From Thiomargarita sp. (GTDB lineage: Bacteria > Pseudomonadota > Gammaproteobacteria > Beggiatoales > Beggiatoaceae): a stretch of DNA of 50,975 bases. The position numbers were made by a program, and so were the translations under genes. This document shows positions 1 to 50,975 of the stretch, one piece after another. Each line of letters starts with the position of its first letter. Positions within the stretch are counted from its first letter, which is position 1. Below the pieces are notes generated by a model, which saw only the letters and a list, made by a program, of their open reading frames with translations, did not search any database and was not told where the DNA came from. Where the stretch lies: assembly GCA_020718845.1 (NCBI GenBank), contig DYRG01000019.1, positions 1 through 50,975 of the forward strand. Direction: 5' to 3'.

Positions 1-95
1 CTCCTCTTTTCCTTTATCTCCTCTATTATATCATTATAATATGCACCACTACCAATTACCGTTATAATTTACATTTTAAAAGGGAGGAAGTTGTA

Positions 96-1139
96 ATGTT
101 GAAGATTGTAATAGGATTAATTTGTTTTTCGACAATGGCAAATGCCGCAGAAGAACTTCCTCAACCCGTACAAGCAATTCAAACTCAAATAACCAGTTTG
201 CATTCATCTTTAAAATATGCGGGCGTGGTGAAACCGCGTTATGTAATTGAGGTAGGATTTCGAGTCGCGGGGAAAATGAAACAACGGTTGGTGAATGTGG
301 GAGAAAATGTTTCTCAAGGTCAGAAATTAGCGGTTTTAGAGTCGACGGATTTTGCTTTAAATGTTCAAAATAGTCGTGCGCAAGTTGCCGCCGCTCAAGC
401 CGATGTCGATAAAGCAAATATTGATTTGAAACGTGCAAAAGAATTATTAGAAAAAAATACCGTCAGCAAAGATAATTACGAAAGCGCGTTGAATCGTTAT
501 AATGTTGCTCAAGCACATTTGAAACAGAGCAAAGTTGCTTTAAGTATTTCAGAAAATCAAAGCACTTATGCGGAATTACACGCTGATTTCAACGGGGTCA
601 TTTTAGAAACCCTTGCAGAAAGTGGACAGGTAATTAATATCGGTCAAACGATTCTCAAAATTGCCCGCCCTGAAGAAATCGAAGTAGCAATTCAAATTCC
701 AGAGCAACGATTTAATGAAATCACGCCGCAATCAGAAATGCAAATTACCTTATTAACTGCGCCGCAAAACGTGTATCGCGGGAAAATTCGTGAAATCGCC
801 CCGCAAGCTGATCCGCTGACCCGCACTTATCCTGCGAAAATTAGCATCCTAAACCCCGATGCTGGGTTACAATGGGGCAAAAGTGCGACCGTCACACTTG
901 CGCAAAGTGCGACGACTATTATTCCAGTGCCGTTGGGCGCGTTGGTGAACCAAAATAATCAAACAGCGGTGTGGGTGGTTGATTTACAAGGAAAAACCCA
1001 TTTTACGCCTGTTCAACTTGGTGAGTTTTTGGACGGCAAAGTCGCAATCACCAGCGGTTTGCAAGCAGGGCAATGGGTTGTGACCGCTGGAACGCATAAA
1101 TTACTTGAAAATCAAAAAGTTAGAATTTTACAGGAGTGA
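96..1139 (+). CDS. RND-type efflux periplasmic adaptor (membrane fusion protein)
   Basis: Periplasmic adaptor that would link an inner-membrane pump to an outer-membrane channel. The 347-residue protein starts with a probable signal peptide (about 1-17, ending ANA). Two lipoyl-like halves flank an alpha-helical hairpin: the first around 55-85, the hairpin about 88-150, the second about 160-190. Beta-barrel and membrane-proximal segments follow to the C-terminus. This is the HlyD/AcrA-family order and a usual length. The ATG has a strong GGGAGGAAG ribosome site a few bases upstream. No RND pump gene lies downstream: the next gene, four bases away, is gcvR-like, so a pump could only be upstream of the window or elsewhere. 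Family assignment is firm; substrate unknown. Confidence 0.85.
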   Translation: MLKIVIGLICFSTMANAAEELPQPVQAIQTQITSLHSSLKYAGVVKPRYVIEVGFRVAGKMKQRLVNVGENVSQGQKLAVLESTDFALNVQNSRAQVAAAQADVDKANIDLKRAKELLEKNTVSKDNYESALNRYNVAQAHLKQSKVALSISENQSTYAELHADFNGVILETLAESGQVINIGQTILKIARPEEIEVAIQIPEQRFNEITPQSEMQITLLTAPQNVYRGKIREIAPQADPLTRTYPAKISILNPDAGLQWGKSATVTLAQSATTIIPVPLGALVNQNNQTAVWVVDLQGKTHFTPVQLGEFLDGKVAITSGLQAGQWVVTAGTHKLLENQKVRILQE

Positions 1140-1142
1140 ATC

Positions 1143-1673
1143 ATGAAAAACTGGTTTATGTTGGCATTGGTTGGGCAAGATCGCGTCGGGATCGTTGCGC
1201 AAATCACTGATGCGTTGTATCGCGGCGGCTGCAATTTGGGTGAAGCGTCGATGTTGCGGTTGGGCACGAGTTTCACGATGATGATGATGGTTAATACGCA
1301 ACTTGATGAAAATACTCTAATTTCTGTCATTCAACCGACGGCTGAAAAGCTCGGTTTGCATTTACATCTTGATCAAATTGAGGGCGAATTACATCCGCAT
1401 CCCGAACCTGACGTAAAAATCGTGGTGCACGGCGCGGATCGAGCGGGAATAGTTGCACAAGTGACAGGTGAATTAGCGAATGCGGGTTTGAATATTTTAG
1501 ATTTAGAAACGGGTGTGGGCGGTTCTGATAAAAAACCCTTTTATTTCATGCAGATAGAAGGCAATGCAACGCAGGGTATGGAAGCATTGCAACTCGCCTT
1601 AGAAAAATTGAAAGAAACCTTGCAAGGAAATATTGATATTAACCTGTCGCCATTAGAAACTTTTGATTTATGA
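1143..1673 (+). CDS. gcvR: Tandem ACT-domain protein, GcvR-like
   Basis: This 176-residue protein consists of two ACT domains (about 4-75 and 91-170). Each opens with a similar stretch: LVGQDRVGIVAQIT in the first and VHGADRAGIVAQVT in the second. That tandem arrangement and size match GcvR, which in enterobacteria antagonises GcvA to repress glycine cleavage. No gcvA or gcvTHP genes are in the window, so the regulatory role is inferred from family only; it could be another small-molecule-sensing ACT protein. It sits between the adaptor gene and def in a tight plus-strand cluster and overlaps def by four bases (ATGA). Confidence 0.75.
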   Translation: MKNWFMLALVGQDRVGIVAQITDALYRGGCNLGEASMLRLGTSFTMMMMVNTQLDENTLISVIQPTAEKLGLHLHLDQIEGELHPHPEPDVKIVVHGADRAGIVAQVTGELANAGLNILDLETGVGGSDKKPFYFMQIEGNATQGMEALQLALEKLKETLQGNIDINLSPLETFDL

Positions 1674-2179
1674 TGTTAGAGATTTTAACTTATCCCGATC
1701 CGCGTTTGAAAGAACCTTCAACAACGGTAGAAACTTTTGATGAAGAGTTGAGAAACTTTTTGAGCAACTTAGAAGAAACTATGCGAGCTGGACCGGGCGG
1801 TGTGGGCATTGCAGCTCCCCAAGTTGGACGATTTCAACGTATTGCAATTGTTGATGTTTCTAGTCATAAGAAAGTAACTAAACATCATGGACGTTTAGTT
1901 TTAATTAATCCCGAAATTACCGATTGGGATGGATTTGAAATTGCTCGAGAAGGTTGTATGTCCGTTCCAGATTATACGGGAAATGTGATTCGAGCAACCC
2001 ACATCAAATTAACCGCCCAAAATGAGAATGCTGAAATAAAATATTTTGAAATGGAAGGTTATGAAGCGCGTGCAGTTCAACATGAATTAGATCATTTGGA
2101 TGGATTGTTATTTCTGGATCGTTTGGTGAGTCGTCGCCATGATTTGTTTCAACGCAAAACCCATCAAAAGAAAAAATGA
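1670..2179 (+). CDS. def: Peptide deformylase
   Basis: Removes the formyl group from the N-terminal methionine of new proteins in the cytoplasm. All three metal-site motifs are present: GVGIAAPQ at 44-51, EGCMS at 94-98 (Cys ligand) and QHELDH at 137-142 (His ligands and catalytic Glu). The length of 169 residues is normal. The first ATG overlaps the gcvR-like stop as ATGA; a second ATG immediately follows, so the start could be one codon later. The gene overlaps the downstream acyltransferase by another ATGA, indicating translational coupling. The usual neighbours fmt and dprA are absent. The C-terminus is Lys/His/Gln-rich. Confidence 0.95.
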   Translation: MMLEILTYPDPRLKEPSTTVETFDEELRNFLSNLEETMRAGPGGVGIAAPQVGRFQRIAIVDVSSHKKVTKHHGRLVLINPEITDWDGFEIAREGCMSVPDYTGNVIRATHIKLTAQNENAEIKYFEMEGYEARAVQHELDHLDGLLFLDRLVSRRHDLFQRKTHQKKK

Positions 2180-2811
2180 TTTATTTTAGCCTCTTTTTAG
2201 TTGGATTTATTTTAATCGGTTATGTTTCTCATCAAACAAATTGGGATCATTTCTGGTTAAAAGTTGTCGATGGTTGGGTTCGGATTTGGTGTCGGTTTTA
2301 TCATCGGTTTCAATATGCTGTAATTAATCTTCCAGAAAATGGATCAGCAATTGTGGTTTCAAATCATGTTTCTGGACTTGATCCGTTGTTATTAGTGTGT
2401 GCAACCCATCGCCCTTTGCGTTTTTTAATTGCGATTGAAGAATATCGTCACCCGATTTTGAAATATTTATATAGAAGTATGGGGTGCATTCCCGTTGATA
2501 GAAGTAGTCGCCCCGAAGTTGCATTAAGAGCCGCGTTAAGAGCATTACAAAAAGGAGAAATCATTGCTTTATTTCCTCAAGGAAGAATTGTTTTACCAAC
2601 AGAGGAAAAAAAGCCCTTAAAAGCGGGTGTAAAATGGTTAGCACAGCAAGCAAATTGTGCAATCTATCCAGTGCATTTGAAAGGGATTACAGGGGTAGGA
2701 AAAGTATTAGAAGCGGTATTTGTGCGCAGTCATGCCCAATTAATTGCGCATCCACCATTAAATTGTAATGAAACTATTGACTGTTTAACTGCACTCAAAG
2801 AATTAATGTAA
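2176..2811 (+). CDS. 1-acyl-glycerol-3-phosphate acyltransferase family (PlsC-like)
   Basis: Membrane-associated acyltransferase, probably transferring an acyl chain to lysophosphatidate or a related acceptor. Residues 2-18 form a hydrophobic N-terminal segment. The catalytic HX4D motif is HVSGLD (H64, D69). Further family blocks are GCIPVDR (103-109) and FPQGRI (133-138), the counterpart of the usual FPEGTR. At 211 residues it is slightly short for the family. It is the last gene of the def cluster and starts inside the def stop codon. Whether it is the main PlsC or an accessory acyltransferase cannot be told from this sequence. Confidence 0.85.
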   Translation: MIYFSLFLVGFILIGYVSHQTNWDHFWLKVVDGWVRIWCRFYHRFQYAVINLPENGSAIVVSNHVSGLDPLLLVCATHRPLRFLIAIEEYRHPILKYLYRSMGCIPVDRSSRPEVALRAALRALQKGEIIALFPQGRIVLPTEEKKPLKAGVKWLAQQANCAIYPVHLKGITGVGKVLEAVFVRSHAQLIAHPPLNCNETIDCLTALKELM

Positions 2812-2868
2812 CCCTTTGAAATATTTAAATAAAGAATGCTGTTGCAGTGCTAAAAGGATGCACACATT

Positions 2869-4887
2869 ATGTTGCGATTTTTCCATAAAATTCCTCTTCG
2901 TATTACGCTTGTCGTGCCGTTTATTTTTCAATTGATTATTGTGGCTGGATTAATTGGTTTTTTATCATGGCAAAGTAGTAGTAAATCAGTGAAAGAAGTT
3001 GCTCGACAATTGAGAGAAGAAATTAGTATCAGAGTGACTGGACATTTAAGTAGTTTTCTTGAAATTCCCCATAATGCAAACCGTTTCACCGCAAATGCGT
3101 TATTAGCAGGAAGTTTAAAAATAGATGATCCGATTGAGCGAGAAACTCATTTCTGGGGAGTATTACAAAGTTTTGATGCGTTAAATAATTCGTTCTTTGG
3201 AACAACGCTTGGGGATTTATATGGTGCACGGCGTGTACAAGATCAACTGCAAATCACTTTAAAAAATACTGAAACAGGTGGAGCATTAAATTATTACAAC
3301 AGTAATGAAATAGGGAGAAAAATTGACCTAATTGATCAAATACAGGGATATGCAGCACAACAACGTCCTTGGTTTCAATCTGCGGTTTCAAATGGGCGAA
3401 GTTGGAGTGAGGTTTATGCAGATGTAAGTGGTCGAGGATTAGCTATTACAGCCGTAGAACCTATTTATAAAGAAAATCGTTTGCAAGGAGTGGTTGGAAG
3501 CGCTTTATTATTAACAGGAATTGAGGAGTTCTTGAGTTCCGTAAAAATTGGAAAAACTGGGCAAATTTTTATTATTGAACCATCGGGTTTGTTGCTAGCA
3601 ACTTCTAAAGGAGATTCTTTAATTTCTCAGAGCAATAATTCTCCATTGCATCGTGTGCCAGCAAATGAATCTACAAATCCTTTAGTGGTGAACACCGCTC
3701 AATTTTTAGAAACCACTTTTGGTGATTTATCATCAATAGAAAGAACCCATCAATTAGATTTTACTTTTAAAAATGAAAAGCAGTTTCTCCAAGTTACGCC
3801 TTTGTCTGATAAATGGGGTTTGAAAGTATTGGTCGTGGTCGTTGTTCCGCAATCTGATTTTTTAGGTGAAATTACTAATAATTTGCACGTTACATTATGG
3901 TTAAGTGGAATTGCATTAATCTTAGCATTAATTGCGGGTTTATTAACTGCGCGTTGGATTGCAAAACCTTTATTGCATTTGAATAAATCAGCCAAAGAAC
4001 TTGCACGAGGAAAATGGGAAGAACACGAGTGCATTCCTTTAGAACGGGAAGATGAAGTGGGACAGTTGTCACAGTCTTTCTGTAGTATGGCGGAACAATT
4101 AAAAGAATCATTTTTAAATTTAGAAGATAAAGTCGCACGCAGAACCCAAGATATTGCTGAGAAAAATGTGCAATTAGAGCGTTTAAATCAGGATAAAAAT
4201 GAATTTCTTGGTATTGCCGCCCATGATTTGAAAAATCCTTTATCAGCGATTAAAGGTTTATCTGAAGAAATTGCTGATTATGGAGCAGAAATGGATCGCA
4301 AGGAAATCATTGATTATGCTAATAAAATTCAACGCGCTTCGCATAAAATGTTTCAATTAATTACAACTTTATTGGATGTAAATGCGATTGAATCTGGGAA
4401 GATGAATATTTCTCTTCATATTTCTGATCTATTACCGATTGTGAAACTTATTGTTGAGGATTATCAATTAAGAGCACAAGCGAAACAAATTCAATTATAT
4501 TTTGAATATGATGAACTCTCTTATTTAACGTGGATTGATATTAATTTAGCACACCAAATTTTAGAAAATTTGATTTCAAATGCGGTGAAATATTCATTTT
4601 TTGGACAAGAAATCTGGGTGCGTTTGAAAAATCAAGAAGAATTTGTGTGTTGTGAAGTTCAAGATAAAGGACCTGGTTTATCAAAAGAAGATCAATTAAA
4701 ACTTTTTGGTAAATTTATCCGTTTAAGCCCGCGCCCAACCGGAGATGAACATTCAACGGGTTTGGGTTTGTTTATTGTGAAGAAACTCGCCGAAGTAATA
4801 TATGCTAAAATTGGTTGCTGTAGCTCACAAGGTGAAGGTTCAACTTTCTTTGTTGCTTTTCGTAAAAAACCTCTAGTTTTGCTATAA
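2869..4887 (+). CDS. Membrane sensor histidine kinase (Cache-HAMP-HisKA-HATPase)
   Basis: A 672-residue sensor kinase. Membrane segment 1 is about 11-33. A large periplasmic Cache-like region (about 40-335) is followed by membrane segment 2 (about 343-365), HAMP (about 366-418) and a coiled coil. HisKA carries the phosphoacceptor in [10 protein letters not shown] (H452). The ATPase domain has its N-box near 565-570, DKGPGL (G1) and GLGLFIVKK (G2) near 630. There is no receiver domain and no response regulator gene beside it, so its partner is not visible. Cache domains bind small extracellular ligands; the ligand here is unknown. The ATG is preceded by AAAAGGA. Confidence 0.9.
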
Positions 4888-4936
4888 AGTATATGATAGA
4901 AAGTGGTTGAGAATTTATTGTGAAAAGGATTTTAAA

Positions 4937-5491
4937 ATGTTATTATCAATCATGGTGTTAGGTGGATTAGCATTGATTTTTGGGGCGATTTTGGGATACG
5001 CGGCGGTGCGTTTCAAAGTCGAAGGAAATCCAGTCGTCGAACGAATCAATGACATATTGCCACAATCTCAATGCGGACGCTGCGGTTATTTGGGCTGCCG
5101 TCCTTACGCCGAAGCAATATTAAAAGGCGAAGCCGACATTAATTTGTGCGCACCGGGCGGCGAAGCAACCATGCTGGAATTGGCGAAATTATTGGATCGA
5201 TCACCCCAACAACTGGTCGAAGTCGAAGAAACCCCGCCTTCCTTAGCAGTAATCGACGAAAACCTTTGTATTGGTTGCACTTTATGCGTTCAGGCGTGCC
5301 CCGTCGACGCGATTGTCGGCGCAGTCAAACTCATGCACACCGTCATCGCCAAACAATGCACGGGATGCGGGTTGTGTTTGCCGCCATGCCCCGTTGATTG
5401 CATCGTGATGCAACCTTTACCTCAACCTTTAAGCGCGTGGCGACATCCTTACCCCATTCAAATGCTCAAGGTGGAGAAAAAAGTTGCGTGA
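4937..5491 (+). CDS. rnfB: Ion-translocating oxidoreductase subunit RnfB/RsxB
   Basis: Iron-sulfur subunit of the Rnf/Rsx membrane complex, which couples ferredoxin-NAD electron transfer to ion movement or keeps SoxR reduced. An N-terminal membrane helix (about 3-25) leads to an Fe-S cysteine set C46, C49, C54 and C71. Two classical 4Fe-4S clusters follow at C111/C114/C117/C121 and C141/C144/C147/C151. I chose this ATG because AAAAGGA lies eight bases upstream; an in-frame TTG at 4907 would add ten residues but has no clear ribosome site. At 184 residues the length is normal. No rnfA, C, D, G or E gene is beside it. Confidence 0.92.
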
Positions 5492-5504
5492 TTTGAAATA
5501 AAAT

Positions 5505-6449
5505 TTAAGGCAAGTTGCAATCGCTTGGTAAATCCAAACGCGCTAACAAAATGTTCTTAAATTCATCTGGATTTTTGGTGTGAGTTAATTCACCTTCACG
5601 AGGAAAATGCAAATCATGTAATCTCGACAGCCAGAAACGCAACGCTGCCGCTCTTAACATGACTTTCCAAACCTTGCGTTCTTCTTCTGTGAAAGGTCGC
5701 TCATGTTGATACGCATCCAATAACGAATGCAATCGATTGCTATCTAGTTCACCGGTTTCTAAACTACACCAATCATTAACAGTAATTGCAACGTCGTACA
5801 ATAACACATCATCGCACGCATAATAGAAATCAATCAAACCACTTAAAACGTTTCCATCAAATAACGCATTATCACGAAATAAATCCGCATGAATAACGCC
5901 GCGTGGTAAATTAAAATGCTGATACGTTGATTGAAAATGGATTTCCTCTTGTAAGAGTTTTTTCTCAGCATCATTCAAATGCGGCATGACCTTTTCAGAG
6001 GTGACTTTCCACCAATGTGGACCGCGTGGATTTGCTCGATACAAATGAAACCCGGGTGCAACCGTGTGTAAATGCCCTAATGTTACGCCAAGTGCTTGAC
6101 ATTGTTGAATATTTGGATTTCTAACATCATGACCACTTAATTTTTTAACTAAAGCGGCTGGCTTATCGTAGAAACGCCGTAAATATTTCTTTTCATTATC
6201 AGGTTGTGGATGAGGACTTGGCACTTGATGCTCATCCATATATGCCATTAATTCTAAGAAATACGGCACTTCTTCAGAAGTCATTTGTTCAAAAATAGTT
6301 AAAACAAATTCTCCGGTGGTTGTGGTTACAAAATAATTAGTATTTTCAATACCTGCACTAATCCCTTTGTAATCAACAAGTTTCCCCAAATTGTAATGGG
6401 ATAAAAAGGTTTCTAATTGGTGTTGCTCAATACTGGTGTAGACTGACAT
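5505..6449 (-). CDS. thrB: Homoserine kinase (ThrB, choline-kinase type)
   Basis: Phosphorylates homoserine in threonine biosynthesis. The 314-residue protein belongs to the APH/choline-kinase fold rather than the GHMP fold of E. coli ThrB. It carries the Brenner-type catalytic loop HADLFRDN (187-194) and the metal-binding segment LIDFYY (205-210). An N-terminal nucleotide-binding region includes GISAGIENTNYFV. This family is typical of gamma- and betaproteobacteria. It is the last gene of a minus-strand run after pbpC and the LOG gene, eight bases from the latter, and is convergent with rnfB. Confidence 0.92.
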   Translation of the reverse strand: MSVYTSIEQHQLETFLSHYNLGKLVDYKGISAGIENTNYFVTTTTGEFVLTIFEQMTSEEVPYFLELMAYMDEHQVPSPHPQPDNEKKYLRRFYDKPAALVKKLSGHDVRNPNIQQCQALGVTLGHLHTVAPGFHLYRANPRGPHWWKVTSEKVMPHLNDAEKKLLQEEIHFQSTYQHFNLPRGVIHADLFRDNALFDGNVLSGLIDFYYACDDVLLYDVAITVNDWCSLETGELDSNRLHSLLDAYQHERPFTEEERKVWKVMLRAAALRFWLSRLHDLHFPREGELTHTKNPDEFKNILLARLDLPSDCNLP

Positions 6450-6457
6450 AACATACC

Positions 6458-7180
6458 TTACAAATGTAATAACATATCGCGTTCTTTTGCGGAGGGTTCA
6501 AACCCGCGATTCTCATAGTAATCAAAAATAATATTGACTACTGATTTTGCATCATCTACCAACGTCAGCAATTGCAAATCTTCTTCTCCAATTGTTTTGG
6601 TACTTTCTAATAATTCTGCTTTTATCCACTCTAAAAAACCTTGCCAAAAACTTGTCCCAACTAAAATGATTGGAATCTTTCTTGTTTTACCCGTTTGCAC
6701 TAACGTTAGAATTTCTGCTAATTCATCTAATGTTCCAAAACCACCGGGTAAAACCACATACGCGGAAGCGTGTTTCACAAACATCACTTTCCTCGCAAAG
6801 AAATGCCGAAATTCTAAAGAAACATCTTGATACGGATTAGAATGTTGCTCATGTGGCAAACGAATATTCAAACCCACGCTCGGCGAAGGCGCTTGAAATG
6901 CCCCTTTATTTGCCGCTTCCATTATTCCTGGACCGCCGCCCGTTACCACTGCAAAACCCGCTTCAGATAATTCTTTTCCAATCTCTTCTGCTAATTGGTA
7001 ATAAGGATTTTCTTCTGTAAATCTTGCCGATCCAAAAATTGTAATGGCGGGAGAAATATTTGCCATTTGTTCAAATCCTTCGACAAACTCCGCCATGATT
7101 TGAAAAACCCGCCATGATTCTCTCGATAATGCTGCCGAATTAATGGGGCGTTCGGCGGGACGATTAGAATGTAAAGCCAT
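6458..7180 (-). CDS. LOG-family nucleotide 5'-monophosphate nucleosidase
   Basis: A 240-residue Rossmann-fold protein of the LOG family, often mis-annotated as lysine decarboxylase. Characterised members hydrolyse nucleoside monophosphates, releasing the free base, or release cytokinins. The signature stretches are GGGPGIMEAANKG (81-93) and PGGFGTLDE (145-153), with FARKVMFVKHA (128-138) between them. A ribosome site (AGAGGT on the minus strand) precedes the ATG. It lies between pbpC and thrB with short spacers, so all three are probably co-transcribed. The exact substrate is not deducible. Confidence 0.85.
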   Translation of the reverse strand: MALHSNRPAERPINSAALSRESWRVFQIMAEFVEGFEQMANISPAITIFGSARFTEENPYYQLAEEIGKELSEAGFAVVTGGGPGIMEAANKGAFQAPSPSVGLNIRLPHEQHSNPYQDVSLEFRHFFARKVMFVKHASAYVVLPGGFGTLDELAEILTLVQTGKTRKIPIILVGTSFWQGFLEWIKAELLESTKTIGEEDLQLLTLVDDAKSVVNIIFDYYENRGFEPSAKERDMLLHL

Positions 7181-7203
7181 TTCTTTGTGAACCTCTTTTT
7201 TAA

Positions 7204-9369
7204 TTAATGTACATAGAAATAAACGACTGGCGTTTCTATGCTATTTTGTTGATTTTGTAACCACACTTTTGCTTTCACCGCGTGCTCTCCTCTGCTCAAA
7301 TGCCACGAGAAATAAGATTGCTCAGTAATTGCAATCACTTCATTATCCATAATCCATTGAACTTGTTGCACGGGTAAATGCGCAGGCAAGCGTAATGTAA
7401 AGGCTTCTAACTCATCTGGAATTCGCGGATCAAGTGCCAAATGTAATCCATCCACTGGTTGTGCCAATTGAATGGTAGAAGGGATTTCTTTTGGGGTAGA
7501 ATTCAACGTGGGCAATGTGCCATCGACAAACCATTCTTCTCGACTTGGACAATCATTTTGCACTAATAAACCTGTTACTCGACAAATACTTTTTTTAATC
7601 AATTTTGAACTCATTTGTAATGGTTGAGTATTTTGATTTCTATTAAGCTCTGCAAATACACTTCTTAATACCAAAGCGGGTCCTGTTGCTCCAGAAACAT
7701 TCAGCATCGGACGTTGACTTAAATTACCAAACCACACACCAACCGTATAACGATAATTAAATCCCATTGCCCACGCATCATGATAATCGTTAGAAGTGCC
7801 TGTTTTTACAGCAGTTTGGATGGGAAAATCAAATAATCCACTTTCTCCAAATTCTAATTGTCGTGCATCTGAATCTGATAAAATATTTGCAATAATATTG
7901 CTAATTTCTGGATCAAAAATTTTCTTTGGATTTTTATCATTTTTATTCAAAATCATTTTTAAAGGTTGAAAAGAACCATTTTGCGCTAAAACAGAATACG
8001 CTTGCACTAATTCAAATAAAGTAATTGCACCATTTCCTAACGCTAAACCATCACCATAAAAATCAGCATTTTCGGTTAAACTTTCCATGCCCAATTGATG
8101 TAATTTATTCAAAAGATTTTCTGCACCGACAAATTGCACAGTTCTAATGGCAGGCGTATTTAAAGAATTTCCTAACGCATCTCTCAATCTCAACCAACCA
8201 TAGAAAGTGCGGCTATAATTACGAAAATTATGCAATCCTGTTCCTACCGCTTCTGCTAAAGGATTGTCTTCAATTAAAGTCGCGGCTGTCCAACCTTTTT
8301 CTAATGCCGTTGCATATAAAAAAGGTTTCAATGTTGAACCTGGTTGTCGGGGAATTGTAATGGTATCTATTTGATTTTCTTCAAAATTTCCTGCATTCAC
8401 CCAAGCGATTATTTCACGACTTTGATGATCGACAATTAATACCGCGCCATTCTCCACTTCTTTAGAAGAAAAACTTTGCAAAGTAGTATCTAAAATTGCT
8501 TGAGTTTTTGCTTGAAGATTCGCATCTAAAGTGGTTTGTAATCGACCACTGTTTTGTTGAGAAGATTGAGGAAATGTTTTGAATAAATGATTAACAAAAT
8601 GAACCGCTTGCACAGGTAATTTTAAGTTTTTGAGTTCTAAAGGATTTTGAATAAGTTCTTGATAATCTTGATTTGAAATGATTTGTGCTTGTAATAAACG
8701 ATTTGCCAAATGTTGCATCGGACGGCGTATTTCTAATGTGCCTTTCTTCAAATCTAAACGACTTGGCGAACGCACTAAAATCGCTAATACAAGCATTTCT
8801 TTTAAATTCAAAGTATCTAAATCTCGATCAAAATAATAATAGGCAGCTTGTAATATGCCGCGTCGATTTTGAGAATAAGGAACTTGATTTAAATAAAACT
8901 CTAAAATTTGCGCTTTTGAGAAACGACTTTCTAATTGCCAAACTTCAAAAGTTTCTATCCATCTCGACCAAAAAGTACGCGGACGCGGATGTAATATTCT
9001 GACGGTTTGTTCAGAAATGGTACTTGCTCCACGCACAATGCGTCGTGCTTTAATGTTTTGATACATTGCTTTGAAACGCGCCAACCAATCCACTCCATAA
9101 TGTTGGTAGAAATGCTGATCTTCTGTTAAAATGAAGACTTGTTGTAATGCCAGCGGGATTTTATGCAAAGGAAGATAATCATGCAAATTCCACTCATTTT
9201 GATAGGTCACATTTAAAGGCTGGAAATGTCGATCAAGGATTTGAACTTTACGCGCATTCATTGCGGTGAAATTCAAATCATCGGGAAAGGGTCGAAGTTC
9301 AGTCGATGTTTTAACTGCCAGAAATCCCAGCAGAAATAACAAAGTGATTAAAAGAAAAATTTTTTTCAT
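7204..9369 (-). CDS. pbpC: Penicillin-binding protein 1C
   Basis: Bifunctional peptidoglycan synthase of the PBP1C class, anchored by one N-terminal membrane helix (about 2-20). The glycosyltransferase domain (GT51) has the catalytic Glu in LTEDQHFYQH (E83), RGASTISEQ (113-121) and KAQILEFYLN. The transpeptidase domain has STLK (S345 nucleophile), SLN (402-404) and KTG (522-524). A C-terminal beta domain typical of PBP1C covers roughly the last 90 residues. At 721 residues it is a little shorter than the E. coli protein. The alpha-2-macroglobulin gene that often neighbours pbpC is absent; it heads the run to the LOG gene and thrB. Confidence 0.92.
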   Translation of the reverse strand: MKKIFLLITLLFLLGFLAVKTSTELRPFPDDLNFTAMNARKVQILDRHFQPLNVTYQNEWNLHDYLPLHKIPLALQQVFILTEDQHFYQHYGVDWLARFKAMYQNIKARRIVRGASTISEQTVRILHPRPRTFWSRWIETFEVWQLESRFSKAQILEFYLNQVPYSQNRRGILQAAYYYFDRDLDTLNLKEMLVLAILVRSPSRLDLKKGTLEIRRPMQHLANRLLQAQIISNQDYQELIQNPLELKNLKLPVQAVHFVNHLFKTFPQSSQQNSGRLQTTLDANLQAKTQAILDTTLQSFSSKEVENGAVLIVDHQSREIIAWVNAGNFEENQIDTITIPRQPGSTLKPFLYATALEKGWTAATLIEDNPLAEAVGTGLHNFRNYSRTFYGWLRLRDALGNSLNTPAIRTVQFVGAENLLNKLHQLGMESLTENADFYGDGLALGNGAITLFELVQAYSVLAQNGSFQPLKMILNKNDKNPKKIFDPEISNIIANILSDSDARQLEFGESGLFDFPIQTAVKTGTSNDYHDAWAMGFNYRYTVGVWFGNLSQRPMLNVSGATGPALVLRSVFAELNRNQNTQPLQMSSKLIKKSICRVTGLLVQNDCPSREEWFVDGTLPTLNSTPKEIPSTIQLAQPVDGLHLALDPRIPDELEAFTLRLPAHLPVQQVQWIMDNEVIAITEQSYFSWHLSRGEHAVKAKVWLQNQQNSIETPVVYFYVH

Positions 9370-9441
9370 TGCTTGATTTGTGAGAAATCGACTGAATGGT
9401 TAAAATGTGCATTATAAATGCCGCGTTAAAGAGATGCTACT

Positions 9442-9981
9442 ATGCGAAAACTCACGGATGAAGAAATCGCTTTGTTTGAAGAAGCCACAAAAGATGTTAA
9501 GCCTTTGAAAAATAAAGACTTTTTACTTCCTAATCCGCCACGCTTAAAACCAATTCCCAAACAACTTTATCGTGATGAAGCGTCCATTTTGCACGATATG
9601 TTGTCCGACGATTACGATCCGACCGACGTGGAAACGGGCGAAGAATTGACTTATTTGAAAAACGGCGTGCAACGGTCGGTGCTTCGCAGATTACGGCGGG
9701 GTCATTATAGCGTATTGGCGGAATTAGATTTGCACGGCATGACAACGCCCGAAGCGCGCCGCGAAGTTAGCGAATTTCTCCGAGAAAGTCGTTTGGCGAA
9801 TTTAAGTTGTTTAAGAATCATTCATGGAAAAGGCTATGGTTCTTATCAAAAACAACCCGTTTTAAAAGCAAAATTAAACTCATGGTTACGCCAACATGAA
9901 CACGTTCAAGCCTTTTGTTCTGCGAGAGCATCCGATGGAGGAACTGGCGCAGTCTATGTTTTAATCAAAACACACACATAA
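9442..9981 (+). CDS. smrA: Smr-domain protein (SmrA-like)
   Basis: A 179-residue protein with an N-terminal extension and a C-terminal Smr (MutS2-related) domain, a nuclease-type fold. The hallmark motifs are LDLHGMT (95-101), IHGKGYGS (127-134) and GGTGAVYV (166-173). The N-terminal sequence (ALFEEATKDVKPL) looks more like SmrA than SmrB, the ribosome-collision endonuclease, but assignment between them is tentative. It is a single plus-strand gene, divergent from pbpC and convergent with the cellulase gene. Confidence 0.85.
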   Translation: MRKLTDEEIALFEEATKDVKPLKNKDFLLPNPPRLKPIPKQLYRDEASILHDMLSDDYDPTDVETGEELTYLKNGVQRSVLRRLRRGHYSVLAELDLHGMTTPEARREVSEFLRESRLANLSCLRIIHGKGYGSYQKQPVLKAKLNSWLRQHEHVQAFCSARASDGGTGAVYVLIKTHT

Positions 9982-10059
9982 TTACGCCTATAAAGATCAA
10001 ATAATATGGTTGTTTTTAGAAGAAAAATAAAAGAAAAACATCCCGAAAACTCTGTTCGT

Positions 10060-10087
10060 AAAAAAGAGAAAAAGGGAAGTTTCTCTT
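10060..10087 (-). terminator. Rho-independent terminator of the GH5 gene
   Basis: On the minus strand an eight-base stem (AAGAGAAA/TTTCTCTT) closes an eight-base loop and runs directly into a U tract. It begins ten bases after the cellulase stop. The remaining space back to the smrA-like stop holds only a 27-codon lysine-rich reading frame (10006-10089) that I do not support as a gene. Confidence 0.7.
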
Positions 10088-10097
10088 AAGAAAATGA

Positions 10098-11846
10098 TCA
10101 ATTAGATGGCGTAACTGATTTTACTTCAAATGTTAAAGTATTCGGAATTTGTTGTAAAACCACGTCCCAACGATTTTGTGCATTTGTATCATTTGTCAAA
10201 CCCAAACGCGGAAGAAATACCGATCCACTCTCGGGTTGAAATAACGGCGTTGCATTACAAGTAGAAATATTGCACGCGGTTGGATTTTGTTGACATAATG
10301 CAATCCCCGCTTGTAATCCATTTTGATATTCAACATTTTGACTTGATGGAATACTCGTGCTTTCAGCATTTCCACAACTTATTTTTTGCAATTCAAATGG
10401 TTTTTCAGGCAATGAATTAAAGGCAAGTTGCAATCCAAATTCAATTTGCTTATTTGGAGCAATAGTTCGATTCCAATCTAAGGGTGATGCAATGTAATTT
10501 CCTGACAACAACATACTCCAATGATTACTAATTGTTGCACCCGTTCCTAAATTAAAGGTTATTTGCCAGTTTTTTAAATCACTTGCACCTTTATTGCGTA
10601 ATATCACATTGATTACCATACCATTTTGCCATTGACTTTGCACGGTATATTTTATTTCACACACATCGTTAGAAACGGGATTTGTTATAGGTGTTGGATT
10701 TGTTGTTGGAGGAGGATTTGTGGGGGTTGTTGAAACAGGCGTTGTTATGGTTTTATCCATTAAACGACGCAACAAAGCAACCTTATCATCCCACACGGTT
10801 TGCCAATCGTCTTGTAAAATCCCTCCCGTATCACCGCTATTTGGATTCCACGACCAATAAAAGAAATCCCGCATTTCTTTCTTAATCAAATAATTTACAA
10901 ACGCATCTTGCCACATTTTATCTTTTGCATTTCCTCCATGTCCATAACGCCCACCAAATTCTCCGACAATTACCGCAAATCCTTCATCTCGAAGAAATCC
11001 AAAATGCGTTTGCCAAATGGTTTCTAAATTATTAGGAAATGCGCTATCTTGAAAATAAGGTTGTTGATAAACATCAGGTCCATAAACATGAGGTGCAAAA
11101 ACCAATTTTGTTTTATCAATATTTAAAGGAAAACATTTCGCAGGTTCTAAATTTCCTCCCCACCAATGATTAGTCGATCCGCTACATTGTGTTGCGCTTT
11201 CAATTCCTTCGACAAATATTAACAAATTAGAATTAACATTTAAAATAGTTTTTGCAGCTTTTTCTGCGGCAGTATTCCAATCTGTTGCAATGTTATTTGT
11301 TCCCCAAGTAACATTCCCATGCGGTTCGTTTTTCAAATCAATTCCAATCAAATGTGCATTAGTTTTATAACGCTCTGCCATAAACGCTAAATCTTTTAAC
11401 CATTGAGTTTCACTATAAGAATCGGTGTACCAAAGCGTAGAAATTGCATTACAATCAGGACGATGATGATCTAATAAAATATATAAACCTAATTGATCAC
11501 TTTCAGCCATAAATTTATCTAAGATTTGCAAACTGTTCAAACCTTGTAAATCAGGATTTTTGCTATAATTAATGCTATTCGTTGCAACACCTTGCAAGGT
11601 TGCTGGACAAACTGGGATTCTTAATGCAGTGAAACCAAGTTCTTTGATTTGTTTTAACATTTCTTGCCAATTTCTTGACCACAAACCATGCAACACATGA
11701 TCTTGAGTTTCAAATCCAAACCAATTCACCCCATACAAAGCAATTTGTTGATTGTTGTTATCGTAAATTTTTCCATTAGTTGTTGTAAAAGCGTGCAATG
11801 TTGCACTCCATAACAAAAATGAAATTAAAGTGAGTGTTTTTTTCAT
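10098..11846 (-). CDS. Secreted GH5 endoglucanase with CBM2-type module
   Basis: A secreted cellulase-like enzyme of 582 residues. A signal peptide (about 1-19, ending LHA) precedes a glycoside hydrolase family 5 domain (about 22-365). The acid/base Glu is in LKNEPHG (E174) and the nucleophile in VGEFGGR (E296). A Pro/Thr linker (368-393) leads to a CBM2-like cellulose-binding module (about 394-492) with several Trp. The final ~80 residues form a separate Cys-containing region around YQNGLQAGIALCQQNP that I do not recognise. I start at the ATG at 11846, seven bases after GGAG; an upstream TTG would add five residues. It follows coaBC by 17 bases and is followed by a terminator. Confidence 0.88.
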   Translation of the reverse strand: MKKTLTLISFLLWSATLHAFTTTNGKIYDNNNQQIALYGVNWFGFETQDHVLHGLWSRNWQEMLKQIKELGFTALRIPVCPATLQGVATNSINYSKNPDLQGLNSLQILDKFMAESDQLGLYILLDHHRPDCNAISTLWYTDSYSETQWLKDLAFMAERYKTNAHLIGIDLKNEPHGNVTWGTNNIATDWNTAAEKAAKTILNVNSNLLIFVEGIESATQCSGSTNHWWGGNLEPAKCFPLNIDKTKLVFAPHVYGPDVYQQPYFQDSAFPNNLETIWQTHFGFLRDEGFAVIVGEFGGRYGHGGNAKDKMWQDAFVNYLIKKEMRDFFYWSWNPNSGDTGGILQDDWQTVWDDKVALLRRLMDKTITTPVSTTPTNPPPTTNPTPITNPVSNDVCEIKYTVQSQWQNGMVINVILRNKGASDLKNWQITFNLGTGATISNHWSMLLSGNYIASPLDWNRTIAPNKQIEFGLQLAFNSLPEKPFELQKISCGNAESTSIPSSQNVEYQNGLQAGIALCQQNPTACNISTCNATPLFQPESGSVFLPRLGLTNDTNAQNRWDVVLQQIPNTLTFEVKSVTPSN

Positions 11847-11863
11847 TTCTTTTTTCTCCAAAG

Positions 11864-13066
11864 TTAAAATGTCATTAAAAATCTTTTTGCGATAATTTCA
11901 ATGAGTTGTTTTGCGATTTCTGATTTGGGTGCGTGAGGAAGTTCAATCGAACCATCGCGCCAAAAAACTTGTAACACATTGTTATCACTATCAAATCCTT
12001 GATTCGGAATGCCCACTTGGTTTGCCGCGATCAGATCTAAATTTTTTTTATCTAATTTAGAAAGCGCATATTTTTCAACCTCTTGCGTTTCAGCCGCAAA
12101 TCCCACCACAAACGGACGCGGAGATAATTTTGCCACATTTGCCAAAATATCGGGTGTGCGTTCTAATTCAATCGTCATAATATCTTGATTTTTCTTAATT
12201 TTTTGATTTTCAGAACGAATCGGGCGATAATCTGCCACCGCCGCCGTTCCAATGAAAATATTTATTTTTAGTTCCTCTAATTCTTTCATTACCGCATCAA
12301 ACATCTCTTGTGCGCTATAAACTTCAATAAAATCAACAAATTGTGGTGGCGTTAAATTCGTTTTTCCACTAATTAAAATCACTTTTGCGCCGGCTTGTTG
12401 AGCGGCTTGTGCAATCGCGTAACCCATTTTCCCCGAACTTCGATTTGAAATAAATCTAACGGGATCAAGGTCTTCCCGCGTCGCGCCAGCCGTAATTAAA
12501 ACTGTTTTTCCTTTTAAAATTGTATTTTTAGTATAAAAAATCTCAATTAATTCAATGATTTGCAAAGATTCTAATAAACGACCTTTTCCAGTTTCTCCAC
12601 AGGCTTGTGATCCGTCGGCGGGTTCAAATATTAAAAAAGATCGTTTTTTCAAGAGGTTAAGATTATTTTGTGTAACTTCGGCTTTCCACATTTGTTGATT
12701 CATCGCGGGCGCGACGGCAATTTGAGCAGTGGTCGCCAAACAAATCGTGCTCAACAAATCATCGGCAAAACCGTGCGCTAATTTTGCAATAAAATTCGCA
12801 GTTGCGGGTGCAATTAAAATCAAATCCGCCCATCGAGCAAGTTCTATATGATTGATTTGATTTTCGGTTTCTGGATTGAAATCCAAATGCACTGGAAATC
12901 CAGACACCGTTTGTAATGTTAAAGGCGTAATAAATTGGGTTGCATTGTTAGTCATTACCACTCGAATTTGCGCGCCGCGTTCTTTCAAACGTCGAACTAA
13001 ATCTGGGATTTTATACGCCGCAATTCCGCCCGTCATTCCCAATAAAATTTTTTTTCCCATTAACAT
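11864..13066 (-). CDS. coaBC: Bifunctional phosphopantothenoylcysteine decarboxylase/synthase
   Basis: Catalyses two successive steps of coenzyme A synthesis: CoaB joins cysteine to phosphopantothenate and CoaC decarboxylates the product. The CoaC flavodoxin-like half has GGIAAYK, the catalytic His in NHIELARWAD (H73), PAMNQQMW (120-127) and the substrate-clamp Cys in ACGETGKGR (C156). The CoaB half begins at ITAGATRE (191) with SNRSSGKMG and later the KIKK lysine segment. I place the start at the ATG at 13066, eight bases after GGAG; the longer frame to 13108 lacks a ribosome site. At 400 residues it matches the family. It leads the two-gene unit with the cellulase. Confidence 0.93.
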   Translation of the reverse strand: MLMGKKILLGMTGGIAAYKIPDLVRRLKERGAQIRVVMTNNATQFITPLTLQTVSGFPVHLDFNPETENQINHIELARWADLILIAPATANFIAKLAHGFADDLLSTICLATTAQIAVAPAMNQQMWKAEVTQNNLNLLKKRSFLIFEPADGSQACGETGKGRLLESLQIIELIEIFYTKNTILKGKTVLITAGATREDLDPVRFISNRSSGKMGYAIAQAAQQAGAKVILISGKTNLTPPQFVDFIEVYSAQEMFDAVMKELEELKINIFIGTAAVADYRPIRSENQKIKKNQDIMTIELERTPDILANVAKLSPRPFVVGFAAETQEVEKYALSKLDKKNLDLIAANQVGIPNQGFDSDNNVLQVFWRDGSIELPHAPKSEIAKQLIEIIAKRFLMTF

Positions 13067-13191
13067 TTTGCGTTCTCCAAATAAATAGAAAAATACGCGG
13101 TTCGGCAAGCATTTTCAAGTTAGTGTTTCCTTAAATACTGAAAATATGCCAAAATAAGACATTTGATTGCTTGCAACGGCGAACTATTCCC

Positions 13192-14778
13192 ATGAATTCC
13201 CATAAAACGCCTCTGGTTTTAATTGTCGACGATGACGCAACCATGCGGTTGATGATGCGCCACACCCTCAAAAAAGCGGGTTTCGATGTCGAAGAAGCCG
13301 CCGACGGTCTTCCCGCGATTGAACGTTTCAAAGCCTGTCGCCCCGATATTGTGCTGTTAGATGTCATGATGCCGCAAATGGATGGTTTTACCGCGTGCGC
13401 TGAAATTCGCAAAGTCGCGGGCGGTGAGCACGTTCCCGTGTTGATGGCGACGGGGCTTGACGATGTTGAATCGATTAACAAAGCATACGAGGCGGGCGCG
13501 ACCGATTTTATCACAAAACCTATTACTTTTCCGTTACTTGGACATCGCGTCAAATATGTGTTGCGGGCAAGTCGAGCGATTGAGCGCGTCGGAAAAAGTG
13601 AGGCGCGTTTAGCGCACGCCCAATCGATTGCGCATTTGGGAAATTGGGAATTCGATACTGTTAATAACAAATCGCATTGGTCAAATGAAGTTTTTCGGAT
13701 TTTTAAATTACGGCGCGGTGATCAAGAACCTTCATTTGAAACCTATTTGCAATTAGTGCATTCTGAAGATCAAGAAGCCGTAAAAAATTGTTTTGATAAT
13801 GCTTTGTTTAAAGGAGAATCTTCTAATCTCGATCATCGAATTGTATTGCCCGATGGAACAGAAAGAATTTTGCACCAACAAATCGAGCCAGTTCTTGCAA
13901 CAGAACCTAATGGAACAAAGAAAACCATTTTGATTAGTGGAACGGTGCAAGATATTACTGAACGCAAACAAATTGAAAATGAATTGCGTCAATATCGAGA
14001 TCATTTGGAAGAGTTAGTTAATAAAAGAACTACTCAATTAACTGATGCAAATCAACAACTCAGATCAGCAAAAGAACAAGCCGAACAAGCTAATGAATTA
14101 AAGGATAAATTTATTTCATTAGTTGCTCATGATTTAAGATCGCCTTGGTCGGGGATTTTATCGGCATTGGAATTTATTTCTACCGATGATGAAAATCCTT
14201 TGCACGAAGAACATCTTGAAATCGTTCAACGTCTAATTCAAATCGGTAAATCGTCAGTTCAAATGATTGGTGATGTTTTAAATGTCAGTCGTTTGAAAAC
14301 GGGTAAAATCGCCGTTAAACCAGAACAAGTCGACGGTCGACAAGTTATTATTAATGTCTTGAATCATTTGAATTATTTAGCGCGTCAAAAAGGCGTTGAA
14401 TTAGTTAATGATGTGCCTGAAGAAACTTGGTTATTTGCTGATCCCACTTTGTATGTAGAAGTTGTGCAAAACTTAACTTCAAATGCGATTAAATTCTGCC
14501 GAAAAGGTGATCAAGTGCGTTTCTATATTCCAGAAAACCGCTCGACGGTAATTGCGGTTTCTGATACTGGGGTAGGAATTCCCGAAGAAAACTTACCTAA
14601 GTTGTTCAAAATTGAAGAAAAAACCAGCACCACAGGAACAGCGGGCGAGAAAGGAACGGGATTTGGACTTCCTTTCAGCCAAGACATTATGCACGCGCAT
14701 AATGGTCAAATTACGGTTGAATCTGTGTTAGGAACGGGAACAACTTTCTTTGTTGAATTGCCTAATGAGCAACCATAG
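13192..14778 (+). CDS. Response-regulator/PAS/histidine-kinase hybrid
   Basis: A cytoplasmic signalling protein of 528 residues with no membrane segment. An N-terminal receiver domain (about 7-125) has the acidic pocket DDD (13-15), phosphoacceptor D57 in LLDVMMP and K109 in TKP. A PAS domain (about 145-260) and a coiled coil follow. HisKA carries H313 in VAHDLRSPWS. The ATPase domain has SNAIKFC, DTGVGIP and GTGFGLPF. The order receiver-PAS-kinase means its activity may be set by another kinase. The ATG at 13192 is preferred over an in-frame TTG at 13171. A toxin-antitoxin pair follows directly. Confidence 0.9.
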   Translation: MNSHKTPLVLIVDDDATMRLMMRHTLKKAGFDVEEAADGLPAIERFKACRPDIVLLDVMMPQMDGFTACAEIRKVAGGEHVPVLMATGLDDVESINKAYEAGATDFITKPITFPLLGHRVKYVLRASRAIERVGKSEARLAHAQSIAHLGNWEFDTVNNKSHWSNEVFRIFKLRRGDQEPSFETYLQLVHSEDQEAVKNCFDNALFKGESSNLDHRIVLPDGTERILHQQIEPVLATEPNGTKKTILISGTVQDITERKQIENELRQYRDHLEELVNKRTTQLTDANQQLRSAKEQAEQANELKDKFISLVAHDLRSPWSGILSALEFISTDDENPLHEEHLEIVQRLIQIGKSSVQMIGDVLNVSRLKTGKIAVKPEQVDGRQVIINVLNHLNYLARQKGVELVNDVPEETWLFADPTLYVEVVQNLTSNAIKFCRKGDQVRFYIPENRSTVIAVSDTGVGIPEENLPKLFKIEEKTSTTGTAGEKGTGFGLPFSQDIMHAHNGQITVESVLGTGTTFFVELPNEQP

Positions 14779-14788
14779 GAAATTAAAA

Positions 14789-15001
14789 ATGTCTTCGATA
14801 ACACTTGATAATGAATTAGAGAGCAACTTAGTAAAGTATCTTGATATTTCACTTAATCCTCTTGATTTCACAGATCGGTTAAATAAACTTATTGAAACAA
14901 TTGAAGATTTAGATGACTATCGTATTGCGGTTGAGCGCACTAAAAATTTAGATTATTCCACAACGATTCCTCTTAATGAAATAATGGCTAAATATGTATG
15001 A
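14789..15001 (+). CDS. Antitoxin of a RelBE/ParDE-like pair
   Basis: A small acidic 70-residue protein encoded directly upstream of a RelE/ParE-type toxin and overlapping it by eight bases. That order and the translational coupling identify it as the antitoxin. The ATG at 14789 has AGGA about eight bases upstream. The longer frame beginning inside the kinase gene is unlikely. The N-terminus (SSITLDNELESNLVKYL) could be a DNA-binding strand-helix segment, and the C-terminus a toxin-binding tail. Sequence alone does not place it in a named antitoxin family. Confidence 0.7.
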   Translation: MSSITLDNELESNLVKYLDISLNPLDFTDRLNKLIETIEDLDDYRIAVERTKNLDYSTTIPLNEIMAKYV

Positions 15002-15263
15002 AGTTAGGTTTTCACCCGATGCTGAAAAAGATTTATCTAAATTAGAGCAACAAACCGCCAAAAGAATCGTTAAGTTTCTCCATGAACGCATTGCTAATAT
15101 AGATAATCCTCGCGCACTTGGTAAAGCACTCAAAGGTGAGGAACTCGGCAAATATTGGCGGTATCGAGTAGGTGATTATCGTATTATTTGTGAAATTCAA
15201 GATAATCAATTAGTTGTATTAGTCATTACCGTTGGGCATCGCCGCGACATTTATCGTCATTAA
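14994..15263 (+). CDS. RelE/ParE-family toxin
   Basis: An 89-residue protein with the compact fold signature of RelE/ParE toxins. It has an N-terminal strand YEVRFSPDAEKDL, two helices, and the C-terminal hairpin YRVGDYRIICEI followed by VITVGHRRDIY. RelE-type members cleave mRNA on the ribosome while ParE-type members poison gyrase; the sequence does not decide which. The reading frame is intact, unlike the related broken toxin at 40352-40614. The pair is inserted between a signalling gene and slt. Confidence 0.85.
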   Translation: MYEVRFSPDAEKDLSKLEQQTAKRIVKFLHERIANIDNPRALGKALKGEELGKYWRYRVGDYRIICEIQDNQLVVLVITVGHRRDIYRH

Positions 15264-15293
15264 AAATCAATTTAAATTTTTAGGTCATAAAAC

Positions 15294-17204
15294 ATGAAAA
15301 CGATTTTTACCTTTTTTCTAACACTATTTTTCTTCATTTCTGCGCAAGCACGCGAGGATTTTAGCTCGCAAAGAAAAACCTTTCTCCAAGCTAAACAAGC
15401 CTTAGAAAATAATGACATTTCAACTTTTAATCAATTAGAACCTGCTTTAAGAAAATATCCATTGCATTATTATTTGCAATATTTAACTTTAAAAGGACGT
15501 TCTGCAACGATTTCTGAAGTGGTTAATTTCTTTGATCGTTATCAAAATTCTCCTTTAGCCGATTTGTTATACAAAGAATGGATGACTGAATTACAACAAC
15601 GTGAAGATTGGCGTAATTTTGAAATCATTTATCCTTATCAAACTTTGCCCGCCGCAGAGTTTCGTTGTCAACACGCTTTGATTCGTTTAAATCAAGAAAT
15701 GACTCCCGCTTTTCGTGAGGAATTACGGGCTTTGTGGTTAATAGGAGAATCTTTACCAAAAACCTGTAGTGCGTTATTTGAACATTTAGCGCAAACGGGA
15801 TTTCTCACGCAAGATTTATTATGGCAACGTATCAAATTAGCAATGGCAGAAAATAATCCTAATGTTGCAATGCAATGGTCAAATCGTTTAACTGATAACA
15901 ACTTGCATCAATTATTTGTGCAATGGCGACGTATTCAACAAAACCCTGAAACGGTGAACAACTTTGTTGCAACGGATAGTGCAGATGCGCGTTTAATTGC
16001 AGTATATGGATTAAAGAAACTCGCTAAACAAAATCCTTTGCAAGCCAAACAAGTTTTAGCTAATTTGAAAAGAATTTTTAATTTCACACCCGCAGAACAA
16101 GATGATGTAGAAATTGACATCGCTGTGCAAGCCGTTAAAAAAGAATTACCTGAAGCCTTAGCTCTTTTGAAAGCCTTGAATGTTGCGCTGTTAGATGAAA
16201 AAACTCAGCATCTTTTCTTACAGCAATTATTAGTGGCGAGTGATTGGAAAGGTTTAATTGCATTTGTGCAAAAATTATCCGTCGGCACAAAAGAACTTCC
16301 GATTTGGCGTTATTGGTTGGGTCGTGCATTTGAAAATACGGGCGATCCCGCGATGGCAAAAGGTGTTTGGCAATCTTTAGCGCAAGAGCGTGATTATTAT
16401 GGATTTTTGGCGGCAAATCGTTTAAATGTTCAGCCCAAATTAAATCATAAACCGATTTCTTTTAGTTCCGATGAAGAACGAGATTTATTTAGTCAATTCA
16501 ATGGGTTATTACGGGGTTTAGAGTTTCGTTTGGTTGGAATGGAAAAAGAAGCCCGCAAAGAATGGACTGCCGCCATTAAAACCCTCACGCCGCGTCAAAT
16601 TGAGGTGGCAGCCGCGCTCGCTCGTCGAGATGGATGGTTTGATCGAGCGATTTTTACTGCCTCAAAAGCCGCTTCTTACGATGATTTGGAAGTGCGTTTT
16701 CCACTGGCTTATCATGATATTTTTAGCGAAGGCGCGCAAGAGCAAGGTGTTGATTTAGCATGGGTTTATGGGATCGTTCGCCAAGAAAGTGCGTTTATGG
16801 ATGTGGCGGTTTCTCATGCGGGTGCGAAAGGTTTGATGCAATTAATGCCCGCGACGGCAAAAATGGTGGCGCGTTCTATCGGCTTGAAATTAAACGATAT
16901 TTATGATGATCGGACAAATGTCAAATTAGGCACAACGTATTTGAAACAACAACTCGATAAATTTGATGGAAATTATATGCTTGCAACGGCGGCTTATAAT
17001 GCGGGTCCGGGGCGTGCAAAATCGTGGACGGCTTCAAATCCGTGTATTTCTCCTGATATTTGGGTAGAACTTGTTCCGTTCACAGAAACCCGCAATTACG
17101 TCAAATATGTTTTAACTTACACCGTAATTTATGAAGGAAGATTAGGTCGTCCAACAACCCCCGTTCGTATTTCTCGAGCGAGCACAAATTGTTCAACTCC
17201 TTAA
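15294..17204 (+). CDS. slt: Soluble lytic murein transglycosylase
   Basis: Periplasmic enzyme that cleaves peptidoglycan glycan strands with anhydro-product formation. The 636-residue protein has a signal peptide (about 1-19, ending AQA). A long alpha-superhelical U/L region (about 25-460) precedes the lysozyme-like catalytic domain (about 470-620). The catalytic Glu is in IVRQESAFM (E498), followed by GAKGLMQLMPATA and TAAYNAGPGR. Length and order match E. coli Slt70. The stop codon overlaps that of the convergent TPR gene through a shared TTAA. Confidence 0.92.
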   Translation: MKTIFTFFLTLFFFISAQAREDFSSQRKTFLQAKQALENNDISTFNQLEPALRKYPLHYYLQYLTLKGRSATISEVVNFFDRYQNSPLADLLYKEWMTELQQREDWRNFEIIYPYQTLPAAEFRCQHALIRLNQEMTPAFREELRALWLIGESLPKTCSALFEHLAQTGFLTQDLLWQRIKLAMAENNPNVAMQWSNRLTDNNLHQLFVQWRRIQQNPETVNNFVATDSADARLIAVYGLKKLAKQNPLQAKQVLANLKRIFNFTPAEQDDVEIDIAVQAVKKELPEALALLKALNVALLDEKTQHLFLQQLLVASDWKGLIAFVQKLSVGTKELPIWRYWLGRAFENTGDPAMAKGVWQSLAQERDYYGFLAANRLNVQPKLNHKPISFSSDEERDLFSQFNGLLRGLEFRLVGMEKEARKEWTAAIKTLTPRQIEVAAALARRDGWFDRAIFTASKAASYDDLEVRFPLAYHDIFSEGAQEQGVDLAWVYGIVRQESAFMDVAVSHAGAKGLMQLMPATAKMVARSIGLKLNDIYDDRTNVKLGTTYLKQQLDKFDGNYMLATAAYNAGPGRAKSWTASNPCISPDIWVELVPFTETRNYVKYVLTYTVIYEGRLGRPTTPVRISRASTNCSTP

Positions 17205-18205
17205 TTATTCCAACCTTGTTGTTTTATCCAATTTAATATTTCTAAAAGCATTTCTGGTTTGTTTGCCACATTTGATGCTTTTAGAAGTAATTTTGCTTCA
17301 AATGGTTCTTTACGAGTTTTCCAAATTTCTAATAATAACGCTAAAGCCATTTGAGCATCTTCTTTTATTTCTAGTAAAAATAACGCTTCATCAGTGCGTA
17401 AACTCAAATTATTGTGTGCTTTTGCTTGCTCAAAAATCTCAATATTTAGAATTTCAGTTCTTCCCAGTTTTTTAGCGGCAATTGCTCGACGAACTTGAAT
17501 CCGAATATCATTTGAATCATTGGGAATTTCATTTAAGAGTTGCTCATAATTTCCTTGATCCAACAAGAAATCACTATAAGCAATCCACAAAACATGATCA
17601 CGATACGGCGCACTTAACGCTTTTGTGATATTTTCTTGTGGATTTATTCCAATAAATTGATCTAATTTTACCAATTCCAAATGCAAACGTTGATAGGCTT
17701 GAGGACTTTCTTGTTGTGCCGCCATCACAGCACTGCGCAGTTTCTCATAAGCCAAATCAACTTTTCCTTGCCGCGATAAAACATTTGCAAAACAAGTTGC
17801 ACTATTGACTTTGCTCACACTTCTTTCAGTTTGTAAGCAAATATTTTGCGCTTTTTCATACTCACCTAGTTGTCGAAAAATTACCCCTTGAATGAGTAAA
17901 GCGGTCAAATCGTTAGGATTTCGCTCTAAATAAAGGCTAATATCTTGATTTGCTTGAATTATTTGTTGTTGTTTATAACGCAATAATCCTCGCGCTAATA
18001 ACATCGAATTTGGCACACTTTGGCAATCTAACCAAGGACTTAAATCAGTTTGAGCTTTTTGCAAAACTTGTAAATCTACGCCACTTTTTGCCGATTTTAA
18101 TAATTCAATGGTATTTTGAGCAATTTCATCTGGATTTACTTTCGTTTCCTCTGCATTAATTGAAATGCTAAAAGCTATTAAAAATAGAGCTAAAAAAGAT
18201 TTCAT
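17201..18205 (-). CDS. Periplasmic TPR-repeat protein
   Basis: A predicted exported protein of 334 residues. A signal peptide (MKSFLALFLIAFSISINA) precedes helical repeats of TPR type, including LLARGLLRYKQQQIIQA, ALLIQGVIFRQLGEYEKA and FANVLSRQGKVDLAYEKL. I start at the ATG at 18205, which overlaps the sppA stop as ATGA and has GGAG seven bases upstream. TPR proteins scaffold protein-protein contacts; no catalytic motif is visible. It ends the trpB2-gph-sppA run. The specific role is unknown. Confidence 0.7.
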   Translation of the reverse strand: MKSFLALFLIAFSISINAEETKVNPDEIAQNTIELLKSAKSGVDLQVLQKAQTDLSPWLDCQSVPNSMLLARGLLRYKQQQIIQANQDISLYLERNPNDLTALLIQGVIFRQLGEYEKAQNICLQTERSVSKVNSATCFANVLSRQGKVDLAYEKLRSAVMAAQQESPQAYQRLHLELVKLDQFIGINPQENITKALSAPYRDHVLWIAYSDFLLDQGNYEQLLNEIPNDSNDIRIQVRRAIAAKKLGRTEILNIEIFEQAKAHNNLSLRTDEALFLLEIKEDAQMALALLLEIWKTRKEPFEAKLLLKASNVANKPEMLLEILNWIKQQGWNN

Positions 18206-19146
18206 GGGGTTGCTCCAAATTGAGAAAACATCAACCATTCCGTTACCATTGTACTTACCCGTTCTGCCATGCGTTCAAATACGTCACGACGCGGGGTAAA
18301 ATTCACTAATTTCTCAGCTTTAATGACATCTTTTGCAACCGCTTGTGTATTAGAAAGTTCGTCGACTAATCCTAATTTAATCGCTTCCTCACCCGCCCAA
18401 ATAAAGCCAGAAAAGAGTTTTTCATTTGAAAGTTGCAACCGATCTCCTCGTCCTTCTTTAACGACTTGAATAAAGTTTTCATGTAAATTTCCTAATACAC
18501 CTTTTACATGATTTACTTCCTCATCTTTTTTAGGCGAGAAAGGGTCTAAAAATCCTTTATTTTCTCCCGATGTAAATAAACGCCGTTCTATCCCTAGTTT
18601 CTCAAGTGTATTGACAAATCCAAAACTACTCATAATTACGCCAATTGAACCCACTAAACTTGATTTGTCGACAAATATTTTTTCAGCTCCTACGGCAATG
18701 TAATATCCTCCCGATGCGCACAAATCTGTTACAACCGCATATAAAGGAATTTTTGGATATTCTTTTCTCAAACGTTGCATTTCTTGATAAATGTAATTTG
18801 ATTGCACTGGACTTCCACCCGGACTATTAATTCTAACAATCACCCCAGCGGTTTTCTCATCTTTAAATGCTGCTTTCAAAGATTTAATCACTTTCTCTGC
18901 ACTTGCTTCGGTATTACTTGCAATAATTCCTTTCACATCGACAACCGCAGTATGGTTTTTAGTTTCTCCAGTTAAATCATCAGCATCCAAATCAAATTTA
19001 ACCAATGCTAAAATCGCAAATAAATACATAAATCCAAGAAATTTAAAGAAAATTCCCCAACGACGTGCTCGACGTTGTTCGGTTATTTGTGCTGTCGCAA
19101 TTTGTTTTAACGCATCGCGTTCCCAATTTTCATTATTTTCTTTCAT
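18202..19146 (-). CDS. sppA: Signal peptide peptidase SppA-type serine protease
   Basis: Membrane-anchored protease of the S49 family that degrades cleaved signal peptides. Residues 1-30 are cytoplasmic, one membrane helix spans about 31-49, and the single S49 domain faces the periplasm. The likely nucleophile is S145 in CASGGYY and the general-base lysine K197 in GENKG. The motif RINSPGGSP (105-113) is also characteristic. At 314 residues it is the short single-domain form. It overlaps the HAD gene start-side by 14 bases and the TPR gene by four. Confidence 0.9.
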   Translation of the reverse strand: MKENNENWERDALKQIATAQITEQRRARRWGIFFKFLGFMYLFAILALVKFDLDADDLTGETKNHTAVVDVKGIIASNTEASAEKVIKSLKAAFKDEKTAGVIVRINSPGGSPVQSNYIYQEMQRLRKEYPKIPLYAVVTDLCASGGYYIAVGAEKIFVDKSSLVGSIGVIMSSFGFVNTLEKLGIERRLFTSGENKGFLDPFSPKKDEEVNHVKGVLGNLHENFIQVVKEGRGDRLQLSNEKLFSGFIWAGEEAIKLGLVDELSNTQAVAKDVIKAEKLVNFTPRRDVFERMAERVSTMVTEWLMFSQFGATP

Positions 19147-19786
19147 GTAAAAACTCCCATAAATCGTTCATTGAATGCAAGCAAATTATTGGATGATAAG
19201 TGAGCAAATGCTCACAACTATGTACCCCATAACTTACCGCCGCCGCATCTACTTTTGCATTGTTTGCCATTTTTAAGTCGTATTCACTGTCACCAATCAT
19301 TAATGCTTGATGATTTGAAATACCTGTTTTTTCTAAAATTTGATTTAACATTAACGGATCAGGTTTTGAGCAAGTTTCATCGGCACAACGGGTAATTTGA
19401 AATAAATGTCCAATCCCCGTTTCTTCTAAAACTCGATCTAAACCCCGCCGACTTTTTCCCGTTGCTAATGCTAAAATAAAGCCTTCCTCATGAAGTTTCT
19501 CTAACGTTTCTCTCACACCTTCAAATAAATAATTCGGGGTTTTATTCAAATCTAAATAATACAAACGATACAAATCTGCTAATTGCGTCCAATGGGCTTG
19601 ATCGCTTTCTGGATATAATGCAATCATCGCTTCGTTCAAACCCAGTCCAATAATGTGTTTGATTTGATCATTTGTTCTCGGTGACAAATCCGTGAGAGAA
19701 ATGGCAGATTGAAAACATTCGACAATCCGATCCGCCGAATCCATCAATGTGCCATCCCAATCAAATACTAATAACTGATATTTCAT
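19133..19786 (-). CDS. HAD-superfamily phosphatase (Gph/PGP-like)
   Basis: A 217-residue HAD subfamily IA hydrolase. Motif I is FDWDGTLMDS (nucleophile D9, general acid D11). Motif II is LATGKS, the motif III lysine is in SKPDP, and motif IV is IGDSEYDLKMA. A helical cap lies between motifs I and II. The resemblance is closest to phosphoglycolate phosphatase-like proteins, but HAD substrates cannot be read from these motifs. It is followed by sppA with a 14-base overlap and lies downstream of trpB2, separated by a palindrome. Confidence 0.85.
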   Translation of the reverse strand: MKYQLLVFDWDGTLMDSADRIVECFQSAISLTDLSPRTNDQIKHIIGLGLNEAMIALYPESDQAHWTQLADLYRLYYLDLNKTPNYLFEGVRETLEKLHEEGFILALATGKSRRGLDRVLEETGIGHLFQITRCADETCSKPDPLMLNQILEKTGISNHQALMIGDSEYDLKMANNAKVDAAAVSYGVHSCEHLLTYHPIICLHSMNDLWEFLHERK

Positions 19787-19796
19787 GTATTTCCTT

Positions 19797-19818
19797 CATT
19801 CCGACAAAGGTCGGAATG
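19797..19818. other. Perfect 9-bp palindrome in the trpB2-gph gap
   Basis: CATTCCGAC and GTCGGAATG form a perfect nine-base stem with a four-base loop. It fills most of the 40-base gap between the two genes. Neither strand has a U tract after the stem, so it is not a typical intrinsic terminator. It may be a dispersed palindromic repeat or an mRNA processing or stability element. Confidence 0.6.
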
Positions 19819-19826
19819 AGTTAAAA

Positions 19827-21176
19827 TTAAAACTTCGGCAAATGATCTAAAGCATCATGAATTGCTTGCTCTGGATATTCGTAATCTTCTAAACCACCTG
19901 CTAAGTATTTATCATAAGAAGCCATATCAAAATGACCGTGTCCAGAAAGCGTAAATAAAATCGTTTTGCTTTCACCCGTTTCTTTACAACGTTTAGCTTC
20001 TTGAATTGCCGCACAAATCGCATGATTTGATTCTGGTGCGGGAATGATTCCTTGTGTTTTTGCAAAGGTAATTCCAGCTTCAAAAGTGGCTAATTGAGAA
20101 ACCGCCATTGCTTCCAAAATTCCTTCTTTATATAATTGAGAAACTAGAGCAGAATCACCATGATAGCGTAATCCACCTGCATGAATGCTCGGCGGCATGA
20201 AATTGTGTCCTAAGGTGTACATTAGCATTAATGGTGTTAAGCCAACTGAATCACCAAAATCATACGCATAATGCCCTTTTGTTAAGGTTGGACAAGAGGT
20301 TGGTTCTACCGCTACCAAACGAATGTTCTTACCCGCTGCTTTATCCGCTAGAAATGGGAACATCATACCCCCAACATTAGAACCACCTCCGCAAGGTGCA
20401 AATATAACATCTGGGTAATCACCAACCTTTTCAAGTTGCTTACGAGTTTCTTGTCCAATGATGGTTTGATGCAATAACACATGATTTAACACTGAACCTA
20501 AGGTGTAATTAGTATCTTTTCTCGATGCGGCTTCTTCTACTGCTTCAGAAATTGCAATACCCAAAGAACCCGGGTTGTTTGCATCTTCTGCAAGGAGTTT
20601 TCTACCTGATTCTGTATAGTTTGAAGGGCTTGGAATAACCTCTGCGCCCCACGTTTGCATCATAGAACGGCGAAAGGGTTTTTGTTCGTAACTTACTTTC
20701 ACCATATACACGCGGACTTCTAATCCAAACATTTGACCCGCTAATGCAATCGACGAACCCCATTGTCCCGCACCCGTTTCTGTGGTTAAACGTTTAATGC
20801 CAGCAACCTTGTTGTAATAGGCTTGTGCAACCGCTGAATTAGGTTTATGAGAACCCGCTGGACTTACTCCTTCATATTTGAAATAAATCTTAGCGGGCGT
20901 ACCTAAGAATTGCTCTAAACGATGCGCCCGAATTAAAGGAGAGGGTCGCCATAATTTATAGATTTCTCTCACCTCATCGGGGATTTTAATCCAGCGTTCG
21001 CTAGAAACCTCTTGTTCAACTAATGCGGGGGCAAAAATTGCTTCCATTGCTTGCGGAGGAATTGGAGAGCCATCAGGGGCTAAATAAGGCGCGGGTTTGT
21101 TTGGCATATCTGCAATAACATTATACCAATGGGTTGGCATTTCTGATTCTTCTAATAGAATCTTATGATTACTCAT
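19827..21176 (-). CDS. trpB2: TrpB2-type tryptophan synthase beta-like protein
   Basis: A PLP enzyme of 449 residues of the TrpB2 class. These catalyse tryptophan formation from indole and serine, often without a TrpA partner. The cofactor lysine is in AGSHKPNSA (K111). TETGAGQWG (132-140) and the phosphate-binding CGGGSNVGG are clear, and the C-terminal LSGHGHFD is typical. TrpB2 proteins have an N-terminal extension relative to TrpB1, which this protein has. No trpA is in the window. The ATG follows AGGAGAAC closely. Confidence 0.9.
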
Positions 21177-21263
21177 GTATGTTCTCCTAGCTAATTAATC
21201 TGTTCTTTAAAACGAAATGTACAAAAAATAAAACATTTTTGAAATCAAAATGAGCATTTTGAT

Positions 21264-23936
21264 TTAAGGAATATTAAACCACAAAATATTAGAATAGTTG
21301 CTTTCACCATTTGCATTTAAGGCGGTGATTGCGACATAAAACGCCGCGCCAGACCATAAATCTATAGAAAAATCAGAGGCTTGACCAACATCTAAAAATT
21401 GAATGTAATCCACGTTCGGATAAGGCGCGTAATACACACGATAAGTAGTGGCATCGTCACTGCGCGTCCATGCGAGGGTGATATTTTTAGCATTTTGCAC
21501 TAACCACACAGTTGGCGGTGCGGGCGGCGGTATTTTTCCTTCCGCATAAAATAACACTTTTGCGCTGTAAAGGGCTAAATCAATTGAAGTTTTTAGCATT
21601 TGTCCATTTAAATCACGATACACCGTTTCTCCGATCGTGATTTGACGCGGCGTAGGTAATGGATTTATAAAGAGTTTTGATAATATTTGAGGTGAAATGG
21701 GCGTTGCAGCAACCTTTTCAAAAGTCACATTATCCAACCAATATTTCGCAGTATCTTGATTGTCAGTTGTCCATAACCATTTGAAAGCATTGGTATTTTG
21801 TTTCGCTGGAAATACCCAGTTGTAATCACGGCGTTCAGGCAAAATCGCAAAGAAACGTTCCTCTAAAATCAAATACGGCGTAGGTAACGTGCGATTTCCT
21901 CTCAACTGAATATCACCAAATCCCGTTCCTTTGACGCTAAAGGATAATTTATACCATTGATTTTGCTCAATATTTAGCGCATTCGTACCGATATTTACTA
22001 ACGCATTATCATTAGGATATTCCACTCGCAAACTATTGCCATCTAATTGATTGGTGGTATCGAGAAAACTTTTGATATTTGACCAGTCGCTAATATCTTG
22101 ATTAAAAAAGGGATTTTTGATTTGATTGGTTTCAATTGGGGTGGTCAAATATTCAGGATAACTCACATTGCACCACTTCGACAGCGCATCAAATCCGAGT
22201 TGTTGCCAATGCGTTAAGCTATAACGTTGATTATTTTGAATAACCGCTAAGTCATTGTAAGGATTGCAATAATAGTTGTTTTTATAAGTGCCTTGATTAG
22301 TGGTGCTGTTTAGCGATAAGCCCAGTTGATTGGGATGCGTGCTAATAATCGTATTATTTTCAACGACATTGCCCGTCGACTCACCCTTTTTATCTTCTAA
22401 AACAATCGCGGGATCATTATTAAATACTAAATTATTGATTACCTTGGTATTTTTGAACGAATTTAAACGAATCCCCATATCAGGATTATTTGCTACCACG
22501 TTGTTTTCTATGAGATTATCTTGATAAGTGGGATTCGCGCCGATGCCCATGCCATACGTTGAATGATGAGAACAGGGCGTGCTATTGGTGCTGCTGCAAC
22601 CATTTGATTCGTCTATATTTCCAAGCGAATTTAATAAAATATTTCCTCGAATTTGATTTCCACTCGCGCCCATCACAATTGCCCCGCCGTCATTTAATAA
22701 CAGCAACGAATCCAAAACTACATTATTTTCAATGAGATGCGTTCCACTGTCCTTTAAATCGATGCCCGCGTGCGAAGTGTTTTTGATGATATTTTCTTTA
22801 ACAATGAAAGCCTTACCAAACACCGAAATGCCCAACCCCTGATAAGTGCCCGACGTGCGTCGCCCATAACCCGCAAACATCCCAGTATTCAAAATTATGT
22901 TTTTCTCAATCAGCGAATTGCCAACATTAAACCCTGTTCCACTTTGTAAAACAATCGCTTGCATGAGATTATAATTAAAGGTATTTTCAGAAATCTGCAC
23001 ATTTTGCGTATTCCAGACGCTTAAACCGACGACATTCAATTCAAAATGACAATTTTTGACGCTGACATTCGCTGAGTTATTGATATGTAAGCCTTTATCG
23101 GTGAAATGGCGAAACACTAAATTCTCAACTTTCGAGTTATCTTCGTAATTGGCAATCGTCAAACCCGTCGCAAACACCGACCCTTCGATCAGCATTTGAT
23201 TAGGATTTTGATTAAGTGGCGGATAAAAATAGAGTTTTTGGCTCGTTGCCTCATAAAACCATTCGTTCGGCGCGTCTAATTCTTCCAATTTGCCTTCTAA
23301 AAAATACCCCCACTCAGGTAATTGATTTCCCAATCCTGTCGCGGTAATTTTACCCGTTGCCGCATCAAACGCCGTGATCGGTAACACCTTGAAAGTCCAG
23401 CTATAATCCCGAATTCGCAGTGTCGCACCTTGCCAATAATTCGTGGGTTTGCCCAGTAAATCCGTATCAGTGAACGCATCTGTGCCTGCATTTGCTTTTA
23501 CTTTCAACCAGTTGCGTTGCAGCGGCGATTCAACATTTGGAAAACGCGCAATCGTCATTAATTTTCCATTCGCAAACAATTGTTGGGGCGCGGTTGCTAA
23601 ATCGGTTTCCCAAATCCCCGTTCCGCGGGCGCTCGGTCGCCAATTTCCAATTTGAACACTTCCCGCAATCACCGGACGATCTCCATTTCCAAACGCTGAA
23701 AAAGTGATATTTTTCGGGAACTTACTGCTATTGATTTCTCCGCGAAAAACCTCGCCGCGTTTAAACAACACCACATCACCATCAACCAAAGCTATCGTAT
23801 TGATTTTATTGATAGTTTGCCAAGCGGTGTCGGGCGTTTTCCCATCAGCGTTATCGTTGCCGTTGTTCGAAAGGTAATAAGTTGCACTCTGAACAGGCAT
23901 ACTTAAAACGCAAAATATTATAAATATCAATCGCAT
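21264..23936 (-). CDS. Secreted right-handed parallel beta-helix protein with C-terminal FnIII-like domain
   Basis: An 890-residue exported protein with signal peptide MRLIFIIFCVLSMPVQSA. The early region (YYLSNNGNDNADGKTPDTAWQ) is typical of secreted beta-helix proteins. A long series of short Asn/Val/Ile-rich coils runs from about 260 to 560, the pectate-lyase-like solenoid. About 600-730 looks like a beta-sandwich carbohydrate-binding region. The last ~90 residues are fibronectin-III-like. Such proteins bind or cleave polysaccharides, but no lyase catalytic set can be confirmed. It follows gmk by 18 bases and has its own AAGGAG site. Confidence 0.8.
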   Translation of the reverse strand: MRLIFIIFCVLSMPVQSATYYLSNNGNDNADGKTPDTAWQTINKINTIALVDGDVVLFKRGEVFRGEINSSKFPKNITFSAFGNGDRPVIAGSVQIGNWRPSARGTGIWETDLATAPQQLFANGKLMTIARFPNVESPLQRNWLKVKANAGTDAFTDTDLLGKPTNYWQGATLRIRDYSWTFKVLPITAFDAATGKITATGLGNQLPEWGYFLEGKLEELDAPNEWFYEATSQKLYFYPPLNQNPNQMLIEGSVFATGLTIANYEDNSKVENLVFRHFTDKGLHINNSANVSVKNCHFELNVVGLSVWNTQNVQISENTFNYNLMQAIVLQSGTGFNVGNSLIEKNIILNTGMFAGYGRRTSGTYQGLGISVFGKAFIVKENIIKNTSHAGIDLKDSGTHLIENNVVLDSLLLLNDGGAIVMGASGNQIRGNILLNSLGNIDESNGCSSTNSTPCSHHSTYGMGIGANPTYQDNLIENNVVANNPDMGIRLNSFKNTKVINNLVFNNDPAIVLEDKKGESTGNVVENNTIISTHPNQLGLSLNSTTNQGTYKNNYYCNPYNDLAVIQNNQRYSLTHWQQLGFDALSKWCNVSYPEYLTTPIETNQIKNPFFNQDISDWSNIKSFLDTTNQLDGNSLRVEYPNDNALVNIGTNALNIEQNQWYKLSFSVKGTGFGDIQLRGNRTLPTPYLILEERFFAILPERRDYNWVFPAKQNTNAFKWLWTTDNQDTAKYWLDNVTFEKVAATPISPQILSKLFINPLPTPRQITIGETVYRDLNGQMLKTSIDLALYSAKVLFYAEGKIPPPAPPTVWLVQNAKNITLAWTRSDDATTYRVYYAPYPNVDYIQFLDVGQASDFSIDLWSGAAFYVAITALNANGESNYSNILWFNIP

Positions 23937-23954
23937 ATTAATGCTCCTTAGTTT

Positions 23955-24566
23955 CTAGCTAATTAATTGATGAATTTGTTCTTTAAAACGACTTTGTTGA
24001 TTTTCTAAACGTAAGCGTTGTGATTTGATGATGTTTTGTAAGTCATTGAATGCAATATTAAAATCATCATTAATCACCACATAATCAAATTCATTATAAT
24101 GTGACATATCATTAACCGCATCTTTTAAGCGTCGAGCAATAATTTCCTCGCTATCTTGAGCACGGTTTCTTAAACGTTGTTCTAAGGTATTTTTGGAAGG
24201 TGGTAAAATAAAAATGCTCACCGCTTTGGGCATTTTTGCTCTCACTTGTTGTGCGCCTTGCCAATCAATTTCTAAAATAATATCTTTACCGTTGTTTAGT
24301 TGTTGTTCTAACCAAACTTGCGATGTGCCATAATAATTATCAAACACTTTTGCATATTCTAAAAAAGCATTTTGTTCTAACATTGCTTGAAAGTCTGAAA
24401 TAGTGACAAAATGATAATCTATTCCATTAATTTCTTTAGGACGAGAATTGCGGGTTGTGTAAGAAATAGAAACCTGCAATTGCGGATCATTTTCTAATAA
24501 TGCTTTAACTAAACTGGTTTTGCCTGCTCCTGATGGTGCAGAAATAATAAATAATGTGCCTTTCAT
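23955..24566 (-). CDS. gmk: Guanylate kinase
   Basis: Essential enzyme that phosphorylates GMP to GDP. The P-loop is SAPSGAGKTS (9-18). The GMP-binding region has SYTTRNSRPKE and the downstream IDYHFV, and the lid has RLRNRAQDSEE. At 203 residues the length is normal. The usual partners rpoZ and spoT do not follow; instead it lies at the end of a FecR-SCO-kinase run, nine bases after the kinase, and before the beta-helix gene. That placement means its expression may be tied to an envelope-sensing operon unless it has its own promoter. Confidence 0.95.
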   Translation of the reverse strand: MKGTLFIISAPSGAGKTSLVKALLENDPQLQVSISYTTRNSRPKEINGIDYHFVTISDFQAMLEQNAFLEYAKVFDNYYGTSQVWLEQQLNNGKDIILEIDWQGAQQVRAKMPKAVSIFILPPSKNTLEQRLRNRAQDSEEIIARRLKDAVNDMSHYNEFDYVVINDDFNIAFNDLQNIIKSQRLRLENQQSRFKEQIHQLIS

Positions 24567-24575
24567 ATTTTTTCT

Positions 24576-25925
24576 CTATTTTAAAATCACTTGTTCGGGT
24601 AAAGAAACGGTAAAACAACTTCCTTTGTTAGGTTCGCTTTGGATTTCAATTTTTCCTCCCATCATAATGGCTGCCATTTTGCTAATTGCTAAACCTAAAC
24701 CTGTTCCACCAAATTTACGAGCGGTTGAGGTTTCTGCTTGCACAAAAGGTTGAAATAATTTCTTTCGTTGTTCATCGGTCATTCCAATCCCCGTATCTTT
24801 GACCTGAAAAATTAACCAATGCACATCATCTTTAGGAACACGATAAGCCGCTAATGTAATCGTGCCATTCTTACAAAACTTTGCGGCATTGCTCAATAGA
24901 TTAAACAAAATTTGCCGCACTTTCAATAAGTCAGCGTACATTAAACCGATTTGTTCATCGATAGTTATTTCAAGTACATTATCATTTTTCTCAATTAAAT
25001 GTTGCGTTGTTGAAGTGATTTCTTCTAACATTTTTGGTACATCGAAGATTTCTAAATACAACTCCATTTTGCCCGCTTCGATTTTAGAAATATCCAAAAT
25101 ATCATTAATTAATTCTAACAAATGTTTTGCTGCATAATGGATTTTATCTAAGTCTTTTGCAAACTCTTCTTCCTCCATTTCCAATGCCTCTTCATGTAAT
25201 AATTCACTATAACCAATAATTGCATTTAAAGGGGTGCGTAATTCGTGGCTCATGTTTGCAATAAAACGGCTTTTTGCTAAGTTTGCTTCTTCGGCGGCTT
25301 CTTTAGCGATTTGTAATTCTTCCGCAATCACTTTAAATTCTTTATTATTTTTTTCAATTTCATTATTAAAGTGAATATTTTCAATAAACTGGTGAGTGAG
25401 TTGTTTAATAATGTAGAAATAAGCAGCGGCTGAAATCAAAACAAATACGCCATGCAATAATGTAATATCTAATCCTTGTCCATAATTATAAATTTTCAAA
25501 GGAACGCCAAACAGGGTTACTTCAAAGAATTGGCAATAATTAAATACAATATGATGCACTAAAGTTGTTATCGAACCTGCAACAACGGGAGAATAATCTT
25601 TATAACGAATAAGAAAGGCAAGCGCAACAAAGACATGAAAGTGCATTTCTATGCGTCCCAAATGCTGCTGAATAAAGATTGCAGAAAACATCATGAAACT
25701 CATGCCCATGATAATTCTGCTATAGATAGTTCCTCTCAAAAATTTATAGGCGGTGAAAGCAATGAGAAATATCCCAGCCCCCCCCACAAAACCCAATAAA
25801 TAGAAACCATAACTATAAGCAGTAATGGTCGAAGCGACAAACCAATGAATTAACAAAAGTTGCAACATAGTTTGATCAGATTTAATGAAATCTTCTTTTA
25901 AAACAAGTGTGAGTTTCTGAAACAT
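24576..25925 (-). CDS. Histidine kinase with multi-helix His-rich membrane sensor domain
   Basis: A 449-residue sensor kinase. The N-terminal third contains about five or six membrane helices (about 20-180) and almost no periplasmic loop. Conserved-looking polar residues cluster within it: H88, E93, H95 and H97 in [15 protein letters not shown]110 in YKDYSP, and H124-H125. A similar membrane block is fused to chemoreceptors and other signalling domains in other bacteria. After a coiled coil come HisKA (H227 in [11 protein letters not shown]) and the ATPase domain (DTGIGM, GGTGLGL). There is no receiver. The His cluster could bind a metal or heme; that is inference. Confidence 0.88.
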
Positions 25926-25930
25926 AAGTT

Positions 25931-26455
25931 TTATAAACGACGGTTAATACATTGTAATTGTGATAATAATTGTTCTTCTGAAAAAGTTGATTTAAATAGT
26001 TCCTTCATAATCCATTGATTATATTGTTTATTTTCTAACAAATACACATAATCACTATGAATTAATTGTTGATCTGCTTGAGGTATTTTCCAAGCACCAA
26101 ACGATTGATTTAATTCATTAGAAAAAGCCAATCCAATGAAATCTTTATGAAAGAACTGTGCATATTGCTGCGTTTCATGTGTAGACATTTCCTCCCATAG
26201 ATTAACAAAAACGACCGCTAATTGTTGAGGATTTGCACAACTTTCATAAATTTTTTGCAAACGCTGCAATACCTGTGAACAAATATCACGGCATCCGGGA
26301 TAGCCAAAAAACACCAACACATTATGCGATTGAGTGAGCAAATTGGCGGTAATTGTATGATTACTTTTTAGAGGAATAAAGGGAAGAACAAATAACCAAC
26401 TAAAACTCATTATCATTAGAACAATTCCTACCGTTTTTTGATATTTTTCTATCAT
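25931..26455 (-). CDS. SCO1/SenC-like thioredoxin-fold protein
   Basis: A membrane-anchored periplasmic protein of 174 residues (N-terminal helix about 8-28). The segment [13 protein letters not shown] gives a CxxxC pair (C55, C59), and a distal His lies in HSDYVYLL (H133). This Cys-Cys-His set is the copper-binding signature of SCO proteins, which deliver copper to cytochrome oxidase or act as thiol redox sensors. The protein is shorter and more divergent than classical SCO1. It lies between FecR and the kinase with gaps of five to six bases, suggesting a role in sensing rather than oxidase assembly; no oxidase genes are near. Confidence 0.75.
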
Positions 26456-26461
26456 AAAAAG

Positions 26462-27076
26462 TTATTGCAAATCGGTATTTTTAACCCATTCTTTGAATTT
26501 CTCATCGTCTTCTAAAACACCAATGACGGGTTCAGCATTTTTGGGAACAATGAAATAATCTCGCGGGTTATTTAACATGGTTTTAACTGTCCCCGATTGT
26601 ACGCTAATTTGACCATCTAATAAACAGATCAAATCTTTATCGCTTTGTGTTGTTCCCCAAATATCCGTGCCGCGAATGCCCGCCGTAATCGCGTTAATTT
26701 TGATTTGAAAATCGTGTTTTGTCGAGGTTTGTGGCGGCGTGGTTAAACGAAATGCCCCACGCAGTAATTCAAATGACCCTTGCAATATATTATTTGCGGG
26801 TTTCAAATCGTGAATGGTGAACATTGCAAATTCGCCTAATTTGACCACTGAATTATCGGGTAACTTCAACCAAACGCGCGCATTTTTCCCCGTTCGGATT
26901 TGATCGCCCGCTTGCAATTTTTCTTTTAAATTCAAGGCAATAACAACATTGCCTCGAGCAAGCCATGCACGCTCTTGAAGTTCAATAACTTCCGTTTGTT
27001 GTGCATAACTATTTGAATATATTAAAAATAACATTAACACTGTCGATATAACTGCTTTAAAAGACATAACTTTCAC
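26462..27076 (-). CDS. Periplasmic FecR-domain protein
   Basis: An exported 204-residue protein with a signal peptide (about 1-25, ending SYA). The rest is one FecR domain: AGDQIRTGKNARVWLKLPDNSVVKLGEFAMF in abbreviated form covers about 55-90. The segment AGIRGTDIWGT (about 135-145) is the family's hallmark. Classical FecR is an inner-membrane anti-sigma regulator, but this protein lacks an N-terminal anti-sigma region, so it is a stand-alone FecR-domain periplasmic protein. It leads the FecR-SCO-kinase-gmk run. Confidence 0.8.
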   Translation of the reverse strand: MKVMSFKAVISTVLMLFLIYSNSYAQQTEVIELQERAWLARGNVVIALNLKEKLQAGDQIRTGKNARVWLKLPDNSVVKLGEFAMFTIHDLKPANNILQGSFELLRGAFRLTTPPQTSTKHDFQIKINAITAGIRGTDIWGTTQSDKDLICLLDGQISVQSGTVKTMLNNPRDYFIVPKNAEPVIGVLEDDEKFKEWVKNTDLQ

Positions 27077-27130
27077 CAGTTTTTAAATTAAGCGTCAATT
27101 TTAGTCTTTTCTTTTGATTTTTTGTAGTTT

Positions 27131-27232
27131 TTTTATATTTGCTCAATTTAAGATCAGACAAAAAAAATGGATACGTCATTTGACATATCCACCTTTTGAA
27201 ACACCAAAAATTAAGCAAATAATTTAGCTTTT
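27131..27232 (-). repeat. Copy A of a duplicated gene-end plus terminator module
   Basis: About 100 bases here align with copy B (29725-29826). In minus-strand order both have a gene-end segment (codons for Lys-Ala-Lys-Leu-Phe-Ala-stop here), a hairpin with U tract, and TTTAAGATC-like flanks. In copy B the gene end is the real C-terminus of the ammonium-transporter kinase. In copy A two stop codons lie just upstream, so only a seven-codon vestige remains. Confidence 0.7.
27160..27190 (-). terminator. Intrinsic terminator downstream of the chemoreceptor gene
   Basis: On the minus strand GGATATGTCA pairs with TGACGTATCC (one U-G wobble) and is followed by a run of about eight U. It lies about 140 bases after the chemoreceptor stop and would end that transcript. 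It is part of repeat copy A. Confidence 0.8.
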
Positions 27233-27329
27233 GTTCACTATCGAGAAACCCCTATTTTTAAAATTTTAAATGTAAAATAGAGAGATTCTTCAAACCAAGT
27301 TAGGGCTAATCTTTATTGTTTATGGTGAT

Positions 27330-29579
27330 CTAAAATGCTTGAAAATCAACAGGATTGCTTTCACTGCGTTGAGAAATATGAGAGGTATTGCGTGAAGCGT
27401 TAAGATTTCTTTTAGTTTTTATGGTGGTTGTATATTTTTGTTTGACTTTTTGTTTGACAGTTGCTTCCTCTGTTATTGAGATATTTTCACGAATTTCTAA
27501 AATATTAAAATACCCCATATTCTTCTGTAATTGGACGGCTTGAGAAGAGAGTTCCTCACTAGCGGCAGCAAGTTCTTCAGAAGCGGAAGCATTTTGTTGT
27601 GTAACTTGATTGAGTTGCTGAATTGCCTGATTAATTTGGTGAATATTATTATTTTGCTCTGTACTTGCAAGCACAATTTCTTGAACTAATTCACTCGTTT
27701 TCTTGCTTGAAGGAATAATCTTTTTAAGAAATTCGCCCGCTTGTTCAGCAATTTTAACGCTATTATCCGCAAATATTTTAATTTCTTCGGCAGCAATTTT
27801 GCTGTTTTCAGCTAATCGCCGTACCTCTTTTGCAACCACATTAAAACCACGTCCTTGTTCTCCCGCTTTTGCAGCTTCGATAGCAGCATTTAATGCTAAT
27901 AAATTAGTTTGGTAAGCAATATCTTCAATGATAGAAATTCTTTTTGCAATTTGATTCATTGCAGAAATCGTTTCTAAAATAGCTTTTCCTCCTTCTTCAG
28001 CCATTTGAGCGGCTTGTGAGGCGGTTTGATTGGTATAAATAGCATTTTGAGTATTTTGAGCAACAGTTGCGGTCATTTGCTCAATTGCTGAGGCAGTTTC
28101 CTCTAAACCTGAAGATTGGTTATTGTTTCCAAGAGAAAGTCCTTGTGCAGTTGCGCTGAGTTCTTCTGCTGAATCGGCAACTTGTTCTGCAATATAGGAA
28201 GCATCACGAAGCAAATTTTCTAACTTTTCAGAAGTCGCATTTAAAGCATTTTTTATTTGAGTAAATTCACCAATAAAATCACTATCGATTCGCGTAGTTA
28301 CATTACCTTCTGAAATGGCTCGTGAAAATGTAGATAAATTCCAGATCATCATTTGCCAATTACTTAGCATTTGTCGAAAAGCATCTGCCATTAAACCTAT
28401 TTCATCTTTTCTCTGTATTGAAATGTCTTGAGTTAAATTACCTTGAGCTAATTGTAATGCAGCATTGGTTATTTCTTGAACAGGTTTAGATATTTTATTA
28501 GCTAAAGGAATTCCAATCCCTAAAATGCTTATAAAACAAACACCTATTAAAATAAATAAACCATTTAAAAGATTGCTTATTCCTGCAAATGCTTCATCAA
28601 CATCTATTTTGGAAATCAAAGCCCATTGTAATCCAGAAATTTCAAGTGAACGATAAGCAGATAATACCTGTTTTCCTCGATAGTCGGTATTTATTTTAGT
28701 ATTTATTTTTCCTTGAAAACTTTCTTTTGAAGCAGTGGACTCTGTTTTTTGTTGAAGAAGGGTTGAAGTTTCACTTAAACGGGCATTTGAACGCATTAAA
28801 CCGTCTTTTCCAACTAATAATGATTCTCCTGTTTTACCCATTCCTGTATTTTCTTGCATTATTTCATCAATTTTTTTTGTTGATAATTGAAGTGCAATTA
28901 CGCCTATTACATTATTTTCATTTAAAATAGGTGCAACTACAAATGAAGCAATGGATTGTGAAGGTTTGTAAAGCGCGTAATCTTTAATTATTGGTTTTTT
29001 AGTTGCTATCACTTCACGAAATGCTGCCGCCAAATGAGTATCAGAATAATTACCTGAACGCAAAGAAGTTCCAAAATCTTCTTCTTTCATTGCACTATAA
29101 ATAATCGTTCCTTGTTCTGGTTCTATGAGCATAAAATCATAATAACCATAAGTGCTAATGTAACTATAAAATAACCCGTGATAATGATTATGAACATTGG
29201 AATATTCGCTATTATTAACTATATTTTTTGAATCGGTATTTTTTAAGTAAAGAGAACGATAATTAGGCGTTTTTTCAATGGCATCCACAAAATCTTTAAT
29301 TGCTTTGTGAGTAAGATGGTTGTTGCTTTGAGTAATAATTGAAATATCCATTAAATGTTCTTCAAAATATTTCTGAATTTGAACCGCCTTAATATCACGA
29401 ACTGCTATTAGTTTATTTTCGATTTCATACTGAGAATTGTTTTTAATGTATTCATAAGCAATAAAACTTGCCAAAGTAATTGGAATAATAGATACCGCTA
29501 ATAACGTTAATATCAAACGCACACGCAGGGAATGAAATAACTTGATTTTAATTCTTTTATTTGTAGCAATAGCATCCAT
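27330..29579 (-). CDS. Methyl-accepting chemotaxis protein with double-Cache sensor
   Basis: A 749-residue chemoreceptor. Membrane helix 1 (about 15-38), a periplasmic dCache-type domain (about 40-325), membrane helix 2 (about 335-357) and HAMP are followed by the signalling coiled coil. The hairpin tip is [24 protein letters not shown] (shortened here to its core, near 555-595). I use the ATG at 29579, which has AAAGGA upstream, instead of an in-frame GTG at 29612. No CheR-tethering pentapeptide is present. It lies downstream of the Amt-kinase in the same direction but beyond a terminator. Ligand unknown; dCache receptors often bind amino acids or amines. Confidence 0.9.
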
Positions 29580-29724
29580 GATGTTTTCCTTTCCTAGAAA
29601 ATATGATGGCACAAATCTAAACTATCTTCGTGACAAAGCCATGACATTATTGAGTTTTATTACATTATTTATGTTTTTTAGCCACAGATTAATATAGATA
29701 ACTATTTGATTTGTATGCGTTTAT

Positions 29725-29826
29725 TTTATGTTTGTTCGATTTAAGATCAAATATAAAAAAGATGGGCATCTCAAATAATATGTCCATCTTTTAAAATATT
29801 AAAAATTAAGCAAATGATTTGGCTTC
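29725..29826 (-). repeat. Copy B of the duplicated gene-end plus terminator module
   Basis: Alignable with copy A at 27131-27232. It contains the last codons of the Amt-kinase gene (ending Ala-Lys-Ser-Phe-Ala-stop), the terminator, and TTTAAGATC downstream. The resemblance covers both the hairpin and flanking non-hairpin bases, so it reflects shared ancestry and not merely similar terminators. Confidence 0.7.
29753..29792 (-). terminator. Intrinsic terminator of the Amt-kinase gene
   Basis: On the minus strand GATGGACAT and ATGCCCATC form a nine-base stem with one A-C mismatch, extended by A-U pairs, and a U run follows. It starts shortly after the stop codon at 29806. Confidence 0.75.
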
Positions 29827-32091
29827 TAACCATTCTTCAGAAACATTTTGTTCTATGATTTCTGAAACAGATTTAAAATTCACGGGCAAATGCAAAGTAA
29901 AGGTACTTCCTCGTTCTAAAATACTCACTACTTGCACATCACCGCCCATCATTTCTGCAAATTGTTTTGTAATCGCCAAACCTAATCCCGTTCCTCCATA
30001 TTTACGGGTTGTCGAAGCATCGGCTTGTGTGAAAGGTTGAAATAGTTTATTTAATTGATCATCAGTCATCCCAATTCCCGTATCACTTACTTCAATCGTG
30101 AAACGGTTTTTCAAACGACTTATTCTTAATGTAATAACACCATTTTCAGTAAATTTACTCGCATTACTTAATAGGTTAAACATCATTTGTCGAACTTTGG
30201 TTAAATCGGTGTACACAAATCCTAAATCTTTGGGGTTTGTGTAAATCTCTAAATGATTAGCATTTTTATCAATTAAAGGTTGAACAGTTGAAACCACTTC
30301 TTCAACAATATTAGTTAAATTAAAGCGTTCTGGATAAACATCCATTTTACCCGCTTCGAGTTTTGATAAATCCAATATATCATTGATTAATCCCAATAAA
30401 TGACTTCCAGCGGCTTTGATTTTATTCAAATCTTTGATCATACTTGCTTCACCCAAATCGTCTGCTTCTTCTTTAAGCATTTCACTGTATCCAATAATCG
30501 CATTTAAAGGGGTGCGCAATTCATGGCTCATATTTGCAATGAATTGACTTTTATGCTGATTTGCGGCTTCGGCTTCTTCTTTGGCGTGACGGACTTCTTC
30601 AATCATTAATGCTTGCCCAGAAGCTAAGCGTTGAATGGTTTTAAGTTCCTCATTTTGAACTTTTAATTTCATAGTCGTTTGCTCGGCGGCTTTGCGGGCT
30701 TTTTGAGCAACCTCAGTCATTTGATGCGCCAAACGAGTTTCTTCACTCAATTTATCTAACACTTGATTATATCGTCGTGCAATATAACCCGCGTCTGAAA
30801 ATGATTCTACGGGAACACGCAAATCCATATCACCAGTTTGTTTCTGAATGTTCATGGTGTTTAATAAATCATAATACTCAGTTTTTACGCCGTGTTCACT
30901 ATAATTCAAACCCACTTGTTCTTGTTTTCGAGAAATGCGTAAGGGAAGATATTTATTAACGTTTTTTAAAATCAAAAATGAAACCCCAAAACCCCAACTT
31001 GCACAAATAAAAATTCCAAACAATTGCGTACTTAATAAACCAATCCGCGTGGTTTCTGGCGAAAAAGCGTCCAAAGGGGCAAAAATCGCCACCGCCAACG
31101 TTCCCCACACGCCCCCGCCCGCATGAACCGCCACCGCATCAACCGCATCGTCAACTTTATGATTTTCAAGCGTTTTTGCAATGTATAACATCAAAATCCC
31201 GCCGATTCCACCGATAATTAACGCCGACGAAGCCGAGGTTAAATGGCAATTTGCAGTGATCGATACCAAACCCGCCAAACATCCGTTCATCAAAGCCTTA
31301 ACGTCCGCGTGACCGTTGTAATACCAATTCAACGCCAACGCCGCCAACATTCCGCCCGTTCCGCCCAATAAAGTATTGATCATAATTTTGCCAACTTGTT
31401 GATTTAACGCGAAAGTGCTTCCACCATTAAACCCAAACCAGCCAATCCATAATAAAATAATCCCTAAAATTGCTAATGGAATACTGTGACCGATAATTTC
31501 ACGCGCCGCACCTTGATTGGGAAAACGTCCCGCACGCGGTCCAATCACCAATAATGCTGCTAATGCAACCCATCCACCAATGCTGTGAACCACACTTGAT
31601 CCTGCAAAATCTACAAATCCCAACTGCCCTAACCAACCATTTGAAGTTCCTTGTGCAATACCATTCCACACCCAATGTCCAAAAAAGGGATAAATTAAAC
31701 CCGAAACTAATATCACAATGATTAAATAACCAGAGAAACGCATTCTTTCTGCAATCGCTCCAGAAATAATGGTGACAGCCGTTCCACAAAACGCGGCTTG
31801 AAATAAAAAGAAAACCGCTTCAGGCATTTGTACAGCCTCAAAAAAGAAGCCATTTGTCCCAATCATCCCAAAAAATGAATGACCAAACATTAACGCATAA
31901 CCCATTACCCAGAAAATAAAAACTGCTAACCCAAAATCAGCTAAGTTCTTAATCGCAACATTAATGCTATTTTTAGTGCGCGTTAAACCACTTTCTAAGC
32001 ACATAAAACCCGCTTGCATTAAAATAACTAACAATGCGCAAATCATCACCCAACTTAGGTTTAACATTTCCATTACATTTGCACTATTCAT
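29806..32091 (-). CDS. Ammonium transporter fused to a histidine kinase (Amt-HK)
   Basis: A 761-residue fusion. Residues 1 to about 375 are an Amt/Mep ammonium transporter with about eleven membrane helices. The pore twin-His residues are both present: H169 in VVHSIGG and H323 in AVHAGGG, and [14 protein letters not shown] matches the external-gate Phe region. A helical linker (about 376-510) leads to HisKA (H523 in [11 protein letters not shown]) and an ATPase domain (DTGIGM, GGTGLGL). I use the ATG at 32091 with AGAGGA upstream. Amt-kinase fusions are known, for example in anammox bacteria, where they sense ammonium. No response regulator or glnK is adjacent. Confidence 0.93.
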
Positions 32092-32349
32092 CGTCGTGTT
32101 CCTCTGTTTTAAGATGCTTTGTTTTAATATGTTGCACTGCAAAAGTTGATCCATCATGGCGCAAAGTTTATTTGTGATTTAATTCATTTAAACATTTAAT
32201 ATCCCGTTGAATTATATCGCTTTTTTATCTGTAGATTAAAACATCATTTGCAATAAATAAGTGCAAACACTTAGTTTCAATGCTTTATTTTAGTGCATAA
32301 ATACAACTATTTAATTTTATTAAATATTTAAAAAATATCACACAAAAAC
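32092..32349. other. Divergent intergenic region, no gene seen
   Basis: AT-rich spacer between the Amt-kinase and the porin genes. It must hold the Amt-kinase promoter, but I could not pick one with confidence. No open frame, RNA motif or repeat was recognised here; the porin control elements lie immediately to its right. Confidence 0.5.
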
Positions 32350-32378
32350 TTGCATTGCGAGTTGTTTTTTGATTAAAT
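32350..32378 (+). promoter_or_regulatory. Candidate sigma-70 promoter of the porin gene
   Basis: TTGCAT and TTAAAT are separated by 17 bases and abut the Fur-box-like sequence. Both hexamers are imperfect, so the call depends on spacing and position. Confidence 0.4.
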
Positions 32379-32397
32379 AAAAACGGTTCTCATTATC
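32379..32397 (+). promoter_or_regulatory. Fur-box-like operator upstream of the porin gene
   Basis: Read on the minus strand, the 19 bases begin GATAATGAGAACCGTT and match the 19-base Fur consensus at 14 positions by my count, including the first eight in a row. It lies directly after the candidate -10 and ends 22 bases before the porin ATG, a position where a bound repressor would block transcription. Confidence 0.55.
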
Positions 32398-32419
32398 ACT
32401 CGCTTTCAGGAGATGTGCT

Positions 32420-33655
32420 ATGGCATTTTTTAAGAAAAAATCTTTTCAACTCAATGTATTAACGTTAAGTTTGCTTACTGCATTTAACATTCACGCCGCC
32501 GAACCAGTGCCTTCGAATCAAAAAATTTTAGATTTGATCGAAGCACAACAAAAAGAACTCGAGGCGTTAAAAGCCCAATTGAAACAATCTGAGCAACGCA
32601 CCGAACAAAAGGTTGAAGCGGTGAGTACAATGGTTGAAAAACAGCAAACAACTTCTCCATCATGGGTTACAAATAGTCGCTTTGGTGGATATGGAGAAAT
32701 TCATTATAATAATTTAAAGAACGATGGTGCAAAAGGTGATTTGAAAGAAATAGATTTTCATCGTTTTGTACTTTATTTTGGACATCATTTTAATGATTCA
32801 ATTCGTTTCCATTCAGAAGTTGAATATGAACACTCATTAATTGGAGAAGGAAAACCTGGTGAACTTGAAATAGAACAAGCCTATCTTGATTTTGATATTA
32901 ATCCTAATTTAACCATTCGCGGCGGTTTGTTTATTTTGCCGATAGGAATGATTAATGAAACTCACGAACCAAACGTATTTTATGGCGTTGAAAGAAATCC
33001 AGTGGAAAATAAAATTATTCCTACCACTTGGTGGGAAGGTGGTGTTAATATAATGGGTAAAGTACCAACGATTGCTGGCTTACAATATGATTTAGCATTA
33101 CATTCAGCTTTAGCTGTTCCAAAAGATAATTATACGATTAGAAGTGGTCGTCAAAAAGTGGCGAGTGCAAAAGCGAATAATTTAGCAACCACTGCACGTT
33201 TGAAATATACGGGTATTAAAGGATTAGAACTTGCAACCAGTTTATATTATCAAAATGATATTTCTCAAGAGCTTGATCCAAAAGCGGGAAGTGGCTTATT
33301 ATGGGAAGCTCACGCGGATTATCAAATCCAAAACTTTAAAATTAAAGGTTTGTACGCACACTGGAAATTAGATGGAGAAGGTCCTAAAGCAACTGGCAAA
33401 GATAAACAATATGGCTGGTATATTGAACCTTCTTATAAAATTTCTGATCAAATTGGTGTATTTGCGCGTTATAATGAATGGGATAATGGCGCAGCAACTG
33501 GTAAAGAAAGTCGCTATCGTCAATATGATGTAGGTATTAATTATTGGGCGCACCCAAATGTGGTAATTAAAGCCGATTATCAACATCAAAATGGTCCTGC
33601 TGGAAGTGATTTGTATAAAGGATTTAATTTAGGATTGGGTTATCAATTCTTTTAA
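32420..33655 (+). CDS. Outer-membrane porin with N-terminal coiled coil
   Basis: A 411-residue outer-membrane beta-barrel protein. A signal peptide (ending NIHAA) precedes a short coiled coil (about 35-75, rich in Gln, Glu and Lys). About 16 alternating amphipathic strands follow (from FGGYGEIHYNN on), and the chain ends in aromatic Phe-Phe, as porins do. The overall pattern resembles OprP/OprO-like or related porins of proteobacteria; substrate is not evident. AGGAG precedes the ATG. A Fur-box-like site upstream suggests expression in low iron. A strong terminator follows. Confidence 0.85.
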   Translation: MAFFKKKSFQLNVLTLSLLTAFNIHAAEPVPSNQKILDLIEAQQKELEALKAQLKQSEQRTEQKVEAVSTMVEKQQTTSPSWVTNSRFGGYGEIHYNNLKNDGAKGDLKEIDFHRFVLYFGHHFNDSIRFHSEVEYEHSLIGEGKPGELEIEQAYLDFDINPNLTIRGGLFILPIGMINETHEPNVFYGVERNPVENKIIPTTWWEGGVNIMGKVPTIAGLQYDLALHSALAVPKDNYTIRSGRQKVASAKANNLATTARLKYTGIKGLELATSLYYQNDISQELDPKAGSGLLWEAHADYQIQNFKIKGLYAHWKLDGEGPKATGKDKQYGWYIEPSYKISDQIGVFARYNEWDNGAATGKESRYRQYDVGINYWAHPNVVIKADYQHQNGPAGSDLYKGFNLGLGYQFF

Positions 33656-33687
33656 CCATTTAGCATAGGTAGTAATCTCCAATGTTT

Positions 33688-33714
33688 GCTCCTCTTAATT
33701 GAGGAGCTTTTTTT
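33688..33714 (+). terminator. Rho-independent terminator after the porin gene
   Basis: GCTCCTC pairs with GAGGAGC around a six-base loop and is followed by seven T. It separates the porin from the FMN-binding gene by transcription unless there is read-through; that gene's GAGGA ribosome site starts right after the T run. Confidence 0.9.
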
Positions 33715-33725
33715 GAGGAAAGATC

Positions 33726-34238
33726 ATGACATTATTTTTGTTTTTAACCTTTTTTATCAGTAATGTAGTTGTTGCACAAGAAGTTTATCAAACACCAGAG
33801 GATTTTTTAAAAGAAGCCTTTCAAAATACTGTTCCAGAACCGCGTTTATTGTGGTTGACGGGTGAACGACAAAAAGTGGCTGAACAAATTTTAGGACACA
33901 AATCAACTTCTTTAAGAATCCGTTATTGGAAAATGGGAGAAAAAAGCGCGTGGATTTTAGATGAAGTGGGGAAAGACGAACCCATTACAACGGGCGTAAT
34001 AATTAATCAAGATAAAATTGAGCAACTTAAAGTATTAATCTTTAGAGAAAGTCGCGGTTGGGAAATAAAATATCCTTTTTTTACCGATCAATTTAAAGAA
34101 ACTCAATTAAAAGCTGATTTCAACTTAAATAAAACTATTGATGGGATTAGTGGAGCAACTTTATCCGTTAAAGCATTACAAAAAGTCGCTCGACTTGCTT
34201 TATATTTACATCAACAAACCGCATTAGAAAAACTATGA
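33726..34238 (+). CDS. Exported FMN-binding protein, covalent flavinylation site
   Basis: A 170-residue exported protein with a signal peptide (about 1-17). Near the C-terminus is IDGISGATLS (139-147), the SGAT flavinylation motif in which Thr (T145) receives FMN from ApbE. Such domains carry electrons outside the cytoplasm in Rnf, Nqr and several extracytoplasmic reductases. It overlaps the downstream PepSY gene as ATGA, so the two are translated together. No apbE gene is in the window. The electron donor and acceptor are not identified. Confidence 0.82.
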   Translation: MTLFLFLTFFISNVVVAQEVYQTPEDFLKEAFQNTVPEPRLLWLTGERQKVAEQILGHKSTSLRIRYWKMGEKSAWILDEVGKDEPITTGVIINQDKIEQLKVLIFRESRGWEIKYPFFTDQFKETQLKADFNLNKTIDGISGATLSVKALQKVARLALYLHQQTALEKL

Positions 34239-34969
34239 AATATTACATTCGCCGCTGGCATTATTTGTTAGGATTATTCGCCGCTATCTGGTTCATTTTA
34301 TTGAGCGTTAGCGGTTTTTTATTGAATCATACTGCTGAATTAAAATTAAAACAACGCTTTATTACAACTGATTGGATGTTAGAGCATTATGGAATTAAAG
34401 TATTGCCGATTTTGAATGGGTTTAAATTACGAGATCAATTATGGCTAACTCATTCAAAAAACTCACTTTTTTTAAATGATGTCATATTAGATAATAATAT
34501 TCAACAATTACAAGGGGCGGTTTTATTTCAAGAGCAATTTATTACAATTTTAGCAGATAATATGTTGTTTTTATTGACGTTAAAAGGAGAATTAATCGAG
34601 AAACTTAATTATTTGCCCGCCGATCCTCAAAATATTGGTATTTTTGAAAATCAAGTTATTTTAAAAACCAAAGACAGTTATTTTGTCACAAATGAAACAT
34701 TTTCTCATTGGAAACCATTCGAAAAAATAGAACAAGTGAATTTGTCGACATTAGAAATACTCCCCATAAATTTAAAAGAAAATATCAATAAAAACAATAA
34801 GTTAGGATTGTTAAATATTGAAAAATTTTTATTAGATTTACATAGCGGAAGAATATTTGGTTGGTGGGGCGTGTATGTGATGGACGCTATGGGATTGATT
34901 TTATTATGGTTAGCGGGTTCTGGCGGGTGGTTGTGGTTAAAACGACAATCGGCACTTAAAATAAAATGA
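34235..34969 (+). CDS. PepSY-associated membrane protein
   Basis: A 244-residue protein with one membrane helix near each end (about 10-30 and 215-237) and a periplasmic region between. The N-terminus RRWHYLLGLFAAIW and the later LDLHSGRIFGWWG are typical of PepSY-associated TM proteins, and their His residues could be heme ligands, as proposed for related reductases. Coupling to a flavinylated protein suggests transmembrane electron transfer to the FMN domain. Function is inferred from architecture and neighbour. Confidence 0.75.
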   Translation: MKYYIRRWHYLLGLFAAIWFILLSVSGFLLNHTAELKLKQRFITTDWMLEHYGIKVLPILNGFKLRDQLWLTHSKNSLFLNDVILDNNIQQLQGAVLFQEQFITILADNMLFLLTLKGELIEKLNYLPADPQNIGIFENQVILKTKDSYFVTNETFSHWKPFEKIEQVNLSTLEILPINLKENINKNNKLGLLNIEKFLLDLHSGRIFGWWGVYVMDAMGLILLWLAGSGGWLWLKRQSALKIK

Positions 34970-35039
34970 TGCTTTTGATTTTGCAGATTTTTTAGTAATA
35001 TAAGCAAATACTGATATTTTCAAAAAAAGGACGCAGCAA

Positions 35040-36128
35040 ATGACAGCGGAAGCACAAACGATTATGCGGTCGATTATTCAACGCATTGCAACTGGACCCG
35101 AATTAAGTAAGAACATTTCTACCGAAGAAGCGCGCGCGGGAATGAGAGCAATTTTAGAGAAACATATTCATCCTGTTCAAATGACAATGTTTCTAATTGC
35201 TTTAAGAATGAAGAGAGAAACTGATGAGGAATTTACTGGCATTTTGCACGCCGTTCGTGATTTGACAGAAACGATGATTTCCTCTGTGGATGAGGTTTTG
35301 GATATTGCTGATCCTTATGATGGTTTTAATCGGACGTTGCCGCCATCGCCATTTTTACCAGCAATATTAGCAACTTGCGGGGTTGCGACCGTTTCTCACG
35401 GCATGGAAACGCTCGGTCCAAAATATGGGATTACGCATCGACAAATTTTACGCGCTGCGGGCATTCCCGTTGATTTAACGCCAGAACAAGCAAAAAATCA
35501 ATTAGAAACAATCGGTTGGACTTATATTGATCAAAGCCAATATTGCCCCGCATTGTATGATTTAATGGATTTTCGCAACACGATGATTAAGCGGTCGGCG
35601 TTGACAACGATTGAAACGTTAATTGGTCCAATTCGTGGAAAATCAAAGACTCACGTTGTAAATGGCTACGTTCACAAAGCCTATCCGCGCATTTATGCGT
35701 TATTGGCGAGAGCGGTCGGATTTGATTCTGCGTTATTGGTTCGAGGCACGGAAGGTGGCATTATTCCTTCATTACGACAACCCGCAAAATGCTTTTATTA
35801 TCATGAGGTTGGTGAAGAACAAGAAATTAGTGTTGATCCCGTTTCTTTAGATATTCACCAAACAACTCGAGCGATTAGTTTAGGAGAAACTTCTGAGGAA
35901 ATTACTTTTACAGAGGAGAACAAAGAGATTGCATTACAACAAAGCGTTGAAATGGGTTTGGCGGCTTTAAAAGGAGAACAAAATGCAACTCGTGATGCTT
36001 TAATTTATGTGGGCGCATTATGTTTGTGGCATTTAAAGCGTTTCTCTAGTTTAGAAACGGCTGCTGTTCAAATTAGAAAGGTTTTAGATAACGGTTCTGC
36101 TTTTGAAACTTTCAACAAAGCAAAATAG
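35040..36128 (+). CDS. TrpD2/YbiB-like phosphoribosyltransferase-fold protein
   Basis: A 362-residue member of the nucleoside-phosphorylase/anthranilate-phosphoribosyltransferase fold. The N-terminal helical region (EEARAGMRAILEKHIHPVQMTMFLIALRMK, in part) matches TrpD family proteins. The PRPP-binding GTGGD motif of true TrpD is replaced by DPYDGFNRTLPPS, so anthranilate phosphoribosyl transfer is unlikely. E. coli YbiB, a TrpD2 member, binds nucleic acid. No trp operon genes are adjacent. A hairpin terminator lies just downstream. Confidence 0.75.
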   Translation: MTAEAQTIMRSIIQRIATGPELSKNISTEEARAGMRAILEKHIHPVQMTMFLIALRMKRETDEEFTGILHAVRDLTETMISSVDEVLDIADPYDGFNRTLPPSPFLPAILATCGVATVSHGMETLGPKYGITHRQILRAAGIPVDLTPEQAKNQLETIGWTYIDQSQYCPALYDLMDFRNTMIKRSALTTIETLIGPIRGKSKTHVVNGYVHKAYPRIYALLARAVGFDSALLVRGTEGGIIPSLRQPAKCFYYHEVGEEQEISVDPVSLDIHQTTRAISLGETSEEITFTEENKEIALQQSVEMGLAALKGEQNATRDALIYVGALCLWHLKRFSSLETAAVQIRKVLDNGSAFETFNKAK

Positions 36129-36136
36129 CTTAATAA

Positions 36137-36174
36137 ATTATTTAGTACCTAGCGTTTTTGAGGTACTAAATAAT
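36137..36174. terminator. Bidirectional hairpin between convergent genes
   Basis: ATTATTTAGTACCT and AGGTACTAAATAAT form a perfect 14-base stem with a ten-base loop. It sits between the TrpD2-like stop and the end of the convergent DUF457 gene. U tracts are weak on both sides. Confidence 0.6.
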
Positions 36175-36176
36175 GC

Positions 36177-36827
36177 TTATCTAAAAAATAATAATTTGCC
36201 AAAACCACTAATCGGTGGCGTGAGAAAAAATAAAGCAACAATCATTGCTGCCATAATTAAATTGTTTTGAGTATTTCTTCCGACTAATTTAAGTGCTGTG
36301 CCAAAGGATTTCTTAATGCGACGATTACTGAAATCAACGCTGTAGATTTCGTCGAGAATTAAATGAATTAAAAAACCTGCGAAAATAAAAAATCCCGCCA
36401 ACCAAGCAAATGCACTCGAACTTCTGTAAAAATAAAAGGTTAGCACAATGTAAAGAATCGCAAAAAATAATCCCGCCAATAAAGAATGAAAAATCCCTCG
36501 ATGTGAAGTAAATTTCTTAAAAGTGGGCATTATTGCGTAATAAAAAGCTAAATAAAAAATCCCGATCAAAATTGCTAATTCAATCCACGAATGCGTTTTG
36601 AACAATTGAATGAGAAAAAAGCTAAGAATAACAAAGACCAAATGCGAAACAATTCTGACAGGTCGAGAATTATCTGAATCAATATCGGGCAACATCCCGC
36701 CCAACGATCCCGCCGCCGCCAATAACAAGGCTTGAATTGCGGACACCGATCCTGTTGCCCAATAAATCAAACCGCCCACCGCACTCGCGCTTGCCGCCAC
36801 TGTGATGTGCGTTGCAAAATTTGCCAT
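36177..36827 (-). CDS. DUF457/YdjM-type integral membrane protein
   Basis: A 216-residue membrane protein with about five or six helices. It has the family's metal-hydrolase-like motifs: N-terminal NFATHITVAA, GGMLPDIDSDNSRP (45-60), HRGIFHSLLAG and LIHLILDEIYSVD. These His/Asp residues are conserved in YdjM-like proteins, often called metal-dependent hydrolases, with no confirmed activity. It lies 12 bases after the Met-rich protein gene and is probably co-transcribed with it. Confidence 0.8.
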   Translation of the reverse strand: MANFATHITVAASASAVGGLIYWATGSVSAIQALLLAAAGSLGGMLPDIDSDNSRPVRIVSHLVFVILSFFLIQLFKTHSWIELAILIGIFYLAFYYAIMPTFKKFTSHRGIFHSLLAGLFFAILYIVLTFYFYRSSSAFAWLAGFFIFAGFLIHLILDEIYSVDFSNRRIKKSFGTALKLVGRNTQNNLIMAAMIVALFFLTPPISGFGKLLFFR

Positions 36828-36839
36828 ATTTTCTTAAAC

Positions 36840-37385
36840 CTACCAAGGCATGAAGCTTGCCGCCGCTTGCATTGGCGCAGAAGCCTGATTAATGCTGTGA
36901 TTCATCGTGTACATCGAGTGGCTCATTGTATTAACCGACAACGCCATCGCCCGCATCGTAATATCCATCGTATGAATATTGGATTGCATCGGGTCTAAAG
37001 CATTCATTTTCTTAGAAATTTCAACCGTACCCGTTGTCATTGTATCCATTTTTTGGTTAATGGAAACCATTGTGCCGTCCATGTTTGACATATTAACCGT
37101 AATGGTATGAATACTATCTGCCATTCGACTGACGGTTCGGGTCATGCCGTCGATACTTTGGGTCATTGACGACACATTGCGCGCCAAACTCGCTACATCG
37201 GAGGTTAAGTGATAAATCAGAAAAAAACCATACGATGCCAACACGATAAACGCAAAAAGTGAAGGATAAACAATGAGTTCCCAACGGCGTGCGCTGGTTT
37301 CAAAATTACGGGCAAAACGCTCCATACATTCCAAAGAAACGTTGCTCGATGGCGGCGAAACAGGTACTACAGGTGTATCAGACAT
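36840..37385 (-). CDS. Membrane-anchored Met-rich coiled-coil protein
   Basis: I do not recognise a named family. The 181-residue protein has a soluble N-terminus (1-38), one membrane helix (about 40-60) and a long helix (about 64-170). In the long helix Met and Ile/Val recur at 3-4 residue spacing (for example SSMTQSIDGMTRTVSRM), the pattern of a coiled coil with methionine core positions. Methionine is strikingly frequent and no Cys is in the repeat. It may scaffold a membrane complex with the DUF457 protein; the Met could also bind copper. Both ideas are inference. Confidence 0.7.
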   Translation of the reverse strand: MSDTPVVPVSPPSSNVSLECMERFARNFETSARRWELIVYPSLFAFIVLASYGFFLIYHLTSDVASLARNVSSMTQSIDGMTRTVSRMADSIHTITVNMSNMDGTMVSINQKMDTMTTGTVEISKKMNALDPMQSNIHTMDITMRAMALSVNTMSHSMYTMNHSINQASAPMQAAASFMPW

Positions 37386-37574
37386 AAGTTATTCTCCCTT
37401 GAAATAGAGACTCCCTTCGGTGCGCTACTTTATCATTGTTAATGAAGTAAAAACGACAAATTTATATCAGAATATTACAAATTAATTATATACGATTTAC
37501 AACGCTCAAATGGCAAAAACAATTTATCGTACGATTGTATTTATTGATGATCTGAATCTATTTTGAAAAAAGAC

Positions 37575-37602
37575 TTGACACTCTCGCTAAAATCTTTATA
37601 AT
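37575..37602 (+). promoter_or_regulatory. Consensus sigma-70 promoter of the initiator tRNA
   Basis: A perfect TTGACA and a perfect TATAAT are separated by 16 bases. The tRNA 5' end lies 16 bases after the -10, as expected for a strong stable-RNA promoter. Confidence 0.9.
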
Positions 37603-37618
37603 GCCCACTTTACGTTGG

Positions 37619-37695
<77 letters not shown>

Positions 37696-37828
37696 CTTTT
37701 CAAAAGTCCCTTTCTTCTAAAACTCCTCATTAAATTTATTTTTCAAGTTCTTCAAGCGTTTTATTTTCTTAGTTGTCACAAAACGGTTATAATCTCTCTT
37801 AATTTTTGTTTATATCTGGGTAAATTGT

Positions 37829-38392
37829 ATGCCGCTTTCCGTGCCTGTTTCACGTCGCTTGTATCATAATCGGGTTATTCGCTGCATTGGCTATCGGCGC
37901 GAGGATGGTTTATGGGATATTGAAGGACATCTCATTGATACTAAAAGCTATTCTTTTCCGAGTGATCATCGCGGCGGAAAAATTTTACCCGGTGAACCTC
38001 TTCACGATATGTGGCTGCGTTTGACTGTTGATGATAACTTATTGATTCACGGGATCGAAGCCGTCATCGACTCATCTCCCTTTGACATTTGCCCAACTAT
38101 AACTGAACGTTTTCAATTACTTAAAGGCATGAGCATTGGTCAGGGGTGGAATCGTCAAGTGCACGAATTGTTAGGTGGAACAAAGGGTTGCACGCATTTA
38201 GTCGAATTATTGCGCCCCGTCGCAACAACCGCCATTCAGACCATTTACACCGCCACCCGCGATAAACCTCGTCCCGTTGCCCAAAGCATTCAAGACACCG
38301 TTCGCCCAGATATTTTAGAGAGTTGTCATGCACTTGCGACTGACAGCTCGGTCGTTCAAACCCATTGGCCTCAGTTTTATTCTGGCAGATAA
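37829..38392 (+). CDS. DUF2889 family protein
   Basis: A 187-residue protein of unknown function. The N-terminal segment (RVIRCIGYRREDGLWDIEGHLIDTKSY in part) and MWLRLTVDDNLLIHGIEAV are characteristic of DUF2889, a family widespread in proteobacteria. His, Cys and Asp residues recur in the conserved blocks. No signal peptide or membrane helix is visible. It follows initiator tRNA by about 130 bases and is convergent with the methyltransferase gene. Confidence 0.75.
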   Translation: MPLSVPVSRRLYHNRVIRCIGYRREDGLWDIEGHLIDTKSYSFPSDHRGGKILPGEPLHDMWLRLTVDDNLLIHGIEAVIDSSPFDICPTITERFQLLKGMSIGQGWNRQVHELLGGTKGCTHLVELLRPVATTAIQTIYTATRDKPRPVAQSIQDTVRPDILESCHALATDSSVVQTHWPQFYSGR

Positions 38393-38414
38393 TTAAAAAA
38401 CCGCATCCTATGGA

Positions 38415-40142
38415 TTAATTTTGATGAACGATGCCGTTAATTTTCAAATGCAACACTTCTAAACTTTCTAAGCCTTCATTATCGACAACTTTGATTGCGA
38501 TTTGATAACTTCCTATTTTAAAAGAATAAGTTTGTTTGCCAATTTTATCGATTAAAATGTCGGCTTTGAAACCTTTTTGTTGATCAAAATTGAAATCCCA
38601 CGCATAAAATTCAATACCCGCTTCAGATTCACCTGTTGCAATAAATTCGATATCTCGAAGTTCTTTTGAATTTAAACCCAAATCATTAAAGGAAACGCTT
38701 AATTTAGGTTTTTTCGCAATTAGAACAATTTCATCAACTTTCTTTAATTCAATGATAAGATCATCGTGATTTTTCAAACGAGCAACTTCTTCAATTGCAC
38801 CGCGTCCAAAAGTGAACGCAATTAAAACCCCAATCGGTTTCTTTTCGATCTGATTTTTCTCAAATAATTTACTATCAAAACGTTCACAAGCGGATTTGAA
38901 ATTATCAATCACATTTCTTCCGATATTATCCGAGCGTTTCACTTGAATGGGAATGCCTTCTTTGGTTTTTCCATCAATCCCTAAATCGTTGCGTTGTTTG
39001 GTATTTGAAATGCCGCCAAATTGTTGAATAATCCAGCTTTCAAATTCAAACGCATTTGAACTGCGCAAAGTATCATAATCGTATTTATGTAATTGAATTG
39101 CAAAGGGTTTTGATAATAAATCTTGCTGTTTTTGTAGTCTTAGTTCCGACACTTTAATTGCCTGTACAGATTGATCAATTCCAATCCAATTTCTTTTCAA
39201 TTTATCGGCGACTGCAACGGTTGTTCCTCCGCCGACAAATGGGTCTAAAATTACGTTGTTTTCATTTGATGCGCACAAAATAATTCTTTCTAATAATGCT
39301 TCGGGCTTTTGTGTCGGATAACCTATGCGTTCTTTTGAAGATTGAACATTTTGTATATCTTCCCAAACATTACCTAAAATTTCTCCTTTTTGTTCTTCTA
39401 AATAACGTTTTAAAGATAATCTTTTTGAATAATCAGGGCTGCCATCTTTTCTTTTAGGAAATAATACTCTTCCTTCAATATCTAATTTTTCCATCGTTTC
39501 AGGAGAATATCTCCAACCATTTTCAGGTGGTTGATAACCTTTATAAATATACCAACCATTAGGTTTTCCTGTTTCTTTATTTATTGCGGACATACCACCA
39601 CCTAAAGGTGCAGACATATCAGCTAATCTATATTTTCCTCTACCATCATTATCATCATATTTATAAAAAGTGGATTTGTATTTTTCTGAATGTTTTCCAT
39701 AAATAGGATTATAGGTAAATTTATTAGATTTTGAATAATACCAAATAGTATCAGTTAAAACGGCTAATTTATTTTTAGCATCATTATGTGCATTATGTCG
39801 TTTCCAAATGATTTCGCCTTTGAGATTATTTTCTCCAAAAATTTTGTCTAAAATCAACACCCTAATATAAGCATTAGCGTGCCAATCACAATGAAGAAAA
39901 ATCGATCCAGTTGATTTCAAAATTCGATGCATTTGCTCAACCCGTTCTTTAAGCCATGCAATATAATGATCAATGCCGCCCGACCAACGATCTTCAAAAC
40001 TGCGAATTTCGCCTTTATCGCCCCAAATCACCTCATAATTTCGATTTGAAAAAAACGGCGGATCAAGATAAATCAAATCAACACTTTCACTGTCGATTTG
40101 TTTCAAAATCTCTAAATTATCACCTAAAATCAACTTGTTCAT
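38415..40142 (-). CDS. DNA methyltransferase fused to an Mrr-like nuclease and a PKD-like domain
   Basis: A 575-residue fusion. Residues 1-345 are a beta-class amino-methyltransferase: DPPF (27-30, motif IV) precedes DPFVGGGTT (300-308, motif I, AdoMet binding), with QKPEALLERII before it. Residues about 363-475 resemble the Mrr catalytic domain of the PD-(D/E)XK fold. There FESWIIQQFGG is followed by D390, then nine residues, then Q400-V-K402, the D-x9-QxK signature. About 497-570 has a PKD-like pattern (FYAWDFN, then IGSYQIAIKVVDNEG). One chain could both modify and cut DNA. I use the ATG at 40142 with AGAGG upstream. Confidence 0.85.
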   Translation of the reverse strand: MNKLILGDNLEILKQIDSESVDLIYLDPPFFSNRNYEVIWGDKGEIRSFEDRWSGGIDHYIAWLKERVEQMHRILKSTGSIFLHCDWHANAYIRVLILDKIFGENNLKGEIIWKRHNAHNDAKNKLAVLTDTIWYYSKSNKFTYNPIYGKHSEKYKSTFYKYDDNDGRGKYRLADMSAPLGGGMSAINKETGKPNGWYIYKGYQPPENGWRYSPETMEKLDIEGRVLFPKRKDGSPDYSKRLSLKRYLEEQKGEILGNVWEDIQNVQSSKERIGYPTQKPEALLERIILCASNENNVILDPFVGGGTTVAVADKLKRNWIGIDQSVQAIKVSELRLQKQQDLLSKPFAIQLHKYDYDTLRSSNAFEFESWIIQQFGGISNTKQRNDLGIDGKTKEGIPIQVKRSDNIGRNVIDNFKSACERFDSKLFEKNQIEKKPIGVLIAFTFGRGAIEEVARLKNHDDLIIELKKVDEIVLIAKKPKLSVSFNDLGLNSKELRDIEFIATGESEAGIEFYAWDFNFDQQKGFKADILIDKIGKQTYSFKIGSYQIAIKVVDNEGLESLEVLHLKINGIVHQN

Positions 40143-40351
40143 TTTTTCCTCTATTTTGTTATACAGAAATATTATATCGAATACAATTCTTAATACAGAT
40201 TTAATCACAGATAAATCAAATAATTACCTGTATTGCTTTTTATTCCCACGTTGAATTGCGGTCTAATACACCCCGTCAGAAAGCAAAGCAATGCTGCTTA
40301 AAATATCGTTAACTGTTAATTGCATGATTTTATCTTCTTTTAAAATTTAAG

Positions 40352-40614
40352 TTAGCCTTTATAAACAGTGCTACGATGCCCAACATGATGAATAACAACA
40401 ATATTTTTCTCGGAAAAATCTCATAAATTACTCGATAATCTCCAATTCTCAGCTTGTAAAAACCAACTAAGTTTTCACTTAATTGTTCTGGTTTAAGTTA
40501 AGAAATATTATCAGAAAACCATTGCAATTTTTTAATTATTCGGTGGGCAATTGTTTTATCTAATTGCTTTAAATCTTCAATCGCTTCATCTAAAAAATGA
40601 ATTTGATAAGCCAT
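40352..40614 (-). pseudogene. Broken RelE/ParE-family toxin
   Basis: Reading the minus strand from an ATG two bases after the antitoxin stop gives MAYQIHFLDEAIEDLKQL and then 38 residues to an in-frame TAA. The frame continues LKPEQLSENLVGFYKLRIGDYRVIYEI. After a missing base in a T run it shifts to FSEKNIVVIHHVGHRSTVYKG-stop. Both halves align with RelE-type toxins, including the one at 14994-15263. One nonsense codon and one frameshift mean a functional toxin is unlikely. Confidence 0.85.
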
Positions 40615-40616
40615 TA

Positions 40617-40832
40617 TTATAAATCCAATTGTTTCATTACATCTGACATTGGCACACCATAATGACCATTAGCGGTTGTTTGTTGTTGGATTCGCAAACG
40701 TTGAATGAGGGATTCTTGAAGTTTTAATCCTTTATCGCTATCCACTAACAATTCCAAGAGTTTTTCCTCAAAGATAGTTTCAATCATATTTCTGAGTTCT
40801 GCTTTGGTCATTTCTAAAGCAATTCCTGTCAT
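40617..40832 (-). CDS. Antitoxin-like protein upstream of the broken toxin
   Basis: A 71-residue protein whose C-terminus (HYGVPMSDVMKQLDL) looks like an antitoxin tail, preceded by Glu/Leu-rich helices. It stops two bases before the ATG of the broken RelE-like toxin, the standard antitoxin-toxin order. With the toxin disabled it may persist as a relic or as an anti-addiction module neutralising a related toxin. Family assignment is by context. Confidence 0.65.
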   Translation of the reverse strand: MTGIALEMTKAELRNMIETIFEEKLLELLVDSDKGLKLQESLIQRLRIQQQTTANGHYGVPMSDVMKQLDL

Positions 40833-40914
40833 ATTTAATACTCCTCTAATTTTAAATTACAAAAAAATAAATGATGCGTTTACATCTTATCTTACGGATT
40901 ACATTTTATTGGGA

Positions 40915-41934
40915 TCATAGCCTAAAAATTTCATATTCTCCAAGTATATTAGTTTTAATCAACCCTTTTCTTTCAATATCTAATAAACACTCATCAATTT
41001 TAAATCTTTCTGCTATTTTTTCTTTACGTGTAGACCAAGAGTTTAACTCATACATTAAGTTATCGTATGTTGGATTTTTTAGTTTTTTTATCAAAAAAAT
41101 AATTGAAGTAAAAAGCTCTAAATATTCATCTGAATTTATTTCATTAACTATGATTGATGCTTTATCAATTAGCATTTTAAATTTTTCTAAGTTTTTATTA
41201 AAGTCATTACTAATTAGCGTTTTTTGTGCTAAAACAAGTGAGTCAGAGGTTGATAAATTATGATAGTTTTGAAACTCTTTGATATTGGTACTTAACACGT
41301 CTATAGAGTGCGAATAAGGACCATACTTATAAGCATCAAAGACAAAATAGTCGTTACCATTTAAAATATTGATTAAATAAGCAGTTTTCTGAAGCCTAAG
41401 CTTTGAAAACTTTGCTAATCTTTTTTTAATTTCCATAAGTACGCAATGCGATAAACTCAATCTTGGGGCTACTTTAGGTTTACTGATGTAATATCTTGAT
41501 GGTTCATAAAGATACATATCCAAATTTTTAATTGTTTCAAGTTTTGAAACAATTAAACCTTTTACTTTACCCCACTCCAGTCCACCATTACCACACCCTA
41601 AAGGAGGAATAGCTATAGAGATGATATTATATTCGGTAATTTTTTCTACTAATTTATCTAATCCTGCTTCAATATATTTATATTCTGACTTTTTTCTCCA
41701 CTCATCCTTAGTTGGAAAATTAACAACGATTTTGTTTCTTTCTTCATGAATTAGGATATTTCCAGGTCTAAATTCTTTTCTAGCACAAGCCAATTTATAA
41801 ATTTTATAGTTTTCTGGATATTCTAATTTAAATTGATAAGCGATACCCTTCCCCATGTAACCTTCGCAGTTCACGGTATTAACTAAGGCTTGCGCCTTTG
41901 TTTGCAACATATCACCAGTAATATATTCAATCAT
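40915..41934 (-). CDS. darG: DarG: macrodomain antitoxin of DarTG
   Basis: A 339-residue antitoxin. The N-terminal macrodomain (about 1-150) shows ALVNTVNCEGYMGKGIA (16-32) and PPLGCGNGGLEW, both diagnostic. In known systems it removes ADP-ribose from DNA. The C-terminal half (about 170-339) is a separate helical region corresponding to the DarT-binding part of DarG. I start at the ATG at 41934, overlapping the darT stop by eight bases; a TTG at 41946 is less likely. The order darT then darG is the standard operon. Confidence 0.9.
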   Translation of the reverse strand: MIEYITGDMLQTKAQALVNTVNCEGYMGKGIAYQFKLEYPENYKIYKLACARKEFRPGNILIHEERNKIVVNFPTKDEWRKKSEYKYIEAGLDKLVEKITEYNIISIAIPPLGCGNGGLEWGKVKGLIVSKLETIKNLDMYLYEPSRYYISKPKVAPRLSLSHCVLMEIKKRLAKFSKLRLQKTAYLINILNGNDYFVFDAYKYGPYSHSIDVLSTNIKEFQNYHNLSTSDSLVLAQKTLISNDFNKNLEKFKMLIDKASIIVNEINSDEYLELFTSIIFLIKKLKNPTYDNLMYELNSWSTRKEKIAERFKIDECLLDIERKGLIKTNILGEYEIFRL

Positions 41935-42514
41935 TTGATTTAACAAACATTTGTGGTTTATTATCTATAAAAAACTTTAGGTTATATTTGGTTTTAAATT
42001 CTTTTATAAGATTTTCTGATTCAGAACAGCACACTGCAATTGATTGAAAGTTTATAGCTTGGATTGTGGTTGGTGATAAACATTCTGCCATGCAGGTATT
42101 TTTACAGTTTGTGTCAGAGTAATCTCTTTGATTCATTAATTCCCAATCAATTTTATTGAATCCTTCGTCATAATCCAAAATCTCTACTTGATTACCAGAA
42201 AGAGGATGATATGGAATAATTTTCCATTTCTGATTTTTTGCAACATCACGATGTACAGCAATTAAGATGAATTTTTTATTGGGATGATTTTTTTGAACTC
42301 TACCATCAAATGGGTTTTTTGCAAAAAAGTGAAAAGGCACATAATTTTCTAATGACTGTGACTTTCTCGATTCTAAAATCTCACTGTCCGCAACATCAAC
42401 AAACTCAGATAAGCTCAAAGAGCTTCTTGATTTAAGCCCATCACGAATAATGCTTTCAATATTTTCCATTGATGTTAAATGATATAACAACTTTTGTGTT
42501 CTAATATCTGTCAT
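41927..42514 (-). CDS. darT: DarT: DNA ADP-ribosyltransferase toxin
   Basis: A 195-residue toxin of the DarT family. The NAD-binding segment is LYHLTSMENIESIIRDGL (H12). VPFHFFAKNPF (59-69) and the C-terminal MAECLSPTTI (142-151, with likely catalytic E144) match the family blocks; R50 may be the conserved Arg. Characterised DarT enzymes attach ADP-ribose to thymidine or guanosine of single-stranded DNA and act in phage defence. The frame is intact. Subtype is not deducible by eye. Confidence 0.9.
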   Translation of the reverse strand: MTDIRTQKLLYHLTSMENIESIIRDGLKSRSSLSLSEFVDVADSEILESRKSQSLENYVPFHFFAKNPFDGRVQKNHPNKKFILIAVHRDVAKNQKWKIIPYHPLSGNQVEILDYDEGFNKIDWELMNQRDYSDTNCKNTCMAECLSPTTIQAINFQSIAVCCSESENLIKEFKTKYNLKFFIDNKPQMFVKSND

Positions 42515-42583
42515 GTTTGTTAATTACCAAACTGAAATTTGTAAAAAAATCCTGAATTAAATGGCATCCTATCTATAACCCGT

Positions 42584-42620
42584 AAGATGCGGCGATCTAA
42601 AAAGGAAACCGCATCTTTTT
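42584..42620. terminator. Hairpin between darT and guaB
   Basis: AAGATGCGG and CCGCATCTT form a nine-base stem with a 16-base loop, followed by TTT on the plus strand. On the minus strand, where guaB ends just upstream, the U tract is only partial. It probably ends guaB transcription. Confidence 0.6.
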
Positions 42621-42627
42621 CAATAAG

Positions 42628-44091
42628 TTAGTCCATGCGGTAATTGGGGGCTTCTTTGGTGATTTGAACGTCGTGGACGTGGCTTTCGCGCATTCCAGCG
42701 TTCGTGACGCGGATAAATTCGGGTTTGGTGCGCATTTCATCTAAATCCGCGCAGCCCGTATATCCCATGCTCGACCGCACGCCGCCCAATAATTGGTGAA
42801 TCACTCCCAACATACTCCCTTTGTACGGGACGCGACCTTCAATGCCTTCGGGGACTAATTTCTCAACATCATCAGTATCTTGGAAATAACGATCTTTTGA
42901 ACCTTGTTTTTGTGCCATTGCGCCTAAAGACCCCATTCCACGATAGGTTTTATACGAACGTCCTTGATAAAGTTCAACATCTCCCGGGGCTTCTTCTGTG
43001 CCCGCAAATAACCCTCCAATCATCACGGAATACGCACCCGCCGCTAAGGCTTTGGCAATGTCGCCCGAATAACGAATCCCTCCGTCGGCAATTAATGGAA
43101 CACCTTGATCTTTAAGGGCTTCTGCAACATTACAAATTGCGCTAATTTGAGGAACGCCCACGCCCGCGACGATTCGAGTGGTGCAAATTGAGCCGGGTCC
43201 AATTCCGACTTTGACCGCATCCGCGCCCGCTTCTGCCAACGCCAATGCCGCCGCGCCCGTTGCGATATTTCCACCAATCACTTGAACTTGTGGATATTTT
43301 TGCTTGACGCGACGGACGGTTTCGATGACTCCGTGCGAATGTCCGTGTGCGGTGTCAACGACGATTACATCCACGCCCGCTTCGACTAATGCTGCAACTC
43401 TTGCGTCGGTTTCTTCGCCCGTTCCGACCGCCGCGCCGACTCGCAATCTTTCTTGAGAATCTTTGCAAGCAAGGGGTTTGTCGGTTGCTTTCTGAATATC
43501 TTTGACGGTGATTAAACCTTTCAAATGAAAATCATCATCAACGACTAAGATTTTTTCAATACGGTTGCTGTGTAATAAATAGAGGATTTCTTCTCGATTT
43601 GCGCCTTCTTTGACGGTGATCAAGCGTTGTTGAGGAGTCATAATCGAGGTAATGGGCGCGTCGAGATGGGTTTCAAAACGTAAATCCCGATTGGTCACAA
43701 TTCCTACCAGTTTTTCTCCATCGACAACTGGAACACCAGAAATGCCATGTCGCCGCGTTAAATTGAGCAAATTCCGAATGGTTGTTTGAGGAGAAACGGT
43801 AATTGGATCATTAATCACGCCGCTTTCAAATTTTTTGACTTCGCGGACTTGGCGGGCTTGTTCTTCGATGGTCATGTTTTTGTGGATAATTCCGATGCCG
43901 CCTTCTTGAGCAAGTGCGATCGCCAATCGTGCTTCGGTGACGCTATCCATTGCCGCAGAAATCAGTGGGATATTCAGACGAATGCCGCGCGTGAGTTGTG
44001 TGGATAAATTTACTTGTTTTGGCAATACTTTAGAATAGGCGGGCAACAACAATACGTCATCAAACGTTAGGGCTTCTTGAACAATTCGCAT
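42628..44091 (-). CDS. guaB: Inosine-5'-monophosphate dehydrogenase
   Basis: Oxidises IMP to XMP, the committed step to guanine nucleotides. The 487-residue protein has the split catalytic barrel with two CBS domains inserted (about 93-205). The active-site loop [10 protein letters not shown] contains C303. [10 protein letters not shown] (64-73), [13 protein letters not shown] and the flap [10 protein letters not shown] are all present. Length is standard. guaA does not follow. AGGAAAGG precedes the ATG. Confidence 0.97.
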
Positions 44092-44177
44092 AAAGATTCC
44101 TTTCCTGTGGCTTAGGTTTTTGAGAAATCTTTATATCATACCCTATTTTAACCAAAATGACAGAAATCTGTTATATA

Positions 44178-44894
44178 TTAAGACTTTCTTATCCATTGAT
44201 AATTACTATAATATTCAAGAGGTTGATAATTAGCTTTGTAACTCATTTTGCGGCAGTTTTCTATCCAATAACCCAAATATAACCATTCCAATCCTAAACG
44301 TTTCACTTCCTCAATTTCCCATAACACCGCAAACGTTCCTAAACCCCGTTGTTCAAATGCGGGATCAAAGAAAGTATAAACCGCCGACAAACCCGTTGCT
44401 AAAACATCCACAACCGCCACTGCTACTAACTGTTTCTCTAAACGAAATTCATAGAAAACCGTATCTGCCCATTGACTTGTGAGAAACTGTAAATAACGTT
44501 CTGGGGTTGCATCATCCATTCCTCCTCCTTTATGGCGTTGCATTAGATAGTTGTAATACAATCTGAAATGCTCTGGACGATAAACGGGTGCAACAGGTTT
44601 AATGATTAAATCTTGATTCTTTTGCCAAATACGTTTTTGATTTCTGTGCATTTCAAATTCATATACTGGAATTCGCGTCGACAAACAGGCTTGACAACCC
44701 TCACAATGCGGACGATACAAATGATCTCCACTGCGCCGAAAACCCTGTGAAGACAATAAAGTATATAATCTTTGAGTTTTCTGAATGTAAGGATCGACAA
44801 ATACCGTTGTTGCTAAATGTTCTGGCAAATAACTGCATTCATGAGGAGGTGTTAAAAATAAGTTTAATTGGCGTTGTTGAATAAAGGGGCGCAT
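44178..44894 (-). CDS. bpt: Aspartate/glutamate leucyltransferase (Bpt, Ate-like)
   Basis: Transfers leucine from Leu-tRNA to proteins with N-terminal Asp or Glu, feeding ClpS/ClpAP degradation. The 238-residue protein has the N-terminal Cys set (C20, and C64/C67/C70 in HCEGCQACLSTR) and the GNAT-like C-terminal half with GGGMDDATP and YLGYWIENCRKMSYKANYQPLE. The other N-end-rule transferase, aat, lies about 4 kb away on the same strand. aat and bpt are adjacent in many genomes; here a chemoreceptor cluster intervenes. clpS and clpA are not in the window. Confidence 0.92.
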   Translation of the reverse strand: MRPFIQQRQLNLFLTPPHECSYLPEHLATTVFVDPYIQKTQRLYTLLSSQGFRRSGDHLYRPHCEGCQACLSTRIPVYEFEMHRNQKRIWQKNQDLIIKPVAPVYRPEHFRLYYNYLMQRHKGGGMDDATPERYLQFLTSQWADTVFYEFRLEKQLVAVAVVDVLATGLSAVYTFFDPAFEQRGLGTFAVLWEIEEVKRLGLEWLYLGYWIENCRKMSYKANYQPLEYYSNYQWIRKS

Positions 44895-44997
44895 ATTAAG
44901 TGACGGTTTTTATATTTCATGGGTTAAAGTAAGATTTCACCCGACATCACTCTTTCATTATTTTAGAGGAAAAAGCAACGAAATCCTCTCATTATTT

Positions 44998-46845
44998 TTA
45001 TTTGGTTTCTTGAGTGAAAACGGTAAAGTAGCTAATTTGAGTTTGAAGGTGCTCGGCTTGCGCGGATAATTCTTCACTTGAACTCGACAGTTGTTCGGCG
45101 GCACTGGCATTCGTTTGCGTTGCTTGATCCAATTGAAGCATGGCTTGGTTTATTTGGTTGATGGTGGTGCGTTGTTCATTGGACGCGGTGGCAATTCCTT
45201 GGACTAACGAAGATGTTTTTTTAATGGCGGGCAACATTTGTTCGAGGAAATTTCCTGCACGTTCGGAGATGTTCTGGCTTTTTTCTACTAACGCGATAAT
45301 TTCTCGAGCAGAAGTTTGGCTATGTTCTGCCAATTTGCGCACTTCGGTGGCAACGACCGAAAAACCTCTGCCATGTTCTCCAGCGCGTGCGGCTTCGATG
45401 GCGGCGTTAAGTGCCAACAAATTCGTTTGATAGGTAATATCTTCTATTATCTTGATTTTTTTAGAGATTTCTTTCATTGCCGCGTCGGTTTCTGCGACGG
45501 CTTTATAACCATCCGTCGACATGAGAGAGGTTTCTTCAGCGATTTTGTTGGTGTTGATGGCGTTATCGGCATTTTGGGAAATGCCCGCTTCCATTTCTTC
45601 GATGGAAGAAGAAACTTCCTCGACACTGGCTGCCTGTTCGCTGCTGCTTTGTGACAATTCCGCGGCGGTAGAACTCACTTGACCAGCGACTGAATTGAGT
45701 TGAGATGCCGCATCTGCGACGCTGAGAATAACACTCTGCAACCGTTCACCCATATCATTCATTGCCGCCAACATTCGCCCCATTTCATCGGTTCGGGTTG
45801 TCGTGCTGGCACGCGCAGTCAGTTCGCCTTGTGCCAAACGTTCAGATAACCCAACCGCCTCAATCAATGGCTTAGTAATACTGCGAGAAATTAACCATCC
45901 CAATAACAAAGCAAATCCAATCGCGCCAAACAGAGCACCCCATAACAAACGTTCGATGTTAATTACTAATTCAGAAGCACTTTGTTTAGCTTCTTGAAAG
46001 TCAGCATTTGTTTGAGTGGCAATATTGGTGATCATGTCGTGTATTTTTGAACCAAGAGAAAGAAACTTTTGGTTGTAAATATTGTGTTGTTGATCATGGC
46101 TTTGGCGCATTGTGTTAAAACCTTTTACATACAAACCAACTGCCGTTTCAATTTCACTCGCAAATCCCAGCATTTCTCCATTTAATTTAGGGATGATTTC
46201 TTTAATAGTTATCTGGACTTTGTTTTGATGATCCTGAAACCGTTTAACTAAGGTTGGATTATCATCGTGAAGGTATCTAAATGAATCTAATCTCATCCAA
46301 AGAAATAATGTTTGAGCATTACCTATTTCATACAGATTATCTGCATCGTTGGCGATCAGAAATCCACTACGCAATTGTTCAAATCGATCATCTATTAAAG
46401 GACCTTGAATATTAAGGATTTTTTGAACCGTTTCTTCGCGCAGGGAGAGCAATTTAGTGATTTCTTCAAATGAGGCAATATAGTCCGCTAAACTAATCTT
46501 GATTTGCTTTAATAATTTAATGCGTTCTGGATGAGTAACGATTTGTTCATATTTTGCAACGAGTTGTTTTAACTGTTCAAACCGCCGTTGCACTTCCGCC
46601 AAATCATCCTTTTTCATGGTGGTGACATATTGCAATGAATGCAGACGACTCAACAAAATATCGTTGCGTAAAGTGTTCGTTTCCCACTGATTAGCCGCAA
46701 CATTGCCAGATAAGTGATTGATTGTATTGACAAGTTGATGAATGCCAACCGCAGTGACAATCGCAGCAATAACCGCAGATAACACGGTGGTCAATAAAAA
46801 ACCACCAAAAATTTTAGTTCCCACATTAAGGTTTAAAAAACTCAC
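44998..46845 (-). CDS. Methyl-accepting chemotaxis protein with HBM-type helical sensor
   Basis: A 615-residue chemoreceptor. Membrane helix 1 (about 10-32) and helix 2 (about 300-322) flank a long all-helical periplasmic domain (about 40-295). Its start, [23 protein letters not shown] (in part), is typical of the helical bimodular (HBM) sensors, which bind small organic acids in characterised cases. HAMP and the signalling coiled coil follow, with the conserved tip near 465-505. It starts 35 bases after two binding-protein genes in the same direction, suggesting those proteins may present ligands to it. Confidence 0.9.
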
Positions 46846-46880
46846 TTGCTATCCCCGTTATTTAAGCCACGATCTAAGGT

Positions 46881-47642
46881 TTAGTTTTTATACTTAGAGA
46901 GGAAATCGTCGGTTAATTTTTTGATTGTTCCGTCGTTGATCATGCTTTTTAGCGCATCATCCAATTTTGGAATAAGTGCCTCATGTTTTTTGTTTAGGTA
47001 CAAATACATTTTTTCAGAATCGAGCGGGGGTTCAATTGCAATAATATTTTTGAAACCAACATTCTTGAGTATTTCATAACCCGTTAAACGCGCATGAATA
47101 ACAATATCAACTTTACCACGATGTAATGCAGTAAATAATAGTGACGGATTAGAAAATTTCTCAACAGGTACAACATCAAATTCGGCAAGTTTTTTATCTA
47201 CCAGCACTCTATCTTGCATTGTCCCCACACGATATGCTTTCAAACTTTTCCAACCCTCAGGTAATTTGAGATCACGATTCTTTGTAAAAGCCACAAAATC
47301 ATATCCTTCCATTACCTCGCCGGGGACTTTAATCAAATTAGGGTATCTTTTGGTGACACCTTCAGCAATGCGCATAATGTCGCCATCAAGTACGCCATCA
47401 TTTGCTTGTTCTAATGCTTGAACATTTGAAGTAGGTTGCAATACAACATTCAAACCACTACGCGCAAACCGTTCTTTAGTAATTAAATCAACCAATCCTT
47501 TGCCGTCATGTGTAGATAGCGGCGCTCTGTACATAGTTCCAATTACTAAGGATTCCTCCGCTTTGATATTATTCATACCAAATAAAAAAAGGCTTGCAAT
47601 TACCAACCAATTTCTTTGTTTTGTATAACTATACGATTTCAT
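46881..47642 (-). CDS. Periplasmic substrate-binding protein (SBP_bac_3 type), copy 2
   Basis: A 253-residue exported solute-binding protein with a signal peptide (about 1-28). It has the two-lobed amino-acid-binding-type fold: ITKERFARSGLNVVLQP, LDGDIMRIAEG, KAYRVGTMQDRV, GKVDIVIHARLTGYE and a C-terminal DDALKSMINDGTIKKL. It is a clear tandem duplicate of the upstream gene, with long identical stretches such as LKLPEGWKSLKAYRV and PPLDSEKMYLYLNKKHEAL. No permease or ATPase gene accompanies it. Confidence 0.87.
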   Translation of the reverse strand: MKSYSYTKQRNWLVIASLFLFGMNNIKAEESLVIGTMYRAPLSTHDGKGLVDLITKERFARSGLNVVLQPTSNVQALEQANDGVLDGDIMRIAEGVTKRYPNLIKVPGEVMEGYDFVAFTKNRDLKLPEGWKSLKAYRVGTMQDRVLVDKKLAEFDVVPVEKFSNPSLLFTALHRGKVDIVIHARLTGYEILKNVGFKNIIAIEPPLDSEKMYLYLNKKHEALIPKLDDALKSMINDGTIKKLTDDFLSKYKN

Positions 47643-47677
47643 AAATCAATTCTCCTTGAGTGAAAAAGTGCTTGGTT

Positions 47678-48427
47678 TTAGTTTCTATATTTAGAAAGGA
47701 TGTCGTCGGTTAATTTTTTAACTGTTCCATCTTTGATCATATTTTTAAGCGCGTCCTCCAATTTTGGTACAAGTGCCTCATGTTTTTTGTTTAGGTACAA
47801 ATACATTTTTTCAGAATCGAGCGGGGGTTCAATTGCAATAATATCTTTAAAACCAAAACTTTTGAGCACTTCATAACCCATCGTGCGTTCAAAAACAACC
47901 ACATCAACTTTGCCACGATGTAGCGCAGAAAATAATTGTGACGGATTAGAAAGGCTCTCAGCGGGTACAATGTCAAATTCAGCAAGTCTTTTCTTTATCA
48001 GCACCCAATCTTGCGCAACCGCCACGCGATACGCTTTTAAACTCTTCCAACCTTCGGGTAGTTTGAGATCACGATTTTTTGTAAAAGCCATAAAATCAAA
48101 CGCTTCCATCACTACGCCTGGAACTTTAATTAAGTTAGGATATTTTTTGTCAGCTCCATTCACGCGCATAATGTCGCCATCAAATACGCCGCTATTTGCT
48201 TGTTCTAACGCTTGAACATTTGAAATGGGTTGCAATATAACATTTAGACCACTGCGCGCAAAGCGTTCTTTAGTAATTAAATCAATCAATCCCTTACTAT
48301 CGGGTGTAGATAGTGGTGCTTTGTAGATGGTTTCAATTACTAAAGTTTCTGCCGCTATATTATTGATTCCAAGCAAAAAAATATTTGCAGCAAGCAACCA
48401 ACTTCTTTTATAAACATTTGATTTCAT
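47678..48427 (-). CDS. Periplasmic substrate-binding protein (SBP_bac_3 type), copy 1
   Basis: A 249-residue exported binding protein (signal peptide about 1-26, ending IAA) of the same fold as copy 2. The lobe hinge and C-terminal helix are nearly the same. Differences concentrate in GVFDGDIMRVNGADKK, AVAQDWVLIKKRL and VVFERTMGYEVLKSF, which lie where a ligand pocket could be, so the copies may bind different ligands. It heads the binding-protein/binding-protein/chemoreceptor run. No transporter subunits are nearby. Confidence 0.87.
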   Translation of the reverse strand: MKSNVYKRSWLLAANIFLLGINNIAAETLVIETIYKAPLSTPDSKGLIDLITKERFARSGLNVILQPISNVQALEQANSGVFDGDIMRVNGADKKYPNLIKVPGVVMEAFDFMAFTKNRDLKLPEGWKSLKAYRVAVAQDWVLIKKRLAEFDIVPAESLSNPSQLFSALHRGKVDVVVFERTMGYEVLKSFGFKDIIAIEPPLDSEKMYLYLNKKHEALVPKLEDALKNMIKDGTVKKLTDDILSKYRN

Positions 48428-48502
48428 AAGTCGATTCTCCTTAGTAAAAAATAAAACGGAATTATAACTGTTTTTTGGATAAACGTAGGTTTTTTATAAA
48501 AT

Positions 48503-49189
48503 TTAAAGAACGTTAGAAAAACCCATCGACCAATTTGGGCTTGGTGCATTACAGTTAATTAATTCTCCTAGAAATGCTTGGCGTGAGATTTCCACTGCAC
48601 CTAAACTCTCTAAATGAGAGGAATGAACTTGACAATCAATTAGAGGAAATCTCCAACGTTGTAATTGCTCACAAAAATGCACTAATGCAACCTTCGACGC
48701 ATCATTCATTAAACTAAACATTGATTCTCCAAAAAATATTCTTCCCAATGCAACCCCATAAAAACCGCCGACCAATGATCCTTCAAACCACGTTTCTACC
48801 GAATGCGCAAAGCCTTTATTATGGAGTCGAATATAGGCTTTTTGCATTTCTAAATTAAGCCATGTTTCTTCACGAGTAACCGCACATTGAGAAATCACTT
48901 GCTCAAAGGCTTGATCTAAAGTAACACTAAATCCAACATTATTGATTCTTTTGCGCAAACTTCTCGTAATTCGGATTTGATCGGGAAACAAAACTAATCG
49001 AGGATCGGGCGACCACCAGAGGATTTCTCCATTAAAAGAATCCCAAGGAAAAATTCCTCGCCGATATGCCGCTAATAAACGGTTTGTCGACAAATCCCCT
49101 CCGATTGCAACTACATCATTAGAACTATGATGTAATAAGGGAGGAAAAGTCTCAGCAGGTGCTTTGCGAGGAATATAAAATAAGCTCAT
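48503..49189 (-). CDS. aat: Leucyl/phenylalanyl-tRNA--protein transferase
   Basis: Adds Leu or Phe to proteins with N-terminal Lys or Arg for ClpAPS degradation. The 228-residue protein contains GGDLSTNRLLAAYRRGIFPW, WWSPDPR, TWLNLEMQKAYIRLH, GVALGRIFFGESMFS and DCQVHSSHLESLGA, all family-specific. I start at the ATG at 49189, where homology begins; the frame extends 41 codons upstream into the Uma2 gene without a clear start. Only four bases separate it from the Uma2 stop and no strong ribosome site is seen, so translation may be coupled to Uma2. Confidence 0.93.
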   Translation of the reverse strand: MSLFYIPRKAPAETFPPLLHHSSNDVVAIGGDLSTNRLLAAYRRGIFPWDSFNGEILWWSPDPRLVLFPDQIRITRSLRKRINNVGFSVTLDQAFEQVISQCAVTREETWLNLEMQKAYIRLHNKGFAHSVETWFEGSLVGGFYGVALGRIFFGESMFSLMNDASKVALVHFCEQLQRWRFPLIDCQVHSSHLESLGAVEISRQAFLGELINCNAPSPNWSMGFSNVL

Positions 49190-49193
49190 ATTA

Positions 49194-49778
49194 TTAGACT
49201 TTTTTTGGTGTAAGAAATTCCCAATCGATAAATAAATCAGAAAACAAAGAAACTTGCACAGGTTGTTCCAAAGGATAAATGATAGGTTGATTATATTTTT
49301 TTTGGAAATCAAGCAAATAAACCATTAAATGGCATTTTTCTGGATTAATAATCCAATATTCTTTAACACCATGTTGTTCATAAAGTTTTCTTTTAACTTC
49401 CATATCCATTAATTTTGAGGAAGGAGAGATTACTTCAATTATCCAATCTGGTGCACCTCGACACCCTTTATCATCTAATTTTTGCTCATCACAAATAATT
49501 GAAAGATCAGGTTGAATAACGGTGTCAATTTGCTCATCTTTTTCATTTCTTTTTGGCAAACGTACATCAAATGGTGCGACATAAAATTCACAAGGTTTTT
49601 TTTGAAAATAGTTTCTTAATTGACCCGCTAAATCAGAAACAAATTTTTGATGAAGCCGCGACGGTGCAAACATTGCGTAGGCTTCACCGTCAATTAATTC
49701 CCAACGCTCATCTTCTGACCAGTTGCAATAATCAGCATAAGTGTATTTGGTTACTAATTTTAAAGCAGCGTTCATCAT
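49194..49778 (-). CDS. Uma2-family PD-(D/E)XK nuclease-fold protein
   Basis: A 194-residue DUF820/Uma2 protein. The PD-(D/E)XK core is visible: D91 in QPDLSII, E115 in PDWIIEVISPSS and a Lys in the following helix (about K129), then EYWIINPEKCHLMVY. These proteins are abundant in cyanobacteria and filamentous sulfur bacteria; most lack an assigned role. It overlaps nothing and precedes aat by four bases. Confidence 0.87.
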   Translation of the reverse strand: MMNAALKLVTKYTYADYCNWSEDERWELIDGEAYAMFAPSRLHQKFVSDLAGQLRNYFQKKPCEFYVAPFDVRLPKRNEKDEQIDTVIQPDLSIICDEQKLDDKGCRGAPDWIIEVISPSSKLMDMEVKRKLYEQHGVKEYWIINPEKCHLMVYLLDFQKKYNQPIIYPLEQPVQVSLFSDLFIDWEFLTPKKV

Positions 49779-49953
49779 TTTTTCCTATTTTATTCTAAAG
49801 TTAAAATATTTGGCATATATTATCCGAAGACCACAAAATTGGATAAATTTAAAGCATTGAATGTTATCATTTTTTTAAAAATTCTTTTCAATGAACATAT
49901 TATATTTTAATACAAAATATCATTTTGGAGTATTATAAATTTTTTATTTGGTA
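49779..49953. other. Intergenic spacer, no gene seen
   Basis: AT-rich spacer between the divergent Uma2 gene and the aberrant tRNA. No supported reading frame, RNA or repeat was found before the tRNA promoter. Confidence 0.5.
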
Positions 49954-49983
49954 TAGACAATAAGTTAAAATTACTTTTATAAT
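49954..49983 (+). promoter_or_regulatory. Sigma-70 promoter of the aberrant tRNA
   Basis: TAGACA (one mismatch to TTGACA) and a perfect TATAAT are 18 bases apart. The tRNA 5' end lies 12 bases after the -10. The promoter could also read on into the FRG gene. Confidence 0.75.
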
Positions 49984-49995
49984 GTGAATACGCTT

Positions 49996-50072
49996 GGAAC
50001 TGTAGCTTAGTGGTAGAGCATTCTCTTGGACTAGGGAAAGGTCGGAGGTTCGAATCCTCGCCAGTTCCACCA
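49996..50072 (+). tRNA. Aberrant tRNA with eight-base anticodon loop (identity uncertain)
   Basis: A 77-base tRNA-like gene with encoded CCA. The acceptor stem is perfect (GGAACTG/CAGTTCC), the D arm is normal with GG in the loop, and the T loop is TTCGAAT. The anticodon stem TTCTC pairs with GGGAA only if the loop is the eight bases TTGGACTA. Read from U33 the anticodon is GGA; deleting one G gives GAC. The base after the triplet is a pyrimidine in both readings, which is unusual. The T stem GGAGG pairs fully with CCTC(G)C only if one G is skipped. Two single-base insertions thus separate it from a standard tRNA. Confidence 0.6.
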
Positions 50073-50092
50073 ATTTTAATTTTGGAAAAAAT

Positions 50093-50821
50093 ATGAATAA
50101 TTGGCATAGTTTCTTGGATGAGATTAATAAAAAAAGAGTAGAATTAAAATGTTCATCCTCTGGTGCTTGGTATCGAGGACTTTCAAATTCTAATTATTCT
50201 CTTCTTCCTTCATTGTTTTGCCACCCTCGTAAACCTAATGCAGAAGAAAATCTTTACAAAGCATATATTAGAACTAGAATGGCATCTCATAATCTTAATT
50301 CTTGGTTTAATCTTATTGATATGCAACATTTTGGTACTCCTACTAGACTATTGGATTGGACAGAATGTTTTGGTGTTGCTTTATATTTTGCAATAAATAA
50401 TTATGATCCAATTAATCAAGCACTACCATGTATATGGATACTAAACCCTTTTTCATTATCATGCAGAGCTAAAGGAAATAATAATAAAGAAATAGGAGAT
50501 TTTCATCTTTATGAAGAAACTGATTATTATAGGTGTTTTATTAAAAAAGATAAAAGTTGGAAATATTCTTATCCTATGCCATTTTATGCTCCAGCTCCAA
50601 ATGAAAGAATTAGATCACAACAAGGCTTTTTTACTGTGCATGGTTTAGATGAAAGACCATTGGAAATGACTTGTTTAAAGCATATAGTTAAGGTTGAAAT
50701 TCCTATAGATGTTCACCCTGAAGCAAAACGTTTTTTAGATTTAGCGGGAATTTCAAAAGAAACTATGTTTCCTGATACAGAGGGATGGTTACATAAAATT
50801 CAAAAAGATTATTTTTATTAA
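50093..50821 (+). CDS. FRG-domain protein
   Basis: A 242-residue FRG-domain protein. The signature blocks are WYRGL (26-30), DMQHFGTPTRLLDWTE (76-91) and RIRSQQGFFTVHG. No signal peptide or membrane segment is visible. The biochemical role of FRG domains is not established as far as I know; they occur widely in accessory regions. The gene starts 20 bases after the tRNA CCA and is distinctly AT-rich, consistent with acquisition at the tRNA. GGA lies upstream of the ATG; it may share the tRNA promoter. Confidence 0.8.
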   Translation: MNNWHSFLDEINKKRVELKCSSSGAWYRGLSNSNYSLLPSLFCHPRKPNAEENLYKAYIRTRMASHNLNSWFNLIDMQHFGTPTRLLDWTECFGVALYFAINNYDPINQALPCIWILNPFSLSCRAKGNNNKEIGDFHLYEETDYYRCFIKKDKSWKYSYPMPFYAPAPNERIRSQQGFFTVHGLDERPLEMTCLKHIVKVEIPIDVHPEAKRFLDLAGISKETMFPDTEGWLHKIQKDYFY

Positions 50822-50830
50822 GTGCTAAAA

Positions 50831-50869
50831 TAGCATTAAATACAGTGTAAATCGTATTTAATGCTATAT
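50831..50869. terminator. Bidirectional terminator between FRG gene and trxB
   Basis: TAGCATTAAATAC and GTATTTAATGCTA form a perfect 13-base stem with a ten-base loop. A T-rich run follows on the plus strand and TTTTAG on the minus strand, so it can serve both convergent genes. Confidence 0.85.
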
Positions 50870-50871
50870 TT

Positions 50872-50975
<104 letters not shown>

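What the first reader, a model, noticed from the sequence alone, without database searches (positions are those of the whole stretch)
49954..50821. Strongly promoted aberrant tRNA with an eight-base anticodon loop, directly upstream of an FRG gene
The sequence has a near-perfect promoter, intact acceptor stem, D arm, T loop and CCA, so it is probably transcribed. Yet the anticodon loop is eight bases and the T stem carries one extra G. Eight-base anticodon loops are known from +1 frameshift-suppressor tRNAs. The FRG gene begins 20 bases later and may be co-transcribed. Possible readings: a frameshifting or decoy tRNA linked to a defence-like gene, a tRNA resistant to anticodon nucleases, or a decayed tRNA used as an integration site. 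Which is right cannot be told here.
Basis: partly seen in the sequence, partly recalled or inferred. Interest (0 to 1): 0.75.

Follow-up and report, generated by a model that had tools for sequence, protein, structure and literature searches.

The report
Odd tRNA leading a defence-like gene
One bacterial genome carries a nearly complete but abnormal transfer-RNA gene directly in front of a candidate anti-phage gene; the abnormality is real in the sequence, but no relative examined shares it, so it is more likely a damaged or repurposed tRNA than a new kind of system.

Summary
ARAGORN and Rfam call a tRNA at 49996-50072 with an eight-base anticodon loop (TTGGACTA), a G bulged from the T stem, all 21 stem pairs and encoded CCA. 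An 11/12 promoter match ends 12 bases before it. The terminator scan lists nothing between it and FRG, 20 bases on; a stable A+T-rich hairpin, which that scan also did not list, follows FRG. So tRNA and FRG probably share one transcription unit, as tRNA-Thr/EF-Tu and tRNA-Trp/SecE appear to do in this genome. A conserved pair is not supported: the eight-base geometry occurs in 1 of 398 sampled phylum genomes, this one, and none of 33 other FRG genes examined has a tRNA within 300 bases upstream. FRG matches a candidate single-gene defence family (PADLOC PDC-S15); its model resembles ADP-ribosyltransferases only at modest scores. U37 and the bulge weaken, but do not exclude, a +1 frameshift tRNA. 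Best reading: a non-canonical, probably poorly decoding tRNA that lends promoter and leader to a mobile FRG gene.

The parts
49954..49983 (+). sigma-70-like promoter TAGACA-18-TATAAT; the -10 box ends 12 bases before the tRNA
   Evidence: distances of 11-16 bases also precede many other tRNA genes of this genome
49996..50072 (+). non-canonical tRNA gene, 77 bases, CCA encoded
   Evidence: ARAGORN; Rfam RF00005 53.8 bits; 21/21 stem pairs
50026..50033 (+). eight-base anticodon loop TTGGACTA (one base more than normal; U33 kept, pyrimidine 3' of GGAC)
50060..50060 (+). extra G bulged from the 3' strand of the T stem
   Evidence: Infernal insert; pair list
50084..50086 (+). weak Shine-Dalgarno-like GGA, 6 bases before the FRG start codon
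   Evidence: read
50093..50821 (+). FRG-domain gene, 242 aa; candidate phage-defence singleton (PDC-S15); model resembles ADP-ribosyltransferases at modest scores
   Evidence: Pfam PF08867 7.3e-17; PADLOC PDC-S15 1.3e-34
50827..50870 (.). A+T-rich inverted repeat with a T-rich tail, likely terminator after FRG
   Evidence: 50822-50878 folds at -16.2 kcal/mol, z -5.5, 0 of 200 shuffles as stable; not listed by the terminator scan, which uses its own stem, loop and T-tail rules

Best explanation
This is a single, structurally well kept but non-canonical tRNA gene that is probably transcribed from its own tRNA-type promoter together with the FRG gene behind it. Most likely the tRNA no longer decodes, or decodes poorly. 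Its remaining role would be to provide the promoter and a processed 5' leader for FRG: cleavage at the tRNA ends would free a short-leader FRG mRNA, as in ordinary tRNA-mRNA operons. FRG is a mobile candidate anti-phage gene, probably a NAD-using ADP-ribosyltransferase-type enzyme, that came to lie behind this tRNA. Shown: gene structures, promoter match, no listed terminator between them, a stable hairpin after FRG, absence of the tRNA from the other genomes searched. Inferred: transcription, processing, loss of decoding, horizontal origin, enzyme activity.
For: Promoter match and position like those of other tRNAs in this genome; 7 of 37 upstream regions reach 11 or more, this one included. 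No terminator-like site listed between tRNA and FRG; stable hairpin after FRG. The same genome has tRNA-Thr 44 bases before an EF-Tu-like gene and tRNA-Trp 26 bases before a SecE-like gene (gene names recalled from the protein letters). An insertion in the loop and one in the T stem, plus a pyrimidine at 37, are each expected to harm decoding (recalled). No same-loop tRNA in the other genomes of the 398-genome phylum sample and the 42-genome family set or, with a stricter pattern, in genome contigs. FRG is patchy: 34 of 369 sampled class genomes, this one included; its best-scoring relative is 31% identical over residues 23-229; relatives lie on 72 plasmid records, 59 of them predicted conjugative, and in 3 phage records.
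Against: All 21 stem pairs and 14 positions that I recall as conserved are intact; with 4 random substitutions only 8% of copies keep the pairs and 1.7% keep both. So either the changes are recent or the fold is under selection, and lost decoding is not proven; how many substitutions to expect is not known. Frameshift tRNAs tolerate some change at 37: a G37C variant of SufB2 still made dipeptide (32%, passage). Co-transcription is not measured; the terminator scan that found nothing between the genes also missed the hairpin after FRG. The isolated RNA does not fold better than shuffles, and with the FRG leader the predicted minimum is not a cloverleaf.
Confidence: 0.43

Rival explanations
1. 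Recently damaged tRNA pseudogene, with FRG beside it by chance and no role for the tRNA in FRG expression.
For: Two insertions and U37; no other genome searched carries it; FRG genes examined elsewhere are not directly behind tRNAs.
Against: No broken stem pair and a kept promoter. The 20-base gap without a listed terminator makes transcription into FRG likely.
Confidence: 0.22
2. Attachment-site relic: a mobile element that carried FRG integrated at this tRNA and left a rebuilt, imperfect tRNA.
For: The two aberrant places lie in or near the regions where islands cross over in tRNA genes, the anticodon loop and the T/acceptor junction (Islander passage). Two other FRG genes lie 312 and 427 bases behind an intact tRNA-Asn.
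Against: No second copy of the tRNA 3' part within 3 mismatches in the assembly. No phage-integrase (PF00589) match on this contig; two elsewhere. Both strands of the anticodon and acceptor stems match each other, unlike a chimera.
Confidence: 0.17
3. A natural +1 frameshift tRNA that reads a four-base codon (GGAC pairing with GUCC).
For: Expanded loop with U33 kept; all well-characterised +1 frameshifting tRNAs have an extra loop base (PMC7803779 passage). E. coli tRNAs of all 20 classes could be turned into quadruplet tRNAs (PMC9094753, abstract start), and its authors supposed that changes at 32, 37 and 38 help (passage), so U37 need not be decay. tRNA body intact.
Against: Pyrimidine at 37 and a bulged T stem. 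The FRG frame is open without a shift. No same-geometry tRNA in the other genomes searched.
Confidence: 0.1
4. Sequencing or assembly error added both G.
For: The genome is a 123-contig draft. One extra base is next to another G.
Against: The T-stem G lies between two C, not in a run. Leaving one loop base out of account still leaves a pyrimidine at 37.
Confidence: 0.05
5. The tRNA is an RNA partner (antitoxin, sensor or substrate) of the FRG enzyme.
For: Tight linkage in one likely unit. The FRG model's matches include tRNA-acting Tpt1/KptA enzymes, most at Z 5.0-5.7.
Against: None of 33 other FRG genes examined has a tRNA within 300 bases upstream. Toxins of the same fold score equally, so Tpt1 likeness is not specific.
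Confidence: 0.03

Closest known systems
+1 frameshift suppressor tRNAs (SufB2, SufD type)
   Same: one extra base in the anticodon loop, U33 kept
   Different: purine at 37 and a normal T stem in those (recalled; G37 of SufB2 seen); here U37 and a bulged T stem; no evidence of charging or frameshifting
tRNA-mRNA operons (tRNA-Thr/tufB, tRNA-Trp/secE)
   Same: tRNA with promoter, short gap, protein gene
   Different: here the protein is a candidate defence gene and the tRNA is abnormal
FRG domain / PADLOC PDC-S15 candidate defence genes
   Same: full-length family match
   Different: the other members examined are not directly behind a tRNA
ordinary tRNA-Thr(GGT), the best match in the phylum sample
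   Same: D arm, loop start TTGG, 3' end; 79-81% identity over 71 bases
   Different: seven-base loop TTGGTAA and a normal T stem
Genomic islands at tRNA genes (Islander)
   Same: candidate cargo gene right behind a tRNA
   Different: no displaced tRNA fragment in the assembly and no integrase match on this contig

Membership tests
canonical elongator tRNA | cloverleaf with intact stems and conserved tertiary bases | tested here: met
   21/21 pairs; 14 positions recalled as conserved are present; Rfam 53.8 bits
canonical elongator tRNA | seven-base anticodon loop, purine at 37, five-pair T stem without bulge | tested here: not met
   eight-base loop, pyrimidine at 37, bulged G at 50060
+1 frameshift suppressor tRNA | extra base in the anticodon loop | tested here: met
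+1 frameshift suppressor tRNA | charged and shifts frame on the ribosome | not testable with these tools
   needs tRNA sequencing and a reporter
genomic island at a tRNA gene | displaced fragment of the target tRNA at the far end | tested here: not met
   only one copy of the 24-base 3' part within 3 mismatches in the 123-contig assembly; shorter fragments and unassembled parts not covered
genomic island at a tRNA gene | integrase gene nearby | tested here: inconclusive
   PF00589 matches two places in the genome, both partial and none on this contig; it showed no full-length match where XerC/XerD would be expected (recalled), so it may miss some; the contig ends 903 bases after the tRNA
FRG domain (PF08867) / PDC-S15 | profile match over the curated cut-off | tested here: met
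   62.5 bits against 25; PDC-S15 1.3e-34 over residues 2-241, no cut-off given for that library
ADP-ribosyltransferase superfamily | ART fold | tested here: inconclusive
   VIA-align best Z 5.7, below the 7 to 8 that the tool calls typical of models without a clear Foldseek match; the 50 rows shown are ART-type enzymes by title or recall; Foldseek best E 0.13; assignment in print in PMC9503650 (passages)
tRNA-mRNA operon | one transcript for tRNA and protein gene | not testable with these tools
   sequence signs only: promoter, no listed terminator between, hairpin after

The most novel reading that the evidence does not exclude
The tRNA and FRG are a functional pair: an abnormal tRNA kept in shape by selection acts as antitoxin, sensor or substrate of a tRNA-acting ADP-ribosyltransferase-type defence enzyme, or reads a four-base codon in a natural genome.
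Probability: 0.1. Interest if true: 0.8.

Novelty: new variant of a known kind. Interest (0 to 1): 0.3.

Why it matters
If the tRNA is functional it would be a rare wild-genome case of an expanded anticodon loop, known mainly from selected suppressors and engineering, or a tRNA used as promoter and leader of a defence gene. If it is a relic, it shows how a defence gene can take over a strong housekeeping promoter.

Tried and rejected
Conserved tRNA-FRG system: not supported. One search found 42 FRG places, 41 besides this one; 7 had no locus and 1 gave no ORF, leaving 33, of which none has a tRNA within 300 bases upstream and 2 have a tRNA-Asn at 312 and 427 bases (one locus had only 384 upstream bases). 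ARAGORN over the whole of 50 FRG loci, several of them overlapping, found tRNAs only here and at the two tRNA-Asn places. Rfam scans of 34 FRG loci gave those tRNA-Asn, a cobalamin riboswitch (L230) and TwoAYGGAY RNA at both FRG loci of one genome (L205, L075).

Phage or plasmid origin of the tRNA: the best plasmid match (77.4% over 84 bases) is an ordinary tRNA-Ile in a tRNA array. The 20 phage records listed, of 127, match at 72.7-77.6%, and 15 of the 20 are annotated as tRNAs; shorter matches of higher identity in unlisted records were not examined. So no origin could be named. The viral contigs pattern scan listed 80 stretches (its cap); no ARAGORN tRNA in them has this loop, and one contig (L159) holds two other odd-loop tRNAs.

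Ancestral site: in 29 relatives' aat loci (40 of 42 genomes matched, this one included; loci were given for 30; 1.5 kb flanks where the contig allows) FRG, Uma2 and a 32-residue trxB end were not found, and 2 of the 29 hold a tRNA, both ordinary, so no empty site could be read.

Close FRG homologues in genome contigs and viral contigs: none by those scans. NCBIfam gave no match for FRG; PHROGs gave one family of unknown function.

Papers: searches for natural eight-base loops listed mainly engineering work by title. I claim no absence from print beyond those searches and 30, 64, 65, 66.

Full report
What is there. The window is the whole contig C49 of a 2.98 Mb, 123-contig genome. ARAGORN calls a tRNA of unknown type at 49996-50072 with a four-base anticodon ggac, and Rfam's tRNA model gives 53.8 bits. 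Infernal's alignment shows one more base than the model in the anticodon loop and one inserted G on the 3' side of the T stem. Read this way the parts are: acceptor GGAACTG/CAGTTCC, D stem GCTT/GAGC, anticodon stem TTCTC/GGGAA with loop TTGGACTA, variable loop AGGTC, T stem GGAGG/CCTC-(G)-C, discriminator A and CCA; all 21 pairs are standard. The loop keeps U33, but the base after GGAC is U, where tRNAs normally have a purine (recalled).

How unusual. A pattern for this tRNA sub-class with a seven-base loop matches 37 of 42 family genomes, whereas the eight-base version matches 1 of 42, this one. The relaxed eight-base pattern matches 1 of 398 sampled phylum genomes, this one; the seven-base control was run in the family only. 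The patterns cover only tRNAs with this D arm and variable loop. Among 120 distinct tRNAs in the loci held, a biased sample, three had odd loops: this one and two in one viral contig. In the phylum sample the only other matches at E 1e-9 or better are ordinary tRNA-Thr(GGT), in 3 genomes, 79-81%.

Expression. The promoter TAGACA-18-TATAAT ends 12 bases before the tRNA. Seven of 37 upstream regions of tRNAs in this genome reach 11 or more matches, this one included. The A+T-rich region holds 15 promoter-like sites against 7.0 in shuffles, but no other reaches 11. No terminator-like site was listed anywhere in 49780-50975; nevertheless a hairpin of -16.2 kcal/mol with a T-rich tail follows FRG, while between tRNA and FRG only a four-pair hairpin followed by A, not T, is predicted. 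In the same genome tRNA-Thr lies 44 bases before an EF-Tu-like gene and tRNA-Trp 26 bases before a SecE-like gene, so a tRNA-mRNA unit would be ordinary here.

The FRG gene. Pfam FRG 7.3e-17; PADLOC PDC-S15, a candidate single-gene defence family, 1.3e-34. The neighbouring Uma2 gene matches PADLOC PDC-S03. An AlphaFold2 model from 15 sequences (mean pLDDT 78.9, residues 127-157 poor) gives modest matches to ADP-ribosyltransferase-type structures: VIA-align best Z 5.7 (3.7 A over 91 residues, Tpt1), with bacterial ADP-ribosylating toxins tied within 1 Z; the tool warns that Z under 8 may mean only a common arrangement. No Foldseek match reaches E 0.001; the best is 0.13. Passages of PMC9503650 place Frg in the ART superfamily as a possible NADase effector. 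The family is patchy, 34 of 369 class genomes including this one, and relatives occur on 72 plasmid and 3 phage records.

Linkage. Of 33 other FRG genes examined (41 found; 7 without a locus, 1 without an ORF), none has a tRNA within 300 bases upstream; two have an intact tRNA-Asn at 312 and 427 bases. This fits cargo near tRNA hot spots and argues against a conserved tRNA-FRG pair.

Function. The intact pairs matter: with random substitutions, 8% of copies with 4 changes keep all pairs and 1.7% also keep 14 conserved positions. So either the aberrations are recent or the fold is still selected. A leader or processing role would keep the fold without decoding and is my preferred reading (0.43); a recent pseudogene is next (0.22); then an attachment-site relic (0.17), for which the displaced fragment is missing and no integrase match lies on this contig. 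A frameshift tRNA (0.10) is weakened by U37 and the bulge. In its favour, PMC9094753 found that E. coli tRNAs of all 20 classes can become quadruplet tRNAs and supposed that changes at 32, 37 and 38 help (abstract start; passages), and a G37C variant of SufB2 kept partial activity (PMC7803779 passage). The authors of PMC9094753 expected natural quadruplet tRNAs to be rare.

Verdict.

Noticed in passing
40915-42514: A DarT-like gene and a macro-domain gene side by side, a likely DarTG toxin-antitoxin pair (Pfam).
   Followed up: partly
38415-40208: N6/N4 DNA methylase gene near the DarTG pair, a possible small defence cluster.
   Followed up: no
49194-49778: Uma2 gene overlapping the listed aat frame; matches PADLOC candidate PDC-S03.
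   Followed up: partly
L159 10981-11053: Viral contig with many tRNAs, one of them with a four-base anticodon catt by ARAGORN.
   Followed up: no
L085 831-2918: Two tandem FRG genes behind an intact tRNA-Asn.
   Followed up: partly
L011 (own genome contig C17, 27779-28223): A partial phage-integrase match lies about 100 bases from the tRNA-Asn gene near a contig end, a possible island at tRNA-Asn in this genome.
   Followed up: no
L205 2630-2782 and L075 769-838: TwoAYGGAY RNA matches near both FRG loci of one other genome, G291.
   Followed up: no
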